Origin: an uncultured Bacilli bacterium
GTDB taxonomy: Bacteria; Bacillota_I; Bacilli_A; RF39; UBA660
Length of the DNA: 64,000 nt
Reading direction: 5' to 3'
Assembly: GCA_944358445.1 (NCBI GenBank)
Contig: CALVRC010000005.1
Span: 1-64,000, forward strand
Shown: positions 1 to 64,000 of the stretch, piece after piece
Numbering within the stretch: position 1 is the stretch's first letter
Layout: the number at the start of each line of letters is the position of its first letter
Translations under genes and position numbers: made by a program
Notes under the pieces: generated by a model
Told to the model about the DNA's origin: nothing
The model's input: the letters and a program-made list of their open reading frames with translations, nothing else
The model's database searches: none

Positions 1-366
1 CAAACTTTAGGTCGTTTAGCTACTAAAGTAGCAAATGTTTTAAGAGGAAAACATAAACCTACTTATACTCCACATATTGATGGTGGCGATTATGTTATCG
101 TTGTAAATGCTAATAAGGTAGTACTTACAGGTAACAAATTAAATGATAAGATGTATTACAATCACAGTAGATATACAGGTGGATTACGTGAAAGAACAGC
201 TAAAGAGATGGTTGAAAAATATCCAGTAGAAATGATTGAAAGAGCTGTTAAAGGTATGCTTCCAAAAGGAAGATTAGGTAGACAAATGTATAAAAAATTA
301 TTTGTATATGCAGAAGGAAATCATCCACATAGTGCTCAAAAACCTATTGAGATGAAAATGGACTAG
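1..366 (+). CDS. rplM: 50S ribosomal protein L13 (5' truncated by window edge)
   Basis: The frame is open from base 1, so the gene starts upstream of the window; 121 C-terminal residues are visible. They include the L13 core motif [11 protein letters not shown] at the edge and the conserved stretch [16 protein letters not shown] near residues 85-100 of the visible part. L13 is an early-assembly protein of the large ribosomal subunit. It is followed after 11 bases by rpsI, the usual rplM-rpsI operon of Bacteria. The tail is rich in His, Pro and Lys, as is normal for this family. Confidence 0.97.
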
Positions 367-377
367 GAGGAATTTAA

Positions 378-791
378 ATGGAGACAAGAAAATTTGTAGG
401 AACTGGTCGTAGAAAAGCATCTGTTGCTAGAGTACAAATGGTACCTGGTAAGGGAACTATTACTGTAAATGGTAGAGATGTTAGAGAGTTCTTCCCATAT
501 GAGACTAATATTATGGATTTAATGCAACCTTTAGTTGCAACAAATAATGAAAATACATTTGATATTACTGTAAAAGTAAATGGTGGTGGATTTACTGGTC
601 AAACTGGTGCTATTCGTTTAGGTATTACTAGAGCTTTACTTCTTTATGATAAGGAAAATGAAGGTAAAGAAGATAGTTATAGAAAAACTTTAAAAAGAGC
701 TGGATTTGTTACTCGTGATCCTAGAGTAAAAGAAAGAAAGAAACCTGGATTAAAAGGTGCACGTAGAGCTCCACAATTCTCAAAGAGATAA
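378..791 (+). CDS. rpsI: 30S ribosomal protein S9
   Basis: A 137-residue protein of the usual S9 length. The N-terminus reads [14 protein letters not shown], and the C-terminus is the S9 signature ending in SKR, the tail that contacts P-site tRNA in known ribosomes. The glycine-rich segment [17 protein letters not shown] around residue 70 is typical. A strong ribosome-binding site (TAGGAGGA) lies 6-8 bases before ATG, overlapping the rplM stop. It is co-transcribed with rplM and followed directly by an intrinsic terminator. Confidence 0.98.
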
Positions 792-802
792 TATATTTTA
801 TC

Positions 803-838
803 AAAAAACATTGGATTTGTTTCCAATGTTTTTATTTT
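803..838 (+). terminator. Intrinsic terminator of rplM-rpsI
   Basis: The stem AAAACATTGGA (805-815) pairs with TCCAATGTTTT (822-832), with a short loop and trailing T-rich sequence. It begins 12 bases after the rpsI stop. Confidence 0.85.
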
Positions 839-896
839 GTTCTTTATAAATGGTGTAAAAAAATGTGTAAAGTTAAGATTATTTTATTTTTTAATA

Positions 897-925
897 TTGT
901 TAAAATTTGGATATATACATATAAT
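897..925 (+). promoter_or_regulatory. Sigma-A type promoter of a small RNA
   Basis: TTGTTA (897-902), a 17-base spacer and TATAAT (920-925) form a near-consensus vegetative promoter. The expected start is near 932. No reading frame with a ribosome site begins before the terminator-like structure ending at 987, so the product appears to be a short RNA. Confidence 0.7.
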
Positions 926-931
926 GTTAGT

Positions 932-987
932 ATAAGGTTGGAAACATAAGGGGCTGGCATACGCCAATTCAATTTTCCAACTTTTTT
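932..987 (+). ncRNA. Candidate free-standing small RNA, about 56 nt
   Basis: Downstream of the 897-925 promoter the DNA encodes an outer stem GTTGGAAA (937-944) with TTTCCAAC (974-981), followed by six T residues (982-987). Inside it lies a second perfect stem TGGC (955-958) with GCCA (963-966) and loop ATAC. The T-run marks an intrinsic terminator. The next gene (1102) has its own promoter at 1049-1077, so this looks like an independent transcript and not only a leader. I do not recognise the structure as a known riboswitch or housekeeping RNA. An attenuator role cannot be excluded. Confidence 0.55.
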
Positions 988-1048
988 GTATTAAAATATT
1001 GATTGATTGTTTTTAATTTTAGTTTGATATGGATTTTTCTATATTTTA

Positions 1049-1077
1049 TTGACATATTAAATAGTTTACTTTATACT
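1049..1077 (+). promoter_or_regulatory. Promoter of the 1102 gene
   Basis: TTGACA (1049-1054), 17 bases, TATACT (1072-1077). It lies 25 bases before the ATG at 1102, and its ribosome site GGAGGAA is at 1090-1096. Confidence 0.7.
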
Positions 1078-1101
1078 ATTTGTAAGTTTGGAGGAATTTA
1101 T

Positions 1102-1512
1102 ATGAATGGTGCTGAAATTACAATGCTTTCTCTTAGTATTATTGCTATTGTCTCTTCTGTATCAGCAATTGGAAGTTTTAGTAGAAGTAGAATTAGAATG
1201 TTAACAGAAAAAAATAAATATATTGATGAAAATATTAAGCCTTATATTGATTCTTTAGATTATAATGAGCTTTTGGTTGTAGCAAATGCTATGATTAATT
1301 CACTTAGTGATGATGAAGCAAATGTTTTTCAAAATGATATAGAAAATATTGATTTATTTTTATGTGATGATGAAAATTTTAATGAAGTTGTTTGTGAAAA
1401 GTTACGTGATTTAATAGAAGAAAAAATATTTTCATTTTCTAGTGAAGAATTAGAAGCGTTTAAAATAAATTATCGTAAATTAAAACCAAAGTCTAAAATT
1501 TATAAAAAGTAG
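1102..1512 (+). CDS. Hypothetical small membrane-anchored acidic protein
   Basis: 136 residues starting MNGAEITMLSLSI. The start was chosen because GGAGGAA lies 6 bases upstream and a promoter overlaps the longer frame beginning at 1003. Residues 5-25 form one hydrophobic segment (likely a membrane anchor), followed by SFSRSRIRM and an acidic, helix-rich domain (for example NSLSDDEANVFQNDIENID), with a basic tail. No family recognised. It stands alone between two terminator-like hairpins. Confidence 0.7.
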   Translation: MNGAEITMLSLSIIAIVSSVSAIGSFSRSRIRMLTEKNKYIDENIKPYIDSLDYNELLVVANAMINSLSDDEANVFQNDIENIDLFLCDDENFNEVVCEKLRDLIEEKIFSFSSEELEAFKINYRKLKPKSKIYKK

Positions 1513-1545
1513 AAGAATAAATATAATAGTTTATTCTTTTATTAT
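1513..1545 (+). terminator. Hairpin terminator after the 1102 gene
   Basis: AAGAATAAA (1513-1521) pairs with TTTATTCTT (1530-1538), followed by a T-rich stretch. A second inverted repeat TAGTAGAT/ATCTACTA spans about 1550-1583. Confidence 0.65.
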
Positions 1546-1595
1546 TTGTTAGTAGATTTTGTGATTGTTTTTTTTATCTACTACCATATTCAATT

Positions 1596-1623
1596 TTTAC
1601 AATTTGTGAGAATATGGTATACT
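1596..1623 (+). promoter_or_regulatory. Promoter of the methyltransferase/pseudouridine synthase operon
   Basis: TTTACA (1596-1601), 16 bases, TATACT (1618-1623). The −10 box lies downstream of the first in-frame ATG at 1614, which rules that codon out as the start and supports ATG 1641. Confidence 0.6.
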
Positions 1624-1640
1624 ATTATTTGGTGATATAT

Positions 1641-2522
1641 ATGCTTAAAATTAGTGATAAATGGTCAGATTATGAGTGTTTAGACGCTGGAAATGGCGAA
1701 AAATTGGAAAGATGGGGGTCGTTTATTTTAAGAAGGCCAGAACCACAAGCAATGTGGGAGACCAATTTTGATGATAATTGGAATAATATTGATGGTGTTT
1801 ATTATCGTTCTAACAAGGGTGGTGGACACTGGGAGTTTAAGAGAAATCTACCTGAATTTTGGACAGTAAAATATAATGATTTAACTTTTAAAGTTACACC
1901 AACTAATTTTAAACATACTGGTTTGTTTCCAGAGCAAGCGACTAATTGGGAGTTTATGGCTAGTAAGATTAAAAAAGCTGTGGATAGTGGCCGAGAGGTT
2001 AAGATTTTAAATTTATTTGCTTATACTGGTGCGGCTAGTATGGCGGCTTTAAAAGCTGGAGCTTCTGTGGTTCAAGTTGATGCCTCTAAAGGTATGACTC
2101 TATGGGCTAAAGAAAATAGAGATTTATGTGGTCTTTCCTCAAGTAATATTCGTTTTATTGTGGATGATTGTTTGAAATTTGTTGAAAGAGAGTATCGCCG
2201 GGGAAATAAATATGATGGTATTGTTATGGATCCGCCTAGTTATGGCAGGGGTCCAAATAAGGAAGTTTGGAAGTTTGAGAAGAATATGGCAGTACTTTTA
2301 GATGCTTGTTTAAAGATTTTAAGTGATAAACCTTTATTTTTACTTATTAATTCATATACGACGGGTATTAGTAATATTGTACTTTCTAATATGCTTAAGA
2401 CGATGATGTTACCACTTTATCCAAATGGTAAAGTTACTTCTGGTGAGATTGGATTGCCTATTAAAAGAAATAATTTGATATTACCTTGCGGAATATATGG
2501 GAGATGGGAAAGTAATGATTAA
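1641..2522 (+). CDS. Class I SAM-dependent methyltransferase, RlmI/COG1092 type
   Basis: 293 residues. The SAM-binding motif LNLFAYTGAASMAAL lies near residues 126-140, and the catalytic-loop type motif MDPPSYGRG near 195. These match the COG1092 family, which includes the 23S rRNA m5C methyltransferase RlmI. Unlike classic RlmI there is no N-terminal PUA domain; the N-terminus instead carries a short beta-rich segment (ERWGSFILRRPEPQAMW). ATG 1641 is preceded by GGTGAT. It overlaps the next gene by 8 bases, suggesting coupled synthesis of two RNA-modifying enzymes. The rRNA target is inferred from family only. Confidence 0.8.
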   Translation: MLKISDKWSDYECLDAGNGEKLERWGSFILRRPEPQAMWETNFDDNWNNIDGVYYRSNKGGGHWEFKRNLPEFWTVKYNDLTFKVTPTNFKHTGLFPEQATNWEFMASKIKKAVDSGREVKILNLFAYTGAASMAALKAGASVVQVDASKGMTLWAKENRDLCGLSSSNIRFIVDDCLKFVEREYRRGNKYDGIVMDPPSYGRGPNKEVWKFEKNMAVLLDACLKILSDKPLFLLINSYTTGISNIVLSNMLKTMMLPLYPNGKVTSGEIGLPIKRNNLILPCGIYGRWESND

Positions 2523-3168
2523 TATTATTTATGAAGATAATCATTTACTTGTTGTAGAAAAGCCTATTAATGTACCTGTTCAAGCGGATAAGAGTGGCGA
2601 TGAAGATTTATTAACTATGTTAAAAAAATATTTGAAAGAAAAATATAATAAACCTGGTGATGCTTATTTAGGTTTAGTACATAGACTTGATAGACCAGTA
2701 GGTGGTGTTATGGTATTTGCAAAAACATCTAAGGCCGCTAGTAGACTTTCTAAACAAGTTCAAAAACATGAATTTAAGAAAATATATATGGCAGTTATAG
2801 AAGGTAAAGTTAGTGAAAGTAGTACTTTTAAAGATAAATTAAAGAAAGATGAAAAGACAAATATAACTAGAGTAAGTGAAGATGGTAAAGAAGCTGAGCT
2901 TAGTTATAGTTTGATAGGATTTATTAATAATTTATCTTTAGTTAGAATTAGTCTAAAAACGGGGCGTAGTCATCAAATAAGAGTTCAGTTTGCATCTAGA
3001 AAAATACCACTTTATGGTGATCAAAAGTATAATCCAAATGCAGTAAAAGATCAAATAGCTTTATTTGCTTCTAGGTTAGAGTTTAGGCATCCAGTTACTA
3101 AAGAAGTTATGAGTTTTGAGCTCCCACTTCCTGAAAGGTATCCATTTACTTTATTTAAAAGTATTTAA
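2515..3168 (+). CDS. RluA-family pseudouridine synthase
   Basis: 217 residues. The catalytic motif LVHRLDRPVGGVMVF contains the HRLD aspartate that defines RluA/RluD-type RNA pseudouridine synthases. A second conserved block is TGRSHQIRVQFASRK (residues about 152-166), followed by PLYGDQKYN. No N-terminal S4 domain is present, so it resembles the short RluA/RluC-type single-domain members. ATG 2515 lies inside the end of the upstream methyltransferase and has GGGAGATGGG upstream. The target base (23S rRNA or tRNA) cannot be told from sequence. Confidence 0.87.
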   Translation: MINIIYEDNHLLVVEKPINVPVQADKSGDEDLLTMLKKYLKEKYNKPGDAYLGLVHRLDRPVGGVMVFAKTSKAASRLSKQVQKHEFKKIYMAVIEGKVSESSTFKDKLKKDEKTNITRVSEDGKEAELSYSLIGFINNLSLVRISLKTGRSHQIRVQFASRKIPLYGDQKYNPNAVKDQIALFASRLEFRHPVTKEVMSFELPLPERYPFTLFKSI

Positions 3169-3182
3169 ATGAGGGGATAATT

Positions 3183-3851
3183 ATGAAAAAATTAAAAAAT
3201 GTTATTATTATTTTGGTTGTTTTAATTTTAATGTTTTTTATTGTGCAGGCATTTTTAAAGAAACCTAACTTAATGCCTGTTAAAGGTCAATTAGAAGAAC
3301 TTAATTTGACAAATGTTAATAAATTAATGATTGTATCACATCCTGGAGATGAAAGTGTTTGGGGTGGAGCACATTTATTATCTGATAATTATTTGGTTGT
3401 TTGTGTGTCTTGTGGGTATGATAATAATAAGACTAAAAGTTTTTTAGATGTTACTAAAAATAGTGGTGATCTTTCTATTATGATGGGATATTCTGACAAA
3501 ATTTACTTGGGTAAAAACTATAAAAAAATAAAAAAGCAACTTAAGTATATCTTAAGGTATAAAAACTGGAATGAGGTTGTAACTCATAATCCGGATGGTG
3601 AGTATAATAATTATCAGCATAAGCAGATTAATAAGATTTTAAGTGAACTTGAAGTTAACAATCTATATTATTTTGGTAAGTATTATACTAAAAAAGAAAT
3701 GGAAGATTTAGATAAAGAGACTAGCTTAAATGGTAAAATTATTAAAAACAAAATTAATAATATGGTAAAAAAATATGATAATTTATATGATGATTATAAG
3801 CATATGTTGCCATTTGAGGATTGGATTGGAGCAAATAAATGGAAAAATTAA
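3183..3851 (+). CDS. Membrane-anchored PIG-L/LmbE-family protein with altered active site
   Basis: 222 residues; an N-terminal membrane anchor at about residues 5-23, then an extracytoplasmic LmbE-like fold. The family's HPDDE motif is HPGDE here (residues 53-57), and the second motif, usually GxYGHxDH, reads GEYNNYQH (139-146). The zinc ligands H53, D56 and H146 are kept. The residues that act as base (first Asp) and the second-motif His are Gly55 and Asn143. It overlaps the YfhO gene by 13 bases, so a role in decorating a surface glycopolymer is plausible. Activity as a deacetylase is doubtful. Confidence 0.75.
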   Translation: MKKLKNVIIILVVLILMFFIVQAFLKKPNLMPVKGQLEELNLTNVNKLMIVSHPGDESVWGGAHLLSDNYLVVCVSCGYDNNKTKSFLDVTKNSGDLSIMMGYSDKIYLGKNYKKIKKQLKYILRYKNWNEVVTHNPDGEYNNYQHKQINKILSELEVNNLYYFGKYYTKKEMEDLDKETSLNGKIIKNKINNMVKKYDNLYDDYKHMLPFEDWIGANKWKN

Positions 3852-6337
3852 GTAAAAAGGATAAGGTTAATTTATTTTGGATAATTGCTATTTATTTTGG
3901 TATAGCTTTAATTATTACACACGGTGAATATGTATTTGGTTCAAAGATAGATTGGGGCTTTCAACATTTTGTTTTTCCAGAATATTTTAGGATGCTTTTT
4001 TACGAAACAGGTGATATATTTCCTGATTTTGCCTTTAATATTGGTGGTGGACAAAATATATATTATTTTGTTTATTATGGTTTACTTAGTCCAATTATTT
4101 TATTTTCTTATTTACTTCCTTTTGTTCCAATGAGTTTTTATATTCCTTTTGTAATGCTTTTAATGGGCGCTATTTCAATCTATTTATTTTATGTGTGGAT
4201 AAAGGGATTTAAATATTCAAATAAGCTTAATTTTATTATGACTTTGATGTTTGCAATGGCTGGGCCACTATTATTTCATAGTCATAAACATATTATGTTT
4301 GTAAGTTATATGCCATTTTTGATTTTAGGCTTGATAGGAGTTAGAAGGTATTTTTCTTATGGTTATAAAGGTTTAATGATGATTAGTATATTTTTAATGA
4401 TTATGACTAGTTATTATTATAGTGTTGGAGGAATACTTTGTTTAACTATATATGGTGTTTATGAATATTTAAGAATAAATGATAAATTTATTTTGAAAGA
4501 TTTTATTAAAAAAGGATTTAGATTTGCTTTACTTGTGATAACAGGAATTTTAATGGCTGGAATTATTTTGCTTCCGGTTATATATACTCTTATGAATGGT
4601 AGAGGTGAAAGTTTTGGCTCTGTTTCTTTATTAGAAGCAATTACTCCTAGTATTAATTTAGATTTTTTACTTTATAAATCTTATTCTATTGGACTTTTAA
4701 GTGTTACTTTTATTTCAATAATTTATTTGATTTTTGAGAAGAAAGAAAAAAGGTTTTTGGGTATTTTACTTTCTTTATTGATTGTTTGTCCTATTTTTGT
4801 ATATGTTTTAAATGGGGCTTTATATTTAGATGGTAAAGCTTTAATTCCATTTTTACCACTTTATGTTTTAGCAACATCTTTATTTTTAAAGGATGTTTTA
4901 GAAAATAAAGCTTATTTTAAATTAATATTTTTAATAATAATTATTAGTTTAACTTTGATATATTTGAATGGTAATGCTTTAAAATTATACTTTACAATTG
5001 AATGTTTTATATTTTTAATTTTACTTTGGTTATATAAAAAGTATAAGAAAAGTTTAATCATTCTTTTACCACTCGCTTTAACCAGTTTTGGTGTTTGTTT
5101 GGGAGTAAATTTAAATGATAATTTAATTTCTATTTCTGATTTTAAAGAGCAAAATGATCCTGTTATATCTGAAATTATAGAGGACATTTCTAATGAAGAT
5201 GATGGTGTTTATAGAACAGCAATTAATTTAAAAGCATCTAATGAGGTAGTGAATAAAGTAAGTCATATTAATGAAAATTTAATAACTCTTTACTCTTCTA
5301 CTTATAATACATTATATAGTGATTTTTTCTATGATTTTAATAATAACAGAGCTTCACGTAATATGTTTATTATAAGTGAGAGTGGTAATAATTTATTTGA
5401 AAGCTATATGGGTGTTAAGTATTTAATTACTGATGGAAAGGCTCCTTTAGGTTATAATTTTTTTAGAAGTTATGGGGATTATACAGTTTATATTAATAAA
5501 AATGCTTTACCACTTGGATATGTGACTGATAGAGTAATGAGTTATGATGATTATAATAAATTAAAATTTCCTGATGATACTTTGTCTTTAATTGGAAATG
5601 TTGTCAGTACTGATGGAGATTATGAGTATGAAAGTAAAGTTATAAGTCATGAAATAGATTTAAATGATGGTGAAAAGAGTAATTTAAAAATTGAGGATTA
5701 CAAAGACGGTTATAAAATAACAGTTAATGATAATAGTGGGTTTTTAAAATTAGATTTAGATAATGAGAGTGATGAGTTATATTTACTTAGATTTACTTTA
5801 GAAAACCCTCAAAAGTGTTCGAAAGGGGATACCCAGATAATTGTTAATGGTATTAAAAATAAATTAACATGTAAGAGCTGGAAATATTTTAATAGTAATT
5901 ATACTTTTGATTATACTTTAAATGGGGATTTAAATATTGAATTTTCTAATGGTGTTCATTATATAAAAAAAGATGAACTTTATAGTATTAATTATGATGA
6001 TTTTGTAAATAGTTATAGTGATATTTATGCTTTTGATAATGTTAAGGTACATGGTGATAAAATAAGTGGTACTGTGGATGCGAATGAGAGCGGATATTTT
6101 AATTTATCAATACCTTATGATAAAGGATTCATTATTAAGGTTGATGGAAAAGAAATCGATTATGAGAAAGTAAATAAGGCTTTTATTGGATTTCCTATTT
6201 CTGAAGGTAATCATAAAATTGAAATTGAATTTAAGGCACCAAATGCATTTGCGGGTAAAATCATGAGTATGATTGGTTGTTTAATTTTTGCTATTATTAT
6301 GAAATATCAATATAGAGAAAAGAAAAAACTTACATAA
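3839..6337 (+). CDS. YfhO-family multi-pass membrane glycosyltransferase-like protein
   Basis: 832 residues. After a short cytoplasmic N-terminus there are about a dozen membrane helices through residue ~430. The first outside loop carries the YfhO/GT-C style motif KIDWGFQHFVFPEYF (Asp and Gln at the predicted active face) and NIGGGQN. A large beta-rich outside domain follows (about 440-800), closed by a final helix and KYQYREKKK. YfhO proteins in Bacillus and Listeria glycosylate lipoteichoic acid; that function is inferred here from family. It is translationally coupled to the PIG-L-like gene. Confidence 0.85.
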   Translation: MEKLSKKDKVNLFWIIAIYFGIALIITHGEYVFGSKIDWGFQHFVFPEYFRMLFYETGDIFPDFAFNIGGGQNIYYFVYYGLLSPIILFSYLLPFVPMSFYIPFVMLLMGAISIYLFYVWIKGFKYSNKLNFIMTLMFAMAGPLLFHSHKHIMFVSYMPFLILGLIGVRRYFSYGYKGLMMISIFLMIMTSYYYSVGGILCLTIYGVYEYLRINDKFILKDFIKKGFRFALLVITGILMAGIILLPVIYTLMNGRGESFGSVSLLEAITPSINLDFLLYKSYSIGLLSVTFISIIYLIFEKKEKRFLGILLSLLIVCPIFVYVLNGALYLDGKALIPFLPLYVLATSLFLKDVLENKAYFKLIFLIIIISLTLIYLNGNALKLYFTIECFIFLILLWLYKKYKKSLIILLPLALTSFGVCLGVNLNDNLISISDFKEQNDPVISEIIEDISNEDDGVYRTAINLKASNEVVNKVSHINENLITLYSSTYNTLYSDFFYDFNNNRASRNMFIISESGNNLFESYMGVKYLITDGKAPLGYNFFRSYGDYTVYINKNALPLGYVTDRVMSYDDYNKLKFPDDTLSLIGNVVSTDGDYEYESKVISHEIDLNDGEKSNLKIEDYKDGYKITVNDNSGFLKLDLDNESDELYLLRFTLENPQKCSKGDTQIIVNGIKNKLTCKSWKYFNSNYTFDYTLNGDLNIEFSNGVHYIKKDELYSINYDDFVNSYSDIYAFDNVKVHGDKISGTVDANESGYFNLSIPYDKGFIIKVDGKEIDYEKVNKAFIGFPISEGNHKIEIEFKAPNAFAGKIMSMIGCLIFAIIMKYQYREKKKLT

Positions 6338-6353
6338 TTTTGTGAGTTTTTTT
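6323..6353 (+). terminator. Intrinsic terminator after yfhO-like gene
   Basis: AAACTTACA pairs with TGTGAGTTT across the stop codon of the YfhO gene, followed by a run of seven T. Confidence 0.7.
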
Positions 6354-6421
6354 AGTTTTTTGAAGGAAATGATATATAAAATGTTGTATGTTAATATATG
6401 AAGGGGCTAGAAAGGAGATAT

Positions 6422-7312
6422 ATGAAAAAAATATTTATACTTTTATTTTGTTTATCTTTTGGACTTAACTATGACGTAAAAGCTATGGAAAGTACAAAAA
6501 TAACATATAATAAGTTAGACGGAATTGTTTATAATCAAAAAATTGATGGTAAGTTAAAATCTAATACAGTTACAATGTTTGGGATGAAAGATAGAATTGC
6601 TTATTGTATTGAACCTGGTGTTGAGATTAATGAAAAATATTATGATATATATACTGACTGGAGTATGGTTGATTTTTCAGATGATGTTAAAAAGTTGATT
6701 GAAAAGATTGGGTATTATGGTTATGAATATCCTGGCCATCAAACAAATTATTATTATATTGCAGCTCAGGAATTAATATGGAAAGCTGTAAGACCAGATA
6801 TTGAGGTTACATGGACAACTGGTAAAAACTTAACAGGTAAAGTTATTGATATTAGTAAAGAAAAAAAGGAGATATTAGATTTGGTAAATAATTCAGATTT
6901 GTTGCCTAGTTTTAGTGAGGAAAGTATCAAAGATGAAGTTGGAAAAACAATTATTTTAGAAGACAAAAATAATGTTTTAGAAGAATATAATATTTCTAAT
7001 AGTAGATATCATAATGTAGTTAAAGAGGGTAATAAACTTAGTATTACATTAAATAAGCAGGTTGTTCCTTCTGAAACTTTAAAGCTTACTAGAAAATATT
7101 ATGATGATGCACCATTACTAATTTATAGTAAAGGTGATTCTCAGAAACTTGCTGCTTTAAGGATTAGTACAAATAAAGAAAGTTATATTAGTTTGGCAAA
7201 TGAGGAATTGCCTGAAATAGTTGAAGTTCCAAATACAGGTTTTTATAATGTTTCTAGTGTTGTTGGAACTGTTTTAGTTGGTCTTGGAATTGTTTTTGTC
7301 AAAATACATTAA
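6422..7312 (+). CDS. Thioester-domain (TQXA-type) cell-wall adhesin with sortase signal
   Basis: 296 residues. ATG 6422 follows AAAGGAGA and opens a signal peptide (KKIFILLFCLSFG, cut near AKA/KAM at about residue 21). Cys62 in AYCIEPG and Gln116 in IAAQELIW are in the right context for the internal Cys-Gln thioester of surface thioester domains, which bind host molecules covalently in other Gram-positives. The C-terminus has the sorting motif VPNTG (269-273), a hydrophobic segment and a very short tail KIH. The sortase gene overlaps its 3' end, so this protein is its likely substrate. Only one thioester domain and a short stalk are present, which is small for an adhesin. Confidence 0.83.
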   Translation: MKKIFILLFCLSFGLNYDVKAMESTKITYNKLDGIVYNQKIDGKLKSNTVTMFGMKDRIAYCIEPGVEINEKYYDIYTDWSMVDFSDDVKKLIEKIGYYGYEYPGHQTNYYYIAAQELIWKAVRPDIEVTWTTGKNLTGKVIDISKEKKEILDLVNNSDLLPSFSEESIKDEVGKTIILEDKNNVLEEYNISNSRYHNVVKEGNKLSITLNKQVVPSETLKLTRKYYDDAPLLIYSKGDSQKLAALRISTNKESYISLANEELPEIVEVPNTGFYNVSSVVGTVLVGLGIVFVKIH

Positions 7313-7895
7313 AAATATAGGAATTATATTAGTAATACTTGGGCATTATTATTTCTGTGGTTATGTTTTGTCAGAAGTTCATGATATGAAAAATTATGAA
7401 CCATTAGTAAAAATAATTAATAATAGTTCAAAAGAAGGCATTCAAGTGAATGAAAAAAGTAATAGTGATTTAGCAAATACTAAACAGATTTCTTTTAATA
7501 AATATCTCGGAATAATTGAAATACCTAAAATTAATTTAAAAAGGTATTTGTATGATATAGATTCTAGTCAAAATGATGTTGATAAAAATATTGAAATTTT
7601 AAAAGATTCTGATATGCCAAATGTTCGTGGTGGAAATTTAATTTTGGCTGGGCATAATGGTAATTCTGCTGTTGGACATTTTAAAAATTTGCATAAGGTT
7701 ACTTTAGGGGATAAAGTTGTTATTAATTATAATAACATTAATTATACCTATGAAATTTCTAAAATTTACGATGTTTTAAAGACGGGTAGTGTTGCTATTA
7801 AACGAAATAAAAATAAAAATACAATTACGTTAATCACTTGCCTTGGAAGTGATAGGCAATTAGTTGTAATTGGATATTTAAAGGACAGTTTTTAA
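7278..7895 (+). CDS. Sortase (dedicated to the adjacent thioester protein)
   Basis: About 205 residues, with an N-terminal membrane helix (IIILVILGHYYFCGYVL region). The catalytic triad is His126 in LAGHNG, Cys188 in TLITCLG and Arg193 in SDRQLVV. There is no ATG before residue 37; starts are TTG at 7278, 7284, 7290 or 7296. TTG 7296 is best placed after CTTGGAA, so the start is uncertain by up to six codons. It overlaps the adhesin gene by about 17-35 bases, which implies coupled translation. The likely role is cleaving the VPNTG signal and attaching the protein to peptidoglycan. The class is uncertain (class D-like by size). Confidence 0.9.
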   Translation: MVLELFLSKYIKNIGIILVILGHYYFCGYVLSEVHDMKNYEPLVKIINNSSKEGIQVNEKSNSDLANTKQISFNKYLGIIEIPKINLKRYLYDIDSSQNDVDKNIEILKDSDMPNVRGGNLILAGHNGNSAVGHFKNLHKVTLGDKVVINYNNINYTYEISKIYDVLKTGSVAIKRNKNKNTITLITCLGSDRQLVVIGYLKDSF

Positions 7896-7918
7896 TACTA
7901 TTTCAAATAAAAGAATTT

Positions 7919-7943
7919 ACAGTACCAATTAGTGGTATTGTTT
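7919..7943 (+). terminator. Intrinsic terminator of adhesin-sortase operon
   Basis: ACAGTACCA and TGGTATTGT form a stem with loop ATTAG, followed by TTTATTT. Confidence 0.75.
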
Positions 7944-7950
7944 TATTTAC

Positions 7951-8176
7951 TAAGAATTTGTTTTGTAAAAGATGAAAGTATGCAAAAATTATTTATAAGT
8001 ATAACTATTTGTAATATATTAATGACAATAAATTAATTATAAATTTTGATAAACTAAAATAGAAATTAGAACACGTAACTCTTCATTATTGTTCTATGAA
8101 GAAGTCTAAAACTGCAAGAAAAGCGAAAAAGTTTTCTGTGAGGTAAGCTAGTCAAAATTTATTTTGGTATTTTGTC
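7951..8176 (+). mobile_element. Non-autonomous TnpB-type mini-element (IS200/IS605-like ends, no gene)
   Basis: This 226-bp gene-free stretch aligns at both ends with the decayed TnpB element at 11611-12331. The left part (7951-8030) matches 11611-11690 with scattered differences. The right part (about 8065-8176) matches 12222-12331, including 38 identical bases at 8138-8175 and 12293-12330. The whole tnpB reading frame is missing. The inverted repeat that folds the right end (ATAAATTTTGAT near 8040 against TCAAAATTTAT near 8152) is kept. It sits directly after the sortase terminator and next to the amidase gene. Elements of this kind are mobilised in trans by a related TnpA in known systems; no tnpA is visible here. 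Confidence 0.75.
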
Positions 8177-8193
8177 TTTTTTATACATATAAT
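8164..8193 (+). promoter_or_regulatory. Promoter of the amidase gene, −35 supplied by the element end
   Basis: TTGGTA (8164-8169), 18 bases, TATAAT (8188-8193). The −35 box lies within the conserved right end of the mini-element, the −10 box outside it. Confidence 0.5.
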
Positions 8194-8208
8194 TTAGTGG
8201 TGAGATAT

Positions 8209-8868
8209 ATGAAATATAAAATAGGGGCTTTGGTTATATTACTTACACTTCTTTGTTTTTTTAACTATGTTAGTGCAAAAAACAAAGATTTACCTTTACT
8301 TTCTAAAGTTATTTATTTGGATGCGGGACATGGTGGTGCGGATAGTGGTGCTTTTTATAAAAATGTTAAAGAGTCAGATTTGAATTTGAAGATTACAAAG
8401 AAGGTCATGGATTTGCTTAAAAATGAGGGCGCTATTGTATACTTAACAAGGTATGGTGATTATGATTTGTCGGTTGGGAATGCTTGGAATAGAAAACGTA
8501 GTGATTTATCAAGAAGAGCTAATATTATAAATAGAAGTGAGTGTGATTTATATTTATCTATTCATTTAAATGCAGAAGATAGTGGAACTCTTCATGGGGC
8601 TGAGGTTTATTATGATACAATTAATCCTGAAAATAAAAAAATAGCGGAGATTTTTCAAGAGGAATTTAAAGAAAATTTAAATACTACTAGGGATTACAAA
8701 GAAAATAGTACTAAATATTTGCAAAGAAGAGTTAGTAGACCAGGCGTTTTATTAGAAGTTGGTTTTTTATCTAATTCTAGTGAACGAGCTTTATTAAGGG
8801 ATGATACTTATCAGAATAAGATTGCTGATGTTATTAGAAGAGCAGTAAATATTTATTTTAGTAATTAA
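8209..8868 (+). CDS. N-acetylmuramoyl-L-alanine amidase, Amidase_3/CwlD-like
   Basis: 219 residues. ATG 8209 has GGTGAGAT upstream. An N-terminal hydrophobic segment (about 5-22) ending VSA gives export or anchoring. The zinc and catalytic residues of Amidase_3 are all visible: His41 in DAGHGG, Glu55, His119 in SIHLNA and Glu183 in LLEVGFLSN. The enzyme cleaves the amide bond between MurNAc and L-Ala. Length and lack of binding domains fit CwlD, which works in spore cortex formation in sporulators. A general wall-remodelling role is equally possible here. Confidence 0.88.
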   Translation: MKYKIGALVILLTLLCFFNYVSAKNKDLPLLSKVIYLDAGHGGADSGAFYKNVKESDLNLKITKKVMDLLKNEGAIVYLTRYGDYDLSVGNAWNRKRSDLSRRANIINRSECDLYLSIHLNAEDSGTLHGAEVYYDTINPENKKIAEIFQEEFKENLNTTRDYKENSTKYLQRRVSRPGVLLEVGFLSNSSERALLRDDTYQNKIADVIRRAVNIYFSN

Positions 8869-8871
8869 ATT

Positions 8872-8905
8872 TCACACTTTGTTCATAAAACAAAGTGCTT
8901 TTTGT
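8872..8905 (+). terminator. Intrinsic terminator after the amidase gene
   Basis: CACTTTGTT and AACAAAGTG form a 9-bp stem with a 5-base loop, followed by CTTTTTG. Confidence 0.85.
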
Positions 8906-8930
8906 GTTATAATGTTTGGTAGGTGAGAGT

Positions 8931-9854
8931 ATGACTGAAAAGATATTCAAAACTTTGGATGAACAAATTGATATTTTAAAAGATAAAGGCTTGATTATAA
9001 ACAATGAAGATAAAACTAGAGAAATATTACTTAGAGAAAATTATTTCTTTATAAGTGGGTATCGTCATTTATTTACTGAAAGAAAAGATAAATTTCTGCC
9101 TGGAACTACTTTTGAAGAGTTATATGCAACATTTTTATTTGATAGAGCAATTAGAAATACTTTTTTTAAAAATATTTTAGTTGTAGAAAATAATATTAAA
9201 TCTATAACTAGTTATCAACTTTCTAGGAAATATGGTTTTAAAGAAAAAGATTATTTGAATCCAGAAAATTTTTCTCAAGATAGTTTACAATCAAGACAGG
9301 TGTATGATGTTTTAAATAAGGTTAAAAGACAAATTAGAGTGAATGGCAGAAAGCATACAGCAACTTTTCATTATATTGAACGTTATGGATATATTCCATT
9401 TTGGATTTTAGTTAAGGTATTGTCTTTTGGAATTATGGCAGAATTTTATGATATTTTAAAATATGAAGATCAAGAGGATATAAGCAATTTTTATAAAGTA
9501 AATCCTGAGGTATTAGGCATTTATTTATCACTTCTTTCTAATTTTAGAAATGTGTGTGCTCATGAAGATATTTTGTATGATCACAAGACACAAAGATTAA
9601 TACCTGATACTAAATATCATGAGCTTTTAAATATTCCTAAAGATGACGATGGGTATATATATGGTAAAAATGATTTGTTTAGTTTAGTTATTATGATGAA
9701 GATTTTATTAAGTAAAGATGACTTTGAGGATATGATTGATGAAATTAGAAGGGAAGTTAATAGATTAGATAGAATTGTGAATGTGGTACCACTTGATACT
9801 ATTTTAAATAGAGTTGGTTTTCCAAGTAATTGGTATGATATAAAAGATTTATAG
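8931..9854 (+). CDS. Abi_2-family abortive infection protein (HEPN ribonuclease type)
   Basis: 307 residues. The N-terminus shows the Abi_2 signature NYFFISGYRHLF (about 37-48), a middle block YGYIPFWILVKVLSFG (152-167), and the HEPN motif RNVCAH (Arg206 to His211, R-X4-H), the active site of many RNA-cleaving HEPN proteins. Abi_2/AbiD/AbiF proteins abort phage infection in lactococci. GTG/TTG codons exist upstream, but ATG 8931 is the one behind AGGTGAG. The gene has its own −10 (TATAAT near 8906). It stands alone, without an antitoxin gene, between an amidase and htrA, and close to transposon relics. Confidence 0.85.
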   Translation: MTEKIFKTLDEQIDILKDKGLIINNEDKTREILLRENYFFISGYRHLFTERKDKFLPGTTFEELYATFLFDRAIRNTFFKNILVVENNIKSITSYQLSRKYGFKEKDYLNPENFSQDSLQSRQVYDVLNKVKRQIRVNGRKHTATFHYIERYGYIPFWILVKVLSFGIMAEFYDILKYEDQEDISNFYKVNPEVLGIYLSLLSNFRNVCAHEDILYDHKTQRLIPDTKYHELLNIPKDDDGYIYGKNDLFSLVIMMKILLSKDDFEDMIDEIRREVNRLDRIVNVVPLDTILNRVGFPSNWYDIKDL

Positions 9855-9864
9855 GAGGGATTTT

Positions 9865-10947
9865 ATGCGAGAGCGAATAATTAATATTGTTATTGTTTTA
9901 GTTGTTTTAGCTTTAGGGGTTACAGGAACTTTATATTTTGTGAATAATGATTCTAGTACTGATACTTTAGTTAATAAGAATGTAAATATTACTTCTAATG
10001 ATTCGATTAGTGAATCTATTGATAAAGTTTATGACTCAGTGGTTGTTGTTAATAATTATAGAAATGGTCGTTTGACAGGTTATGGGTCAGGCTTTGTCTA
10101 TAAAAAGGATAATAAATATGGTTATATTATGACTAATAACCATGTTGTTGAGGATGCAACTGAACTTATGATTACTTTAAGTAATGGAGAGGAAGTAGAG
10201 GGTGAAGTTTTAGGTACTGACCCTTATATGGATGTAGCAGTTGTTAGAATAGATGCAGATAAAGTATTACAGGTTGCTGAGATTGGTGATAGTACTGAGT
10301 CAAAACTTGGTGATACAGTTTTTACTGTTGGAACACCAGTAAGTACTGAATATGCTGGAACTGTTACTAAAGGAATTGTTTCTGGAGAAAACCGTGAAAT
10401 TACAGTTACTAATAATGGTAGCGAATATATGATGGAGGCTATTCAAATTGATGCTTCAATTAACCCTGGTAATAGTGGTGGTCCACTTGTAAATATAAAT
10501 GGAGAGGTTATTGGAGTTAATTCAGTTAAGCTTGTTGAAAGTTCTATTGAGGGTATGGGATTTGCTATACCAATTGAAGTAGCTATGTCACAAGTAGATA
10601 AGCTAGAAAATGGTGAGGCAATTGCTAGACCAGTAATTGGGGTATCACTTTATGACTTAGATAGTTTACCTTTATTAGGTAATAGTGATTTGAAAATTGA
10701 TAGTAGCATTAAATCAGGTGTGGTGGTTAATAGTGTTGATAGTGGTTCAGATGCTGAGACTGCTGGTTTAGAGCGTAATGATGTTATTATTAAAGTTGAT
10801 GGAACTGATGTTAAAGGTTCAGCACATTTAAAATATTTACTTTATAAACATAATATTGGTGATAGTGTTAAATTAACTATTATAAGAAATGGTAATGAAA
10901 AAGAGTTAACACTTAAGTTAACTCATCAGTTAGGGGACTCTAATTAA
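9865..10947 (+). CDS. htrA: HtrA/DegP-like membrane-anchored serine protease with PDZ domain
   Basis: 360 residues. There is one N-terminal helix (about 7-26), a trypsin-like domain with triad His93 (TNNHVVE), Asp123 (YMDVAVV) and Ser204 (NPGNSGGPL), then one PDZ domain (about 255-350) including SGSDAETAGLERNDVIIKV. It degrades misfolded proteins outside the membrane in related bacteria. A strong AGGAGGGA site lies 10 bases after the Abi_2 stop, so the two may be co-transcribed. Its stop lies in a bidirectional terminator shared with the opposing hydrolase gene. Confidence 0.95.
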   Translation: MRERIINIVIVLVVLALGVTGTLYFVNNDSSTDTLVNKNVNITSNDSISESIDKVYDSVVVVNNYRNGRLTGYGSGFVYKKDNKYGYIMTNNHVVEDATELMITLSNGEEVEGEVLGTDPYMDVAVVRIDADKVLQVAEIGDSTESKLGDTVFTVGTPVSTEYAGTVTKGIVSGENREITVTNNGSEYMMEAIQIDASINPGNSGGPLVNINGEVIGVNSVKLVESSIEGMGFAIPIEVAMSQVDKLENGEAIARPVIGVSLYDLDSLPLLGNSDLKIDSSIKSGVVVNSVDSGSDAETAGLERNDVIIKVDGTDVKGSAHLKYLLYKHNIGDSVKLTIIRNGNEKELTLKLTHQLGDSN

Positions 10948-10957
10948 GAGTTCCTTT
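10932..10957. terminator. Bidirectional terminator between htrA and the hydrolase gene
   Basis: GGGACTCT and AGAGTTCC pair around AATTA, covering the htrA stop. Short T and A tracts lie on either side. Confidence 0.55.
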
Positions 10958-11384
10958 ATCTTATTTCTGGGCATTCACCCGGATCAGGTACATAGAAACA
11001 ATGGTTTTTGTATCTACCACTATTATATTGATTCCACCATGTTGATTTACATGATTCTCCTTCTTTTGGCGCATAAAACCATAAAGCGTTTGTTGCTGGA
11101 TGATAGTATTCTCCCTTAATAACTCTATTTGCTAAATTTCTTTCTACAGTGGTGGGGTTACTAAAAAAAAGTGGACTATCAACACCAGAAAAACCTCCTG
11201 GGTTTTGATAAATTACTTTGCTTATTGTATCAACGTTTTTAAATGTTAGGCAGTTTGCTAAGGCTCTATTTACTACAACATTTCCCACCATTAACATACC
11301 TAAATCTCCTTCACCAACTGCTTCTGCTCTCATTAATCTAGCAAGTAAATCTCTTTCTGTATTAGTAGATCTAATTATAGACAT
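10956..11384 (-). CDS. Cell wall hydrolase, SleB/CwlJ family, without signal peptide
   Basis: 142 residues matching the Hydrolase_2 (SleB/CwlJ) domain from end to end: LLARLMRAEAVGEGDLGM with the conserved glutamate, GNVVVNRA, NPGGFSG, NPATN-like NALWFYAP, and Cys residues near the end. No signal peptide or membrane helix is present, so it is CwlJ-like; spore CwlJ also lacks one. ATG at 11384 follows GGTGATTTT on the minus strand. Spore cortex lysis is the known job of the family, but nothing nearby proves that this organism sporulates. Confidence 0.85.
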   Translation of the reverse strand: MSIIRSTNTERDLLARLMRAEAVGEGDLGMLMVGNVVVNRALANCLTFKNVDTISKVIYQNPGGFSGVDSPLFFSNPTTVERNLANRVIKGEYYHPATNALWFYAPKEGESCKSTWWNQYNSGRYKNHCFYVPDPGECPEIR

Positions 11385-11434
11385 AGAAAATCACCAATAT
11401 ATCATATGTTTTTTTATATAATATTGTGAATAAG

Positions 11435-11463
11435 TTGAAATACTTGTTTTAATGTGATATAAT
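11435..11463 (+). promoter_or_regulatory. Promoter of tRNA-Trp
   Basis: TTGAAA (11435-11440), 17 bases, TATAAT (11458-11463), ending 20 bases before the mature tRNA. Confidence 0.8.
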
Positions 11464-11483
11464 TTATTTGTCTTTGTGACAAT

Positions 11484-11559
11484 AGGGGAATAGTTCAGTT
11501 GGTAGAACGTCGGTCTCCAAAACCGAATGTCGTGAGTTCAAGTCTTGCTTCCCCTGCCA
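11484..11559 (+). tRNA. trnW: tRNA-Trp (anticodon CCA)
   Basis: A complete cloverleaf. The acceptor AGGGGAA (11484-11490) pairs with TTCCCCT (11549-11555), followed by discriminator G and an encoded CCA (11557-11559). The anticodon stem TCGGT/ACCGA encloses loop CTCCAAA, giving anticodon CCA. The T arm contains GTTCAAG. Only the CCA anticodon for Trp is seen and TGA serves as stop, so the standard code is used. Confidence 0.97.
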
Positions 11560-11570
11560 TTTTTGTGTTT

Positions 11571-11606
11571 AACGGTTTATTCTTATTAGAGTAAATCGTT
11601 TTTTAT
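11571..11606 (+). terminator. Terminator of tRNA-Trp
   Basis: AACGGTTTA (11571-11579) pairs with TAAATCGTT (11592-11600, one G-U), followed by TTTT. A mobile element begins 4-5 bases later. Confidence 0.75.
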
Positions 11607-11709
11607 ATACTAGGAATTTGCTTTGTAAAAGGTAAAAGTTTGTAAAAAGTTATTCACAAATGTAACTATTCGTGATATATTGATTGCAATAATGATAGAA
11701 GGTGATGCT

Positions 11710-12193
11710 ATGAAAATATTAAAAGGCTATGTATTTAGAATGTATCCAACTGAAAAGCAAGAAAAATTAATTCATAAAACAATTGGTTGCTCTAGATTTA
11801 TATATAATTATTTTTTTAGATGATAAAATAAAAGAATATAAGATAGCAGGAAAAAGTAAAAGTGCATATGAACAAATTAAATTAATACCATCATTTTCTA
11901 AAAAAAATATGGCTAAAGTACTTAATGAAAATCCAATATCTGAAATAATTAGAGTACTTAAATATAAAGCTGATTGGTATAACAAGAGATTAATACAAAT
12001 ATATAGATATTATCCAAGCAGTCAAATATGTGGTATTTGTGATTATCAAAATAAAGAAGTTAAGGATTTAAGTATAAGGAAATGGGAATGTCCAGTATGT
12101 CATACAGAGTATGAACGTGATTATAATGTAGCAGTTAATATAATGTTTAAAGGTTTAGAAAAATACATGTTATATCTAGAGCAATCTATTTAA
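11710..12193 (+). pseudogene. tnpB: tnpB remnant (frameshift and large internal deletion)
   Basis: ATG 11710, behind AGAAGGTGAT, encodes the typical TnpB start MKILKGYVFRMYPTEKQ..GCSRFIYNYF. The frame breaks at a T-run near 11810-11818 and resumes in another frame as DDKIKEYKIAGKSKSAYEQIK. It then jumps to the C-terminal part: two CxxC pairs of a zinc ribbon (CGIC.. and CPVC..) and RDYNVAVNI with the third RuvC aspartate. Intact TnpB has about 370-400 residues; only about 160 remain, and RuvC I/II are gone. The product cannot be an active nuclease. Confidence 0.85.
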
Positions 12194-12194
12194 T

Positions 12195-12331
12195 CAATAA
12201 ATTTTGGTAAATAATATAAATTAGGGCAAAAGACTATCCGATACTGGTCTATGGAGAAGCCTTAGGTTTCTGTGAAGTAGAAAAAGCTTACCGTGAGGTA
12301 AGCTAGTCAAAATTTATTTTGGTATTTTGTT
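12195..12331 (+). ncRNA. omegaRNA-like right end of the TnpB element
   Basis: The sequence downstream of tnpB has the usual TnpB guide-scaffold layout. AATAAATTTTGG (from 12198) can pair with CAAAATTTATT (from 12308). A strong inner hairpin AGCTTAC/GTAAGCT has loop CGTGAG (about 12284-12304), preceded by the segment with GAAGCCTTAGG. The last 38 bases are conserved in the mini-element. In active systems the guide is the DNA immediately after the end, here from 12332. Expression is not shown. Confidence 0.55.
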
Positions 12332-12452
12332 CGTAATATTTTATTAACAGTATTTTGATTTTACTGGTTTTATGATAATTATAATTTGTTATGTGTGTTA
12401 TAATGTTGATGGAATATGTTTATTAACATTTATAATATGGAGCTGAAGAATT

Positions 12453-13202
12453 ATGTTAGAAAAAAAGTTATTAGAAGAGGCACGTAGAGAATATGATTTA
12501 AAAAGAACCATTTGTTTAGTTTCTGATGAAAAGCAAAATAGTTTGGTGTGTGATTTAATAAATTATCCACATGCTTTTGTATTGGCTGCTATTATGGATA
12601 GGCAAATTACTTTTGAAAGGGCATGGGCTATTCCTTATTTGATTAAAGAAAAGTTAGGAGATTTTTCTTTAAACATATTATATAGTTTATCTTTGGAAGA
12701 TTATAAAAAGTTATTTAATGATAATAAATTACATAGATATAATGAAAAAATGGCGGAAATTTTTTATAGTGCAGTTAGAAAAATAGTGGATGAGTATGAT
12801 GGCGATGCTTCTAATATTTGGAGTGATAAGCCTAGTAGTGCTTTGGTAGTTTCTAGATTTTTAGATTTTGATGGTGTTGGAATAAAGATTGCTACAATGG
12901 CAACAAATATATTAGTAAGAGATTTTAAAATTAAATTATCTGATTATTATTCAATCGATATATCTCCAGATGTTCATGTAAAGAGAGTTTTTAAAAGGAT
13001 GGGGTTTATTAAAAGTAAAGATATCAATAATTTAGAAAAAATAATATATAAGGCTAGGTCGATGAATCCGGATTTTCCAGGTTTAATTGATTATACTTGT
13101 TGGAAATTGGGAAAAGATATTTGTAAATCTCAAAATCCAAAATGTAGTGAATGTTTATTTAATAATGATTGTCCAAAATATATTGATAATAATGATTTTT
13201 AA
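12453..13202 (+). CDS. HhH-GPD DNA glycosylase with [4Fe-4S] cluster (endonuclease III-like)
   Basis: 249 residues. The helix-hairpin-helix reads FDGVGIKIATMATN with Lys145 at the place of the endonuclease III catalytic lysine, and Asp173 in PDVHVKRV at the place of the catalytic aspartate. The C-terminus has Cys224, 231, 234 and 240, the exact C-X6-C-X2-C-X5-C pattern of the iron-sulfur loop. It should remove damaged bases with AP-lyase activity, but overall it is diverged from standard Nth and its substrate is unknown. The start has GGAG 12 bases upstream. NUDIX follows after 18 bases. Confidence 0.82.
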   Translation: MLEKKLLEEARREYDLKRTICLVSDEKQNSLVCDLINYPHAFVLAAIMDRQITFERAWAIPYLIKEKLGDFSLNILYSLSLEDYKKLFNDNKLHRYNEKMAEIFYSAVRKIVDEYDGDASNIWSDKPSSALVVSRFLDFDGVGIKIATMATNILVRDFKIKLSDYYSIDISPDVHVKRVFKRMGFIKSKDINNLEKIIYKARSMNPDFPGLIDYTCWKLGKDICKSQNPKCSECLFNNDCPKYIDNNDF

Positions 13203-13220
13203 AATGTCGAGGTGGTAAGA

Positions 13221-13685
13221 ATGATTATAACAATGAAAGAAGAAGGAACTAGATTTGGAGTAAGAGCAGGTGCTATCATATATAATGAAGATAGAACAAA
13301 GGTTTTGTTAGAAAATCAAGGAAGGTTTTATAGATTTCCAGGTGGTCGAATTGATGTTCATGAAGATAGTCAAAAGGCAATAGAAAGAGAACTTAAGGAA
13401 GAATTAAATTTAAGGGCTGATTTAAAGTTAAAATATATAGTGGAAATGTTTTTAAATTCTATGAGAATAAAGTATCATGAAATTGGTTTTTATTTTATAA
13501 TGCAAATTAATGAGGATAGTATTTTAAATAAGTCTAAATCGTTAGATGGTGATAGTGATTTTGAGTGGATATTAATAAGTGATTTAGATAATTATAATAT
13601 TATTGCTAAACCAATTAAGGAAAAGGTTATAAGTAATGAAATATGTAATGATGATTTAGAACATTTTATATATAGAGAATATTAA
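13221..13685 (+). CDS. NUDIX hydrolase
   Basis: 154 residues. The Nudix box is complete: GGRIDVHEDSQKAIERELKE at about residues 43-62, with the metal-binding REXXEE core. ATG 13221 is behind GAGGTGG; a GTG at 13212 is less well placed. The family hydrolyses nucleoside diphosphate derivatives (X). The position behind a base-excision glycosylase would fit nucleotide-pool cleaning, but the substrate cannot be read from sequence. Confidence 0.88.
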   Translation: MIITMKEEGTRFGVRAGAIIYNEDRTKVLLENQGRFYRFPGGRIDVHEDSQKAIERELKEELNLRADLKLKYIVEMFLNSMRIKYHEIGFYFIMQINEDSILNKSKSLDGDSDFEWILISDLDNYNIIAKPIKEKVISNEICNDDLEHFIYREY

Positions 13686-13687
13686 TA

Positions 13688-13716
13688 TTGTTAAGTAAAA
13701 ATAAAAGTAGTATAAT
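13688..13716 (+). promoter_or_regulatory. Promoter of the 13752 gene
   Basis: TTGTTA (13688-13693), 17 bases, TATAAT (13711-13716). Confidence 0.75.
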
Positions 13717-13751
13717 TTGATGTGAAAGTTGTAAAAAGGGTGATAATTTAT

Positions 13752-14123
13752 ATGAAAAATGTTGTTTTATGTGGTAGTATGAAAGTTAAGGATAAGATAA
13801 TTGCAATATCTGAAGAGTTAAAGAAAAGAGAATATAATGTATTATTACCTATTGAATGCATGGAAGAAAAAGATAAAATCATTGCTTCAAGAGCTCATTT
13901 TGATAGAATTTGTAATCCTGATAATGAAATAGTTTTAATTGTTAATGCTGAGAAAAATGGAATTTCAAATTATATTGGTCCCAATTCTTTTGCTGAAATT
14001 GCGTTTGGATTTTATCATAAAAAGCGGGTTTATTTACTAAATGATATATATGATCCTTATAGTGATGAGTTAATTGGGTGGAAAGTTATTCCTTTAAAGG
14101 GAAATTTAGATTTAATTAAATAA
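13752..14123 (+). CDS. Nucleoside 2-deoxyribosyltransferase-like protein
   Basis: 123 residues. The N-terminus KNVVLCGSMKVKDKI and the later block NYIGPNSFAEIAFGFYHKKRVYLL resemble the nucleoside 2-deoxyribosyltransferase superfamily, where the glutamate of the second block is catalytic. ATG 13752 is behind AAAGGGTGAT and downstream of a clear promoter, which overrides the longer GTG start at 13722. Real transferase activity is not certain, since many members of this fold have other roles. Confidence 0.65.
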   Translation: MKNVVLCGSMKVKDKIIAISEELKKREYNVLLPIECMEEKDKIIASRAHFDRICNPDNEIVLIVNAEKNGISNYIGPNSFAEIAFGFYHKKRVYLLNDIYDPYSDELIGWKVIPLKGNLDLIK

Positions 14124-14158
14124 AAAGTAATGCTTTAATTTTTAGGCATTACTTTTTT
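14122..14158. terminator. Bidirectional terminator
   Basis: AAAAGTAATGC (14123-14133) pairs with GCATTACTTTT (14146-14156). A tracts before and T tracts after serve both the 13752 gene and the opposing DedA gene, whose stop lies inside it. Confidence 0.85.
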
Positions 14159-14758
14159 TCTTTTTTTATAAAATATTATTACAGCTATTACAAATATTAT
14201 GGCTAATATTATGACAATTATGTGTGAATAGTTATCCATTATGGTTAAGATATCAGTCCAATTTTCACCGACTATGCTACCGGCAATAGTTAGGGCGGTA
14301 TTCCATATTGCTGATCCAGCAATTGTGTAAATTAGGAACTTTTTCATTGGCATTTCACTCATACCGGCTGGAATTGAAATTAAACTTCTAATGACAGGTA
14401 TGAATCTACAAAAGAAGACAGTTTTATTTCCTTTTGTATCAAACCAAACATCCGCTTTATCAATATCTTCAGGGGTTAATCTTAATATTTTACCTGGTTT
14501 ACTGGTAATTATTTTTTTTAATCTTTCTTTGTTTAGAATTTTACCGATATAATATAGGACAATCGCACCTAGTAGTGATCCTAATGTTGATGCAATGATA
14601 ACTCCTATGATATTCATATCAGTGAATGTTGTCATAAATCCACCAAATAGTAATATTACTTCAGATGGAATTGGTGGAAAAATGTTTTCTATTGCTATTA
14701 AAAGAAAAACACCTATATATCCAAAATTGTTCATTATTTCTATTATTGCTTCTTGCAT
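14135..14758 (-). CDS. DedA-family membrane protein
   Basis: 207 residues with the DedA pattern: N-terminal re-entrant segment with ENIFPPIPSEVIL (residues 24-36), GSLLGAIVLYYIG, then the conserved FCRFIPVIRSLISIPAGMSEM (117-137) and a C-terminal membrane helix ending KKRKK. DedA proteins such as UptA recycle undecaprenyl phosphate across the membrane; this is inferred from the family. ATG has GAGGTG upstream. Confidence 0.92.
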   Translation of the reverse strand: MQEAIIEIMNNFGYIGVFLLIAIENIFPPIPSEVILLFGGFMTTFTDMNIIGVIIASTLGSLLGAIVLYYIGKILNKERLKKIITSKPGKILRLTPEDIDKADVWFDTKGNKTVFFCRFIPVIRSLISIPAGMSEMPMKKFLIYTIAGSAIWNTALTIAGSIVGENWTDILTIMDNYSHIIVIILAIIFVIAVIIFYKKRKKVMPKN

Positions 14759-14892
14759 AATTACACCTCGTGCTATAAGTATAACATGAATTTATGCTAC
14801 TATCAATACTTACAAAATTGTAATATTATTTAACTTAAAAAAATGTTATAATAATTTGGTTGATAGTATAATTGAAATAAGAGGTGAGGAGT

Positions 14893-14991
14893 ATGTTTGA
14901 GAATGCTTTAATGGCTATTTTGGCTTTTATTATTTTATTTTTATTTTTTGCGTTAGTCGCTTTTATTAAATGGGTTAGAGATAAGAAATGA
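14893..14991 (+). CDS. 32-residue single-helix membrane protein
   Basis: A short frame, MFENALMAILAFIILFLFF.., with one hydrophobic helix and tail KWVRDKK. ATG 14893 has a strong GAGGTGAGGA site. Its TGA overlaps the ATG of the VanZ-RDD gene (ATGA), so the two are translationally coupled. Function unknown; it may be a partner or a leader peptide for the next gene. Confidence 0.75.
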   Translation: MFENALMAILAFIILFLFFALVAFIKWVRDKK

Positions 14992-16094
14992 GTTATTTAG
15001 AAGCAATTAAAATAGCATTATTTACTTTTCCCTTTTTAGCTTTTGTTATTACTATTCCTTTTATACTATGGCAATATCATAAATATGGTTCAATTAATAA
15101 ACTCAGAGCTTTAATTATTTATTCTTTTATTTTATATATGATGTGTGTTTATTTTTTAGCTATTTTTCCACTCCCTGATAGAGATAGTATTGATATGAGT
15201 AGTCCTATTTATCAGCTTATTCCTTTTAATTTTATGTTTGATGTTTTTAAAGAAAGTTCAAATATGAAAAATGTTTGGGATGTGCTTTTAAATCCAAGTG
15301 TTTATACTGTACTTTTTAACATTTTAATGTTTATTCCTTTTGGAATGTATTTGAGATATTATTTTAAAACTAGTTTAAAAAAAACAGTATTATTTAGTTT
15401 TTTATTTAGTTTATTTTTGGAAGTAACTCAACTTACTGGTTTATATTTTATATATCCATATCCTTATAGGCTTTTTGATGTAGATGATTTGATTATTAAT
15501 ACACTGGGAGGTATTTTTGGATATTATTTTGTAAGTATTTTTATGAAGTTTTTACCTTCTAGGGAAACAATTGATTCAGATAGTTTGGAGGAAGGTAAAA
15601 AAGTAAGTGGACTTAGAAGAATTACCCGTTTTTGTTTAGATTTATCAATATGGTTTTTCTTTGCCTTAATTTTAGGGGTTATAGTTAATTATGAACATGT
15701 TATTTTAGTTTCATTAATCATTTATTATGTGATTATTCCTTTTATATTTAATGGTCAAACTTTAGGAAGTAAGTTTTTAAATATGCGTTTAGTGTTTCCT
15801 AATAAAAGATTATTGAGATTATTTTTAAGATTAGTTTTAATATTTTTGTATTATGTAGTTATACCGTTTGGTTTAGGCTTGTTGTTTATTTTTGTGATTA
15901 AACACTTTAGTATACCTAATGTATTAGTATTTGTAATTGGGGCAATATATGTTTTATTACTGGGAATATTTTACTTAGTAAATGTAACTAATATATTTAA
16001 AAGAAAAATCTTATTTTATGATAGAGTTTTAAATGGTGAGTATGTTAGTACGATTGGTGAAGATGATTTAAAAGAAGATGAGAAAGAAGAATAA
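14988..16094 (+). CDS. VanZ-RDD fusion membrane protein
   Basis: 368 residues. The N-terminal half is VanZ-like, with NILMFIPFGMYLRYY, FLEVTQLTGLY and FDVDDLIINTLGGIFGYY (up to about residue 185). The C-terminal half is an RDD domain with FCLDLSIWF and NGQTLGSKFLNMRLVFP (about 210-345), ending in an acidic tail. VanZ was named from teicoplanin resistance, but most members have no known function. The start overlaps the 32-residue gene. Confidence 0.82.
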   Translation: MSYLEAIKIALFTFPFLAFVITIPFILWQYHKYGSINKLRALIIYSFILYMMCVYFLAIFPLPDRDSIDMSSPIYQLIPFNFMFDVFKESSNMKNVWDVLLNPSVYTVLFNILMFIPFGMYLRYYFKTSLKKTVLFSFLFSLFLEVTQLTGLYFIYPYPYRLFDVDDLIINTLGGIFGYYFVSIFMKFLPSRETIDSDSLEEGKKVSGLRRITRFCLDLSIWFFFALILGVIVNYEHVILVSLIIYYVIIPFIFNGQTLGSKFLNMRLVFPNKRLLRLFLRLVLIFLYYVVIPFGLGLLFIFVIKHFSIPNVLVFVIGAIYVLLLGIFYLVNVTNIFKRKILFYDRVLNGEYVSTIGEDDLKEDEKEE

Positions 16095-16095
16095 T

Positions 16096-16131
16096 AAAAC
16101 TTCGTTTTGAAAATATAAACGAAGTTTTTAT
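16096..16131. terminator. Bidirectional terminator
   Basis: AAAACTTCGTTT (16096-16107) pairs with AAACGAAGTTTT (16117-16128) between convergent genes. Confidence 0.88.
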
Positions 16132-17708
16132 AATGGCTTATAATTTTTGATAATGCTTTCAGCAACTTTAATGCCATCGATGGCTGATGTTGTAATACCT
16201 CCCGCATATCCGGCACCTTCACCACATGGATATATTCCTTGAATGTTTGAGGTAAAGTTTTCATCTCTTAATATTTTAATTGGTGAGGAAGTTCGAGATT
16301 CACATGCGGATAGGATTGCGTCATCACAATCAAAGCCTTTTATTTTAGTACCAAAATTTTGAATACCTTCGATTAAGGCTTCTGAAATATATGTTGGAAA
16401 AATGTCTCTTAGATTAGCTAAAGTGTAATTTCCTTTAAAAATTGGGTTTATGGAATTAAATTTTTTACTTTGCTTATTTTGAACAAAGTCTTTAAATATT
16501 TGAACGGGAATATTCCCATTACCAATTTCGTAAGCTTTCTTTTCTAATTTTCTTTGGAATTCAATACCATCTAAGGGATTTTGTCCATAGTCTTCTGGAG
16601 ATACTGTGACGATAATGGCACTGTTAGCATTTTCACTATCACGATTATGATTACTCATGCCATTTACTACTAACATGTTTTCTTCAGATGAAGCATTTAC
16701 GACATAACCACCAGGGCACATACAAAATGAATAAACGCCTCTTTTTTTAGAAGTTTGATAAGTTAGTTTGTATGATGCGGGTGGGAGATTTAAGTGATTA
16801 GTACCATACTGTGAATAGTTAATTAAAAATTGTGGGTGCTGGATACGGATACCTATAGCAAATGGTTTTGGTGTTATATTTAAACCTTGTTTTAATAACA
16901 TTTCAAAGGTGTCACGACTACTATGACCTAAAGCTAAAATTAGATGTTCACAAGGAATTATTTCTTGATGATTAATTTCGATGTGGGTTAGGTTATTTTC
17001 CTTAGTTATAATATTGGTTAGGCAAGTATTGTATTTTATTTGACCGCCCATGTTTATTATTTCATTTATCATATTTTTTACAACATCTCTTAATAAATCA
17101 GTTCCGATATGTGGTTTGTTTAAGTATAAAATGTCTTTAGGGGCGCCATGTTTAACAAAGATTTTTAGAACTTCTTTGCCACGGTTAAATTTATCTTTAA
17201 CGGTTGTATTTAGTTTACCATCGGAAAATGTTCCGGCTCCGCCTGCTCCAAACTGAACATTGGAATTTAAATTTAGTTTTCCGGTTCTCCAAAAATTTTC
17301 CACAGTTTTAATGCGGTGATCAATATCTTCGCCACGTTCGATAATTAAGGGGTTATATCCAGCTTTAGCTAACATATATCCGGCAAATAGTCCAGCTGGA
17401 CCACTACCAATGATAATAATTTGATGGTTTAAGGTTTTATTACCTGGTTTAGGTAGTTTGTATGTTTCATTTGGTATTTCAGTAACGTCTTTTAAATGGT
17501 GTTTTAATATTTGTTTTTCATTTTTTATATCAGCATCTATTTCATATACATACATTAAGTTGTTTTTTTCTCTGGCATCGATAGATTGTTTATTAAGTTT
17601 AAAGTTTAGAATATCATTTTCTTTTATTTTTAATTTTTTAGCTATTTTATTTTTTAAATCATTTTCATTATGATCAATCGGTAATTTTATTTGTCTTATT
17701 CTAAGCAT
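16128..17708 (-). CDS. FAD-dependent oxidoreductase, COG2509 type
   Basis: 526 residues. A small N-terminal domain (about 1-90) precedes the FAD-binding motif IIIIGSGPAGLFAGYMLAKAG and the glycine-rich FGAGGAGTFSDGKL. The C-terminal ATG-like motif is IYPCGEGAGYAGGITTSAIDG. These fit the COG2509 group of uncharacterised flavoproteins. ATG 17708 shares its A with the TAA of the upstream flavoprotein gene (TAATG), which argues against the longer frame. The electron donor and substrate are unknown. Confidence 0.87.
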   Translation of the reverse strand: MLRIRQIKLPIDHNENDLKNKIAKKLKIKENDILNFKLNKQSIDAREKNNLMYVYEIDADIKNEKQILKHHLKDVTEIPNETYKLPKPGNKTLNHQIIIIGSGPAGLFAGYMLAKAGYNPLIIERGEDIDHRIKTVENFWRTGKLNLNSNVQFGAGGAGTFSDGKLNTTVKDKFNRGKEVLKIFVKHGAPKDILYLNKPHIGTDLLRDVVKNMINEIINMGGQIKYNTCLTNIITKENNLTHIEINHQEIIPCEHLILALGHSSRDTFEMLLKQGLNITPKPFAIGIRIQHPQFLINYSQYGTNHLNLPPASYKLTYQTSKKRGVYSFCMCPGGYVVNASSEENMLVVNGMSNHNRDSENANSAIIVTVSPEDYGQNPLDGIEFQRKLEKKAYEIGNGNIPVQIFKDFVQNKQSKKFNSINPIFKGNYTLANLRDIFPTYISEALIEGIQNFGTKIKGFDCDDAILSACESRTSSPIKILRDENFTSNIQGIYPCGEGAGYAGGITTSAIDGIKVAESIIKNYKPL

Positions 17709-18913
17709 TATTTCACATTCTTTCCAGCTATAATACCACTCATCCAAGCCCAGCCTAAGTTGTATCCACCACAATCACCATCAATATCGATAATTTCACC
17801 AGTAAAATATAAATTTTTAACTTTTAATGATTCTAATGTTTTACTATTTATTTCGGTTAAAGGAATACCTCCTGAGCATACTTGGGCGTGATCTAAAGTG
17901 TGGGTATCTAAAATTTCGATTTGAAAATCAGTTAATGTTTTAATTAGATTATTTAATTCATTATCAGTTAAGGTATTTAAAAGTAAATCTCTTTTTAAAT
18001 GAGTTTTTTTAATAATAATGTCTACAAGTTTGTAGTGCAGGATACCTTCAAGTAATTCGCTGATGGTTTTGTGGTAAGAATTTTTGTTTAATGTTTGTAA
18101 AAATGTTTTGGGATTACTTGCGAAAGGAATAAAGTTGATACTGATAATAACATTTTTATTTTGATTTAAAGCTTTGGCGGCTTCACCACTTAAATTAAAT
18201 ATACATATACCACTGAGACCATAGTTAGTTAGCTGGACTTCTCCAGTTTCACTTTTGATATATTTATGATTAATTAGTAAATTAACTTTGACATCAGTTC
18301 TGATGCCACTCCAGTTTTTGAAATATGGTTCATCAGCTTTTAACTGAACTAAAGATGGCAAGGGAGTTATGATATTATGACCTAATGATTTAGATATTTC
18401 ATAGCCTAATCCATCTGAGCCTGTTTTAGGGGCAGCTTTAGAACCAGTGGCAATAATAATGTTTTTAGCAGTGATCTTTTCTTTGTCTGGGTTAATAATA
18501 AAGCAATCTTTTTTTATTATTTTTTCCACAGTAATGTCGTTTATGATTTTGATATTTAATTTTTTGCATTCTGAAAGTAAGGCGTTTTCAACAGTAAAAG
18601 CTTGATTAGAAAATGGATAGTAATATCCGTTTTTGGTTTTATAAGCTAAACCTAAAGAATCAAAAAACTTTAAAATACTATTCTTTCTTTCATCAGTAAT
18701 AAATTCTTTTAATAAATTTGAATTAGATGAGTGAAAATGAGATAGATTTTCATCGGTGTTCCAAAAATTACATCTTCCATTACCCGTAATTAATATTTTT
18801 TTACCACATTTATTATTTCTTTCAATAATAGTTACATCTTTGCCATTTCTAGCGGCTGTAATAGCGGCTGTTAAACCAGAGGACCCACCACCAACAATAA
18901 CAACTTCTTTCAT
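17708..18913 (-). CDS. HI0933/BaiN-family flavoprotein
   Basis: 401 residues. The N-terminal dinucleotide motif is VVIVGGGSSGLTAAITAARNG, followed by the family hallmark CGKKILITGNGRCNFWN (37-53). The C-terminal flavin motif is NLYFTGEIIDIDGDCGGYNLG. The family includes the BaiN bile-acid reductase and RdsA. A GGTGAT site precedes ATG. It forms a two-gene operon with the COG2509 flavoprotein, overlapping by 1 base. Confidence 0.9.
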   Translation of the reverse strand: MKEVVIVGGGSSGLTAAITAARNGKDVTIIERNNKCGKKILITGNGRCNFWNTDENLSHFHSSNSNLLKEFITDERKNSILKFFDSLGLAYKTKNGYYYPFSNQAFTVENALLSECKKLNIKIINDITVEKIIKKDCFIINPDKEKITAKNIIIATGSKAAPKTGSDGLGYEISKSLGHNIITPLPSLVQLKADEPYFKNWSGIRTDVKVNLLINHKYIKSETGEVQLTNYGLSGICIFNLSGEAAKALNQNKNVIISINFIPFASNPKTFLQTLNKNSYHKTISELLEGILHYKLVDIIIKKTHLKRDLLLNTLTDNELNNLIKTLTDFQIEILDTHTLDHAQVCSGGIPLTEINSKTLESLKVKNLYFTGEIIDIDGDCGGYNLGWAWMSGIIAGKNVK

Positions 18914-19003
18914 TTAAATCACCATGAATATTATAACATAAAGGTATGTTATAATACGAGATAAATGTTATATGCTTAATAAACTGATGTAGTTATGTAA
19001 TTC

Positions 19004-19032
19004 TTGAAATAAACTTAATTTTATGTTATTAT
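19004..19032 (+). promoter_or_regulatory. Promoter of the putative antitoxin RNA
   Basis: TTGAAA (19004-19009), 17 bases, TATTAT (19027-19032). The predicted start is at about 19040, right at a 5' hairpin. Confidence 0.65.
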
Positions 19033-19039
19033 GTATATA

Positions 19040-19160
19040 GATGAGAGAAATCTCATAAAATAAAAAAGGGAATACTTAACAACCCAAAGTTGAGTACTCG
19101 CCAAATTATTGGTCTAGCACTTAATCTACTGATGAAAGTAAATTGAGTGCTTTTTCTTTT
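19040..19160 (+). ncRNA. Candidate antitoxin RNA of a type I-like locus
   Basis: From the 19004-19032 promoter this RNA would begin with hairpin ATGAGA-GAAA-TCTCAT (19041-19056). It contains a segment at 19068-19102 that resembles the 5' leader of the opposing transcript, and ends at a strong terminator: AGCACTTAAT (19116-19125) with ATTGAGTGCT (19142-19151) and a T-run. It has no convincing reading frame. Its 3' half overlaps the predicted 3' end of the minus-strand toxin mRNA. Its AGCACTTAAT can pair with ATTGAGTGCT in the toxin leader. Confidence 0.6.
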
Positions 19161-19169
19161 TATAATTCA

Positions 19170-19244
19170 TTATTTAAATAATAAAATTATAAGTAGAAGG
19201 ATGATAATGATTAAAGCAAAGATTAAAAAATCTTTTTTAGTCAT
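19170..19244 (-). CDS. 24-residue hydrophobic peptide, candidate type I toxin
   Basis: Minus-strand ATG at 19244 encodes MTKKDF followed by an almost unbroken Ile/Leu helix and FK at the end: a charged start and a single membrane helix, as in Fst/TxpA-like type I toxins. The ribosome site GGGAGGTGGGG is very strong but folded into a stem (CCTCC-gaag-GGAGG), a hallmark of translationally silent toxin mRNAs. A near-consensus promoter lies at 19300-19328. I do not recognise the exact family. It could also be a harmless small membrane protein. Confidence 0.65.
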   Translation of the reverse strand: MTKKDFLIFALIIIILLLIILLFK

Positions 19245-19245
19245 T

Positions 19246-19266
19246 TCCCCACCTCCCTTCGGAGGC
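19246..19266 (-). promoter_or_regulatory. Hairpin hiding the ribosome site of the hydrophobic peptide
   Basis: On the minus strand CCTCC pairs with GGAGG around GAAG (plus-strand 19252-19265), so the Shine-Dalgarno sequence is the 3' arm of the stem. Confidence 0.7.
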
Positions 19267-19299
19267 AAGCACTCAATTGTTAAAATATTCCCTGTATAC

Positions 19300-19328
19300 A
19301 TTATATAATATAACTATTCGTTATACAA
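19300..19328 (-). promoter_or_regulatory. Promoter of the hydrophobic-peptide mRNA
   Basis: On the minus strand TTGTAT, 17 bases, TATAAT. The predicted start is at about 19293, giving a leader of about 50 nt before the ATG. Confidence 0.65.
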
Positions 19329-19357
19329 GTGAACGTTTATGAAAATGACTAATTAAT

Positions 19358-19386
19358 TTGGAATAAAATTATAGGTATGTTATAAT
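19358..19386 (+). promoter_or_regulatory. Promoter of the 19406 gene
   Basis: TTGGAA (19358-19363), 17 bases, TATAAT (19381-19386). Confidence 0.7.
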
Positions 19387-19405
19387 TTGTTTAGAGGGTG
19401 ATTGT

Positions 19406-20305
19406 ATGCATTTTCTTAAAAGTTTTGTAGCAGGTTTATTTACTTTAGTTTTTGGAGTTTTGGTGGTTGCGACTATATGTGTTTTTAGTATAAGTGCTTT
19501 TGCGACTAAAGATAATATTGTGAATAAGATGCAGGATACAGACATATTAACTGAGGTTAAGAAAATTAGAAATAGTGGTAGTACTGAAGGTGCTAGTGGA
19601 GTTACGCAAGTTATTGATGAGATGTATTCTTTAGCTTCACAATTTTCAGTTTCTGAAGAAGTGGTTGATCAAATTATCGATTCTGATTTAACTAAAGAGA
19701 TTATTGGTGAAGCGGTTGGAAATTTAACTGATTATATGGTTAATGATAAAGATACAAAAGCATTAACTGAAGAAGATGCATATAATTTAATAAGTGATAA
19801 TTTAGATGAAGTTTTAGAAGAAAACGATTTAACAATTGATGAAGGTCAAAAAGAAAAATTTTTAAGAGAAGTGGAGAAACAACTTCCAGATATTATTGAA
19901 GTTATTCCTACTTCTGAAGATTTACTTGGAAGTAGTTATGGTTCTGATATAGAAAGAATTCAAATAATTTTTAGCGATAATACAAAAATACTTTTATGTG
20001 CGAGCTTAGTTATAAGTGGTGCGATAGTAATTGTTCTTAAGAGAAAAGAATTTGAATGGTGTGCGAATTTAGGTGTTGCATTATTGATTGCTGGTCTTGT
20101 GACGATAGGAATATCATTTGTTATGCCGGGAATGGTTATCGATATTATGGGAACAACAGATTTATCAATGTTTGCTTCATCTTTAACAGATGCGCTTGCG
20201 GAGCCAATTTTATATAGTGGTATTGGTGTTCTCGTTTTAGCAGTACTTCTATTTATTTTCTATAAGATTATGGAAAAAAGAAGAGATAATAAAATTAAGA
20301 GCTAG
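19406..20305 (+). CDS. Hypothetical four-helix membrane protein
   Basis: 299 residues. One hydrophobic helix lies at 8-30, followed by an outside acidic helical domain of about 150 residues (many Asp/Glu, for example EEDAYNLISDNLDEVLEEND). Three more helices lie at about 190-290, then the basic tail KRRDNKIKS. This layout (helix, large outside loop, three helices) recurs in uncharacterised Firmicutes membrane proteins. I cannot name a family. GAGGGTGAT precedes ATG. Its last bases overlap the convergent XRE gene by 4 bases. Confidence 0.75.
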   Translation: MHFLKSFVAGLFTLVFGVLVVATICVFSISAFATKDNIVNKMQDTDILTEVKKIRNSGSTEGASGVTQVIDEMYSLASQFSVSEEVVDQIIDSDLTKEIIGEAVGNLTDYMVNDKDTKALTEEDAYNLISDNLDEVLEENDLTIDEGQKEKFLREVEKQLPDIIEVIPTSEDLLGSSYGSDIERIQIIFSDNTKILLCASLVISGAIVIVLKRKEFEWCANLGVALLIAGLVTIGISFVMPGMVIDIMGTTDLSMFASSLTDALAEPILYSGIGVLVLAVLLFIFYKIMEKRRDNKIKS

Positions 20306-20526
20306 ACTGTTTCTTTGTCTAACTCTTTTTTGTTTGTTCTACCTAAAATGTAATCAGTACTAACATGATAAAAATCAGCTAGTTTTATTAATAAATCAAT
20401 AGGTATATCTCTTTTGCCGCTTTCGTATAAGCCATATTGTTGTCTGGTTATTTTTAGTATATTGGCAACTTCCTTTTGATATAAGTCGTTATCTATGCAC
20501 AAATCTTTAAGCTTCTTTAAGTACAT
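20302..20526 (-). CDS. XRE-family HTH transcriptional regulator
   Basis: 74 residues, essentially only the helix-turn-helix: LCIDNDLYQKEVANILKITRQQYGLYESGKR, then IPIDLLIKLADFYHVSTDYILGRTN. It is divergent from the TasA-type surface protein gene, and the intergenic region holds a consensus promoter with a palindrome in its spacer. It may control itself and that gene; this is inference from position. Confidence 0.9.
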   Translation of the reverse strand: MYLKKLKDLCIDNDLYQKEVANILKITRQQYGLYESGKRDIPIDLLIKLADFYHVSTDYILGRTNKKELDKETV

Positions 20527-20573
20527 TTACTTTGCACCCTGATAAAATTTTATCAAGAATTTATTTGAATTCA

Positions 20574-20602
20574 TTGACAGGCATTCACTTGAATGCTAAT
20601 AT
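20574..20602 (+). promoter_or_regulatory. Consensus promoter with palindromic operator in its spacer
   Basis: TTGACA (20574-20579), 17 bases, TAATAT (20597-20602). Sixteen of the 17 spacer bases are the palindrome GCATTC-ACTT-GAATGC (20581-20596). Two more dyads lie upstream: GATAAAATTTTATC (20541-20554) and TGAATTCA (20565-20572). The spacer palindrome would be a natural site for the divergent XRE protein to block RNA polymerase. Confidence 0.65.
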
Positions 20603-20705
20603 TGAATTATAGGATAATAATGTAACAGATAGTGTTATTGTTTGTTATATATTGTGAATAATTTATTTTTTATTATTCATAATAGTAGTAAGGAGAAAGG
20701 AAAAA

Positions 20706-22115
20706 ATGAAAAGAAAATTCAATAGAACTAATAGAAATTATATAATAGCCGGATTATGTATGATATTAGTAATAATGGGAGTAGGGTATGCGGCGTTTTC
20801 TAGTCAACTTAAAATATCAGGAACATCAAATATAGCAAGTAACTTTAGCGTAAGAATATCTAATATACAAAGTAAAGTTTTAAATGGTAATGCGAGTGAT
20901 GCAGAGGCACCAACACATACAGATACAACAGCAACATTTAAAACCAATTTAGTAAGCCCAGGAGACAGTATGCAGTATGATATTACAGTAATTAATGAAG
21001 GAGATATTGATGCTGTACTTAACAGTATACAGGTAAATACTGGAAATAATGATGCTATATTATTTGAAACATATGGAATAAATGAAGGAGATGCCTTACT
21101 TAAAGGAGCAACTGATGTACTTACAGTTATAGTAAGATATGATAGTAGTGTGACAAGGCAACCAGAAAATACAGAATCAACAATAACTGTAACATTAGAT
21201 TATGGGCAATCTAGTGGAACAGCAGTGCCAGGTGGTGCAGTAACACTTCTTGGAGGACAGTCTGTAGATGTTGTTGATAGTGGAGATGGGCTATATGCTG
21301 ATGAATATGAGTTCGGAAGATATATTTATAGAGGACAAAACCCAAATAACTATATAACATTCAATGGAGAAACATGGAGAATCATAGCCAAAGAAACAGA
21401 CGGAACATATAAAATAATTAGAAATGATGTTTTAGCAAGCCGACCATTTGATGAAGCAAATCACCGAAGTACAGAAAATAACTCATATTGCCAAAACTCA
21501 GAATACGGTTGCGGAGTATATGCAGCAGTTGATGAAACATTTTCATCACCAAGTGGATCACAAAGTGGAACAGTCACCGAAGATTCTTCTATAAAAATAT
21601 ATTTAAATGATGATTATTATGTAAATAATTTAAATAGTACAGCTAAAGGACAAATGACTTCTCATTTATTTAATATAGGAGCAGTAGAATGGTTAGACCA
21701 AAGTGGAGCTGAAGCAGATAGTATAGAAAAAAATATAGCAGGAGAGAAAATGGACCAATGGACAGGAAATGTAGGACTAGCTAACGTATCAGATATCTTA
21801 AGAGCAAGTACAAACCCACTATGTACATCAGCAACAACTTCTATAGAAGGTACAAAAAATGAATGTAATAGTAATTACTTATTAGATAAAGGAGCAGCAA
21901 GTGGATTACATTACTGGACAATAAATGCTTTTTCTTTCGAGTCTGGTGGTTATTCGTCTCACACCTGGAAGGGTTCTGTGACTAGTTCATACGCGTCGAT
22001 GAACTTCATTTCTGCGCACAATATTCGTAACGCTCCCCGCCCAGTTGTCTTTTTGAAATCTGATACTACTTTGAGTGGAAGTGGAACTTCAGAAGATCCA
22101 TTCACTATAGTGTAA
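20706..22115 (+). CDS. TasA-type secreted surface protein with variable-region-like C-terminus
   Basis: 469 residues. The N-terminus has a basic start, one helix (IIAGLCMILVIMGVGYAAF) and then SSQLKISGTSNI, the pattern of TasA/camelysin-type exported proteins. A beta-rich domain with VSPGDSMQYDITVINEGDI follows (about 75-155). From about residue 195 a second domain starts (GRYIYRGQNPNNYITFN, WRIIAKE) and ends in PRPVVFLKSDTTLSGSGT. Between residues ~410 and ~455 base and codon use change abruptly (see the 21937-22070 entry). The ATG has AAGGAGAAAGG upstream. Confidence 0.8.
   Translation: MKRKFNRTNRNYIIAGLCMILVIMGVGYAAFSSQLKISGTSNIASNFSVRISNIQSKVLNGNASDAEAPTHTDTTATFKTNLVSPGDSMQYDITVINEGDIDAVLNSIQVNTGNNDAILFETYGINEGDALLKGATDVLTVIVRYDSSVTRQPENTESTITVTLDYGQSSGTAVPGGAVTLLGGQSVDVVDSGDGLYADEYEFGRYIYRGQNPNNYITFNGETWRIIAKETDGTYKIIRNDVLASRPFDEANHRSTENNSYCQNSEYGCGVYAAVDETFSSPSGSQSGTVTEDSSIKIYLNDDYYVNNLNSTAKGQMTSHLFNIGAVEWLDQSGAEADSIEKNIAGEKMDQWTGNVGLANVSDILRASTNPLCTSATTSIEGTKNECNSNYLLDKGAASGLHYWTINAFSFESGGYSSHTWKGSVTSSYASMNFISAHNIRNAPRPVVFLKSDTTLSGSGTSEDPFTIV
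21937..22070 (+). other. GC-rich, codon-atypical 3' block resembling a DGR variable region
   Basis: Upstream codons of this gene end mostly in A. Here they switch to C, G and T (TTC, GAG, TCG, CAC, ACC, GCG, CGC). G+C in 21961-22020 is 29 of 60 bases, against 16 of 60 in 21841-21900. The block lies in the last part of the protein, just where DGR variable regions lie in their target genes, and is followed closely by GC hairpins. No reverse transcriptase or template repeat is inside the window, so this rests on composition and position. Confidence 0.45.
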
Positions 22116-22144
22116 TAAATACACAATAATAAGAATAAATTAGT

Positions 22145-22184
22145 AAAGGCGAAGCCTTTTAACGACCGCGAAGCGGTCGTTTTA
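22145..22184 (+). terminator. Two adjacent hairpins built on GCGAAGC, probably including a terminator
   Basis: Hairpin 1: AAAGGC (22145-22150), GAA, GCCTTT (22154-22159). Hairpin 2: AACGACCGC (22161-22169), GAA, GCGGTCGTT (22173-22181), followed by TTT. Both contain the exact heptamer GCGAAGC, known as an unusually stable DNA mini-hairpin. The second can act as an intrinsic terminator. Confidence 0.75.
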
Positions 22185-22285
22185 CATAGGATTTTTTAAT
22201 ATATATTTTTGTTAACTAAAAGCAACTTATAATTAATTATGATTTTTTATGATTTTAAGGTATAATTGTTTTAGGAGGATTAGGT

Positions 22286-23563
22286 ATGTCTGATGTAGAT
22301 AAAATAGTAAAAGAAAATGATTATGTTATAAGTAATAGTGAAGAAAATATGAATGATAGGATTGTAGTTTTAAAAAACAGTGAAGAGTTTTTAAAATGGT
22401 TTTTAGGTGATAAGAGTTTACATGATAAAAAAATCGGGTTTATTTTTGATGATAATGGCGATGTTAAAAAAATGGAGGTACTTTATAATTTTTTAAAGTA
22501 TTATTTATCAGTTAAAGATAAGTTTACTTTAAAGATGGAAGATTATAATGATTTATTTGTTAAGGGGTACACTAATAGATTTTTAGAAGAGGCTTTAGAA
22601 CAATTTGTTTCTAGTAATAAAGGTGGTAAATTTTTAAGAGCCTCATTAATAGCACTCGGTTATCAAAGTTTTGGAAAAGATGATGATAAATATTTACCTT
22701 TAGGTATTGCTTTAGAAATATTTCAAACATCAATTTTAATTCATGATGATATTATTGATAAAGCTGATAAAAGAAGAGGTTTAGATACTATTCCTGTTAA
22801 GTATCAAAAGATATATGGAGATGCGATTAAAAATGGAGATAATTTTAAAGGTAAGAGAAAAGATATTGGAAATTCAATGGCTTTATGTTTAGGTGATTTA
22901 GGTTTTTATTTAGCTTTACAAATTATAGTTCAAAATTATAGGAATAATAAGAATTTAGATAGGGTTTTAGAATATTATAATGATGTAGCTATTAAAACTT
23001 GTGAAGGAGAAATGGTGGATGTCATTTTACCATTTTATGAAGAGTTTTATGGTGAAGAAGATAATTTAGAAAAACATGTAATGGAGATTTATAAGTTAAA
23101 AACAGCTTGGTATTCAGTTGTTGGACCTTACTCTTTGGGGGCTATTTTAGGTGGATTAGATGATGAGAAGGTTCATAAATTAGAAGATGCATTACTTGGC
23201 TTGGGAATAGCATTTCAAATTAAAGATGATTTACTAGGTATATATGGTGATGAGAAACATATAGGAAAATCTGTTACTTCTGATGTAAGTGAGTTTAAAC
23301 AAACTATTTTATATGCTTATACAATTAATACTGAGTATAAAGATGAACTTTTGAAGTATTATGGTAAAGATATAAGTGTTTGTGATATGGATAAAGTTAA
23401 AGAAATATTTGATAAGTCTGGAGCTAGGGAATATGCGAATAAGACTATGGATAAATTATTTAAAGATAGTTTTAATGATATTTTAGATTTAGATTTCTTA
23501 GATTTAGATAAGAAAAAGTTGTTATTAGGATTTGCGGAATTTTTAAAGGTAAGGTCTAAATGA
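22286..23563 (+). CDS. Trans-polyprenyl diphosphate synthase with N-terminal extension
   Basis: 425 residues, about 80-100 longer than usual. Residues 1-95 are an extra, acidic region with no recognised domain. The synthase core has GGKFLRASLI, the first Asp-rich motif DDIID (154-158) with RRG after it, and the second motif DDLLG in QIKDDLLGIYGD. The length-determining residue cannot be judged without a structure; it could make farnesyl, geranylgeranyl or longer chains. GGAGGATTAGG precedes ATG. The lipoprotein gene starts in its last four bases (ATGA). Confidence 0.85.
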   Translation: MSDVDKIVKENDYVISNSEENMNDRIVVLKNSEEFLKWFLGDKSLHDKKIGFIFDDNGDVKKMEVLYNFLKYYLSVKDKFTLKMEDYNDLFVKGYTNRFLEEALEQFVSSNKGGKFLRASLIALGYQSFGKDDDKYLPLGIALEIFQTSILIHDDIIDKADKRRGLDTIPVKYQKIYGDAIKNGDNFKGKRKDIGNSMALCLGDLGFYLALQIIVQNYRNNKNLDRVLEYYNDVAIKTCEGEMVDVILPFYEEFYGEEDNLEKHVMEIYKLKTAWYSVVGPYSLGAILGGLDDEKVHKLEDALLGLGIAFQIKDDLLGIYGDEKHIGKSVTSDVSEFKQTILYAYTINTEYKDELLKYYGKDISVCDMDKVKEIFDKSGAREYANKTMDKLFKDSFNDILDLDFLDLDKKKLLLGFAEFLKVRSK

Positions 23564-24159
23564 TTAAGAAAGTAGTATTATGTTTGTTTGCTTTATTATT
23601 AGTAGGGTGTGGAGTAGAAACTAAGGTTATAGATGAAGCAAATGGTGATTCTAAAACATATTTATTTTTTAAAGATTTTGATCCTAATAATTATTATGTT
23701 GAACTTTGGGATAGAAATAACAATAAAAATGATGATACAAAGATAATAATGGCTAGAAGTGATGATGAATATTATTATGAAATTGACGGTTCTACAGAAA
23801 TGATTGTTATTCAAAAAGATGGTTATATGTATACAATAGACCCTCAGATGAAAAATTATAATAAGATTGAAAGTCCTCTTATAGATTATGCTTATGGGGT
23901 TTTACCAAATGATATGAAAGTTTTAAGAACTAAAGGTTATGAAACTGGTGAAGAAAAAGTTTATGGTAAGAAGTATATATATGAGAAATATACTTTTGAT
24001 AATGATAAAACTACATATTATTTTGATGGTGATGATTTAGTTTATATTAAACATAAAGGATTACAAAACACAGTATTTTTCAGGTATAACTTGACAAAAG
24101 ATAAAGTTAGTAGTAAGTTATTTGAAATTCCAAAAGATTATTTGGAAATAACTTATTAA
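23560..24159 (+). CDS. Hypothetical lipoprotein
   Basis: 199 residues with signal sequence and lipobox LLVGC (Cys17). The rest is beta-rich with many Tyr and Asp and no recognised domain; a LolA-like fold is possible. It overlaps the prenyl synthase gene by 4 bases and is followed after 9 bases by a GTG-started repeat protein, so it is probably part of a three-gene operon. Confidence 0.75.
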   Translation: MIKKVVLCLFALLLVGCGVETKVIDEANGDSKTYLFFKDFDPNNYYVELWDRNNNKNDDTKIIMARSDDEYYYEIDGSTEMIVIQKDGYMYTIDPQMKNYNKIESPLIDYAYGVLPNDMKVLRTKGYETGEEKVYGKKYIYEKYTFDNDKTTYYFDGDDLVYIKHKGLQNTVFFRYNLTKDKVSSKLFEIPKDYLEITY

Positions 24160-24168
24160 GGTGATTTT

Positions 24169-25947
24169 GTGTTAGATAGATTTAAAGAATTTGAATTAAA
24201 AATTAAAATTGAAAATTTACCTTTGAATATAAAATATGAATATTTAAAAAGTCTCAATGAACTTTTGAAGACTTATGAATATTCTTTTTTTGCCTTTGAA
24301 GAAGGATTTAATAGTTTAAGGAAATCTTTTAATCATGATGTATATGTTTTTAATAAATCTATCTCTATTACTTTTAATTATTTGAAAGAAAAAGGAAATT
24401 TTTTAAATGTTGAGCAAGATAGTTTTATTTATAATTTTCTTTTAAAGAATATAGGAGTTTTAATATTTATGAAAGAAGATTATAGAGCTTATGATATTGT
24501 TTCAGAGCTTTTACTTGAAAAGAAATTTAATGTTTTTAAAATATCAGATGATTATATTTTGAAGTTAGAGGAAATTTTTTTACATTTAAAGAAATATGGT
24601 GATTTACCTGTTCAAACGGATAGAGAGTTTAAACTTAAATGTGGAACTTATATGGGAAGTTTTCTAGCGCATAATAAAAAACGAATATATATGCTTAAAG
24701 ATGGTAATGAATATGCTTATGCGATAAGTGAGTATTTTGAAAAAAAGTATTTGAGTTTTGAGGATAGGTTAAAAGAAGTTTATGAATATTTAGTGTACAA
24801 TGGTAGTTTACCTTATATAGGTGATAATAGGGTAAGATTTAGCAACGGAGAGGTAATAAGTTGTTTTATATCTCATAATAGAAAAAAAATAAGTTTAACG
24901 GATAATGATATGGCTAAAGAAATTACTATATATTTAAATTCTAGAAGATTAAATTTTAACGATAAATTGGAAGAATTATATGTTTATATAATTAATAATA
25001 ATGAAGTTAAGAGCGGATTATTTAGTGATGGTTCATATATGAAGAGTTTTATTTATGATAATAAAGAAAAATTGATTATAGAAAGTAAGTTTAATGATAG
25101 GGCTAAATATGTTTTAAATTGGTTTAATAATCTTAAGGTTAGTTTTAATGATAGATTAGATGAGATTATTTTGTTTTTTAATGAAAATGATTATTTACCT
25201 AATAAAAGTGATAAAAATATTTGCTTTTTAGATGGTGTTTATATGGGGTATTACATAAATAATCATTTAGATATGTTTAAACATTGTGGTATTAGTTATA
25301 TAGAGGATTATTTGATTAAAAAAGAAGCGAGTAAATTAAGTTTTGATGATAAGATAAATGAAATATATGAATATGTGGTAGAGTATAAATGTTTACCTGA
25401 TAAGAGCGTTAGGTTTAGTAATGATGAGATAATGATTTATTTTATTAGTCATAATATTAAGAAATTTTATTTAATGGATGATGAAAGAATTCGATTTATA
25501 TTAGAATATATCAAAGCTAGAAAAGGACTTAGTTTTGAAGAAAAAATATTAGAATTATATGATATTTGTTTGAATGATGACTTAACAAACATTAGTAAAT
25601 TTAGTGATGGGGTTAATATTAAAAGCTGGCTTAGTGATAATAAACAAAAATTAGAAGGATTTAAGGATAATGAAATTGTTTTATTTATATGGAAAAAGTG
25701 TTATAGGTTAACTTATGAAGAAAAATTAGCTGAAGCTTATGAATATATTAGTTTAAATGGTTATATTCCAGCTCAAAGTAATAAAGAGGTTTTGTTTAGT
25801 GATGGTTCATTTATAGGAATGTGGCTTTCTAATAATAAAAGGAAGATTTATTATGATGATATTATGAGAAATAAACTTTTAAAGATAAATGAAAATTATT
25901 TTTCAAAGTTGAAGTTTAATGATAAAAAATTAGTTAAGAAAATATAA
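24169..25947 (+). CDS. Cytoplasmic protein of about seven helicase-associated-like repeats
   Basis: 592 residues from a GTG start behind AAGGTGAT. From residue ~125 to the end there are about seven degenerate repeats of 60-70 residues. Each has the form F..(K/R)L.E.Y.Y....G.LP, then FSDG, then a helix like M.SWISNNK(R/K)K. The pattern (aromatic start, G.LP, DG, W.S..K/R) resembles the helicase-associated domain found behind some helicases, but no helicase domain is present. Binding of nucleic acid is a guess from that likeness. The N-terminal 120 residues are different and unknown. Confidence 0.7.
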   Translation: MLDRFKEFELKIKIENLPLNIKYEYLKSLNELLKTYEYSFFAFEEGFNSLRKSFNHDVYVFNKSISITFNYLKEKGNFLNVEQDSFIYNFLLKNIGVLIFMKEDYRAYDIVSELLLEKKFNVFKISDDYILKLEEIFLHLKKYGDLPVQTDREFKLKCGTYMGSFLAHNKKRIYMLKDGNEYAYAISEYFEKKYLSFEDRLKEVYEYLVYNGSLPYIGDNRVRFSNGEVISCFISHNRKKISLTDNDMAKEITIYLNSRRLNFNDKLEELYVYIINNNEVKSGLFSDGSYMKSFIYDNKEKLIIESKFNDRAKYVLNWFNNLKVSFNDRLDEIILFFNENDYLPNKSDKNICFLDGVYMGYYINNHLDMFKHCGISYIEDYLIKKEASKLSFDDKINEIYEYVVEYKCLPDKSVRFSNDEIMIYFISHNIKKFYLMDDERIRFILEYIKARKGLSFEEKILELYDICLNDDLTNISKFSDGVNIKSWLSDNKQKLEGFKDNEIVLFIWKKCYRLTYEEKLAEAYEYISLNGYIPAQSNKEVLFSDGSFIGMWLSNNKRKIYYDDIMRNKLLKINENYFSKLKFNDKKLVKKI

Positions 25948-25994
25948 TTTACAAAGGATTATTTTCATGATAAGATTTAAGTGGAGGAAAGAAT

Positions 25995-27083
25995 ATGAAG
26001 AAATTTATTAAATTGTTTTTGGTTTTACTTGTGACATTTATGAGTATTAGTAGTGTTCAAGCAAAGACAATTGATCATTTTTATGGGAAAATTGATAATG
26101 AAGTAGAGCTTGAAGATGATGTTAATGGGTCAGTAGTTTTAGTTAGTGAAAATACTGAAATGAAAAGTAAAGTGGAAGGTGTTAGTTTTTTACTTGGAAA
26201 TAAGGTTGTTTTTGATGGTAATAGTGAATATGGAGTATTTGTTGGTAATTCTGTAGAGGTTTCCGGAAAGGTTTTTAAGGATGCTTTTATTGGTGGTAAT
26301 ATTATTACAATTGAAAAGGATGCAGAATTACAAAGAGATACTATAATAGCTGGTGCTAATGTAGAAATTAGTGGTAATATTAGCCGTAATATTAGCATAT
26401 ATGCTTCAAGTGTTAGTTTTAAAGGAGCTAAGATTGAGGGAAATGTAAAGGTCCAAGCTGGAATGATTGAAGCTGATGATAAAACTGAAATTAATGGCAA
26501 TTTATCTTATCCAGAGGATGCTAATATAGATGTTTCTAAGGATATTATTAAAGGAGAGTTAATTAAGACTGATGCTTTAGCAAATAATGAAGATAGTTTT
26601 GCTACTATGATGATGAGTAAATTTTGGTCATTTATGTCTTTAATGCTTGTGTTTGCAGTTTTGAGCTTAATAGCTTCTAAGATGTTTTTAAGAGTACAGG
26701 AAGAATATGATAAATTTGATTTTAATAAAGGTTTAGAAACATTTACAAAAGGTTTAGTATTTTTGATTTTAATACCAATTATTATTTTCATTTTGTTCTT
26801 AATGAGTATCGGAATTCCACTAGCGTTAATTTTGCTTGCTTTGTATTTTATTATTATGTATTTATCTTTTATTTTTACAGGTTATTTATTGGGTTATAAG
26901 ATATGGCAAAGATTTTTTAATAATGATATTAATTTATTAGTAGTTGGTATTTTCGGGATTGCTATTTTATTTGTTTTAAGTTTGATACCTGGTATTAGTT
27001 TTATTGTATCAACACTTTCTATGATTATAGGTATTGGTATTATTTATGATACATTGTTAAAGAAATTTGGTTCTGATGAATAG
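25995..27083 (+). CDS. Bactofilin-like beta-helix protein with C-terminal membrane domain
   Basis: 362 residues. A signal peptide ends near VQAK (residue 24). Residues 30-195 form short repeats typical of a polymer-forming beta-helix (VEVSGKVFKDAFIGGN, ANVEISGNISRNI). From about 205 on there are roughly five membrane helices. Here the beta-helix would lie outside the membrane, whereas classical bactofilins are cytoplasmic. AGGAAAG precedes ATG. Role unknown, perhaps envelope organisation. Confidence 0.75.
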   Translation: MKKFIKLFLVLLVTFMSISSVQAKTIDHFYGKIDNEVELEDDVNGSVVLVSENTEMKSKVEGVSFLLGNKVVFDGNSEYGVFVGNSVEVSGKVFKDAFIGGNIITIEKDAELQRDTIIAGANVEISGNISRNISIYASSVSFKGAKIEGNVKVQAGMIEADDKTEINGNLSYPEDANIDVSKDIIKGELIKTDALANNEDSFATMMMSKFWSFMSLMLVFAVLSLIASKMFLRVQEEYDKFDFNKGLETFTKGLVFLILIPIIIFILFLMSIGIPLALILLALYFIIMYLSFIFTGYLLGYKIWQRFFNNDINLLVVGIFGIAILFVLSLIPGISFIVSTLSMIIGIGIIYDTLLKKFGSDE

Positions 27084-27139
27084 AACCTTTTTTGATACGT
27101 TTTATTATTAAATACATATAATATTTTGGGGTGAATAAA

Positions 27140-27595
27140 ATGTATACTATTTATCAAGTTCAAAATGGAGATACTTTAGCTAGTGTAGCAAGTAAATTTG
27201 GTATTTCTTTAGATATGCTTTCTAGTTTAAATGGTATTATGGTGGGAAGTGTTTTAAATCCAGGGGATTATATTGTGGTTCCTAGGATGCAGGTGGAAAA
27301 TCCTTATTTTATGGAATATACGGTAAAAAAAGGTGATAATATTTATGAGATAGCTAAAAAGTTTAATATTGATTCTAGTCAGCTTTTAAGACTTAATGGT
27401 TTGAATGATACTGATATTATTTATCCAAATCAAATAATTATGATTCCAAAAAATGAAGTGAGATTTTATATAACAAAGCCGGATGATACTTTGAATAAGG
27501 TAACAAGAGAATTGAATGTTAGTGCTAATGAACTTGCTAGAGCAAATGAAATAATTTATTTGGTAAACGATCAATTATTGGTCTATAAAAAATAA
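27140..27595 (+). CDS. Protein of three LysM domains without signal peptide
   Basis: 151 residues: LysM 1 (about 2-48, YQVQNGDTLASVASKFGIS), LysM 2 (58-103, YTVKKGDNIYEIAKKFNID) and a weaker LysM 3 (106-150). There is no export signal with either start (GTG 27131 or ATG 27140; the ATG is behind TTGGGGTG). LysM binds GlcNAc-containing glycans such as peptidoglycan. A protein without export signal could act on spore or released-wall material, as SafA does. Confidence 0.85.
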   Translation: MYTIYQVQNGDTLASVASKFGISLDMLSSLNGIMVGSVLNPGDYIVVPRMQVENPYFMEYTVKKGDNIYEIAKKFNIDSSQLLRLNGLNDTDIIYPNQIIMIPKNEVRFYITKPDDTLNKVTRELNVSANELARANEIIYLVNDQLLVYKK

Positions 27596-27671
27596 AGTTT
27601 TTAATGCTTTGTTTTTTATTTGCCTTTTTTTTTAAGTTATTTTGTTATATAATATTTATGATGGTGGTAAG

Positions 27672-28079
27672 ATGAAGAAATTATTTTTATTAATAATAAG
27701 TTTATTTATGTTAACTGGATGTTCTGGTAATACAACGTATGATGAGATTGATTATAAAGAGTTAAATAGTATGCTTGATGATAAAGAGAGTTTTATTTTA
27801 TTTATTGGCTCAAGTACGTGCAGTGCATGTGCAACGTATGAAGGAACTTTAAACTCAGTTATTGAAGATTATGGAACAGATGTTAAATACATTGATTTGT
27901 CTAAACTTTCTAGTGCTGAGGAATCTAGTATTACTAGTCAATTTCCTATAACTGGAACTCCAACAACTGTTTTTATAGAAAAAGGTGAGGAAGAAGATAC
28001 TCATAATAGAATTGTTGGTAGTGCAAAGAAGAGTAAAATTATAGAAAAATTTAAAGAAAACGGATATATAAAGGGTTGA
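27672..28079 (+). CDS. Thioredoxin-like lipoprotein
   Basis: 135 residues. ATG 27672 is behind GGTGGTAAG. The signal sequence ends in lipobox MLTGC. The thioredoxin fold has STCSACATYE (CxxC) and the cis-Pro segment ITGTPTTVFI. It should act as a redox protein on the outer face of the membrane. It precedes the Clp-like ATPase by 4 bases, and another thioredoxin-like membrane protein lies on the other side. Confidence 0.85.
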   Translation: MKKLFLLIISLFMLTGCSGNTTYDEIDYKELNSMLDDKESFILFIGSSTCSACATYEGTLNSVIEDYGTDVKYIDLSKLSSAEESSITSQFPITGTPTTVFIEKGEEEDTHNRIVGSAKKSKIIEKFKENGYIKG

Positions 28080-28083
28080 TAAA

Positions 28084-29223
28084 ATGAATGAAAGTAATAT
28101 GAATAATCAAAATAATATGAATAGTCAAAATAATATGAATAATCAAAATAATATTAATGTTGTTAATCCAATTTATAATAATATTTCTACTGGTAATATT
28201 AGTAGTGTTATGGGTAATAATGTTAATGGGGGTATAAATGTTTCTATGGATAGTAATGTTATGCCGATAGATCCTGATGAGTATCCAATTCTTACAAGTT
28301 ATTGTGAGAATTTGACTACTAAAAAGTATGTTACTAATCCGGCTATTGCTCGTGAAGAAGAAATTAAGAAAACGATGCTAGTTTTACTTACACCTGATAA
28401 ATCAGCTTTGCTTATAGGTAAACCTGGTATTGGTAAAACTGCTATTGTTGAGGGTATAGCTTATAAAATTCAAAGAGGGGATGTTCCTAATGCTTTGAAA
28501 GGATTTAATATTTTTAAGATTAATACTTCTTCTATGTTAGGTAATATGGTTGTTAATGGAAAACCTGAATCTGTTACTAACTTAATTGTATCTGAGCTTA
28601 AAAGATGTCCTAAGGCTATTTTGTTTATTGATGAGGTGCATACTTTAATTGGTGGATCTAAAGACGGACCTATGGATTTAGCTAATATTTTGAAACCGGC
28701 TTTAGACCGTGGAGATATTAAAGCAATTGGTGCGACAACGACTATTGAGTATGAGACATATATTGTTCGTGATAGAGCTTTTTTAAGACGTTTTGATAGA
28801 ATTGATGTTGCAGAGCCGGATAGAGAAGCGACTATACAAATTTTACTTGGTACAATTCCTAAGATAGAGTATAAAACTGGTATTAAAATGATGAATAATA
28901 GTTTTATTACAAGGATGCTTATGGAGTCTATTGTTGATGCGACTAGTGAATATAAAAGAGTATATGGACTTTCTGCGATGTATCCAGACGTTTCTCTTTC
29001 TGTTTTATCAGGTGCTTTTTCAAATGCGCTTTTTGAAAATAAACCAGAAGTTGGGATTGAAGATGTTTATGTCGCAATTAGAGATAGTAAAAGAATTTAT
29101 CCTGATAGTAGAGTTAAAGAATGTTCAGCTTTTAGAGAGAAGTTTTTGAGAATATGTGAAGATAGGAAAATTGTTTTACCCGATGTGAAACTAGAAGATA
29201 TAGATGATGAAAATGAGCTTTAA
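28084..29223 (+). CDS. Stand-alone Clp-type AAA+ ATPase (D1 module only)
   Basis: 379 residues. The first 60 are Asn/Met-rich and repetitive (NNQNNMNSQNNMNN). Then comes a Clp/Hsp100 D1 domain: Walker A IGKPGIGKT (residues 111-119), Walker B ILFIDEVH (Asp183, Glu184), sensor AIGATTT and arginine finger RDRAFLRRFDR (229-239). It lacks the Clp N-domain, middle domain, D2 and any ClpP loop. The thioredoxin-like lipoprotein gene ends 4 bases upstream. Its target is unknown. Confidence 0.82.
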   Translation: MNESNMNNQNNMNSQNNMNNQNNINVVNPIYNNISTGNISSVMGNNVNGGINVSMDSNVMPIDPDEYPILTSYCENLTTKKYVTNPAIAREEEIKKTMLVLLTPDKSALLIGKPGIGKTAIVEGIAYKIQRGDVPNALKGFNIFKINTSSMLGNMVVNGKPESVTNLIVSELKRCPKAILFIDEVHTLIGGSKDGPMDLANILKPALDRGDIKAIGATTTIEYETYIVRDRAFLRRFDRIDVAEPDREATIQILLGTIPKIEYKTGIKMMNNSFITRMLMESIVDATSEYKRVYGLSAMYPDVSLSVLSGAFSNALFENKPEVGIEDVYVAIRDSKRIYPDSRVKECSAFREKFLRICEDRKIVLPDVKLEDIDDENEL

Positions 29224-29269
29224 TTTTTAAAAATTCATCATATAATTAAATGTAGATTGGAGGGTGTAT

Positions 29270-29776
29270 ATGAAAAAAGAAATACCTTTAAAAAATTATT
29301 TTATTTTGATACTTGTTATTTTATTAACTATTTTAGCCGTATTTTATATGAGGGATTGGTATAATACTTCTAAAGAATTTTATGCACAAAATTCGGTGAT
29401 GACTAAGGTGGTTAGAGAAATAAAAAATGATGAAATTTCTAATTATATTTTAGAAAATCAAAAATTTATTTTGTATGTTTCTTCTGGGCGAAATACTAAT
29501 ATTAAAAGTTTTGAGGATGAATTTAAAAATTTAATTCAAAAAATGGATTTAGGAGAAAATGTTTTATATATGAATTTAGATGAAGTTGATGTCAGTGATT
29601 TTTATAATTCATTAAATAGTTATGCGTCTAGCACAAAAGTTAAAAATCAGATTGCAAGTTCAGATGCTAGTATGTATGTTTTTACTGATGGTAAATTAAC
29701 TATGCTTTTAAATAATGTAAATAATTATTCTATGAAAAGACTTGAATCTATAATTGATAGGTGGGAGATAAAATAA
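29270..29776 (+). CDS. Membrane-anchored thioredoxin-fold-like protein lacking CxxC
   Basis: 168 residues. ATG 29270 is behind GGAGGGTG. There is an N-terminal helix (about 8-27), then an outside domain with FILYVSSGRN where a thioredoxin would have CxxC, and MYVFTDGKLTMLLNN as the later strand. It looks like a redox-dead thioredoxin fold; this reading is tentative. Its TAA shares a base with the ATG of trmL (TAATG). Confidence 0.65.
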   Translation: MKKEIPLKNYFILILVILLTILAVFYMRDWYNTSKEFYAQNSVMTKVVREIKNDEISNYILENQKFILYVSSGRNTNIKSFEDEFKNLIQKMDLGENVLYMNLDEVDVSDFYNSLNSYASSTKVKNQIASSDASMYVFTDGKLTMLLNNVNNYSMKRLESIIDRWEIK

Positions 29777-30282
29777 TGCGTAATGTAGTACTTTATGAGC
29801 CAGAAATTCCACAAAATACCGGAAATATTATGCGTACATGTGCGGCTACTAATACTAAACTTCATCTAATTAAACCTTTGGGCTTTAGTTTAGATGAAAA
29901 ATCTATTAAACGTAGTGGTGCTAATTATATTAATGAGTGTGATTATACTATATATGAAAATTGGAATGATTTTTTGAGTAAAAATAGTGGAACCTTTTAT
30001 TTTTTAACAAGATATGGTCACAAACCACATTCTTCATTTGATTATAGTGATAAGAGTGAAAATATTTATTTGGTATTTGGAAGGGAAAGTACTGGTATTC
30101 CAAAAGAAATATTAAAAGATCATTTAGATACTTGTCTTAGAATTCCAATGACAGATAAAGTTAGGGCTTTAAATTTATCAAATACTGTTGCAATTATGGT
30201 GTATGAAGTTTTAAGGCAGCAGAACTATGAAGGACTATTTTTTGATGAGCCTTTTAAAGGAAGAGATTATCTAGAAAGATAG
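29776..30282 (+). CDS. trmL: tRNA (cytidine(34)-2'-O)-methyltransferase
   Basis: 168 residues with the SpoU-family knot motifs in TrmL order: VVLYEPEIPQNTGNIMRTCA at the start, LVFGRESTGIPKEIL (about 101-115) and IPMTDKVRALNLSNTVAIM (about 124-142). Length and absence of extra RNA-binding domains fit TrmL, which methylates the wobble base of tRNA-Leu. The start overlaps the previous stop by one base and follows GTGGGAGAT. Confidence 0.93.
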   Translation: MRNVVLYEPEIPQNTGNIMRTCAATNTKLHLIKPLGFSLDEKSIKRSGANYINECDYTIYENWNDFLSKNSGTFYFLTRYGHKPHSSFDYSDKSENIYLVFGRESTGIPKEILKDHLDTCLRIPMTDKVRALNLSNTVAIMVYEVLRQQNYEGLFFDEPFKGRDYLER

Positions 30283-30342
30283 GACTTGAAAAGTAGCAAA
30301 AAAAATGATATTATGTGTTTATAATAGGAAGGGGTAATTTTA

Positions 30343-30927
30343 ATGGAAATATTTTCAAATTGGATATTTTGGGTTGTTTTAGCGTCTATTGTATTTGTTT
30401 TAGCTTTAATTGGTTATTTAACTGAAAGTATGAAAAAAGATAAGAAAGATGATAAGAAAAAGGAAGAGCCTGATGTGGTACTAGAGGTAACTACTTCTGT
30501 AACTCCAGAAACAAATGAAGTTAATATTCCAGCTCAAAATGATGATTGGACTACTATGCCAAAGGTTGATAGTTCACTTGAGGAAGTTAAGGTTGATTCT
30601 ATTAGTGAGGTTGCTGATAGTACAAATAGTGCGGATAGTGTATTTACATCACCAGTTAGTGATACAGAGGTGTCTACTTTAGAGCCAGTTACTCCTGAAG
30701 TTCAAGGGCTTAATGTAGAAACTCCTGCTATGTCTTTAAATAATGAATCAGTAAATGAATCAGTTTCTAGTGATAATGTTACTATGGAAACACCTTTAGA
30801 GGTAAGACCAGAGGCAACTACTCAAGAGACTCCTTTAGTTGATACTAGTGCACAAGAGACACCAATAGAAACATTAAATACAGATGATACACAAGCTGAA
30901 AAAAATTCAGATATTTGGAATTTATAA
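30343..30927 (+). CDS. Hypothetical membrane-anchored low-complexity protein
   Basis: 194 residues. One helix at about 5-27, then a Lys/Asp-rich cytoplasmic linker (KKDKKDDKKKEE), then a long Thr/Glu/Val/Ser-rich disordered tail with repeats of the kind TPE, ETP and TSA. It ends with DIWNL. The topology suggests the helix holds a cytosolic disordered tail. No family recognised. GGAAGGGG precedes ATG. Confidence 0.7.
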   Translation: MEIFSNWIFWVVLASIVFVLALIGYLTESMKKDKKDDKKKEEPDVVLEVTTSVTPETNEVNIPAQNDDWTTMPKVDSSLEEVKVDSISEVADSTNSADSVFTSPVSDTEVSTLEPVTPEVQGLNVETPAMSLNNESVNESVSSDNVTMETPLEVRPEATTQETPLVDTSAQETPIETLNTDDTQAEKNSDIWNL

Positions 30928-30950
30928 AAAGATGAGTTTCATCTTTTTTT
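30926..30950 (+). terminator. Intrinsic terminator
   Basis: AAAAAGATGA pairs with TCATCTTTTT around GTT, followed by T residues. Confidence 0.88.
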
Positions 30951-31051
30951 ACATGGGTTACTTTAGTTTTTTTTGTTTTTGAAAAAAAATAAAGGGTTTT
31001 ATCAAGCTCTTAAGTATGATATAATTAATTAAGTTAGATGGAGGTTATTAA

Positions 31052-31861
31052 ATGACGATAGAAACATTAGTTGAATTAGCTAGAAAAATACTCGATATTT
31101 TACTAGTATGGGCATTATTTTATTTTATTTTAAAAAGTTTAAGAAAAAATGTAAAAATGATTATGCTTTTTAAAGGTATTTTAATTATTGTAGTTACAAA
31201 AATTTTGGCTGATGTCTTGGATTTGGTGACAATTGGCTATTTAATTGACTATGTCATTGAATGGGCGCCACTTGCTTTAATCATTATATTTCAGCCAGAA
31301 ATTAGAGATGCTTTGGAACAGTTAGGTAGAGCTCAATTACTTGGAAGACATAAAACGCTTTCTCTTACTGAACTTGAAAAATCAATTGGTGAAATTACAA
31401 GTTCAGTTGATTATATGAGAAAAATGCGTATTGGTGCTTTAATTGTTATTGAAAGAGAAAATAGTTTAGCTAGTTATGTAGAAAAGGCACAAAAGATATA
31501 TGCGGACATATCAGGTCCACTTTTGTCTTCTATTTTCTTTACTAATAATCCACTTCATGATGGTGGAGTTATTATCAGAGGTGATAAGATAATATGTGCG
31601 GGAGCTGTTTTCCCAACTAGTGATAGTATGGCAATTAGTAAAAGGTTGGGTACACGTCACAGAGCTGCTTTAGGAATTGCTGAAAGAACTGATGCAATTG
31701 CGCTTGTTGTTTCAGAGGAGACTAGTAGAATTTCTATAGCAATGAATGGAGAACTTATTTATAATCTTTCTTTGGATGAAGTTAGAATTCGTTTGTTAGA
31801 AGCTTTAGCACCTTCACATAAAATTTTAGACGGAGCGAAAGAAGGTGGAATAAATGAATAA
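31052..31861 (+). CDS. cdaA: Diadenylate cyclase CdaA
   Basis: 269 residues. Three N-terminal membrane helices (to about residue 80) are followed by the DAC domain: PLHDGGVII with Asp170 and GTRHRAALG with Arg202-His203-Arg204. It makes c-di-AMP from two ATP. The usual DGA motif reads DGG here (170-172), a mild change. It overlaps cdaR by 8 bases, as in other Firmicutes; glmM, the common third gene, does not follow. Confidence 0.95.
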   Translation: MTIETLVELARKILDILLVWALFYFILKSLRKNVKMIMLFKGILIIVVTKILADVLDLVTIGYLIDYVIEWAPLALIIIFQPEIRDALEQLGRAQLLGRHKTLSLTELEKSIGEITSSVDYMRKMRIGALIVIERENSLASYVEKAQKIYADISGPLLSSIFFTNNPLHDGGVIIRGDKIICAGAVFPTSDSMAISKRLGTRHRAALGIAERTDAIALVVSEETSRISIAMNGELIYNLSLDEVRIRLLEALAPSHKILDGAKEGGINE

Positions 31862-33212
31862 GAAACCAGGAATATTTAAAAGAATAGCTCGTTTTATTGA
31901 TAAGAAAATTGTTGTTCCAGTAACAAAAGTTATTATGAAAGTTGGTAAGAAGCTTGGTGGTTCTAATAGGTCACTTGAGACTTGGCTTTCTAGAAGTAAT
32001 ACATTACTTTTTGTTTCTTTGTTTTTTGCTTTATTAGTATTTATTTTATTTGACCAAAAAACTTTGATGTTTAACGATACGAGTGCGGAAGTTTTAAAAG
32101 ATCAAGCTGTTGAGGCGGTTTATAACGAAGAAGCTTATGTAGTTGAAGGTTTACCTGATAAGGTTGATATTACTCTTATGGGAAGTAGAAGCGATTTGTT
32201 TATTGCAAAGCAATCAACTACTTCAAAGGTTACAGTTGATTTAACTGGTTTAAAACCTGGTACTCATAAGGTTAATATTGAATATATGAGACCAAATGAT
32301 TCTGTTGATTATAGTGTTAATCCTTCTGTAGCAACAGTTAATATTTATCCTAAGGTTTCTGAATCTAAGACATTAACTACTGATTTATTGAATCAAGATA
32401 GTTTGGATTCAAAATTGGTTGTTGATAATGTAAAACCTGAAGTTGATAAAGTTGTTATAAAGGGAACTGATGATGAAAATGCTATTAATAGTTTGACAAA
32501 GGTTGCTACTGTTAAGGCGTTAGTTGATGTTTCTAGTTTGAATAATCAAGATGTTGGAACGGTTACTTTGAAAGATGTACCACTTAAGGCTTATGATTCA
32601 AATGGTAATAGTTTAGATATCGAAATTGTTCCTTCTAAAATAGAAGTTAGTGTAGATTTATCATCTCCTAGCAAAACAGTTCCTATTAGAGTTGTTCCAA
32701 AAGGGGATATTACCTTTGGTAAGGCTATTAGTTCTATTTCACTTAGTCAAAGTAATGTAACTGTTTATGGTAAGCAAGAGGTATTGGACGAATTAGAGTA
32801 TGTACCTGTAAATGTTGATGTGGATGGTTTAAAAGATGATAGAGAATATAAGCTTGAACTTGATAAGCCTAAGGGTGTTAAATCTATGAGCATTAATAAT
32901 GTAACTGTAGGTATAACTTTAGGCACTTCTACTGATAAAGATATTAATAATGTAAATATTGATGTTCGTAATTTAGATGATAAGTATAGTGTTCAAGGTT
33001 TATCACAAAATGATATTCAAGTTACAGTTAATGTTAAAGGAGTTGAATCGGTACTTAATAATTTACAAGCTGAAGATATTACGGCTTATATTGATTTAAA
33101 AGATTATAAACCAGGTGAATATGAAGTTGAAGTAAAAGTTGAAGGTACTGATCCTAAGGTACAGTATTTATCTAAAACCAAAAAGGTTAAAATTAGAGTT
33201 GTTGAAAAGTAG
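31854..33212 (+). CDS. cdaR: CdaA regulator CdaR (YbbR repeats)
   Basis: 452 residues. A basic cytoplasmic N-terminus, one helix (TLLFVSLFFALLVFILF, about 50-66), then four YbbR-like beta repeats outside. Recurrent segments such as VDLTGLKPGTHKV, VDVSSLNNQDVGTV, VNVDVDGLKDDREY and IDLKDYKPGEYEV mark them. The family binds and tunes CdaA in the membrane. ATG 31854 lies in the end of cdaA. Confidence 0.93.
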   Translation: MNKKPGIFKRIARFIDKKIVVPVTKVIMKVGKKLGGSNRSLETWLSRSNTLLFVSLFFALLVFILFDQKTLMFNDTSAEVLKDQAVEAVYNEEAYVVEGLPDKVDITLMGSRSDLFIAKQSTTSKVTVDLTGLKPGTHKVNIEYMRPNDSVDYSVNPSVATVNIYPKVSESKTLTTDLLNQDSLDSKLVVDNVKPEVDKVVIKGTDDENAINSLTKVATVKALVDVSSLNNQDVGTVTLKDVPLKAYDSNGNSLDIEIVPSKIEVSVDLSSPSKTVPIRVVPKGDITFGKAISSISLSQSNVTVYGKQEVLDELEYVPVNVDVDGLKDDREYKLELDKPKGVKSMSINNVTVGITLGTSTDKDINNVNIDVRNLDDKYSVQGLSQNDIQVTVNVKGVESVLNNLQAEDITAYIDLKDYKPGEYEVEVKVEGTDPKVQYLSKTKKVKIRVVEK

Positions 33213-33220
33213 TATATAAG

Positions 33221-33248
33221 ACCATGTTTAAACTAAACATGGTTTTTT
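33221..33248 (+). terminator. Terminator of cdaA-cdaR
   Basis: ACCATGTTT (33221-33229) pairs with AAACATGGT (33235-33243), followed by TTTTT. Confidence 0.9.
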
Positions 33249-33300
33249 GTAAATTGTACTGTATAATAAATTTTGATATAATATTTTAGAGGTGTTAATT

Positions 33301-35502
33301 ATGGATGAAAATTTTAATGAATATTCAGGTATTAATCATATGTGTCAGCAATATATTAATAAATATCATACTTTATTAGGATTCCCAAAGAGGTATATTA
33401 CTTTTGAAATGTGTCAGCAATATTTTAATGAATATCATACTTTGGAAGGGATTCCAGAGCAGTATATTACTTTTGAAATGTGTCAGCAATATTTTAATGA
33501 ATATCATACTTTGGAAGGGATTCCAGAGCAGTATATTACTTTTGAAATGTGTCAGCAGTATTTTAATGAATATCATATTTTGCGTAGAATTCCAGAACAG
33601 TATATTACTTTTGAAATGTGTCAGCAATATTTTAATGAATATTATACTTTGGAAGGGATTCCAGAGAAGTATATTACTTCTGAAATGTGTCAACGGTATT
33701 TTAATAAGAAGTATAATTTGCGTGGAATTCCAGAGCAGTATATTACTTCAGATATGTGTCAGCAATATTTTAATAAGAAGTATAATTTGCGTGGAATTCC
33801 AGAGCAGTATATTACTCCAGAAATGTGTAAAAAATATTTTAATACATTGAAAAGGTCTTTTGTTGATATATTTAAATTAAAATTTTGTTTAATTCCTGAA
33901 AAATATAGAACAGAAGAGATGTGCCAGTATTATTTTTCAAGAACATCTGATTTGAAAGAAATACCAGAAAAATATAGGACAGAAGAGATGTGTCAGTATT
34001 ATTTTTCAAGAACATATGATTTAAAGGAAATCCCAGAGAAGTATATTACTTTTGAAATGTGTCAGCAATATTTTGCTGAAAAACATACTTTGGATGCTAT
34101 TCCTGATAGATTTAAAGATAGAATATTTGAAATAACTCATGATTTAAATTTGGTTTCAGAAGAACGCAGAACTAGAGAAATGTGTGAAGAATATTTTAAT
34201 ATATTAAAACAAACTGATGATATTTATGAATTTGAATCAAATTTTCGTTTAATTCCTGAAAAATATAGAACAGAAGAGATGTATCAGTATTATTTTTCAA
34301 GAACATATGATTTAAAGGAAATCCCAGAGAAGTATATTACTTTTGAAATGTGTCAGCAATATTTTGCTGAAAAACATACTTTGGATGCTATTCCTGATAG
34401 ATTTAAAGATAGAATATTTGAAATAACTCATGATTTAAATTTGGTTTCAGAAGAACGCAGAACTAGAGAAATGTGTGAAGAATATTTTAATATATTAAAA
34501 CAAACTGATGATATTTATGAATTTGAATCAAATTTTCGTTTAATTCCTGAAAAATATAGAACAGAAGAGATGTATCAGTATTATTTTTCAAGAACATATG
34601 ATTTAAAGGAAATCCCAGAGAAGTATATTACTTTTGAAATGTGTCAGCAATATTTTGCTGAAAAACATACTTTGGATGTTATTCCTGATAGATTTAAAGA
34701 TCAAGTATGTGCAACATATTATTTGGATTCTGGTAAATTAAAATATATTCCTTCACAATATATTAATGATATACTTCAAAATATTTTAGTTTTATTAAAT
34801 ACAATTACATTTACTAAAGAGTATCTACTTGCTAATTTAAATTTAAGTGAAACGCAATTTAATAATATTTTGAATTATGCACAAAATGAAAATCCTGAAT
34901 TATATAAAAAAATAAAGGATATTTTAGATAGAAATTCAAAAAATTATGTGGCGATTACTAGAAATAGAATAAATTTTTTAAATGTTATTGTGTCTAATAT
35001 GGATTTAGGAAAAGAATTAACTAAAGAACAAAAAATATATTTTACTTATCAATTTTATTCTGCTAAGCCAGCAAGGTCTTTAGAAACTATATGGACTTGG
35101 CTTATGCGTAATCCAAAGGATAATAAAGAATTAATTATGTTTTTTAGAAATTATTTAAAATTTAAAACAGCTAATGATATGTCTGATTATGAAGTTTTAT
35201 CTCTTAAAGAACAAAAACAAGAGCAGTTGCCATCTTGGATAAAAAATTATGATTTACGTAGTAAAATGGGTAATGAAGAAAGAGAGGTTACGCTCCATTT
35301 TATTAAAGGTGAAGATGATGTTACTGTTAGTAAGGAGGAAGTAAAACTTGTTTTAGCTATTTTAAACAAAAATGAAATTCCTACTAAAAATTGTATAGTA
35401 AATGAAGCTATTAGACAGTATGCGATTGGTGATTTAAATGAATTTATTGTTGATTTACAAGAATCTTTAGTAGTTAATACAAAGAGTAATTTGAAAAAAT
35501 AG
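33301..35502 (+). CDS. Large cytoplasmic protein with 23-residue repeats
   Basis: 733 residues, ATG 33301 behind AGAGGTG. The first ~470 residues consist of a roughly 23-residue repeat with consensus IPEKYITFEMCQQYF followed by a short variable part; some units are nearly identical in DNA. A 97-residue block is present twice in tandem plus a third partial copy. The C-terminal ~260 residues are not repetitive (KEYLLANLNLSETQF, SLETIWTWLMRNPKDN) and unknown. No signal peptide or membrane helix is seen. The repeats resemble leucine/aromatic helical repeats of the DUF4116 kind; that likeness is weak. The many conserved Cys are unusual for such an AT-rich genome. Confidence 0.75.
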   Translation: MDENFNEYSGINHMCQQYINKYHTLLGFPKRYITFEMCQQYFNEYHTLEGIPEQYITFEMCQQYFNEYHTLEGIPEQYITFEMCQQYFNEYHILRRIPEQYITFEMCQQYFNEYYTLEGIPEKYITSEMCQRYFNKKYNLRGIPEQYITSDMCQQYFNKKYNLRGIPEQYITPEMCKKYFNTLKRSFVDIFKLKFCLIPEKYRTEEMCQYYFSRTSDLKEIPEKYRTEEMCQYYFSRTYDLKEIPEKYITFEMCQQYFAEKHTLDAIPDRFKDRIFEITHDLNLVSEERRTREMCEEYFNILKQTDDIYEFESNFRLIPEKYRTEEMYQYYFSRTYDLKEIPEKYITFEMCQQYFAEKHTLDAIPDRFKDRIFEITHDLNLVSEERRTREMCEEYFNILKQTDDIYEFESNFRLIPEKYRTEEMYQYYFSRTYDLKEIPEKYITFEMCQQYFAEKHTLDVIPDRFKDQVCATYYLDSGKLKYIPSQYINDILQNILVLLNTITFTKEYLLANLNLSETQFNNILNYAQNENPELYKKIKDILDRNSKNYVAITRNRINFLNVIVSNMDLGKELTKEQKIYFTYQFYSAKPARSLETIWTWLMRNPKDNKELIMFFRNYLKFKTANDMSDYEVLSLKEQKQEQLPSWIKNYDLRSKMGNEEREVTLHFIKGEDDVTVSKEEVKLVLAILNKNEIPTKNCIVNEAIRQYAIGDLNEFIVDLQESLVVNTKSNLKK
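33400..33850 (+). repeat. Tandem 69-bp coding repeats
   Basis: Seven copies in phase with the reading frame, each 69 bp, encoding IP(E/K)xYIT.EMCQ.YF units. Neighbouring copies around 33406-33540 are almost identical in DNA, which points to recent unequal exchange. Confidence 0.9.
34018..34690 (+). repeat. 291-bp tandem duplication inside the repeat gene
   Basis: The unit starting at 34018 recurs at 34309 and again, partly, at 34600 (offset 291 bp, 97 codons, frame kept). The first two copies are near-identical, with one Cys to Tyr difference at their boundary. This is a recent duplication. Confidence 0.92.
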
Positions 35503-35559
35503 TTAATTGACTTTAATTATAAAAAATATTATCATTAATATAAAAGGAGCGTGTTATGA

Positions 35560-36132
35560 ATGTTTGAAAAGATTAGGAATACATTGATTGCAACATCAGT
35601 TTTATATTTATTATTGGGTATTATTATGTTCTTTTTTCCAGATATGGTTATTAAATCTGTTTGTTATTTAGTGGCTATTATGTTTTTGTTTGTTGGAGTA
35701 TCTGGAGTTGTTATGTATATGAAAACGAATATAAAAACTGCTTTTACTAGTTTTACTTTAGTAATGTCTATTATTTTTGGGGCATTTGGGATGTATGTTT
35801 TATTGAATCCAGAGGCTTTTGCTTCATTTTTACCACTTGTAGTTGGAATATTTTTACTTGTTGATTCAGTTAGTAAGTTATCAATGGCTTTTGATTTAAA
35901 GAAGTTTGAATATAAAAATTGGTGGCAAATGCTTATTGTGGCTTTTATTCTTTTAGGATGTGGATTATTACTTGTGTTTAAACCATTTGAGGTTTCGAAT
36001 GTAATTGTTCAGATTATTGGTGCTATATTAGTGGTTGATGCTGTTTCTAATATATTTACTATTTACAGTTATTCTAAAGTTGAAGCTTTTAAAAAAGATA
36101 AAATTATAGACGAAAAAAATCTATCTGAGTGA
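35560..36132 (+). CDS. DUF308/HdeD-like membrane protein
   Basis: 190 residues with about six helices in three pairs, each beginning with a G-rich turn (LLLGIIMFFFPD, FGMYVLLNPEAF, CGLLLVFKPFEV), the layout of HdeD/DUF308. AAGGAG lies 11 bases before ATG 35560. A three-codon frame (ATGAATGTTTGA, 35556) overlaps the start and could affect initiation. Confidence 0.82.
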   Translation: MFEKIRNTLIATSVLYLLLGIIMFFFPDMVIKSVCYLVAIMFLFVGVSGVVMYMKTNIKTAFTSFTLVMSIIFGAFGMYVLLNPEAFASFLPLVVGIFLLVDSVSKLSMAFDLKKFEYKNWWQMLIVAFILLGCGLLLVFKPFEVSNVIVQIIGAILVVDAVSNIFTIYSYSKVEAFKKDKIIDEKNLSE

Positions 36133-36143
36133 TAGATTTTTTA
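36113..36143. terminator. Bidirectional terminator
   Basis: AAAAAATCTATC and GATAGATTTTTT with loop TGAGT, between convergent genes. Confidence 0.88.
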
Positions 36144-36341
36144 ATGATTTTCTAGATGTGTAAATAATAGTCCAATATTGATTAGCCCGGCAATACCAAC
36201 TAAGGAATAGACTATTCTTGATAACATGCTCATATCTCCAAATAAGAATGAAACTAAGTTAAAATCTAATAATCCAATTAATCCCCAGTTAATAGCACCT
36301 ATAATTGTTAGGACTAAACAAATTTTTTGTAATATTTCCAT
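36141..36341 (-). CDS. DUF378 small membrane protein
   Basis: 66 residues with two helices and the DUF378 motif INWGLIGLLDFNLVSFLFG followed by R.VY.LVGIAGL. ATG at 36341 has GAGGAAGGTG upstream; a GTG three codons earlier overlaps that site. Function unknown. Confidence 0.85.
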   Translation of the reverse strand: MEILQKICLVLTIIGAINWGLIGLLDFNLVSFLFGDMSMLSRIVYSLVGIAGLINIGLLFTHLENH

Positions 36342-36439
36342 ATTTTTCACCTTCCTCTACTATATATAATGGTTAAAAGTTTAAAATTTATTCATAAATA
36401 AAATATAAATTCCATATTATTAAGCAGAAAGATGGTGAG

Positions 36440-37435
36440 ATGATGAAAAAATTTTGTTTAATTTTATGTGTTTGTTTTTTAATGGTAGGATGTGGTAAAT
36501 ATACGGTTAAAGATGCTGAAAAAGATTTGGAGAAAAAAAATAATAAATTAAATGGTTATAATTTAACTGGGGAAATGGAAATAATAAATAATGATGATGT
36601 TTATAAATATGATGTTGATGTTTCTTATAGTAAGAATGATAAATTTAGAGTATCTTTAAAAAACAAAACAAATAATCATGAACAAATTATTTTAAAGAAT
36701 AATGATGGGGTGTATGTTTTAACTCCAACACTTAATAAGAGTTTTAAATTCCAAAGTGATTGGCCTTATAATAATTCGCAGGTTTATTTATTACAAACAT
36801 TACTTTCTGATATTCAAAATGATAGTGATAAGGAATTTAAAGAAACAAAAGATAATTATATTTTTACAACAGCTGTTAATTATCCAAATAATAGTGATTT
36901 AGTTAAACAAAAAATATATTTTGATAAGAAATTAAATCCAGTTAAGGTAGAGGTTTTAAATGAAAATGATGATGTTTTAATAAAAATGACATTTAAAAAA
37001 GTTGATTTAAAAGCAGAATTTAAAGATAAATATTTTTCGTTAGATGATAATATGAAGGTATCTGAGACGGATAATGAAGTTGATGTAGTAAGTAAAATTG
37101 AGAATGAAATTTATCCTATGTATATTCCAGAGAATACTAAATTAGCGGATAAAGAGGTTGTTGAATTAGATGACGGTGAACGAGTTATTATGACATTTGA
37201 AGGAGATAATCCATTTATGCTTGTACAGCAAACGGCCACTGTTAGCGATGATTTGGCTATTGTATCTGTTATGGGTGAACCTTATCAGATGGCAACTAGT
37301 GTAGCAGCAGTTTCTGATAATATGGTAAGTTGGATAAGTAACGGAATTGAATATTATGTGGTGGCTGATAATATGAGTGAGAATGAGCTTTTGAGTGTGG
37401 CTAGTTCTGTATCAGTACTTCCAGTAAGTAAGTAG
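36440..37435 (+). CDS. LolA-like lipoprotein
   Basis: 331 residues; signal sequence with lipobox LMVGC (Cys18). Residues 35-205 look like a LolA/LppX beta fold (LNGYNLTGEMEI, YKYDVDVSYSKNDKFRVSL, YFDKKLNPVKVEV). A C-terminal domain of about 110 residues has EMEV-like segments and WISNGIEYYVVADNMSENELL, like DUF4367. Two adjacent ATGs (36440, 36443) follow GGTGAG. It is likely a monocistronic surface lipoprotein. Confidence 0.8.
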   Translation: MMKKFCLILCVCFLMVGCGKYTVKDAEKDLEKKNNKLNGYNLTGEMEIINNDDVYKYDVDVSYSKNDKFRVSLKNKTNNHEQIILKNNDGVYVLTPTLNKSFKFQSDWPYNNSQVYLLQTLLSDIQNDSDKEFKETKDNYIFTTAVNYPNNSDLVKQKIYFDKKLNPVKVEVLNENDDVLIKMTFKKVDLKAEFKDKYFSLDDNMKVSETDNEVDVVSKIENEIYPMYIPENTKLADKEVVELDDGERVIMTFEGDNPFMLVQQTATVSDDLAIVSVMGEPYQMATSVAAVSDNMVSWISNGIEYYVVADNMSENELLSVASSVSVLPVSK

Positions 37436-37460
37436 ACTAACATTTATTTGTTAGTCTTTT
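37435..37460 (+). terminator. Intrinsic terminator
   Basis: GACTAACA (37435-37442) and TGTTAGTC (37449-37456), then TTTT. Confidence 0.85.
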
Positions 37461-37516
37461 AATATTTTTTTTTATTTGTTATAATATAAATATAATAATT
37501 ATAGGAGGAAGATTGT

Positions 37517-38119
37517 ATGGATGAATTAGAATTTAGAGATATTGTATTGAAAAGTTTGCACCCTGAGCAATATCCTGATAAAGTGGTTAGATGTAGAGTG
37601 ATTCAAAATGAAGATATTAATGCATATGTTAATGCTATTTCTGATGAGAAAAAGATGGTTGCAACAAAAACAGCACCTGTTGAGGCAAGATTAGGTCAGG
37701 TTGGTGAGACTGTTCATACTACTTTGACAACTGTGTATGAAGGAAATGAGTACATTTTATCTGAGGAAGATAATGTGGTTGGTGAAAGAGAATTAGAAGA
37801 TGGGACTAAAGCGCCTGATGTTGTGGTTACTAATATTAATAGTACTTCTAATGAACAATATGTTGTTAAAGCCAATAAATTTTCAAGGATGTATACAGTA
37901 AATGAAGATGGTACATTTACACCGGTTCCTGATCCTAGAACATTAACAAGAGTCTCTGAAGATGTAATTATAATGACTGCTTGGGGTGCTCCAGCTGTTT
38001 GTTTGGCGGGTTCATATATTGTGACGTATGATGCTGCTAATAATGATTTTAATACTATTGAGCAGGGTGCTTTTGATTCTACTTACGAAGTTCAAAGCGC
38101 TTTGGGTAAACAATTATAA
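37517..38119 (+). CDS. Hypothetical cytoplasmic protein, PGDYG-like C-terminus
   Basis: 200 residues, behind AGGAGGAAG. The C-terminal part (YVVKANKFSRMY, then AVCLAGSYIVTY and FDSTYEV) resembles the PGDYG domain, with GSY in place of GDY. The N-terminus has ATKTAPVEARLGQVGE. No catalytic motif, signal or helix is visible. Function unknown. Confidence 0.7.
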   Translation: MDELEFRDIVLKSLHPEQYPDKVVRCRVIQNEDINAYVNAISDEKKMVATKTAPVEARLGQVGETVHTTLTTVYEGNEYILSEEDNVVGERELEDGTKAPDVVVTNINSTSNEQYVVKANKFSRMYTVNEDGTFTPVPDPRTLTRVSEDVIIMTAWGAPAVCLAGSYIVTYDAANNDFNTIEQGAFDSTYEVQSALGKQL

Positions 38120-38197
38120 CTGACATTTATTGTTAGTTTTTTTAATAAAGTTTTAAATTTAAAGAAAATGTGCTATAATGCTTTCAGGTGATGAGAA

Positions 38198-38911
38198 ATG
38201 GCAGAAAATGAAAAGAATAATAAAAAGGGTAATACTAATAAAAAAAACACTTCTAAAAAAAATGTTAAATCAGTAAGCCAAAAAAAAGATATTAACAAGG
38301 AAGTGGTGAAAGTTAAAGAGGAGGAAAGAATTGAGGAAGTTTTAGAAAGTAAAGTAGAAGACAAGAAAAAAGCAAAGGATAAAGAAGAAAAGAAAAGCAA
38401 TTTAAAACAAGCTAGAAAACAACTATATTATAATGATAAATCTGAGTCTAGTGAGCTTTCTAAGTTAATTAAAATTGTTTTAATTGTAACAGCTATAATG
38501 ATTGTATTTTATGGAGTTACAGTTGTAGTTACAAAAAAAGCTGAAGAGGCGGCAGAAGAACAAAATAAGCAAGCGGTGGAAATTCAATATGATAGTATAA
38601 TGATTGGTTCAATGCTTAATATTGATGGTTCATATTATGTGCTTATTGAAAATCCTGATGATATTAGGTTATCTGAATATGCAACTTTACTTCAAACAAT
38701 TAAGGCTAATGTTGATGCACCAACTATTTATACGGCTGATTTAAGTAGTGGCTTTAATCAAGATTTTTTAAGTGATAAGAGTAATTATGCTTCTGATATG
38801 GAAAAATTTAAGGTTACTGGTACAACATTAGTGAGAATTCGTAATCATAAGATATCTGATGTTTATGATAGTTATGATGAAATAGTGAAAAAGTTAGAAG
38901 AATTAGATTAA
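38198..38911 (+). CDS. Membrane-anchored protein with Lys-rich N-terminus and thioredoxin-like outer domain
   Basis: 237 residues. The first 85 are extremely Lys/Glu/Asn-rich and probably disordered in the cytoplasm. One helix follows (KIVLIVTAIMIVFYGVTVVV, about 90-109), then an outside domain with YYVLIENPDD, IYTADLSSGFN and VTGTTLVRIRNHKI. It has the strand order of a thioredoxin fold but no cysteines. GGTGATGAG precedes ATG. It may be related in architecture to the protein at 29270. Confidence 0.65.
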   Translation: MAENEKNNKKGNTNKKNTSKKNVKSVSQKKDINKEVVKVKEEERIEEVLESKVEDKKKAKDKEEKKSNLKQARKQLYYNDKSESSELSKLIKIVLIVTAIMIVFYGVTVVVTKKAEEAAEEQNKQAVEIQYDSIMIGSMLNIDGSYYVLIENPDDIRLSEYATLLQTIKANVDAPTIYTADLSSGFNQDFLSDKSNYASDMEKFKVTGTTLVRIRNHKISDVYDSYDEIVKKLEELD

Positions 38912-38939
38912 TACGAGTGTATACCATTCGTATTTTTTT
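38910..38939 (+). terminator. Intrinsic terminator
   Basis: AATACGA and TTCGTATT with a 10-base loop, then seven T residues. Confidence 0.8.
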
Positions 38940-38993
38940 AGTTTTTTTAGTTTTTAGTTTTATTTTTGTGTTATACTTTAGAAGGTGATAATT

Positions 38994-40241
38994 ATGGATG
39001 ATAAAGAGAAAAAAGTTATGGATAGTATAGAAAAGTTGTCACAATCTTTAGATATTAAGATTAATAAGAAAAAGAATTTACCAACTTTTAAGACCAAGGA
39101 GGTTGTTTGTCTTTTGCTTTTTACTGCTTTAATTGGTTTAGCTATGGGTGGTATAGTTACTTATAATGTGGTTTTAAAGGGTGAAAAGGTAGATGATGAA
39201 CTTCAAGAGTTTATTACAAATTATGATTATATTGTGGATAACTATTATGGAGAATTGGATAAAACTAAGTTAGTTGATTCGGCTATTGCTGGAATGCTTA
39301 GTACTTTAGATAAGAATTCTGCTTATGTTGGCGGTTCTGATACTAATTTTAGTATTTATTTAGAGGGAACTTATGAAGGTACTGGTATTCAGGTTTTTAA
39401 TGATGAAAATAATAATATTGTTATATATAGTGTTTTTGAAGGAACACCGGCAAGTAAGGCTGGTTTAAAAGCTGGGGATATAATTGTTAAATTAAATGAT
39501 AAGGATACAACTAATATGTCGGTGAGTGATTTCTCAAATTTAGTGAAAAAACAGAAAGATGATTTTAAATTAACATATAAAAGAAATGATATAGAAAAGA
39601 CAGTTAATTTAAAATCAGATACAGTTGAATTAAAGTCTGTTTCTTCTGATGTTTTTGAGAAAAACGGTAAAAAAATAGGTTATATAAGAACAACTATATT
39701 TGCAAATAATACTGATGAACAGTTTAAAAAAGAACTTACACGTTTAGAAAATAAGAAAATAGATGGTCTTATTCTTGATTTGCGTGGTAATTCTGGCGGA
39801 CATTTAGTGACAGCTGAGCAAATTATTTCTATGTTTTTAGATTCTTCCCATCCAATTTATCAAATTAAGTCTAAAGAAAATCAAAGTAAATTTTATTCTA
39901 CTGGTAAGGAGACTAAGAATTATAAAATTGCCATTTTGATAGATGGGGATAGTGCGTCTGCTTCTGAGGTTGTTACTTCTGCTTTGATGGAACAATATGG
40001 AGCTAAAGTAGTTGGTGAAAAGAGTTATGGTAAAGGAACTGTTCAAGAGTTACAAACTTTACCTAATGGTGAACAATATAAATTAACTACTAAATCTTGG
40101 CTTACATCTAAGGGAAAAGTCATTGACGGTAAAGGTATTGAACCTGATTATAAAGTGAGTTTAGATGATAAATATGTGGAAAACCCATCTTTTGATAATG
40201 ATGATCAATTACAGAAAGCTATTGAAGTGATTTTTGAGTGA
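38994..40241 (+). CDS. C-terminal processing protease, S41 family
   Basis: 415 residues. ATG 38994 is behind AGAAGGTGAT. One helix (about 36-60) anchors it. PDZ domain at about 128-200 (FEGTPASKAGLKAGDIIVKLN). S41 catalytic region: LDLRGNSGGHL, the serine in GDSASASEVV (about 320-322) and lysine in SYGKGTVQ (347). The family trims outer proteins at their C-termini (CtpA/CtpB type); CtpB acts in sporulation signalling in Bacillus. Confidence 0.93.
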   Translation: MDDKEKKVMDSIEKLSQSLDIKINKKKNLPTFKTKEVVCLLLFTALIGLAMGGIVTYNVVLKGEKVDDELQEFITNYDYIVDNYYGELDKTKLVDSAIAGMLSTLDKNSAYVGGSDTNFSIYLEGTYEGTGIQVFNDENNNIVIYSVFEGTPASKAGLKAGDIIVKLNDKDTTNMSVSDFSNLVKKQKDDFKLTYKRNDIEKTVNLKSDTVELKSVSSDVFEKNGKKIGYIRTTIFANNTDEQFKKELTRLENKKIDGLILDLRGNSGGHLVTAEQIISMFLDSSHPIYQIKSKENQSKFYSTGKETKNYKIAILIDGDSASASEVVTSALMEQYGAKVVGEKSYGKGTVQELQTLPNGEQYKLTTKSWLTSKGKVIDGKGIEPDYKVSLDDKYVENPSFDNDDQLQKAIEVIFE

Positions 40242-40266
40242 CACAATTTAGGTGTCCTTTTCTTTT
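40238..40266 (+). terminator. Weak intrinsic terminator
   Basis: GTGACAC and GGTGTCC pair around AATTTA, followed by a T-rich run. Confidence 0.6.
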
Positions 40267-40307
40267 TTAAAAAAAATGTTATAATGTATAAAGAGGTGCG
40301 AAGTATT

Positions 40308-40841
40308 ATGGAAAAATTAAAAAAAGGTGATAAGCTTCAAATACAGTGTTATAAGCACGATGGTAAAGTTCATAGATGTTGGGATGAAGCAATTTTCTTA
40401 GATGAAAAAAAAGATTATATGGTATTCGGTAATGAAAGGACTTTAGTTACGGAAGCTCAGGGAAATACTTGGAGGACTAAGGAACCAGCTATTATGTATT
40501 TTTTTAAGAATAGATGGTACAACATTATTGTTCAGCTTAAAAAAGATGGAGTTACTTATTATTGTAATATTGCTTCGCCTTATATTATCGAAGATGGAAC
40601 AATTAAATATATTGATTATGATTTAGATCTTAGAATTTTTCCTAATGGAAGTTTTAAAATATTAGATAGGCAAGAATATAAATATCATAAAAAGAAGATG
40701 AATTATTCTAATGATTTAGATGTGGCTATTAGAAGTGCTTTATCTGAATTAATAACTGATTATCAAAATGGTGGATTTATGTTTGATTTGGATGCCAATT
40801 TGAAGTATGAAGATGAATATCAAAGATTACGTAAAAAGTAA
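40308..40841 (+). CDS. DUF402 nucleoside tri/diphosphatase-like protein
   Basis: 177 residues. ATG 40308 is behind AGAGGTGCG. DUF402 features: PAIMYFFKNRWYNIIVQL, YYCNIASPYIIEDGTIKYIDYDLDL with conserved acidic metal ligands, and a C-terminal helix. The Staphylococcus member Ntdp hydrolyses nucleoside di- and triphosphates. It sits alone upstream of the rRNA operon. Confidence 0.85.
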   Translation: MEKLKKGDKLQIQCYKHDGKVHRCWDEAIFLDEKKDYMVFGNERTLVTEAQGNTWRTKEPAIMYFFKNRWYNIIVQLKKDGVTYYCNIASPYIIEDGTIKYIDYDLDLRIFPNGSFKILDRQEYKYHKKKMNYSNDLDVAIRSALSELITDYQNGGFMFDLDANLKYEDEYQRLRKK

Positions 40842-40919
40842 TCATTTTTTATTTATAGGAACATATATTATAATGGAAGTAGGAAAAACAAAAAAATTAA
40901 AAAAAATGCGTCTTTTTTG

Positions 40920-40948
40920 TTGACCTATATTCTTAAAAGTGTTATATT
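40920..40948 (+). promoter_or_regulatory. rRNA promoter P1
   Basis: TTGACC (40920-40925), 17 bases, TATATT (40943-40948), with an A-rich tract directly upstream. Confidence 0.8.
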
Positions 40949-41011
40949 ATTTGTGCATTCGACAAAAAAAGACATTATTTTGAAAAAAATTAAAAAAAAT
41001 CAAAAAAAGTG

Positions 41012-41040
41012 TTGACAGATGTCAAATGTTCTGTTATATT
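41012..41040 (+). promoter_or_regulatory. rRNA promoter P2
   Basis: TTGACA (41012-41017), 17 bases, TATATT (41035-41040), with A-tracts at 40983-41010. Confidence 0.85.
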
Positions 41041-41105
41041 AAGTGAGTACTTTTGAGGGAAACCTTTTATTAAGTCAAAAAAATCAAAAAAAATTAAAAA
41101 AACTA

Positions 41106-41134
41106 TTGACTTAACAAAGTGCATTTGGTATATT
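41106..41134 (+). promoter_or_regulatory. rRNA promoter P3
   Basis: TTGACT (41106-41111), 17 bases, TATATT (41129-41134), with A-tracts at 41077-41102. Confidence 0.85.
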
Positions 41135-41244
41135 GGAAGTACCGCTGCAGAAGTGGTATGAATGATCTTTGAAAACTGAGCAAAATGTCAATTCATAAAT
41201 AGTTAGGATTAAAAACAGATTCAAAACTAATTAAAGTTTTATTT

Positions 41245-42806
<1,562 letters not shown>

Positions 42807-43001
42807 ATGGAGAAAGATTTATTATTTATATGTATCTAACTGTTTATTAAACATTTTGCTTAGTTTTGAGAGATCATTCTCTCAAACAGATTTTTTCTGG
42901 AAATAGTTCTTTGAAAACTTGGTAATGTAATTATAATGTATGAGTGTAACTTGTATATTGTATTAGAATATCTCATCAAATTAGGAAAACAATCAAATGG
43001 T
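42807..43001 (+). other. 16S-23S spacer without tRNA
   Basis: About 195 bases, no tRNA. It contains a hairpin TGAGAG/CTCTCA (about 42864-42886) and a second boxA-like TTCTTTGAAAACTT (42907-42920). Confidence 0.85.
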
Positions 43002-45918
<2,917 letters not shown>

Positions 45919-45990
45919 CTATTAATTGTTTTCTCTAATGAGATATTTATTACGTTACCATGTTTTCAGAGAATTATTTTCTCTATATTT

Positions 45991-46096
45991 GATTTGTAAC
46001 GATAGCGAAGTGGATACACCTGTTCCCATCCCGAACACAGAAGTTAAGCACTTCTACGCCGAAGATAGTGTAAGCGAAAATAGGACGTTGCAAATC
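45991..46096 (+). rRNA. rrf: 5S ribosomal RNA (short form)
   Basis: Terminal helix GATTTG (45991-45996) with CAAATC (46091-46096). Conserved CGAAGTGGATACACCTGTTC, CCGAACACAGAAGTTAAGC and GCCGAAGATAGTG are present. It is about 106 nt, shorter than the usual ~117 nt, because helix IV is reduced to a few pairs around GTAAGC. It is followed by CTTTTTTT, which may stop transcription. Confidence 0.92.
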
Positions 46097-46120
46097 TTTT
46101 TTTGTGCTTTAATAGTTATA

Positions 46121-46151
46121 AAAAATGTATTAGTTTTTGCTAATACATTTC
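46121..46151. terminator. Bidirectional terminator behind the rRNA operon
   Basis: AAATGTATTAG and CTAATACATTT with loop TTTTTG, between the 5S gene and the opposing XRE gene. Confidence 0.85.
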
Positions 46152-46406
46152 TTCATATTCGTCCTCTTTTTTTTCTTCAATACATAATTTATACATATCT
46201 ATCTCTAATATTAAAGATAATCTCCATAGTGTTCCAATTGAAAAAGTTTGATGGACGTTGTTTTCAATATTAGATATAAATTGTTTTGAATAGTTAGCTT
46301 TTTCTGCCAACTTTGCTTGTGTTAAGCCTTTAGCTTTACGATATTTTCGGACGTTTTTTCCAATAAATCCATATACATAATTTTCATCATTTCTATTAAA
46401 CTGCAT
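46140..46406 (-). CDS. XRE-family HTH regulator
   Basis: 88 residues. HTH from about 14 to 75: IGKNVRKYRKAKGLTQAKLAEKA, SKQFISNIENN. It ends in an acidic tail EEKKEDEYEEMY. It stands alone between rRNA and tsaE. Target genes unknown. Confidence 0.9.
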   Translation of the reverse strand: MQFNRNDENYVYGFIGKNVRKYRKAKGLTQAKLAEKANYSKQFISNIENNVHQTFSIGTLWRLSLILEIDMYKLCIEEKKEDEYEEMY

Positions 46407-46543
46407 ATAATCACCATCTATTAATATTTTGCCATATTTTGGTAAATCGTAGGTGTTATTGTTCGTAGTACATTTTGCTATAGTTGCTATATGTTTATAT
46501 TATAACTTTTGTTTTTGATATTTTTAAAAATTATATAAAACTA

Positions 46544-46573
46544 TTGTTTTATTTCTTTGTTTTTTGATATACT
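46544..46573 (+). promoter_or_regulatory. Promoter of tsaE-tsaB-rimI-tsaD
   Basis: TTGTTT (46544-46549), 18 bases, TATACT (46568-46573), preceded by AT-rich sequence. Confidence 0.55.
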
Positions 46574-46588
46574 ATTATTGGTGATTTT

Positions 46589-47038
46589 ATGGAATATAAA
46601 TTAACAACTCGAAGTGAGATGGATACTATTGCTTTTGCACAAAATCTTGAATCAGAAAAATTTCCTAATATGGTGATTTGTTTAAATGGTGAATTAGGAA
46701 GTGGTAAAACTATTTTTACTAAAGGTTTTGCAAATGCACTTGGAATTGAAGAAACAGTTACTTCACCAACTTTTAATATTATAAAGGAATATGATGGTGA
46801 GCTACCTTTATATCACATGGATGTTTATAGACTTGATGGTAATACTGAAGGTGTGGCAATCGAAGAATATTTTACTAAAGGTGGCGTTGTTATTATTGAG
46901 TGGGCAAATACTATTAAAGATATTTTACCTGATAAAAGATTGGATATTAAATTTAAAATTGCTGGGGAAAATTCTAGAGTATTAGTTATTACTCCTCATG
47001 GCAAAGAATATGAAGAATTATGTGAGGCCGTACTTTGA
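46589..47038 (+). CDS. tsaE: t6A biosynthesis ATPase TsaE
   Basis: 149 residues. P-loop NGELGSGKT (33-41), then SPTFNIIKEY (switch-like) and YHMDVYRLDG, all typical of TsaE. It energises the TsaB-TsaD complex making the N6-threonylcarbamoyl group of tRNA A37. GGTGAT precedes ATG. It overlaps tsaB by 4 bases. Confidence 0.96.
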   Translation: MEYKLTTRSEMDTIAFAQNLESEKFPNMVICLNGELGSGKTIFTKGFANALGIEETVTSPTFNIIKEYDGELPLYHMDVYRLDGNTEGVAIEEYFTKGGVVIIEWANTIKDILPDKRLDIKFKIAGENSRVLVITPHGKEYEELCEAVL

Positions 47039-47640
47039 AATATTTATTTATAGATTCAGCGACTACTAATTTGGTAGTCGCTATTATTAATAATGGTAAA
47101 ATATCTTATATTTATAATAATAATGATGGTCATGATACTTCTAGTAAAATGATGCCTGTTTTGTCTGAAGCTTTTGATAAAGCTAGTTTAAAACCTAAAG
47201 ATATTGATAAAATCTTTGTGGTAAATGGTCCTGGTTCTTTTACAGGAATTAGAGTTGGGCTAACGGTCGCTAAAACTATGGCGTATTCGTTAGACATTCC
47301 AATTGTACCTATTTCTTCTTTGGAGGTTATGGCAAGTAGGAGTGCAGGAACTGCTTTAATTAATGCTAGAAGAGGATATGTGTTTGCTGGAACATATGAT
47401 AATGATTTGAATAATGTATATCCTGATAGTTATGTTTTGATGAATGATAGTTTAACTAAACCATATATTAGTTATGATAATTTTGATTTTGAAACTGTAA
47501 AACCAAATATTGATGTTTTAAAGATTGTTATAAAACATGAAAATGATGAGGCTGTTAATCCACATACTATAAATCCTAATTATTTGAAATTAACAGAAGC
47601 TGAGGAAAAGTTAAAAAAACATGATAGAGAAAGTGAATAA
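47035..47640 (+). CDS. tsaB: t6A complex protein TsaB
   Basis: 201 residues from a TTG start that overlaps the tsaE stop (TTGA). The ASKHA N-terminus is LFIDSATTNLVVAI, with HDTSSKMMPVL and the conserved VNGPGSFTGIRVGL near 64-77. It has no catalytic metal site and serves as partner of TsaD. The rimI gene begins within its last 20 bases. Confidence 0.95.
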   Translation: MKYLFIDSATTNLVVAIINNGKISYIYNNNDGHDTSSKMMPVLSEAFDKASLKPKDIDKIFVVNGPGSFTGIRVGLTVAKTMAYSLDIPIVPISSLEVMASRSAGTALINARRGYVFAGTYDNDLNNVYPDSYVLMNDSLTKPYISYDNFDFETVKPNIDVLKIVIKHENDEAVNPHTINPNYLKLTEAEEKLKKHDRESE

Positions 47641-48022
47641 TATTAATTTAATATTACCTTTTATAACAAAATATTTTCCAAATTATACTGTGGAAAACTC
47701 TCCTTATGAGAAAATATTTTGTTATAAAGATGGAGATAATATTATTGGTTTTATTTCTTATAGTATGATTTATGAGAGAGCTGAACTCAATTATATTGTG
47801 ACGGATGAGCAATATAGGCGAAAAGGTGTTGGTCAGAAGTTACTTGATTATGCTATAGACGATTTAAAAAATAATATGGTGGAAAAACTTAGTTTAGAGG
47901 TAAATGTGAATAATAAAGTGGCTATTATGTTTTATTTAAAAAATAAATTTGAAATAAAAGCAACAAGGCATAATTATTATACGGATGGTGATGCTTATTT
48001 AATGGTTAGAGAAGTGGGGTGA
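47621..48022 (+). CDS. rimI: GNAT acetyltransferase, RimI-like
   Basis: 133 residues. The acetyl-CoA loop [16 protein letters not shown] and the later [20 protein letters not shown] match RimI, which acetylates ribosomal protein S18 in E. coli. The position between tsaB and tsaD is the classical one for rimI. Confidence 0.9.
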
Positions 48023-48026
48023 TATT

Positions 48027-49022
48027 ATGTATATTTTAGCAATTGAATCAAGTTGTGATGAGACAAGTGTGAGTATTATTAAAGATGGGTGTGAAGAGGT
48101 TAGTACAGTTATTTTGTCACAGATGAATACACACGCGAATTATGGTGGGGTAGTTCCTGAGATTGCAAGTAGAATGCATGTTGAAAATATTACTTTAGTT
48201 ATAGATGATGCTTTAAGAAAAGCTAATATGAAAATGGATGATATTGATGCGATTGCGGTAACTTATGGGCCTGGGTTAATTGGATCTTTATTAGTTGGGT
48301 TAATGGCGGCTAAAACATTAGCATTTATTTATAATAAGCCTTTAATTCCGGTTCATCATATTGCAGGTCATATATACGCGAATAATTTAGTTAAAAGGCT
48401 TGAATTTCCATTGATTGCACTTGTAGTTAGTGGGGGTCATACTGAACTTATTTATATGAAAGAGGATTATAGTTTTGAAAAATTAGGAGGAACTTTAGAT
48501 GATGCGGTGGGAGAAGCATATGATAAGGTAGCAAGAGTTATTGATGTACCTTATCCTGGTGGCCCTCTTGTGGATAAACTTGCTTTTGAAGGTGAGAATA
48601 CATATGATTTACCTCTTCCATTAAATGATGATAGTTATAATTTTAGCTTTAGTGGTCTTAAAAGTGCGGTTATTAATCTAGCACATAATGAAAAACAAAG
48701 AGGTCATGAAATAATTAAAGAAAATATGGCATGTTCTTTTCAAGATAGAGTAGTAGAAATTTTAGTTAAAAAAACTATGAAAGCTTTAAAAGATTATGGT
48801 GTTAAAAATTTGATAGTTGCTGGTGGGGTTGCAGCTAATAAAGGGTTAAGAAATGGCTTAACTGAGGCTTGTGAGGAAGCTCATGTTAATTTAATTATTC
48901 CAGAGATGAAGTATTGTACAGATAATGCGGCAATGATAGGAGCTGCTGGTTATTATGCATATAAAAGAGGAGATATAGCTGATTTAGATTTAAATTCGAA
49001 AGCAGTTACTGAGTTGAAGTGA
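48027..49022 (+). CDS. tsaD: tRNA N6-threonylcarbamoyltransferase TsaD
   Basis: 331 residues. Metal ligands His111 and His115 in [11 protein letters not shown]-terminal [24 protein letters not shown], and the late ligand Asp in KYCTDNAAM. It transfers threonylcarbamoyl to A37 of ANN-decoding tRNAs. GGGGTGAT precedes ATG, and the stop is TGA. Confidence 0.97.
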
Positions 49023-49041
49023 ATATTATAGTTTTTATTTA

Positions 49042-49084
49042 CAAAAACAGCAAAATGAATTTAATATCATTTTACTGTTTTTTT
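49042..49084. terminator. Bidirectional terminator
   Basis: AAAAACAG-C-AAAATGA and TCATTTT-A-CTGTTTTT pair with a single internal C/A mismatch; T-runs on both strands. Confidence 0.87.
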
Positions 49085-49863
49085 GTTAGTTTTTTTTCTA
49101 TAAAAACAATTAAATAATACATTAAACTAGCCATGATAGCGAGTAGTATGACACCAGTCATTACTAAGTTAAGATTAAATACTTGTGAACCATACATAAT
49201 TAAATAACCAATACCTGCTTTAGATACTAAGAATTCACCCATAATGACTCCTATAAATACTAGCCCTATGTTTACTTTACATACGTTTATTAAGTTTGGA
49301 TAATTACTTGGTAATATTAATTTAAAAAATATTTGATGAGGTTTTGCATTAAAACTTTTTAATAATCTTATTTTATTTTCATCGGTGGAAGTAAATGCTT
49401 GGTGAACATTGATAATTGTTATAATAATTGATATGAATAAAGCCATGATGATAATTGATTTAGTACCAGCTCCCGCAAGTATGATTATTATTGGTCCTAG
49501 TGATACTTTAGGTAGGCTATTTAATATGGTTAAATATGGATCAATTACTTTAGAGATAAATTTAAATCTCCAGAGAATTGTTGCGATTAAAATGCCACCT
49601 ATTGTCGCGATTAAAAAACTAATTATAACTTCGTAAAAGGTAATCCAGAGGTGATGAAATAAAGTATTATCTTTATATAGGTTTATAATAGTGTTTACGA
49701 TTGATTTTGGACTAGAAGAAATAAATGTATTTATTAATTCGTGATCAGCAGCAAATTGCCAAATAGATATGATTAAAACAATTATTAGTAATTGGGTAAA
49801 TTTGATTAAGAAATTATTTAATTTTATTTTTTTTAAATATTCTTTATGTTCTTTACTATACAT
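49072..49863 (-). CDS. ABC transporter permease (SsuC/TauC type)
   Basis: 263 residues. Six helices; the permease EAA-like loop is LLKSFNAKPHQIFFKLILPSN (near 175-195). ATG 49863 lies inside the end of the ATPase gene; the longer frame from 49893 lacks support. It forms an importer with the next two genes for a small organic molecule (sulfonate, nitrate, taurine or pyrimidine-type families share this fold). Confidence 0.9.
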   Translation of the reverse strand: MYSKEHKEYLKKIKLNNFLIKFTQLLIIVLIISIWQFAADHELINTFISSSPKSIVNTIINLYKDNTLFHHLWITFYEVIISFLIATIGGILIATILWRFKFISKVIDPYLTILNSLPKVSLGPIIIILAGAGTKSIIIMALFISIIITIINVHQAFTSTDENKIRLLKSFNAKPHQIFFKLILPSNYPNLINVCKVNIGLVFIGVIMGEFLVSKAGIGYLIMYGSQVFNLNLVMTGVILLAIMASLMYYLIVFIEKKLTKKQ

Positions 49864-50599
49864 GGTAATCAATATCCTTCCATATTTTATCATAATATGA
49901 TGCGAATTCTTTAGCTTTTCTATTTTGAATGGGGGTGGATTTATTTGTTAATTTGATTTCATATATATTTTTGATTTTACTTGGTCTATTAGTCAGAACG
50001 ACTACTCTATCGGCCATAGAAATTGCTTCCGATAAATCGTGGGTTACCATAATAGCACTTTTCTTTTCTTTTTTAATTATTTGATAGACATCATCTGATA
50101 CGGCTAATCTAGTCTGATAATCTAAAGCTGAAAATGGTTCATCTAGAAATAATATATCTGGTTTGGTAGCTAAAGTTCTAATTAGTGATACTCTTTGTCT
50201 CATACCACCAGATAAATTATTAGGGTAGGCTTTTTTAAAGTCTTTTAATCCATAAGTATCTAATAATTTATTGACATACTTTATATTTTCTTTAGTTAAT
50301 TTGTTTTCTAATTCTAGGCCTAAAAGACAGTTTTTATAAATGGTTCTCCAGTCAAATAAATTATCTCCTTGAAGCATATAACCAAATTTAAGACCTTTTT
50401 CTATTTCAATGTTTCCACTAGAGGCTTTATCTAAGCCACATAATATTGAAAGAATAGTACTTTTTCCACAACCACTTGGTCCAACAATAGCGACAAATTC
50501 ACCTTGTTTTAAGTTTAACGAAAAATTTTCCACAGCTAAAATTTCACTATTTTTAGTGTGGTAAATTTTTTTTAAGTTTTTAACTCTTAAAATATCCAT
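49856..50599 (-). CDS. ABC transporter ATP-binding protein (SsuB/TauB type)
   Basis: 247 residues. Walker A GPSGCGKST (near 39-47), Q-loop YMLQGDNLFDW, signature LSGGMRQRVSL, Walker B DILFLDEPFSALD and switch His in MVTHDLSEA. It shares one base with the binding-protein gene stop (TAATG). Confidence 0.95.
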   Translation of the reverse strand: MDILRVKNLKKIYHTKNSEILAVENFSLNLKQGEFVAIVGPSGCGKSTILSILCGLDKASSGNIEIEKGLKFGYMLQGDNLFDWRTIYKNCLLGLELENKLTKENIKYVNKLLDTYGLKDFKKAYPNNLSGGMRQRVSLIRTLATKPDILFLDEPFSALDYQTRLAVSDDVYQIIKKEKKSAIMVTHDLSEAISMADRVVVLTNRPSKIKNIYEIKLTNKSTPIQNRKAKEFASYYDKIWKDIDYHV

Positions 50600-51585
50600 T
50601 ATTTTTTGGCATATTCATTATTTACTAGTTTAGAATAAGGTGCTTTTTTGTCTAGCTCACCGGCATTTTTGACTATCTCTTCTATGTGTTTAAAATCTTT
50701 TTCACTTATGTATGTTGTGTCATACCATGAATCAATATCTTTATATCTTTGAACAATATTTATTAAGTCTTCTTCTTTAGTGTCTGGGAAATAATCTTTA
50801 ATATTTTCGGCTATTTCTTTACTAGTGTGATTATGAACGTAATCTAGACCTTTTTGGATGGCTTTTGTAAATCCTTCTATAATTTTAGGATTCTGTTCAA
50901 TATAGCTTTTTTTAGCATTATAAGTTGTATAAGGTACATCACCACCTAATTCACCAATTGATGCGACAATATATCCATAGCCTTCTTTTTCAAGTTCTGA
51001 TGCGGTTGGTTCAAATAGGGCGACATAATCTCCTGTTCCTCCTATAAATGCGCCTGACATAGAAGCAAAGTCAATGCTGGTATCAATGTTTGTTGCACTA
51101 CTTTTTATGCCATTGATATTTAGGGCATATTCTAATGTCATGGCTGGCATTCCACCTTTTCTTCCTCCTATGATGTGTTTTCCCTTTAAATCTTCTAATT
51201 TGAAGTTTTCTGTTTTTTCTCTTGCGACTAAGAAACTACCATCTTTTTTAGTTAGACCAGCAAAATTTATTAGATAATCTTTATTTCCTTGGTTATAGTT
51301 ATAAATTGTAGATTCACTTCCACAAAAACCAATTTGAACATCACCTGATAAAACGGCTGCTGTTACTTTATCAGCACCTGATGTTAATATTATTTCAACA
51401 TCTAGCCCTTCTTCTTCAAAGTAACCTAATGAATGGGCAATATACTGTGGTGCATAAAATATACTATGAGTTACTTCAGCCACCTTTACTTTAGTTAAAT
51501 CTTTATTTTCTTTTTTAGGAGTGAAAACAAAAAAACCAGTTATTATTAGACCAATAATTAATAAGATAATGATAAATTTTTTCAA
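50599..51585 (-). CDS. ABC transporter substrate-binding protein (NMT1/SsuA-like)
   Basis: 328 residues. N-terminal helix KKFIIILLIIGLIITGFFVF, then KVKVAEVTHSIFYAPQYIAHS and GYFEEEGLDVEIILTSGADK, GRKGGMPAMTLEYAL, the NMT1-like fold. There is no lipobox cysteine, so it is held by an uncleaved helix or released, not lipid-anchored as usual. AGGAGAGG precedes ATG. I looked for a TPP riboswitch upstream and saw none, so the substrate stays open. Confidence 0.87.
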   Translation of the reverse strand: MKKFIIILLIIGLIITGFFVFTPKKENKDLTKVKVAEVTHSIFYAPQYIAHSLGYFEEEGLDVEIILTSGADKVTAAVLSGDVQIGFCGSESTIYNYNQGNKDYLINFAGLTKKDGSFLVAREKTENFKLEDLKGKHIIGGRKGGMPAMTLEYALNINGIKSSATNIDTSIDFASMSGAFIGGTGDYVALFEPTASELEKEGYGYIVASIGELGGDVPYTTYNAKKSYIEQNPKIIEGFTKAIQKGLDYVHNHTSKEIAENIKDYFPDTKEEDLINIVQRYKDIDSWYDTTYISEKDFKHIEEIVKNAGELDKKAPYSKLVNNEYAKK

Positions 51586-51677
51586 AAACTCCTCTCCTTT
51601 CTAATTCCATAGTATTATATTCTAAAATTTATAAAAGGTTTTATAAATTTGTGGTAAAATGTATATAGGTGATTGAA

Positions 51678-52142
51678 ATGGAAGATATTACAAATTGTAA
51701 AGTAGTTTTAATTGATAGAGAAGGCGCTATTTATAAGATGGGAAAAGTTGGAGATGGTATATTTCATGTAGATTATTTGTATGATTTTTTGGAAGATAAT
51801 TATTCTGATGATCCTATTTTTTCAGCTTTGAAAGATGAATATAGAAGAGATGTATATGCTTTTCATTTTGGTAATTTAGGTTATGTTGTTTTTTATAATA
51901 GTGTTCACGAAGGTTTTGGATATGGTATGTTTTACTTTCCAAGTGATCTTACAATGGCACAAAAGGACGTAATTAATAATTTAAATTTAGGTGATGAAAA
52001 GGTAGCAATATGTTATGATTTAGAAAACTTTGGTTCTTTTGTTCATTCTAATATAATTGGTGAAGATGGTGAACATTCTTTACAAGATGCTATGGAAGAG
52101 TATTCTTCATTAAAGCAGAAGAATAATGGTCATAATTTATAA
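51678..52142 (+). CDS. Paralogous array protein 1 of 5
   Basis: 154 residues, ATG 51678 behind AGGTGAT. Family pattern: a short strand ending IDREGAIYKMGKV, then FHVDYLYDFLEDNYSDD, LGYVVFYNS, GYGMFYFPSDLTMAQ and a final acidic helix. No signal or membrane segment; cytoplasmic. I do not recognise the family. It starts an array of five related genes on one strand. Confidence 0.75.
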   Translation: MEDITNCKVVLIDREGAIYKMGKVGDGIFHVDYLYDFLEDNYSDDPIFSALKDEYRRDVYAFHFGNLGYVVFYNSVHEGFGYGMFYFPSDLTMAQKDVINNLNLGDEKVAICYDLENFGSFVHSNIIGEDGEHSLQDAMEEYSSLKQKNNGHNL

Positions 52143-52160
52143 TTTTGGAAGGATGTTTTT

Positions 52161-52607
52161 ATGGAAAATGTAATTAATAGTAAGGTTTCTATTATTGATG
52201 ATAATGGGGTTATTTATGTTATGGGAAGAGTAAATGAACCTCGTTTGCATGTAAAATATTTGCTGGATTATATTAATTTAAAATATCCGAATATTAATAC
52301 TAATAATTTAACTGTAGGTAATGCAAGAGATAGATTTGCTTATCAGCTTACTTCAAGAGGAAATATTATTTATTTTAATGATATGAATTTTGGTATGTTT
52401 TATTTTCCGAATGACCTTACTAAATCTCAATTGGAACTGATGGAAAATTTGTATTTAGGAACACAAAAGGTAGCTATTTGTTTTAATTTAAAAGATATTG
52501 GTAAATTTATTAATTTTAGAACAATAGGACTTGATGGTGATTATAATTTAGAAGATGCTATGTCAGAATATTTGATTAAAAAAGATTCAAAACACAAAAG
52601 GAGATGA
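52161..52607 (+). CDS. Paralogous array protein 2 of 5
   Basis: 148 residues, closest to protein 1: KVSIIDDNGVIYVMGRV, LHVKYLLDYINLKYPNI, RGNIIYFNDMNFGMFYFPNDLTKSQ and KVAICFNLKDIGKF, where protein 1 has KVAICYDLENFGSF. GGAAGG precedes ATG 52161. It has a basic tail KKDSKHKRR. Function unknown. Confidence 0.75.
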   Translation: MENVINSKVSIIDDNGVIYVMGRVNEPRLHVKYLLDYINLKYPNINTNNLTVGNARDRFAYQLTSRGNIIYFNDMNFGMFYFPNDLTKSQLELMENLYLGTQKVAICFNLKDIGKFINFRTIGLDGDYNLEDAMSEYLIKKDSKHKRR

Positions 52608-52612
52608 ATTTT

Positions 52613-53083
52613 GTGAATATAAATGATTATAAGTTAGCTATAATTTGTGGGGCTGAAGATGAGGATGGGTTAATTCGTTTTTTTGGCGAAAATAATGAAT
52701 ATAGGTATCATTTAGAATGCTTGAAGGATTATTTATATACTTATTATAATGATTTAGCTAAGCAGATTGGTGCAGATGATTTGAGAGCTAATGAAGAGAT
52801 TATTATTTATTTAAATACTTTAGGAGATATAGTGTATCTACATTCTTTAGGGTATGGGTTGCTCTTTATACCTAAAGAGGTTAGTGAAAAACAAATAGAC
52901 ACATTATATGAATTATTTTCTTCAATTGAAAAAATGCCAATTTATATTGATTATCATTTAGTAAGAAAACATGGAAAAATAGTTGCTCAAGAAATAATCA
53001 ATGCGGATGATGATTTAGAAAATACTGAATTTTTGGATAAGTTTTTTCAAACGAAACCATATATTAAGAAAAAGGTGAAATAA
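52613..53083 (+). CDS. Paralogous array protein 3 of 5
   Basis: 156 residues. GTG 52613 was preferred over ATG 52604 because the GGAG site touches that ATG and lies 9 bases before the GTG. Shared features: YKLAIICGAEDEDGLIRFFG, YRYHLECLKDYLYTYY, LGDIVYLHSLGYGLLFIPKEV and EKQIDTLYELFSS. Its TAA overlaps the next ATG by one base. Confidence 0.72.
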   Translation: MNINDYKLAIICGAEDEDGLIRFFGENNEYRYHLECLKDYLYTYYNDLAKQIGADDLRANEEIIIYLNTLGDIVYLHSLGYGLLFIPKEVSEKQIDTLYELFSSIEKMPIYIDYHLVRKHGKIVAQEIINADDDLENTEFLDKFFQTKPYIKKKVK

Positions 53084-53568
53084 TGGATAATTATATGATT
53101 GCTATTATAAATGGTAGTAAAGAAGACGATGGAAAGATAAATTATTTAGGTTCTAATTTTAACTTTAATTATCATGCTGAATGTTTACTCGATTATGCTT
53201 TTAAAAAATACCCTGAGATTTCTGGCTTTAGTAAGCTTGATTATATGGATGAGCCTAATAGCCCTATATACTATTTATCTTTACTTGGAAATATTATATT
53301 TACAAATATATCAGTAGATGGAGAAAAAAGAGGGGTTTTATATTTTCCTAAAAAAATAACGAATAAACAAATAGACACATTATATGAATTTATTAATAGT
53401 ATATTGAATTATAATGTGTGGATAGTTTATGATATGGCTATGGTTGATGGAATGTTTGTTGGTGAAACATTTGATTTTGATAAGGAAGTTGATTTGAAAT
53501 CTAAGATAGATGAATATATTAAATATAATAAAGAGGTTGAAAAAAATGTGCAAAAAAATAGAAAATAG
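53083..53568 (+). CDS. Paralogous array protein 4 of 5
   Basis: 161 residues. It resembles protein 3 most: MIAIINGSKEDDGKINYLG, FNYHAECLLDYAFKKYPEI, YYLSLLGNIIFTN and NKQIDTLYEFINS. GGTGA lies 8-10 bases upstream, and it is coupled to protein 3 through TAATG. Confidence 0.75.
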   Translation: MDNYMIAIINGSKEDDGKINYLGSNFNFNYHAECLLDYAFKKYPEISGFSKLDYMDEPNSPIYYLSLLGNIIFTNISVDGEKRGVLYFPKKITNKQIDTLYEFINSILNYNVWIVYDMAMVDGMFVGETFDFDKEVDLKSKIDEYIKYNKEVEKNVQKNRK

Positions 53569-54109
53569 TTTAGTGATGATTATTAATGGTAAAAATGAAA
53601 AAGGGGATATTGATGGAAATATAGATTTTGTTGGAAAAATATTTTATGATAAAAATATTCATAATATTCAAGAAATAGATGATATCAATGATATTGATAG
53701 ATTTAAAACGCATATTGATTATTTGCTAGAATATGGGCAAGAGAAATATCCAGATGTTCAAATTTTTAATTTATTATCAACAAATCATTTTTATCAAGTT
53801 ATAATATATTTTTTATCTGTTTTTAATAATATTGTTTATCTTAATATTTCGGTTAGTAAATATCAACAAAAGGGTTTACTTTTTATGCCTGATGAGATAA
53901 GTGAAAAACAAAAAAATTCTTTATTTAAAATTGCTCAAGAGAGTCCTAATGTTAGTGTACAAATACTTTATGATTTAAATTTAAACGATGGAAATATAGA
54001 TTTACAAGAATTTGATGCTATGAGAGGTTCTTCTTTTGAAGATGTATTAAGTGATTATTTTATTTTAATGGATAGGAAAAAGGATATAGAAAAAAAGTCT
54101 AAAAATTAG
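53546..54109 (+). CDS. Paralogous array protein 5 of 5
   Basis: 187 residues, the longest and most diverged. ATG 53546 behind GAGGTTG overlaps protein 4 by 23 bases. Family signs: SLVMIINGKNEKGDIDGNI, HIDYLLEYGQEKYPDV, FLSVFNNIVYLNISVS and KGLLFMPDEISEKQ, plus an insertion near residues 35-55. A terminator follows directly. Confidence 0.72.
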   Translation: MCKKIENSLVMIINGKNEKGDIDGNIDFVGKIFYDKNIHNIQEIDDINDIDRFKTHIDYLLEYGQEKYPDVQIFNLLSTNHFYQVIIYFLSVFNNIVYLNISVSKYQQKGLLFMPDEISEKQKNSLFKIAQESPNVSVQILYDLNLNDGNIDLQEFDAMRGSSFEDVLSDYFILMDRKKDIEKKSKN

Positions 54110-54118
54110 ACTTTTTTA
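54089..54118. terminator. Bidirectional terminator
   Basis: AAAAAGTCTA and TAGACTTTTT around AAAAT, between the array and the M23 gene. Confidence 0.88.
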
Positions 54119-54822
54119 AGTTTCCCTTGTTTTAAAAGGTTTAGCATTTTAATATTTTGAAAGTATGAACCTTTATAATTTGTAATACCATTTTTAATAG
54201 CTAGTTTTTTTCGATAATTGTATGAACTATTAATACCAATTGATTTTAATGCATCAACAATTGAACCATGATGGTATTCTTTTGCACTTAGATAGTTATT
54301 GTTTGAAGTAGGATTTGTATGATTTTTATTTTTTGAGGTATTAGTTTGTATATTTGTTATATTTTTTTGAACATTTTTTTGATTGTTATTTTTTGTAGAA
54401 GAAGTAGAATTTTCTTTTAAAGTAACTATAGGATTTTCTTTAATATTATCTTTATTTTGAATTTCTAAGTGTAAATGTTTTCCGTAGGCATTGCCTGTTT
54501 CACCAATTGTTCCTATTACTTCGCCCTTTTTTATATATTCTCCTTTATTTACTTTAATAGAATTATATTTCATATGGGCATATAAGGCTGTTTTTCCATT
54601 ATCTTGTTTTATTTTTACATAATTTCCGTAAGTGTCTAAACCTTTACTTTTGTGATTAGTGCTTTTAATATCATTAACAACGGTTTCAACAGTTCCATTA
54701 TTTATGGATATTATGTTAGGTTCACTATTATCACTTGGTACGATATCAATTGCTTTATGGTCATTACTATAATTATTAGTTATGACTTCATTCATACTTT
54801 CTAGTACATGTGTAGTTATCAA
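54106..54822 (-). CDS. M23/LytM-type peptidase domain with lysin-like C-terminus, no signal peptide
   Basis: 238 residues. M23 part: HKAIDI (first His/Asp ligands), YGNYVKIKQDNGKTALYAHM, KKGEVIGTIGETGNAYGKHLHLEI with the HxH ligand. An Asn/Thr/Lys-rich linker (about 140-175) and then a C-terminal unit GSIVDALKSIGINSSYNYRK..NGITNYKG..LLNLLKQGKL of the kind seen at the ends of phage and Clostridium lysins. The start is TTG at 54822, 10 bases after GGAGGTGAT. It lacks an export signal, so it may be released like a lysin. Confidence 0.8.
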   Translation of the reverse strand: MITTHVLESMNEVITNNYSNDHKAIDIVPSDNSEPNIISINNGTVETVVNDIKSTNHKSKGLDTYGNYVKIKQDNGKTALYAHMKYNSIKVNKGEYIKKGEVIGTIGETGNAYGKHLHLEIQNKDNIKENPIVTLKENSTSSTKNNNQKNVQKNITNIQTNTSKNKNHTNPTSNNNYLSAKEYHHGSIVDALKSIGINSSYNYRKKLAIKNGITNYKGSYFQNIKMLNLLKQGKLKKV

Positions 54823-54939
54823 TTAATGCTAAATCACCTCCCTTCATATATTAACATACGACGTTAATAGGTTATTTTCCTTCTTTTTTTTAAATTTTGT
54901 TCAAAAATTTGATATAATGGTTATGGTGGTGAATAGTAA

Positions 54940-57015
54940 ATGGACTTAAGCACATTAAATGACAAACAAAAAGAAGCGGTTGAATGGCCTGATGGTCCAA
55001 TACTTGTTTTAGCGGGGGCAGGTAGTGGTAAGACTAGGGTACTTACTACGAAACTTGCCTATTTAGTTAATGAACGAGGAGTTAATCCTTATAATATATT
55101 AGCTATTACTTTTACAAATAAAGCTGCCAAAGAGATGAAAGAAAGAGCATTTAAGATGCTTGGAAGTGATGCTTATCAAATGCAGATATCAACATTTCAC
55201 TCTTTAGGTTTACTTTTGATTAGAGAAAATTATGAGAAATTAAGATTTGAAAAAAATTTTACTATTTTAGATAGTGATGATAGTTTAACTATTATTAAAA
55301 AAATTTTGAAGGATATGAATTTAGATTCAAAGTTTTATAATCCTAGAGCTATTAGAAATAAAATAAGTAGTGCGAAGAATGAACTTATGGATTCAAATTA
55401 TTATAGTAGGTTTGCAAATTCCGAGTATGAAGAAATTGTTTTAGAGGTGTTTAGAAAATACGAGCAAAAGGTGCTTAAGAATAATTCGATGGATTTTGAT
55501 GATTTGCTTTTATTACCAATAAAATTATTTAAGAAATATCCAGAAGTTTTAGAAAAATATCAAGATAGATTTAAATATATTTTAGTAGATGAGTATCAAG
55601 ATACTAATGAGGCGCAGTATATTTTGATTAAGATGCTTAGTAAGAAATATAAAAATATTTGTGTGGTTGGTGATTTGGATCAATCAATTTATGGGTTTAG
55701 AGGAGCTAATTTTAGAAATATTTTGAATTTTGAAAAGGATTATCCTGATGCTAAGGTTATTCCTCTTGAGGAAAATTATAGATCAACTGGTAATATTTTA
55801 AATGTGGCTAATGATATTATTAAACACAATAAACAAAGAAAAGAAAAAAATTTATGGACTAAGAATGATAGTGGTCCAAAGATTCGATATCATAGGGCTT
55901 ACGATGAAAAAGATGAAGCTAATTATGTAATGGAAGAGATAAAGAAATTAATTATTAGTGGTGAAGAAAAGTCTAATATTGCTGTTTTATATAGGACTAA
56001 TGCACAGTCTCGTAATATGGAAGAGGCATTACTTCGTGAGAATATTCCTTATAAAGTAGTAGGTAGTTTTTATTTCTATAATAGAAAAGAAATTAAGGAT
56101 TTAATTAGTTATTTAAAACTTATATATAATTCTAATGATGATGTTAGTTTGATGAGAGTTATTAACGTTCCTAAAAGACAGATAGGTCCTAAAACTATAG
56201 AAAATTTAGCCACTAAATCTGTGGATAAAGGTGTTTCATTATATGAAGCGATTGATAGCGGTAAGGAACTTGAATTTAAAAAATTAATTGAAAAGTTAAA
56301 GAAAGAAAGTGAAAATATTTCTTTAACTGAGTTAGTTGAACTTATTTTAGTAGAATCTGGTATGAGAAGGGAACTTGAAGATAGTAAGACAATAGATGCG
56401 GAGATTAGACTTGAAAATTTGGAAGAGTTTAAATCTATAACTAAGAATTTTGAAGAGAATAATGGAGTTATTTCTTTGGAAGAATTTTTACTTGAAATAA
56501 GTTTAGTTTCTGATATGGAGGAACATAAAAATAATAATGATGTTGTTACTTTAATGACAATTCATTCGGCTAAAGGGTTAGAATTTGACCACGTATTTAT
56601 TATTGGTTTAGAGGAAGGGTTATTTCCACATTCTAACTGCTTGGATAGTCCTGATGAAATTGAAGAAGAAAGACGTCTTTGTTATGTGGCGGTTACTAGG
56701 GCTAAAAAAACTCTTACTTTAGTAAATGCAAGAAGACGTATGCTTTATGGCAATACTAATTCAAATCCACCTAGTAGGTTTATTTCTGAGATTAGTGATG
56801 AATATTTAGATAAAGATGTTAAGGAAGAAGTTAAATTTAATAAGGAAGAAATGATAGATAAAACGGCAGAGTATAGTGTTGGAGATCATGTTATTCATGA
56901 TATTTATGGTGAAGGTGTTGTTGTTGCTATTGGTTCTGTTTTGTCTATAGCATTTAGTCATCCTTATGGAATTAAGAAGATAATGAAAGGTCATAAAAGT
57001 ATTAGAAAGGTTTAG
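54940..57015 (+). CDS. pcrA: ATP-dependent DNA helicase PcrA/UvrD type
   Basis: 691 residues. Motif I LAGAGSGKT (Lys31), motif Ia ITFTNKAAKEMKER, motif II VDEYQDTN, motif III VVGDLDQSIYGFRGA, motif V TIHSAKGLEFDHV and motif VI EERRLCYVAVTRAK. The C-terminal Tudor-like part (YSVGDHVIHDIYGEGVVV) is kept. It works in repair and rolling-circle replication with RecA displacement. It is shorter than Bacillus PcrA mainly in the tail linker. Confidence 0.96.
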   Translation: MDLSTLNDKQKEAVEWPDGPILVLAGAGSGKTRVLTTKLAYLVNERGVNPYNILAITFTNKAAKEMKERAFKMLGSDAYQMQISTFHSLGLLLIRENYEKLRFEKNFTILDSDDSLTIIKKILKDMNLDSKFYNPRAIRNKISSAKNELMDSNYYSRFANSEYEEIVLEVFRKYEQKVLKNNSMDFDDLLLLPIKLFKKYPEVLEKYQDRFKYILVDEYQDTNEAQYILIKMLSKKYKNICVVGDLDQSIYGFRGANFRNILNFEKDYPDAKVIPLEENYRSTGNILNVANDIIKHNKQRKEKNLWTKNDSGPKIRYHRAYDEKDEANYVMEEIKKLIISGEEKSNIAVLYRTNAQSRNMEEALLRENIPYKVVGSFYFYNRKEIKDLISYLKLIYNSNDDVSLMRVINVPKRQIGPKTIENLATKSVDKGVSLYEAIDSGKELEFKKLIEKLKKESENISLTELVELILVESGMRRELEDSKTIDAEIRLENLEEFKSITKNFEENNGVISLEEFLLEISLVSDMEEHKNNNDVVTLMTIHSAKGLEFDHVFIIGLEEGLFPHSNCLDSPDEIEEERRLCYVAVTRAKKTLTLVNARRRMLYGNTNSNPPSRFISEISDEYLDKDVKEEVKFNKEEMIDKTAEYSVGDHVIHDIYGEGVVVAIGSVLSIAFSHPYGIKKIMKGHKSIRKV

Positions 57016-57024
57016 GTGATTTTA

Positions 57025-57183
57025 ATGATTTTATCTATTATTGATTCAATTAATGAATTTATTGAGCCAGCTAAAGCATGGGTTATTGATAATCATAATA
57101 ATCCATTTATGTGGCTTGCGTTTGTACTTATTGGTATTGCTGTTTTTGCAATTACATATAATGCTTTAAATAAAGATCATTAG
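57025..57183 (+). CDS. 52-residue single-helix membrane protein
   Basis: ATG 57025 behind TTAGGTGAT, 9 bases after pcrA. It encodes MILSIIDSINEFIEPAKAWV, then NPFMWLAFVLIGIAVFAI and TYNALNKDH. Amphipathic start, one membrane helix, short tail. It is followed after 8 bases by the nucleotidyltransferase gene, whose AGGAGG overlaps its TAG. Function unknown. Confidence 0.75.
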   Translation: MILSIIDSINEFIEPAKAWVIDNHNNPFMWLAFVLIGIAVFAITYNALNKDH

Positions 57184-57191
57184 GAGGTTTT

Positions 57192-58088
57192 ATGGATTAT
57201 ACTTTAGTTGTATTAGCTGCTGGATTAGGTTCTAGATATGGTTCTTTAAAGCAAATGGAACCGGTTGGACCTAATGGGGAATTTATAATAGATTATTCTG
57301 TTTATGATGCTATTCGTGCTGGGTTTAATAGGGTAGTTTTTATAATTCGTAAGGATTTTTATGATGATTTTAGGGAAACTATTGGTAAAAGATTAGAAGG
57401 TCATGTAAATGTTAAATATGTTTTTCAAGAGTTAGATGATTTACCGTTAGGTTATGAGTGCCCTAAGGATAGGGTTAAACCTTGGGGAACTGGGGCAGCT
57501 ATTTATAGCGTGAGAGACAAGATTGCCGGTAATTTTGCGGTAATTAATGCCGATGATTTTTATGGGCCAAAGGCTTATAAGGTGCTTTTTGATTATGTGA
57601 AAAATAATACTGATGAGGATAGAGGTTTGGCTTTGTGCTATGAAGTGGGTAATACTTTATCTAAAAATGGAAGTGTTAAAAGAGGCATTGCTATTGTAAA
57701 AAATGGTAATTTGGATGGTATTAAGGAAAGCAAAATAGAAGGATATTTTGATTATGTAATAGCTAAACCATTGGATGGTAGTGAATCATTTAAAACTTCT
57801 TTAGATACTTTAGTAACGGTTAATTTATTTGGGATTACTTCTAAGATAAAAGATATTATTGTGGATAATTTTTCTACTTTTTTGGATGATAATATCGATA
57901 AATTAGATAGCGAGTATTTAGTCCCTGATGTTATTAATAGTGAAATTAATAAAGGTAATATTTTTTTTGAAGTAAAGGGAACTAATTCTAAATGGCATGG
58001 AGTTACTTATAAAGAAGATAAAGATGAGCTTGTGGCTGCTATTGATGAATATATTAAAGATGGGGTATATCCTAAACAGTTATTTTAA
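57192..58088 (+). CDS. Sugar-phosphate nucleotidyltransferase family protein
   Basis: 298 residues. N-terminal nucleotide-binding motif VLAAGLGSRYGSLKQMEPVG, metal-binding NADDFYGPKAY (about 117-127), and KPWGTGAAIYSV. It belongs to the NTP_transferase group; sugar and nucleotide are unclear. TAGGAGG precedes ATG. Likely co-transcribed with pcrA. Confidence 0.87.
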   Translation: MDYTLVVLAAGLGSRYGSLKQMEPVGPNGEFIIDYSVYDAIRAGFNRVVFIIRKDFYDDFRETIGKRLEGHVNVKYVFQELDDLPLGYECPKDRVKPWGTGAAIYSVRDKIAGNFAVINADDFYGPKAYKVLFDYVKNNTDEDRGLALCYEVGNTLSKNGSVKRGIAIVKNGNLDGIKESKIEGYFDYVIAKPLDGSESFKTSLDTLVTVNLFGITSKIKDIIVDNFSTFLDDNIDKLDSEYLVPDVINSEINKGNIFFEVKGTNSKWHGVTYKEDKDELVAAIDEYIKDGVYPKQLF

Positions 58089-58098
58089 AATTATTACG

Positions 58099-58134
58099 AA
58101 AAAAGCAATATTTACTCATAATATTGCTTTTATT
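58099..58134. terminator. Bidirectional terminator
   Basis: AAAAGCAATATT (58101-58112) and AATATTGCTTTT (58120-58131). Confidence 0.9.
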
Positions 58135-58717
58135 CTTGCTCTAAACAGGTAACTAAATTTACATCAATTGAATTTAAAAATTCTATTAGTTTTTCATTTG
58201 TTCCAGATGTTGTATATTTATTACCATTATTATCTGTTATTGTATATGGGTCGTAATTTTCTTCATTGTTATTTATATTGTTAATTATTTCATTTATATC
58301 GTAGTTAAATGTCCCTGTTTTTGGTGTAGGCTGTTTTTCATTAGTAGTAAATGTATAATAATATTCATAAGTATTATCATTGTATAATATTAAACTTGGT
58401 GTAGGACAGTCTATACCATTATATTTTATTGTATATAATTGTTGTTTATTAGTATTTGAGTTATTTTTTTCACTTGTTTCTTTTGCATTATTTGAATTGT
58501 TTGCTTCATTTATTTCATTATTTTTTGAGATAATGATATAAGTGATTACAATTATAATTACAAATAATATGAGTCCAAAGATTAGTTTCCACGCCGTTTT
58601 CTTTTTATTTGACATATTATTTGAACTGTTATTTTGATTTGCTGTTACTGGATAGCCACAGTTACTACAAATAGTTTCTCCTTCCCTAATTTGCGTATCG
58701 CATTTTGCACACTTCAT
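58130..58717 (-). CDS. Zinc-ribbon membrane protein
   Basis: 195 residues. N-terminal zinc ribbon CAKCDTQIREGETICSNCG (Cys3, 6, 17, 20), an Asn/Lys linker, one helix (LIFGLILFVIIIVITYIIIS), then an Asn-rich outside region and a small beta domain with LYTIKYNGIDCPTPSLILY. GGAGG lies before ATG. Function unknown; the zinc_ribbon_2 plus helix layout is common in Firmicutes. Confidence 0.8.
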   Translation of the reverse strand: MKCAKCDTQIREGETICSNCGYPVTANQNNSSNNMSNKKKTAWKLIFGLILFVIIIVITYIIISKNNEINEANNSNNAKETSEKNNSNTNKQQLYTIKYNGIDCPTPSLILYNDNTYEYYYTFTTNEKQPTPKTGTFNYDINEIINNINNNEENYDPYTITDNNGNKYTTSGTNEKLIEFLNSIDVNLVTCLEQE

Positions 58718-58831
58718 ATATATTTCCTCCCTTATTATAAGGGTATCATATATATAAATAAGTTACAATATTTATGATTGCAAATCTTAAAATTGTTTAT
58801 ATGAAACATTATTTAGTGAAATTTTTATAAA

Positions 58832-58898
58832 TGAGATTATGATAGAAGAAATAATTAAAGAATTTATGGAAATTAATAATAAAGTAATGATGAAGTAA
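58832..58898 (+). pseudogene. Relic of the 5' end of ligA
   Basis: 58832-58850 is identical to 60365-60383 (TGAGATTATGATAGAAGAA, the ligA start region). Similarity goes on with substitutions and one indel for about 45 more bases. The relic would read MIEEIIKEFMEINNK and then stop, where LigA has [15 protein letters not shown]. Its ribosome site (AGGTGAG in ligA) is lost (AAATGAG). Confidence 0.8.
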
Positions 58899-58908
58899 AA
58901 ATTTTAAT

Positions 58909-60210
58909 TTAGTTTTTATTATTAATACAAAATACAGCATATAGTGGTACGGATTTAATGTTATTTTCAAAGCCAAAGTTTTTAGAAGATATTCTGATAC
59001 TATATTCTGGTTTATATTTTGTGATATATTCATTTAAACTTTTACTAGTATTTCTTTTTCCAGCTTTAACTTCTACTGGTATTATATTTCCATTTAATTT
59101 AATTAAGAAATCAATTTCATATTTGCCAAATGTGTAATAATATAATTCTTTAAATGTTTGCATAAATTCACAAGCAATATAGTTTTCAGTTAAAACACCT
59201 TTGTACATTTCATTTTTGTCTAAAAGGATTTCATCATAATCGATATTTGATAATGTTCTAAGTAGTCCGCAATCACTTAAGTATATTTTAAATTTGTCAC
59301 TATTTATATATGCTTTTAAAGGCGATTCTGGTTTTTCTGTTTTATTGCATTTTAAAATCATGTTACTGGCTAAAAGCCAATCTAAACTACTTTCATATCT
59401 TATTTTTCTTGCATCTTTATCTACAATACTATATTTGAAAGTGTTATTTTCTCTAGCAAGTTCTTTAGGAATAGCATTATATATTTTACCATTTTTTATT
59501 CCTTCTGTATTTTCAGTATATTTATTCATGTCTGCTAGATATGAGGTAATAATTTGTTCACTTAATTCAAAATTTACTTTAGCAATATTACTGTCATTAT
59601 TTAAATAGTCATTAATTATGGCTGGCATACCGCCTAAGATTAAATATCTTTTATATAAATCTAAAGCATGATTATGAACAGCACTCATCACGGGTTCATT
59701 AGTTTTGTAATGATTTTTAATTTCTTCAATTAGTTTTTCTTCATTATTAGCAATTAAAAATTCTTCAAAATTCATCGGATATAAATATTTAATTATAACT
59801 TTTCCAACAGGAAATGATGAGTGGAATCTATTTATTTTGACTCCAAGTAGTGAGCCAGCACAGACAATTTTATAGTTTTCGTCACTTTCACAGAAATATT
59901 TTAAAGAAGTAATAGCGTTTTCATTTATTTGAATTTCATCTAAAAATAGTAAAGTGTTTTCGATGTCAAAATCTATTTTTTTAAATATTTCGATTTTTTG
60001 AATAATTTTTTTGGGGTCAATGGTAGCATCGAAAATACTGGAAATTTCTTTTTCTTTTTCTAAATTAATATAAACGTAGTTTTTAAAATTTTCTTTGGCA
60101 AATTTTTCTAAAATATAAGTTTTCCCTGTTTGTCTTGCCCCAATTAACATTAATGGCATTTTTGAATTTTGTTTCCAATTTAATAATTCTTTTTCTATTT
60201 TTCTATACAT
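58909..60210 (-). CDS. AAA_14/DUF4143-family ATPase with nuclease-like C-terminus
   Basis: 433 residues. ATG 60210 is behind TGAGGTGA. Walker A IGARQTGKT (near 22-30), Walker B TLLFLDEIQ, then winged-helix part (GGMPAIINDYLN) and the DUF4143 domain ending in EIDFLIKLNGNIIPVEVKAG. This has the D..E-x-K layout of PD-(D/E)XK nucleases. Such ATPases are widespread in bacteria and archaea, often mobile, with unsettled function. The gene lies between a broken copy and the intact start of ligA. Confidence 0.85.
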   Translation of the reverse strand: MYRKIEKELLNWKQNSKMPLMLIGARQTGKTYILEKFAKENFKNYVYINLEKEKEISSIFDATIDPKKIIQKIEIFKKIDFDIENTLLFLDEIQINENAITSLKYFCESDENYKIVCAGSLLGVKINRFHSSFPVGKVIIKYLYPMNFEEFLIANNEEKLIEEIKNHYKTNEPVMSAVHNHALDLYKRYLILGGMPAIINDYLNNDSNIAKVNFELSEQIITSYLADMNKYTENTEGIKNGKIYNAIPKELARENNTFKYSIVDKDARKIRYESSLDWLLASNMILKCNKTEKPESPLKAYINSDKFKIYLSDCGLLRTLSNIDYDEILLDKNEMYKGVLTENYIACEFMQTFKELYYYTFGKYEIDFLIKLNGNIIPVEVKAGKRNTSKSLNEYITKYKPEYSIRISSKNFGFENNIKSVPLYAVFCINNKN

Positions 60211-60246
60211 TTCAGTCACCTCAATATAATTATATCACATTTTTTT

Positions 60247-60308
60247 GTACAAAATGTACGTTTTTGAATGTTTTTTTCGTATAAAACGTACGTTTTCAAT
60301 TGTTTTTT
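60247..60308 (-). repeat. Two 30-bp direct repeats with palindromic cores upstream of the ATPase gene
   Basis: 60247-60276 and 60279-60308 repeat with a 32-bp period. The cores are GTACAAAATGTAC (60247-60259) and CGTATAAAACGTACG (60278-60292), both near-palindromic, followed by GTTTT and a T-run. The ATPase promoter (TATAAT with a TG extension near 60232 on the minus strand) lies next to the first one, so these may be operators. Confidence 0.75.
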
Positions 60309-60324
60309 TAAAATTTTATTTTAA

Positions 60325-62346
<2,022 letters not shown>

Positions 62347-62367
62347 AATATGATTGTTGGTGATGAT

Positions 62368-63843
62368 ATGAAAAACATATTTACTATAGAAAAATTAATG
62401 GTTTTTATGCAAGAAATTTTAAAAAAAATGCATAATAGCGAACAGGTTTTTTATTCTAATGAATATTTAAGTATTTTGAATATTGCAAAGTTTTTGTTTA
62501 AATATGAAAGAAATGTTTTTAAAGATTCATCTAATGAAATACCTTCTATTACTTTTGATATTAATAATTATGAATATTTGTTTTTTATAATGGATGTAGC
62601 TGAATATATAAAAAAACGTGGGAAATTTTTATTAAATGGAATTATTGTTAATATCAATACTAAAAACGAAGAAATATCTCAATCATTAAAGATAGTCAAT
62701 TTACTTAGAAACGCATTAGCACATGGAGATTATGAAATTGATGTTGAAAAACAAATAATTGTGATAAATTCTAGTTCTGATGGTAAATATCCTTCATTTT
62801 TAAAGGTAGATATTCCTTTATATATTTTAGATGATTCTATATTTAATATTAATATGAAATATTATATAAAAGAAATTGATAAAAACTATTATTACGATAA
62901 TATTTTAAAAACTGATAAATATGCTTTTGATAAATATATTGAAAATATTATTTTTCAAAACGATAAATTAAAAGAAAACATGAATAATGAAATAATATTA
63001 AAATTTAATAAATATTATGAATTTATTAAAAATGGAGATATTTTGAATGCTTTGAAATTACTTTTAGATATTTATGGTGATTTAAAAAAAGTTGGATCTT
63101 TTGATTTTTTTTGGGTACTATTACAAAATGAGATAAATGAGATTCTAAAGTTGATTAAAGTTAATGATGAATGTTATAAAGTTGCAGAAAAGGTTGCTAA
63201 TCTTTTAGGTAAAGATTCTAATAGTTCTTTTAATAACTTTTTGGTTTTATATAATTATAGTATGTTAGTTTTTTCTAATGAAAGTATCAATGTTGATTAT
63301 AGATTTGTTGATACAAGTAAAATCTCTTTTGAATTTTTTGATAGTAATAAGGATGAATTTGAAAACTTGAATAAAAAAATTTACAATTTCAATCAAATTG
63401 TTGTTAATAATTTCGAGAAAATTCCTGATGATAAAAAGAGAGATGAATTGATTTTATTAAAGTTTAAAAATTTATTAGATAATATTTTATTAAAGTCTAA
63501 TGTTTTAGAATCTTTAAATAAACGAGTAGTATCTTCTATTAGAAATGGACAATTTCATGGCTATTTTGATTATGATGAAAATAAAATACATGTTTTAGAT
63601 AAGAAAAAAATAGATGAGATTAAATTTGAAGCATTTATTACATTCGAAGATTATTATAATTTATTAAATGATATCTCAGGTGATAAGAAATATACTTTAG
63701 AAACTTTCTTTAACGTAATAAAAAATTTTATAGATGTTGATGTATATGATGAATTTATGAATATTTATCGGAAATATATTTGTAGTAATTATCCTATTGA
63801 CACGGTTTTAAATGGAGTTTTAACAAATAGAAAAGAAAAATAA
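62368..63843 (+). CDS. Hypothetical protein with two HEPN-type RNxxxH motifs
   Basis: 491 residues. ATG 62368 behind TTGGTGATG, 22 bases after ligA. Helical, Lys/Asn/Asp-rich, no membrane segment. Two widely separated R-N-X3-H motifs stand out: LLRNALAHGDYEID (Arg114-His119) and SSIRNGQFHGYFDY (Arg392-His397), each followed by an acidic turn and a beta strand, as in HEPN domains. HEPN pairs form RNase sites in toxins and in Cas13. I recognise no full-length family. A terminator at 63896 follows. Confidence 0.65.
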   Translation: MKNIFTIEKLMVFMQEILKKMHNSEQVFYSNEYLSILNIAKFLFKYERNVFKDSSNEIPSITFDINNYEYLFFIMDVAEYIKKRGKFLLNGIIVNINTKNEEISQSLKIVNLLRNALAHGDYEIDVEKQIIVINSSSDGKYPSFLKVDIPLYILDDSIFNINMKYYIKEIDKNYYYDNILKTDKYAFDKYIENIIFQNDKLKENMNNEIILKFNKYYEFIKNGDILNALKLLLDIYGDLKKVGSFDFFWVLLQNEINEILKLIKVNDECYKVAEKVANLLGKDSNSSFNNFLVLYNYSMLVFSNESINVDYRFVDTSKISFEFFDSNKDEFENLNKKIYNFNQIVVNNFEKIPDDKKRDELILLKFKNLLDNILLKSNVLESLNKRVVSSIRNGQFHGYFDYDENKIHVLDKKKIDEIKFEAFITFEDYYNLLNDISGDKKYTLETFFNVIKNFIDVDVYDEFMNIYRKYICSNYPIDTVLNGVLTNRKEK

Positions 63844-63895
63844 AATGGTAAAATGTTTTTTAGCAAAACATGATAAGTTGGGTTTAAAAATAAAG

Positions 63896-63926
63896 ATGTT
63901 GGAATAAAGGTTTCAACATTTTTTTG
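63896..63926 (+). terminator. Intrinsic terminator
   Basis: ATGTTGGAA and TTTCAACAT pair with one mismatch, followed by seven T residues. Confidence 0.8.
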
Positions 63927-63977
63927 TAATGATTTTTGTTTTTTTGAAAAAATTTGTAGTTTTTTAGCAGTCATATA

Positions 63978-64000
63978 TTGACAGTGCTAGCATACAATGT
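63978..64000 (+). promoter_or_regulatory. Possible −35 region cut by the window end
   Basis: TTGACA (63978-63983) lies 17 bases before the end of the window; a −10 box would fall outside. Nothing more can be said. Confidence 0.25.

Follow-up and report, generated by a model that had tools for sequence, protein, structure and literature searches.

Two predicted promoters face each other across positions 19,004 to 19,328 of the window, the 64,000-nt stretch of DNA from an uncultured Bacilli bacterium analysed here, and the question is what the short interval between them encodes. The initial annotation took it for a type I toxin-antitoxin locus, a reading that is supported by the family of related loci described below. 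We consider it probable that the locus is a chromosomal type I toxin-antitoxin module in which an antisense RNA pairs with a toxin mRNA at two places, the leader and a 3' overlap.

Converging elements of the locus

On the plus strand, the putative promoter of the antisense RNA (TTGAAA-17-TATTAT, with TG before the -10; 19004..19032) is supported by its sequence and by family counts, both hexamers matching at four or more of six positions in 118/132 family loci versus 2.8% of shuffles. On the minus strand, the putative toxin promoter (TTGTAT-17-TATAAT; 19300..19328) was assigned by sequence; its weak -35 matches at 3/6 positions and the promoter scan missed it. Both sequences are present where the initial annotation had placed them, and the convergence of promoters across the family was counted on the antisense side and established by listing on the toxin side. 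Since promoter matches alone are at chance level in this A+T-rich region (9 found versus 8.4 +/- 2.9 expected), the significance of the elements of the locus lies in their conservation.

The antisense RNA would extend from ~19039 to ~19160 on the plus strand (~120 nt), inside a match to the covariance model R1 (19033..19174, 110.9 bits), and no plus-strand ORF of at least 20 aa lies wholly within it. Near its 5' end is hairpin 1 (GATGAGAGAAATCTCAT, 19040-19056, with ATGAGA-GAAA-TCTCAT at 19041..19056), the GAAA hairpin already recognized in the initial annotation, which covaries across the family. A run of A (19062..19067) separates it from hairpin 2 (GGGAATACTTAAC..GTTGAGTACTCGCC, 19068..19102), a same-sense relative of the toxin leader. 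The RNA would end in the strong terminator that had also been annotated, a hairpin with arms at 19116-19130 and 19137-19151 followed by a T-run (19116..19160). The terminator scan listed none at the locus, probably because the stem has internal mismatches. The antisense strand folds with a z of -6.7 relative to shuffled sequence.

The toxin mRNA would be read from the minus strand and be ~230 nt long. Near its predicted 5' end lies GGGAATA (19286..19292), complementary to the 3' part of the same mRNA at 19068-19074. Further downstream are the leader core, AATTGAGTGCTTGCC (19264..19278), which is complementary to the 5' arm of the antisense terminator, and a ribosome site, GGAGG, that can pair with CCTCC in a 5-bp stem with the loop gaag (19265..19252), as first annotated. 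The predicted toxin, MTKKDFLIFALIIIILLLIILLFK (19170..19244, stop codon 19172..19170), is a class A peptide. Its 24-aa ORF is on the minus strand as the initial annotation had it; the description of the peptide as all-hydrophobic does not hold, and the M-K-K start that had been given is in fact M-T-K-K-D. Beyond the stop codon, the mRNA carries an anti-leader copy, AGCACTCAAT (19142..19151, minus strand). Hairpin 2 (19068..19102), read on the minus strand, is a candidate toxin mRNA terminator hairpin, for which the A-run at 19062..19067 would provide the U-tract. A run of at least five A between hairpins 1 and 2 is found in 127/134 loci, and we infer that hairpin 2 and this run, on the other strand, look like the terminator of the toxin mRNA. 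Here the antisense terminator lacks a T-run on the opposite strand, and this separate candidate toxin terminator is present.

A multicopy antisense RNA family and its peptides

The antisense RNA belongs to a family with many copies per genome. A 25-nt pattern of its 5' hairpin occurs 10 times in the bacterium's own genome (1.43 Mb) versus 0 times for the reversed pattern, and R1 identifies at least 12 antisense copies there; the copy number of 12 recurs in several genomes and is a lower bound. A DNA search of the same genome returned more copies, with the two longest genomic matches 73% identical. R1 is based on alignment A1, comprising 48 of 66 non-redundant antisense sequences picked by hand. 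Across these 48 sequences, the three predicted hairpins show clear covariation: 97.0% of cells are paired, 16/21 pairs have double changes, none of 500 shuffles reached the observed value on even one of five measures, and hairpins slid out of register pair at only 30-48%. Hairpin 1 is the most conserved part (100% of cells paired, 2/6 pairs changed on both sides), while double changes affect 7/8 pairs of hairpin 2 and 7/7 pairs of the terminator hairpin. Rfam has no match to 18950-19400 up to E 1.

The locus belongs to a widespread family, with R1 matches in 41/44 genomes of the genus. Among 395 genomes of the class, 36 match, namely the own genome, 34/53 others of the family (counted from a listing that places family genomes first) and 1/341 outside the family, in a scan that scored up to eight candidates per genome with stricter filters that may lose weak matches. 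A scan of the phylum (392 genomes) gave 10 matching genomes; the same family accounts for 9, counting the own genome. The named records are metagenome-assembled genomes (MAGs) of uncultured Bacilli, Bacillales, Candidatus Coprosoma and Candidatus Faecisoma, and a small number bear the label Ruminococcus or Clostridium; in the NCBI taxonomy, Faecisoma falls under Mycoplasmatota and Coprosoma under Bacillota, each incertae sedis. From these sequence data, we conclude that the candidate type I toxin-antitoxin family is real and widespread, and that it is multicopy and chromosomal. Separately, lone matches occur in two genomes from other families (L159 in G225, and G566:C20:3042), for which horizontal transfer or misbinned contigs are possible explanations. 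An exact 24-nt hairpin pattern had 0 matches in viral contigs, and a phage or plasmid origin was set aside, as just one short partial match was found for each (20% and 13% of the query).

Published work on type I toxin-antitoxin systems in Faecisoma, RF39, Tenericutes, Mollicutes and metagenome-assembled genomes, in mostly non-subscription coverage, names no such family, and judged from the literature searched the family is apparently undescribed. It would give a lineage whose named records are MAGs new classes of peptide and a new family of antisense RNA.

To examine the peptides, we first pruned 187 R1 hits by hand, removing duplicate records across two collections as well as the cut-off L120 hit; a script then condensed them to 134 distinct loci. 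At 102 of these, the strand opposite the antisense RNA carries a hydrophobic ORF of class A, B or C that has a ribosome site; its stop codon falls between +106 and +140 of the antisense locus, and its start in most cases between +190 and +211. The peptide picker requires a hydrophobic ORF with an SD and was run without a random control; because of that requirement, the count of 102/134 is not, by itself, independent proof. Since the picker selects hydrophobicity, independent evidence for the peptides comes from their shared sequences and from coding constraint. Several of the 102 are imperfect (L035_2701 has no leader, L059 and L165 are aberrant and L121_2513 is over-long). By sequence, the predicted peptides form at least three classes, reading like MNKKDFLILSLIIIIF.. 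in class A, MTKREKALYAIISLLFILIFIILFK in class B and MKTKTFTLKVLKLISIILFLLIILIIVIKK in class C. A fourth class (D), read by eye in Faecisoma-type loci, enters no count, and at Faecisoma-type loci L084, L088, L093, L097 and L119 the picker selected a frame other than the one we prefer.

Substitutions in the peptide genes point to coding constraint. The ratio of nonsynonymous to synonymous changes is 0.33 in the predicted frame versus 0.67 and 2.14 in the other two, and the reverse-strand frames give 0.62, 0.59 and 1.75; the in-frame value is the lowest of the six but not alone below 1. These ratios derive from 1339 pairs differing by 5-30%, and the pairs are not independent. When five peptides were compared with Pfam and NCBIfam, chance matches alone were obtained up to E 10, and in PHROGs there were weak matches to entries of unknown function in that database, phrog_35062 to a class B peptide (E 0.0074) and phrog_9990 to the window peptide (E 0.21).

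The predicted peptide gene is closely tied to the antisense gene. In ten relatives, 67/68 class A/B peptide genes have an antisense RNA gene opposite them, and the sole unpaired hit begins 90 bases from the end of a contig, which leaves too little room for an antisense gene. In the own genome, all 8 class A/B hits below E 1e-9 are at antisense loci. Conversely, 37/104 antisense genes in the ten relatives have no class A/B peptide; elsewhere, antisense loci of this kind carry class C peptides or are themselves remnants, such as two copies on C15 (L034). A peptide that is almost never found without the antisense RNA, and an antisense RNA that is often found without the peptide, is the asymmetry predicted for a toxin-antitoxin pair. 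It weighs against a small membrane peptide that is under antisense control but non-toxic and serves in regulation or structure, an alternative that we consider improbable; the peptides do resemble small membrane proteins in general, yet both this gene pairing and the ribosome-site hairpins described below are at odds with it. As a side observation, the two antisense copies with a decayed peptide gene (L034 1090-2822; G000:C15) adjoin pieces of a RelB-YafQ type II module, with Pfam matches to RelB and, in two separate ORFs, to YafQ_toxin.

Ribosome-site hairpins and leader pairing

Toxin leaders were analysed at 89 loci, the remaining 13 of the 102 having been left out as they have no recognisable GGAA leader in range. 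In these leaders, predicted hairpins that end at or in the ribosome site score clearly above shuffles, with a mean of 15.2 versus 9.5, a score of at least 12 in 65/89 leaders versus 20% of shuffles, and a score above the leader's own shuffle mean in 83/89; the difference shrinks when the threshold is lowered to 8 (86/89 leaders versus 66% of shuffles). The stems vary widely, from CCTCC/GGAGG to CCAATTCT/AGAATTGG and CTTCT/AGAAG. At least five bases of the site are covered in only 45/89 leaders, and none in 21. The locked site of the window is, as far as these predictions go, typical in kind but not universal in degree.

Two kinds of repeat connect the leader with the rest of the locus. A direct repeat, with AGCACTTAAT at 19116-19125 (plus strand, the start of the antisense terminator 5' arm) and AGCACTCAAT at 19268-19277 (on the plus strand, inside the leader core), makes the two predicted RNAs complementary at the leader. 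Through an inverted repeat, the 5' leader is complementary to the 3' part of its own mRNA, and an antisense hairpin becomes a same-sense look-alike of the leader. The initial annotation had noted the related inverted leaders, and the related leaders do covary within a locus; it missed the direct repeats and the family. It had also recognized fst/RNAII-like convergent logic, which is borne out by the convergent promoters, the leader-complementary direct repeats and the ribosome-site hairpin, although the annotation had attributed that logic to the inverted repeat.

For the 89 loci, antisense RNAs and toxin leaders were placed in separate alignments, and all pairs of columns between them were scored. 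The top helix of this all-columns scan joins the 5' arm of the antisense terminator (GCACCT) to the leader core (GGGTGC), which sits just upstream of the ribosome-site hairpin, with a score of 1.97 versus a maximum of 0.51 in 40 within-class permutations. Per column, this arm and the leader can pair in 85-100% of loci over eight columns; in one column, the pairs are GC 29, CG 18, AU 12, UG 9, UA 8 and GU 5, with 8 unpaired (n=89). Cognate pairing between leader and antisense RNA is 0.875 versus 0.809 +/- 0.0065, a value not equalled in 5000 permutations, and when partners were swapped between nearest neighbours the cognate was better in 53 loci, worse in 19 and tied in 17. The cognate duplex energy, -22.0 versus -20.5 +/- 0.27 kcal/mol, was likewise not reached in 2000 permutations; class C (9 loci) shows no cognate advantage in energy (-20.3 versus -20.5).

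The leader also covaries with the toxin mRNA itself, at least as strongly as with the antisense RNA. Paired with the mRNA's own copy after the stop codon, the leader scores 2.27 (0.906 versus 0.816, 0/5000), and the leader 5' end pairs with the mRNA 3' part at 0.892 versus 0.834 +/- 0.0065 (0/5000). An attempt to separate the two partners by sequence failed, there being few informative positions inside the stem; of the four flanking positions (62/89 loci usable), the antisense partner fits better at three and the mRNA's own copy at one. The covariation shows that the leader is matched within its locus, without choosing between the antisense RNA and the own 3' copy as its predicted partner. The loci share ancestry, and homogenisation within a locus could contribute to the covariation.

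These observations bear on how the module would work. In the arrangement that we favour, the minus-strand mRNA would encode a single-helix membrane peptide toxin, and the full-length mRNA would be poorly translated, with its ribosome site held in or against a hairpin and its leader paired with its own 3' part. The plus-strand RNA, transcribed convergently, would overlap the 3' part of the mRNA, and the 5' arm of its terminator would bind the leader immediately before the ribosome site. Leader pairing and 3' overlap would together lead to blocked translation, degradation of the duplex, presumably by an RNase, or both. If the antisense RNA were lost or delayed, the peptide would be freed, insert in the membrane and slow growth.

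Another version of a type I module, which we hold to be rather unlikely but the closest of the alternatives in probability, confines the action of the antisense RNA to the perfect 3' overlap and degradation of the duplex, similar to TxpA/RatA, with the leader covariation reflecting a 5'-3' fold-back that keeps new mRNA silent, similar to hok and AapA. The slightly higher score of the leader with its own 3' copy than with the antisense arm is consistent with this version, as are the covariation of the leader 5' end with the mRNA 3' part and the predicted 5'-to-3' folding of the full-length mRNA at -77.4 kcal/mol (z -7.4 versus shuffles). The pairing of the terminator 5' arm with the leader across eight columns, and the three of four flanking positions that favour the antisense partner, argue against this version.

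A miniature inverted-repeat element, whose terminal repeats would be the GGGAATA..GCC segments, could account for related inverted segments (19068-19102 / 19264-19292) that are multicopy and sometimes in tandem, but it would not be expected to have two converging promoters, coding constraint and covarying interior hairpins. Moreover, the divergence of the copies is old, as their identity indicates, yet the repeats match best within a locus. A mobile miniature element was set aside on the promoter, coding and covariation evidence, and we regard this explanation as extremely improbable.

For the favoured module, we tentatively suggest an origin, which is possible though somewhat short of probable: the antitoxin RNA may be a mirror copy of the toxin leader that arose by inverted duplication of the leader hairpin. 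Hairpin 2 would resemble the leader on one strand and serve as the toxin terminator on the other, and any single change would have to be repeated in all three of the leader, the antisense terminator and the mRNA 3' part. The mRNA would lock itself, and its lock and its antitoxin would consist of the same letters. Approximately a dozen specificities per genome could then keep each copy wired to its own antitoxin. Small genomes with up to 12 or more copies offer natural covariation by which the insulation of paralogous type I modules can be tested, and they raise the question of what purpose so many modules serve in one genome.

Known type I modules, a promoter dyad and neighbouring sequences

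The par_pAD1 system (Fst / RNA I-RNA II) is described as having convergent promoters, direct repeats, a stem-loop that hides the ribosome site and a helix that sequesters the 5' end (PMC7472228). The locus studied here shares with par_pAD1 and its chromosomal homologues the convergent promoters and 3' overlap, DNA direct repeats that create a second complementary region at the toxin leader, the ribosome-site stem-loop and an intramolecular helix sequestering the mRNA 5' end. It differs in its antisense RNA, ~120 nt with a conserved 5' hairpin versus ~40 nt, and in that the end of the toxin mRNA apparently lies past the antisense body and not at one shared terminator. Fst/Ldr peptides are marked by a P/D/S/TxxxG(C) helix motif in the majority, a conserved Trp (absent in the pAD1 prototype) and a highly charged C-terminal tail. 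Among the 102 peptides of the present family, by contrast, PxxxG, the form of the motif that was counted, occurs in 0, G anywhere after residue 5 in 2 and Trp in 1; at least three charges in the last seven residues are found in 0/102 and at least two in the last five in 11/102, and the peptides have no Pfam or NCBIfam similarity. Judged from sequence, the regulatory plan is fst-like, yet the peptide is not an Fst/Ldr member.

In Bacillus subtilis, TxpA/RatA and BsrG/SR4 are convergent with 3' overlaps of ~75 and 120 nt, as published (PMC4147584). Convergent genes with a long 3' overlap are common to these systems and the predicted module, but TxpA has 59 aa versus the 24 aa of the window peptide, and RatA is not complementary to the region where translation starts, whereas the leader is complementary here. 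Ibs is a very short toxic peptide. Five Ibs/Sib copies are noted for Escherichia coli MG1655 in the same publication (PMC4147584). Multicopy chromosomal repeats with a very short peptide are a shared feature, but Sib spans the whole ibs coding region and its ribosome site, while the overlap here would be 3' only, with leader contact made via a separate repeat. In hok/Sok and AapA/IsoA, the mRNA 5' end pairs with the 3' end to give a silent full-length message. Such 5'-3' pairing is predicted here as well; the present analysis shows neither a leader ORF nor mRNA processing.

The spacer of the putative toxin promoter contains an operator-like dyad, TATAACTATTCGTTATA (19309..19325). The exact form TATAACNNNNNGTTATA (TATAAC-N5-GTTATA) occurs at 6 places in the genome, 6/6 in toxin promoters of the family, and with up to two mismatches the dyad is found in 44/87 toxin promoters (~2 expected by shuffling) and 17/131 antisense promoters. 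Allowing one mismatch gives no genome-wide enrichment (32 versus 29 for the reversed pattern), so that only the exact matches and the within-promoter counts support it. By eye, the dyad is missing from the more distant genera examined, and a LexA-type operator was set aside. Because the dyad partly coincides with the -10 region, we put forward a putative operator just as a suggestion. A variant dyad, TATCACGAATAGTTATA, lies near the starts of C11 and C14 (11-27 in each) and inside G000:C4 at 15542; these copies may be toxin promoter remnants or another repeat.

Several further features were observed near the locus or its relatives. At 18929-18956 of the window, a perfect 12-bp inverted repeat, TATTATAACATA-aagg-TATGTTATAATA, lies upstream of an HI0933-like flavoprotein gene, and TATGTTATAAT is found again where the promoter of the gene at 19406 is expected. 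By eye, a family copy is located just upstream of a DNA polymerase IV-like gene in L033 (~500-640, minus strand), and L104 is alike. The window also encodes, at 20706-22115, a large protein with no Pfam match at E 0.001, and a relative that looks similar by eye is found in the same genome on C4 (L132 1000-1420).

Follow-up and report, generated by a model that had tools for sequence, protein, structure and literature searches.

Related systems

Diversity-generating retroelements (DGRs) with several targets and several templates have already been described (PMC4891356, PMC6642488, PMC10907252). In Treponema denticola, one reverse transcriptase (RT) locus is accompanied by several dispersed targets of the TvpA family, which carry a C-terminal variable region (VR) in a C-type lectin fold. 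These targets are outer-membrane lipoproteins (PMC10907252), and strains that lack the RT and the template repeat (TR) retain leftover targets (PMC4891356). In the DGR of Bordetella phage BPP-1 (Mtd), the transfer from TR to VR is directed at adenines, Avd acts beside the RT, the invariant 3′ block differs between VR and TR, and a hairpin downstream of the VR is required (PMC3240598). Roux et al. (2021) described modular targets with the VR in a C-terminal C-type lectin and an enrichment of DGRs in Firmicutes, in a survey that was unable to detect remote targets (PMC8144416).

The window analysed here is a stretch of 64,000 nucleotides of contig CALVRC010000005.1, from a 1.43-Mb draft genome of an uncultured Bacilli bacterium that is 91% complete. 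The relatives of this genome are uncultured Bacilli MAGs, among which Candidatus Coprosoma is the sole named genus. An earlier note, made from the letters alone, had proposed a DGR target at the 3′ end of one gene of the window. This proposal is supported by a DGR elsewhere in the genome, a cassette in a sister species, divergence between copies at template-adenine columns and a predicted lectin fold, and the stretch is very probably a variable region, written by a DGR, in a lectin-type surface protein.

The kind of system is a known one, a multi-target cellular DGR. It resembles that of T. denticola in having one RT locus, several dispersed targets and a C-terminal VR in a C-type lectin fold (predicted for the window gene), and differs in phylum, in target family, in the use of anchored Gram-positive-type proteins with several kinds of anchor, and in the three template-like repeats at its RT locus. 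It shares with BPP-1 the A-directed transfer, the pairing of Avd and RT, the VR/TR difference in the invariant block and a candidate hairpin downstream of the VR (PMC3240598), and with the targets of Roux et al. the modular build and the VR in a C-terminal C-type lectin (PMC8144416). Unlike BPP-1, the system is chromosomal, and no phage or viral relative was found. A phage origin was considered and rejected, as neither the target family nor the RT had a match in IMG/VR and the target had none in phage records.

Probable target gene and its predicted fold

The target gene (20706-22115, forward strand, as are all features of the window given below unless stated) was taken from the list of open reading frames and encodes 469 aa, with an AlphaFold model of mean pLDDT 85.6. 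From N to C terminus, it is laid out as an anchor helix, a beta-sandwich and a C-type-lectin-like domain. The hydrophobic helix, a putative signal or anchor, spans residues 7-34 (20724-20807) by both model (H7-34) and sequence. The beta-sandwich (residues 44-173; 20835-21224) was delimited by the model and by structural alignment, and is TasA/camelysin-like in the paralogue on contig C18. The C-type-lectin-like domain (residues 181-469; 21246-22112) is taken from the predicted structure. A small helix-turn-helix-like ORF, possibly a local regulator, lies on the minus strand just upstream of the gene (20302-20526).

The full-length and domain-only models were both built from 39 sequences. Modelled alone, the C-terminal domain reached a pLDDT of 93.8 and a pTM of 0.92. 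The nearest solved fold to the entire domain is 9qa6, the N-terminal domain of the Thomasclavelia ramosa IgA peptidase, published as C-type lectin-like (PMC12237041). The domain-only model aligns with it at Z 17.3 over 207 residues (rmsd 2.9) with 14% sequence identity, and residues 181-469 of the full-length model align at Z 16.9 (VIA-align). The DGR variable protein of T. denticola, 2y3c (TvpA; Z 5.7), and further C-type lectins aligned weakly. Foldseek listed only the N-terminal sandwich for the full model, with poor scores, and nothing under E 0.001 for the domain alone; the assignment comes from structural realignment, and the domain is predicted to adopt a C-type lectin fold. In this predicted structure the VR sits near the end of the domain, where DGR targets usually carry it (PMC8144416). 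The protein may well bind a ligand at the cell surface.

The earlier note had also called the protein TasA-type, and this label holds weakly. The paralogue on C18 matches Pfam Peptidase_M73 (camelysin/TasA) at 24.7 bits (cut-off 22.5), but the window protein had no match to this family up to E 1 and none to any Pfam family over cut-off.

Composition and extent of the variable region

The variable codons were placed at 21930-22031 on the basis of copy divergence, template-adenine columns and a shift in third codon positions. They lie within a stretch (21925-22050) that is homologous by blastn to a DGR template repeat of a sister species (G014:C66:1095-1223), and are directly followed by a conserved, IMH-like invariant block, GCTCCCCGCCCAGTTGTC (22032-22049). 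The G+C counts from which the proposal started, 29/60 in 21961-22020 against 16/60 in 21841-21900, agree with our recount. Over 21937-22070, G+C is 46%, compared with 35% for the target gene. Taken alone, this composition is only mildly unusual, since the G+C of 21932-22054 is equalled or exceeded by 4.8% of the 123-base windows in the 64 kb. The third-position shift is a much stronger signal. Upstream of the variable stretch, third positions are 51% A and 8% C; within it they are 5% A, 26% C, 24% G and 45% T, which bears out the sharp change of codon use near the gene end that had been noticed at the outset.

The invariant block also distinguishes targets from templates. After the VR it reads ...CGCCCAGTTGTC, compared with ...CGCCCAGATTTC in the templates of the sister genomes G014 and G009 and ...CGCCCAATTTCC in those of C19, the contig of the RT in the window's own genome. 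The ends of the block are ...CCCAGTTGTC in the VR, versus ...CCCAGATTTC (G014, G009) and ...CCCAATTTCC in templates. As read from these alignments, the difference matches the IMH versus IMH* pattern. At its 3′ end, the window VR has CCGCCCAGTTGTC in common with the VR of C19.

Two hairpins follow the stop codon, AAAGGC(GAA)GCCTTT at 22145-22159 and a 9-bp hairpin, AACGACCGC(GAA)GCGGTCGTT, at 22161-22181. The latter is a candidate for either a DGR target hairpin or a terminator. A 7-bp form, TAAAGGC(GAA)GCCTTTA, was found after most sister targets. Of the genome's own seven copies of this type, four (C13, C15, C4 and the C2 fragment) showed no similar hairpin. The BPP-1 type is a GC-rich hairpin with a 7-10 bp stem and a 4-nt GRNA loop; the 9-bp window hairpin differs in its 3-nt GAA loop, and both window hairpins in their distance of ~95-110 bases beyond the invariant block.

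Same-type copies and anchors

At least seven ends of the window type were recognised by sequence in the genome, scattered over contigs C5 (the window), C18, C9, C15, C13 and C4 and a fragment at C2:26 kb. With the C2 fragment left out of the comparison, pairs of copies diverge by 7-17% upstream of the VR, 4-16% downstream and 26-39% inside, with the exception of C9/C18. For the window and its same-genome copies the figures are 26-38% in the VR and 4-14% in the flanks. The window and C18 differ by 7% and 4% in the flanks and 26% in the VR (p=5e-9); the window and C15 differ by 11% and 4% in the flanks and 38% in the VR (p=2e-11). At the level of aligned copies, these data demonstrate hypervariation confined to the VR between near-identical flanks. 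The VRs of C9 and C18 are identical, and the two genes (L211 and L210) share 272 identical bases spanning the VR while differing by ~10% elsewhere. This identity may reflect gene conversion, or one cDNA written into two targets.

Using the sister templates (G014, G009) as a proxy, the VRs of the genome were found to differ from one another at 0.56-0.64 of template-A columns compared with 0.27 elsewhere (permutation p <= 1e-4). The direct comparison of the window VR is weaker. It differs from the G014 template at 17/35 A columns versus 22/79 non-A columns (p=0.03), and the A bias against the G009 template has p=0.15. Direct A bias between the window VR and sister templates is thus only weakly apparent and constitutes the main soft spot of the DGR case; weak bias would be expected if the species' own template differed from those of its sisters.

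In this genome, one C-terminal domain stands behind differing N-termini. The helix and beta-sandwich are found in the window, C18, C13 and C4 genes, and a short anchor in C9. The C15 N-terminus is prepilin-like, with weak ComGE/ComGD matches; its gene (L020:886-2319) fuses a prepilin-like start, GFLLAESL, to the variable lectin domain. With a domain profile, this genome yielded 42 matches, and the count rises to as many as 99 in G030 (split matches counted). That every copy of the domain is a DGR target was considered and rejected on evidence from both genomes. The G030 template matches a single clear VR, a second repeat pair and a few places only weakly, and in the window's genome the composition jump is restricted to the seven window-type copies among those scored. 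Judged by sequence, only part of the domain matches can be called DGR targets.

Reverse transcriptase loci and templates

The check for a DGR-type RT, expected away from the gene, gave a positive result. A single RT was found in the genome, on contig C19 (L017:12427-13530), with an RVT_1 match of 63 bits (over cut-off) and the motifs IGNETSQ and YMDD, which conform to the DGR type ([ILV]GxxxSQ, YxDD). Among solved structures, its best-scoring relative is the 8ub7 series 'Reverse transcriptase' (99 bits), which we take to be the BPP-1 DGR RT; a group II maturase scores 45 bits. An Avd gene precedes the RT, with 44.9 bits for Pfam bAvd (cut-off 40) and 48.6 bits (E 8e-13) for NCBIfam DivGenRetAVD, the latter below the curated cut-off of 80. 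Upstream lie three AAC/AAT-rich template-like repeats (TR1-TR3) and a 982-aa target gene, and all 11 differences between TR3 and the target VR fall at template adenines. By these features the genome carries a DGR locus at C19. The window gene is distant from it and would therefore be a remote target. The three C19 templates belong to another VR type than the window VR. A relative of the RT is present in 33 of the 44 genomes of the genus.

Further pieces of the C19 locus were observed elsewhere in the genome (G000). Over 2671 bases, the C19 target gene (C19:7780-10450, VR included) is repeated exactly at C2:~84-87 kb, followed there by a block that equals TR1 save one A to C and by a VR-type end block; this may be a recent duplication, a template/target recombination or an assembly chimera. 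A TR2-like stretch (C18:11666-11752) lies near the N-terminus of a ~300-aa ORF without a signal peptide, a position unlike the usual C-terminal VR, and 10 of its 26 differences are at adenine.

Cassettes with a template of the window type were found in related species. On contig C66 of the sister species G014, the window-gene homologue comes first; behind it stand, in order, a template repeat, two ORFs resembling MutS_I and Avd (the latter at 33.7 bits, short of the Pfam cut-off of 40) and an RT that is 46% identical to the C19 RT. The VR (747-869) and TR (1095-1217) differ at 25 of 123 positions, 23 of them template adenines. In a third cassette, in G025, all 21 TR/VR differences are at template adenines. 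In G009 (contig C13), target and TR are kept, and a ~1-kb deletion took the avd 3′ end and most of the RT; the scar (L107, G009:C13, 2274-2291, versus L150 2177-3222) leaves a short RT tail. Between template and avd stands a separate ORF with a match to MutS domain I (L150:1498-1908; L107:1596-2006). MutS-like accessory genes have been described for DGRs. Comparison of the repeats demonstrates A-directed change from template to VR for this VR type in a sister species (G014), and the same process probably acted on the window copy. In such an event, A-mutagenised cDNA of a template repeat would have taken the place of the sequence from about 21925 to 22050; as the template is AAC/AAT-rich, randomising its adenines could not create a stop.

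The A-biased near-copy foreseen by the earlier note was found beside the homologue in G014, but not in the window's own assembly. There, no template of this VR type turned up with the window sequence or with the G014 template plus flank as query, and a predicted template, with A placed at the variable columns, matched VRs alone. The G014 RT as query matched the C19 RT alone. A weak match at C13:25522 was rejected as an A-rich but template-unlike stretch, and ORF108-like genes at the start of C4 were dropped as a marker of the missing locus, with no RT, Avd or template there. Absence from a 91%-complete assembly implies that the window copy would be an orphan, or else a remote target whose template was not assembled.

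Origin of the variation

The orphan reading is a sub-case of the DGR explanation that differs in predicting no present activity: template and RT of this VR type would have been lost, leaving a frozen VR that spreads by gene conversion only. Orphans do occur, given the precedents of G009, which keeps target and TR with the RT mostly deleted, and of the leftover T. denticola targets without RT or TR (PMC4891356), and the single RT, the lack of a matching template in the assembly and the identical VRs of C9 and C18 point the same way. However, 9% of the genome is missing, such repeats break assemblies and a gap is indistinguishable from loss, and the window copy retains an open frame, the invariant block and the downstream hairpins. 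We consider a frozen orphan a serious possibility, if a somewhat doubtful one. That the C19 RT and Avd diversify the window gene in trans, from a template in the unassembled part, seems rather unlikely, although the genome holds one intact RT with Avd, the three templates already at C19 make extra ones plausible, and CCGCCCAGTTGTC is common to both VR types. The RT that stands beside a window-type template in G014 is only 46% identical to that of C19, and its cassette has the MutS_I-like ORF, so that templates of the window type may depend on a different lineage of RT. If the missing template lies in the unassembled 9%, either the C19 RT or a second, undetected RT may act on it.

Explanations without a retroelement fare worse. 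Gene conversion among paralogues combined with diversifying selection could draw on many paralogues (42 domain matches) and would suit the 272 identical bases of C9 and C18, VR included, amid neighbouring sequence that is ~10% different. It leaves unexplained why differences gather on template-adenine columns, why A is nearly missing from third positions and why TR/VR pairs beside RTs differ at A only; as the sole cause it is highly improbable, and conversion can also act on top of a DGR. Chance heterogeneity of composition or a horizontally acquired segment could produce the G+C value, which 4.8% of windows reach, but the jump occurs at the same place in all seven same-type copies (0.28-0.35 to 0.48-0.56) and is missing from the six other scorable domain copies (0.29-0.33), and flanks are 83-96% identical between copies where the VR stretch is 61-74%. 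The probability of this last explanation is negligible.

Implications

With this probable target, uncultured gut Bacilli gain an example of a chromosomal DGR that serves several targets. What is fresh is the host, an uncultured member of the Bacilli related to Candidatus Coprosoma, and the presence of one variable domain on TasA-like, prepilin-like and short anchors. Targets far from their RT escape contig-based surveys by design (PMC8144416). Two finds, the scar left by the RT deletion in G009 and the tip shared unchanged by two genes, make DGR loss and the spread of tips by recombination testable. A wider reading, which we offer as speculative and on balance improbable, is a genus-wide diversified lectin repertoire, in which gut Bacilli with genomes of ~1-1.5 Mb would hold up to 99 domain matches on varied surface anchors (TasA-like fibre proteins, type IV prepilin-like proteins, short anchors and long Ig-like proteins), the tips would be written by a single DGR or a small number of them, and gene conversion would spread the successful ones, giving a standing, heritable binding repertoire. 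With one variable lectin domain carried on filament-type, pilin-type and short anchors, the system could tune attachment in the gut.
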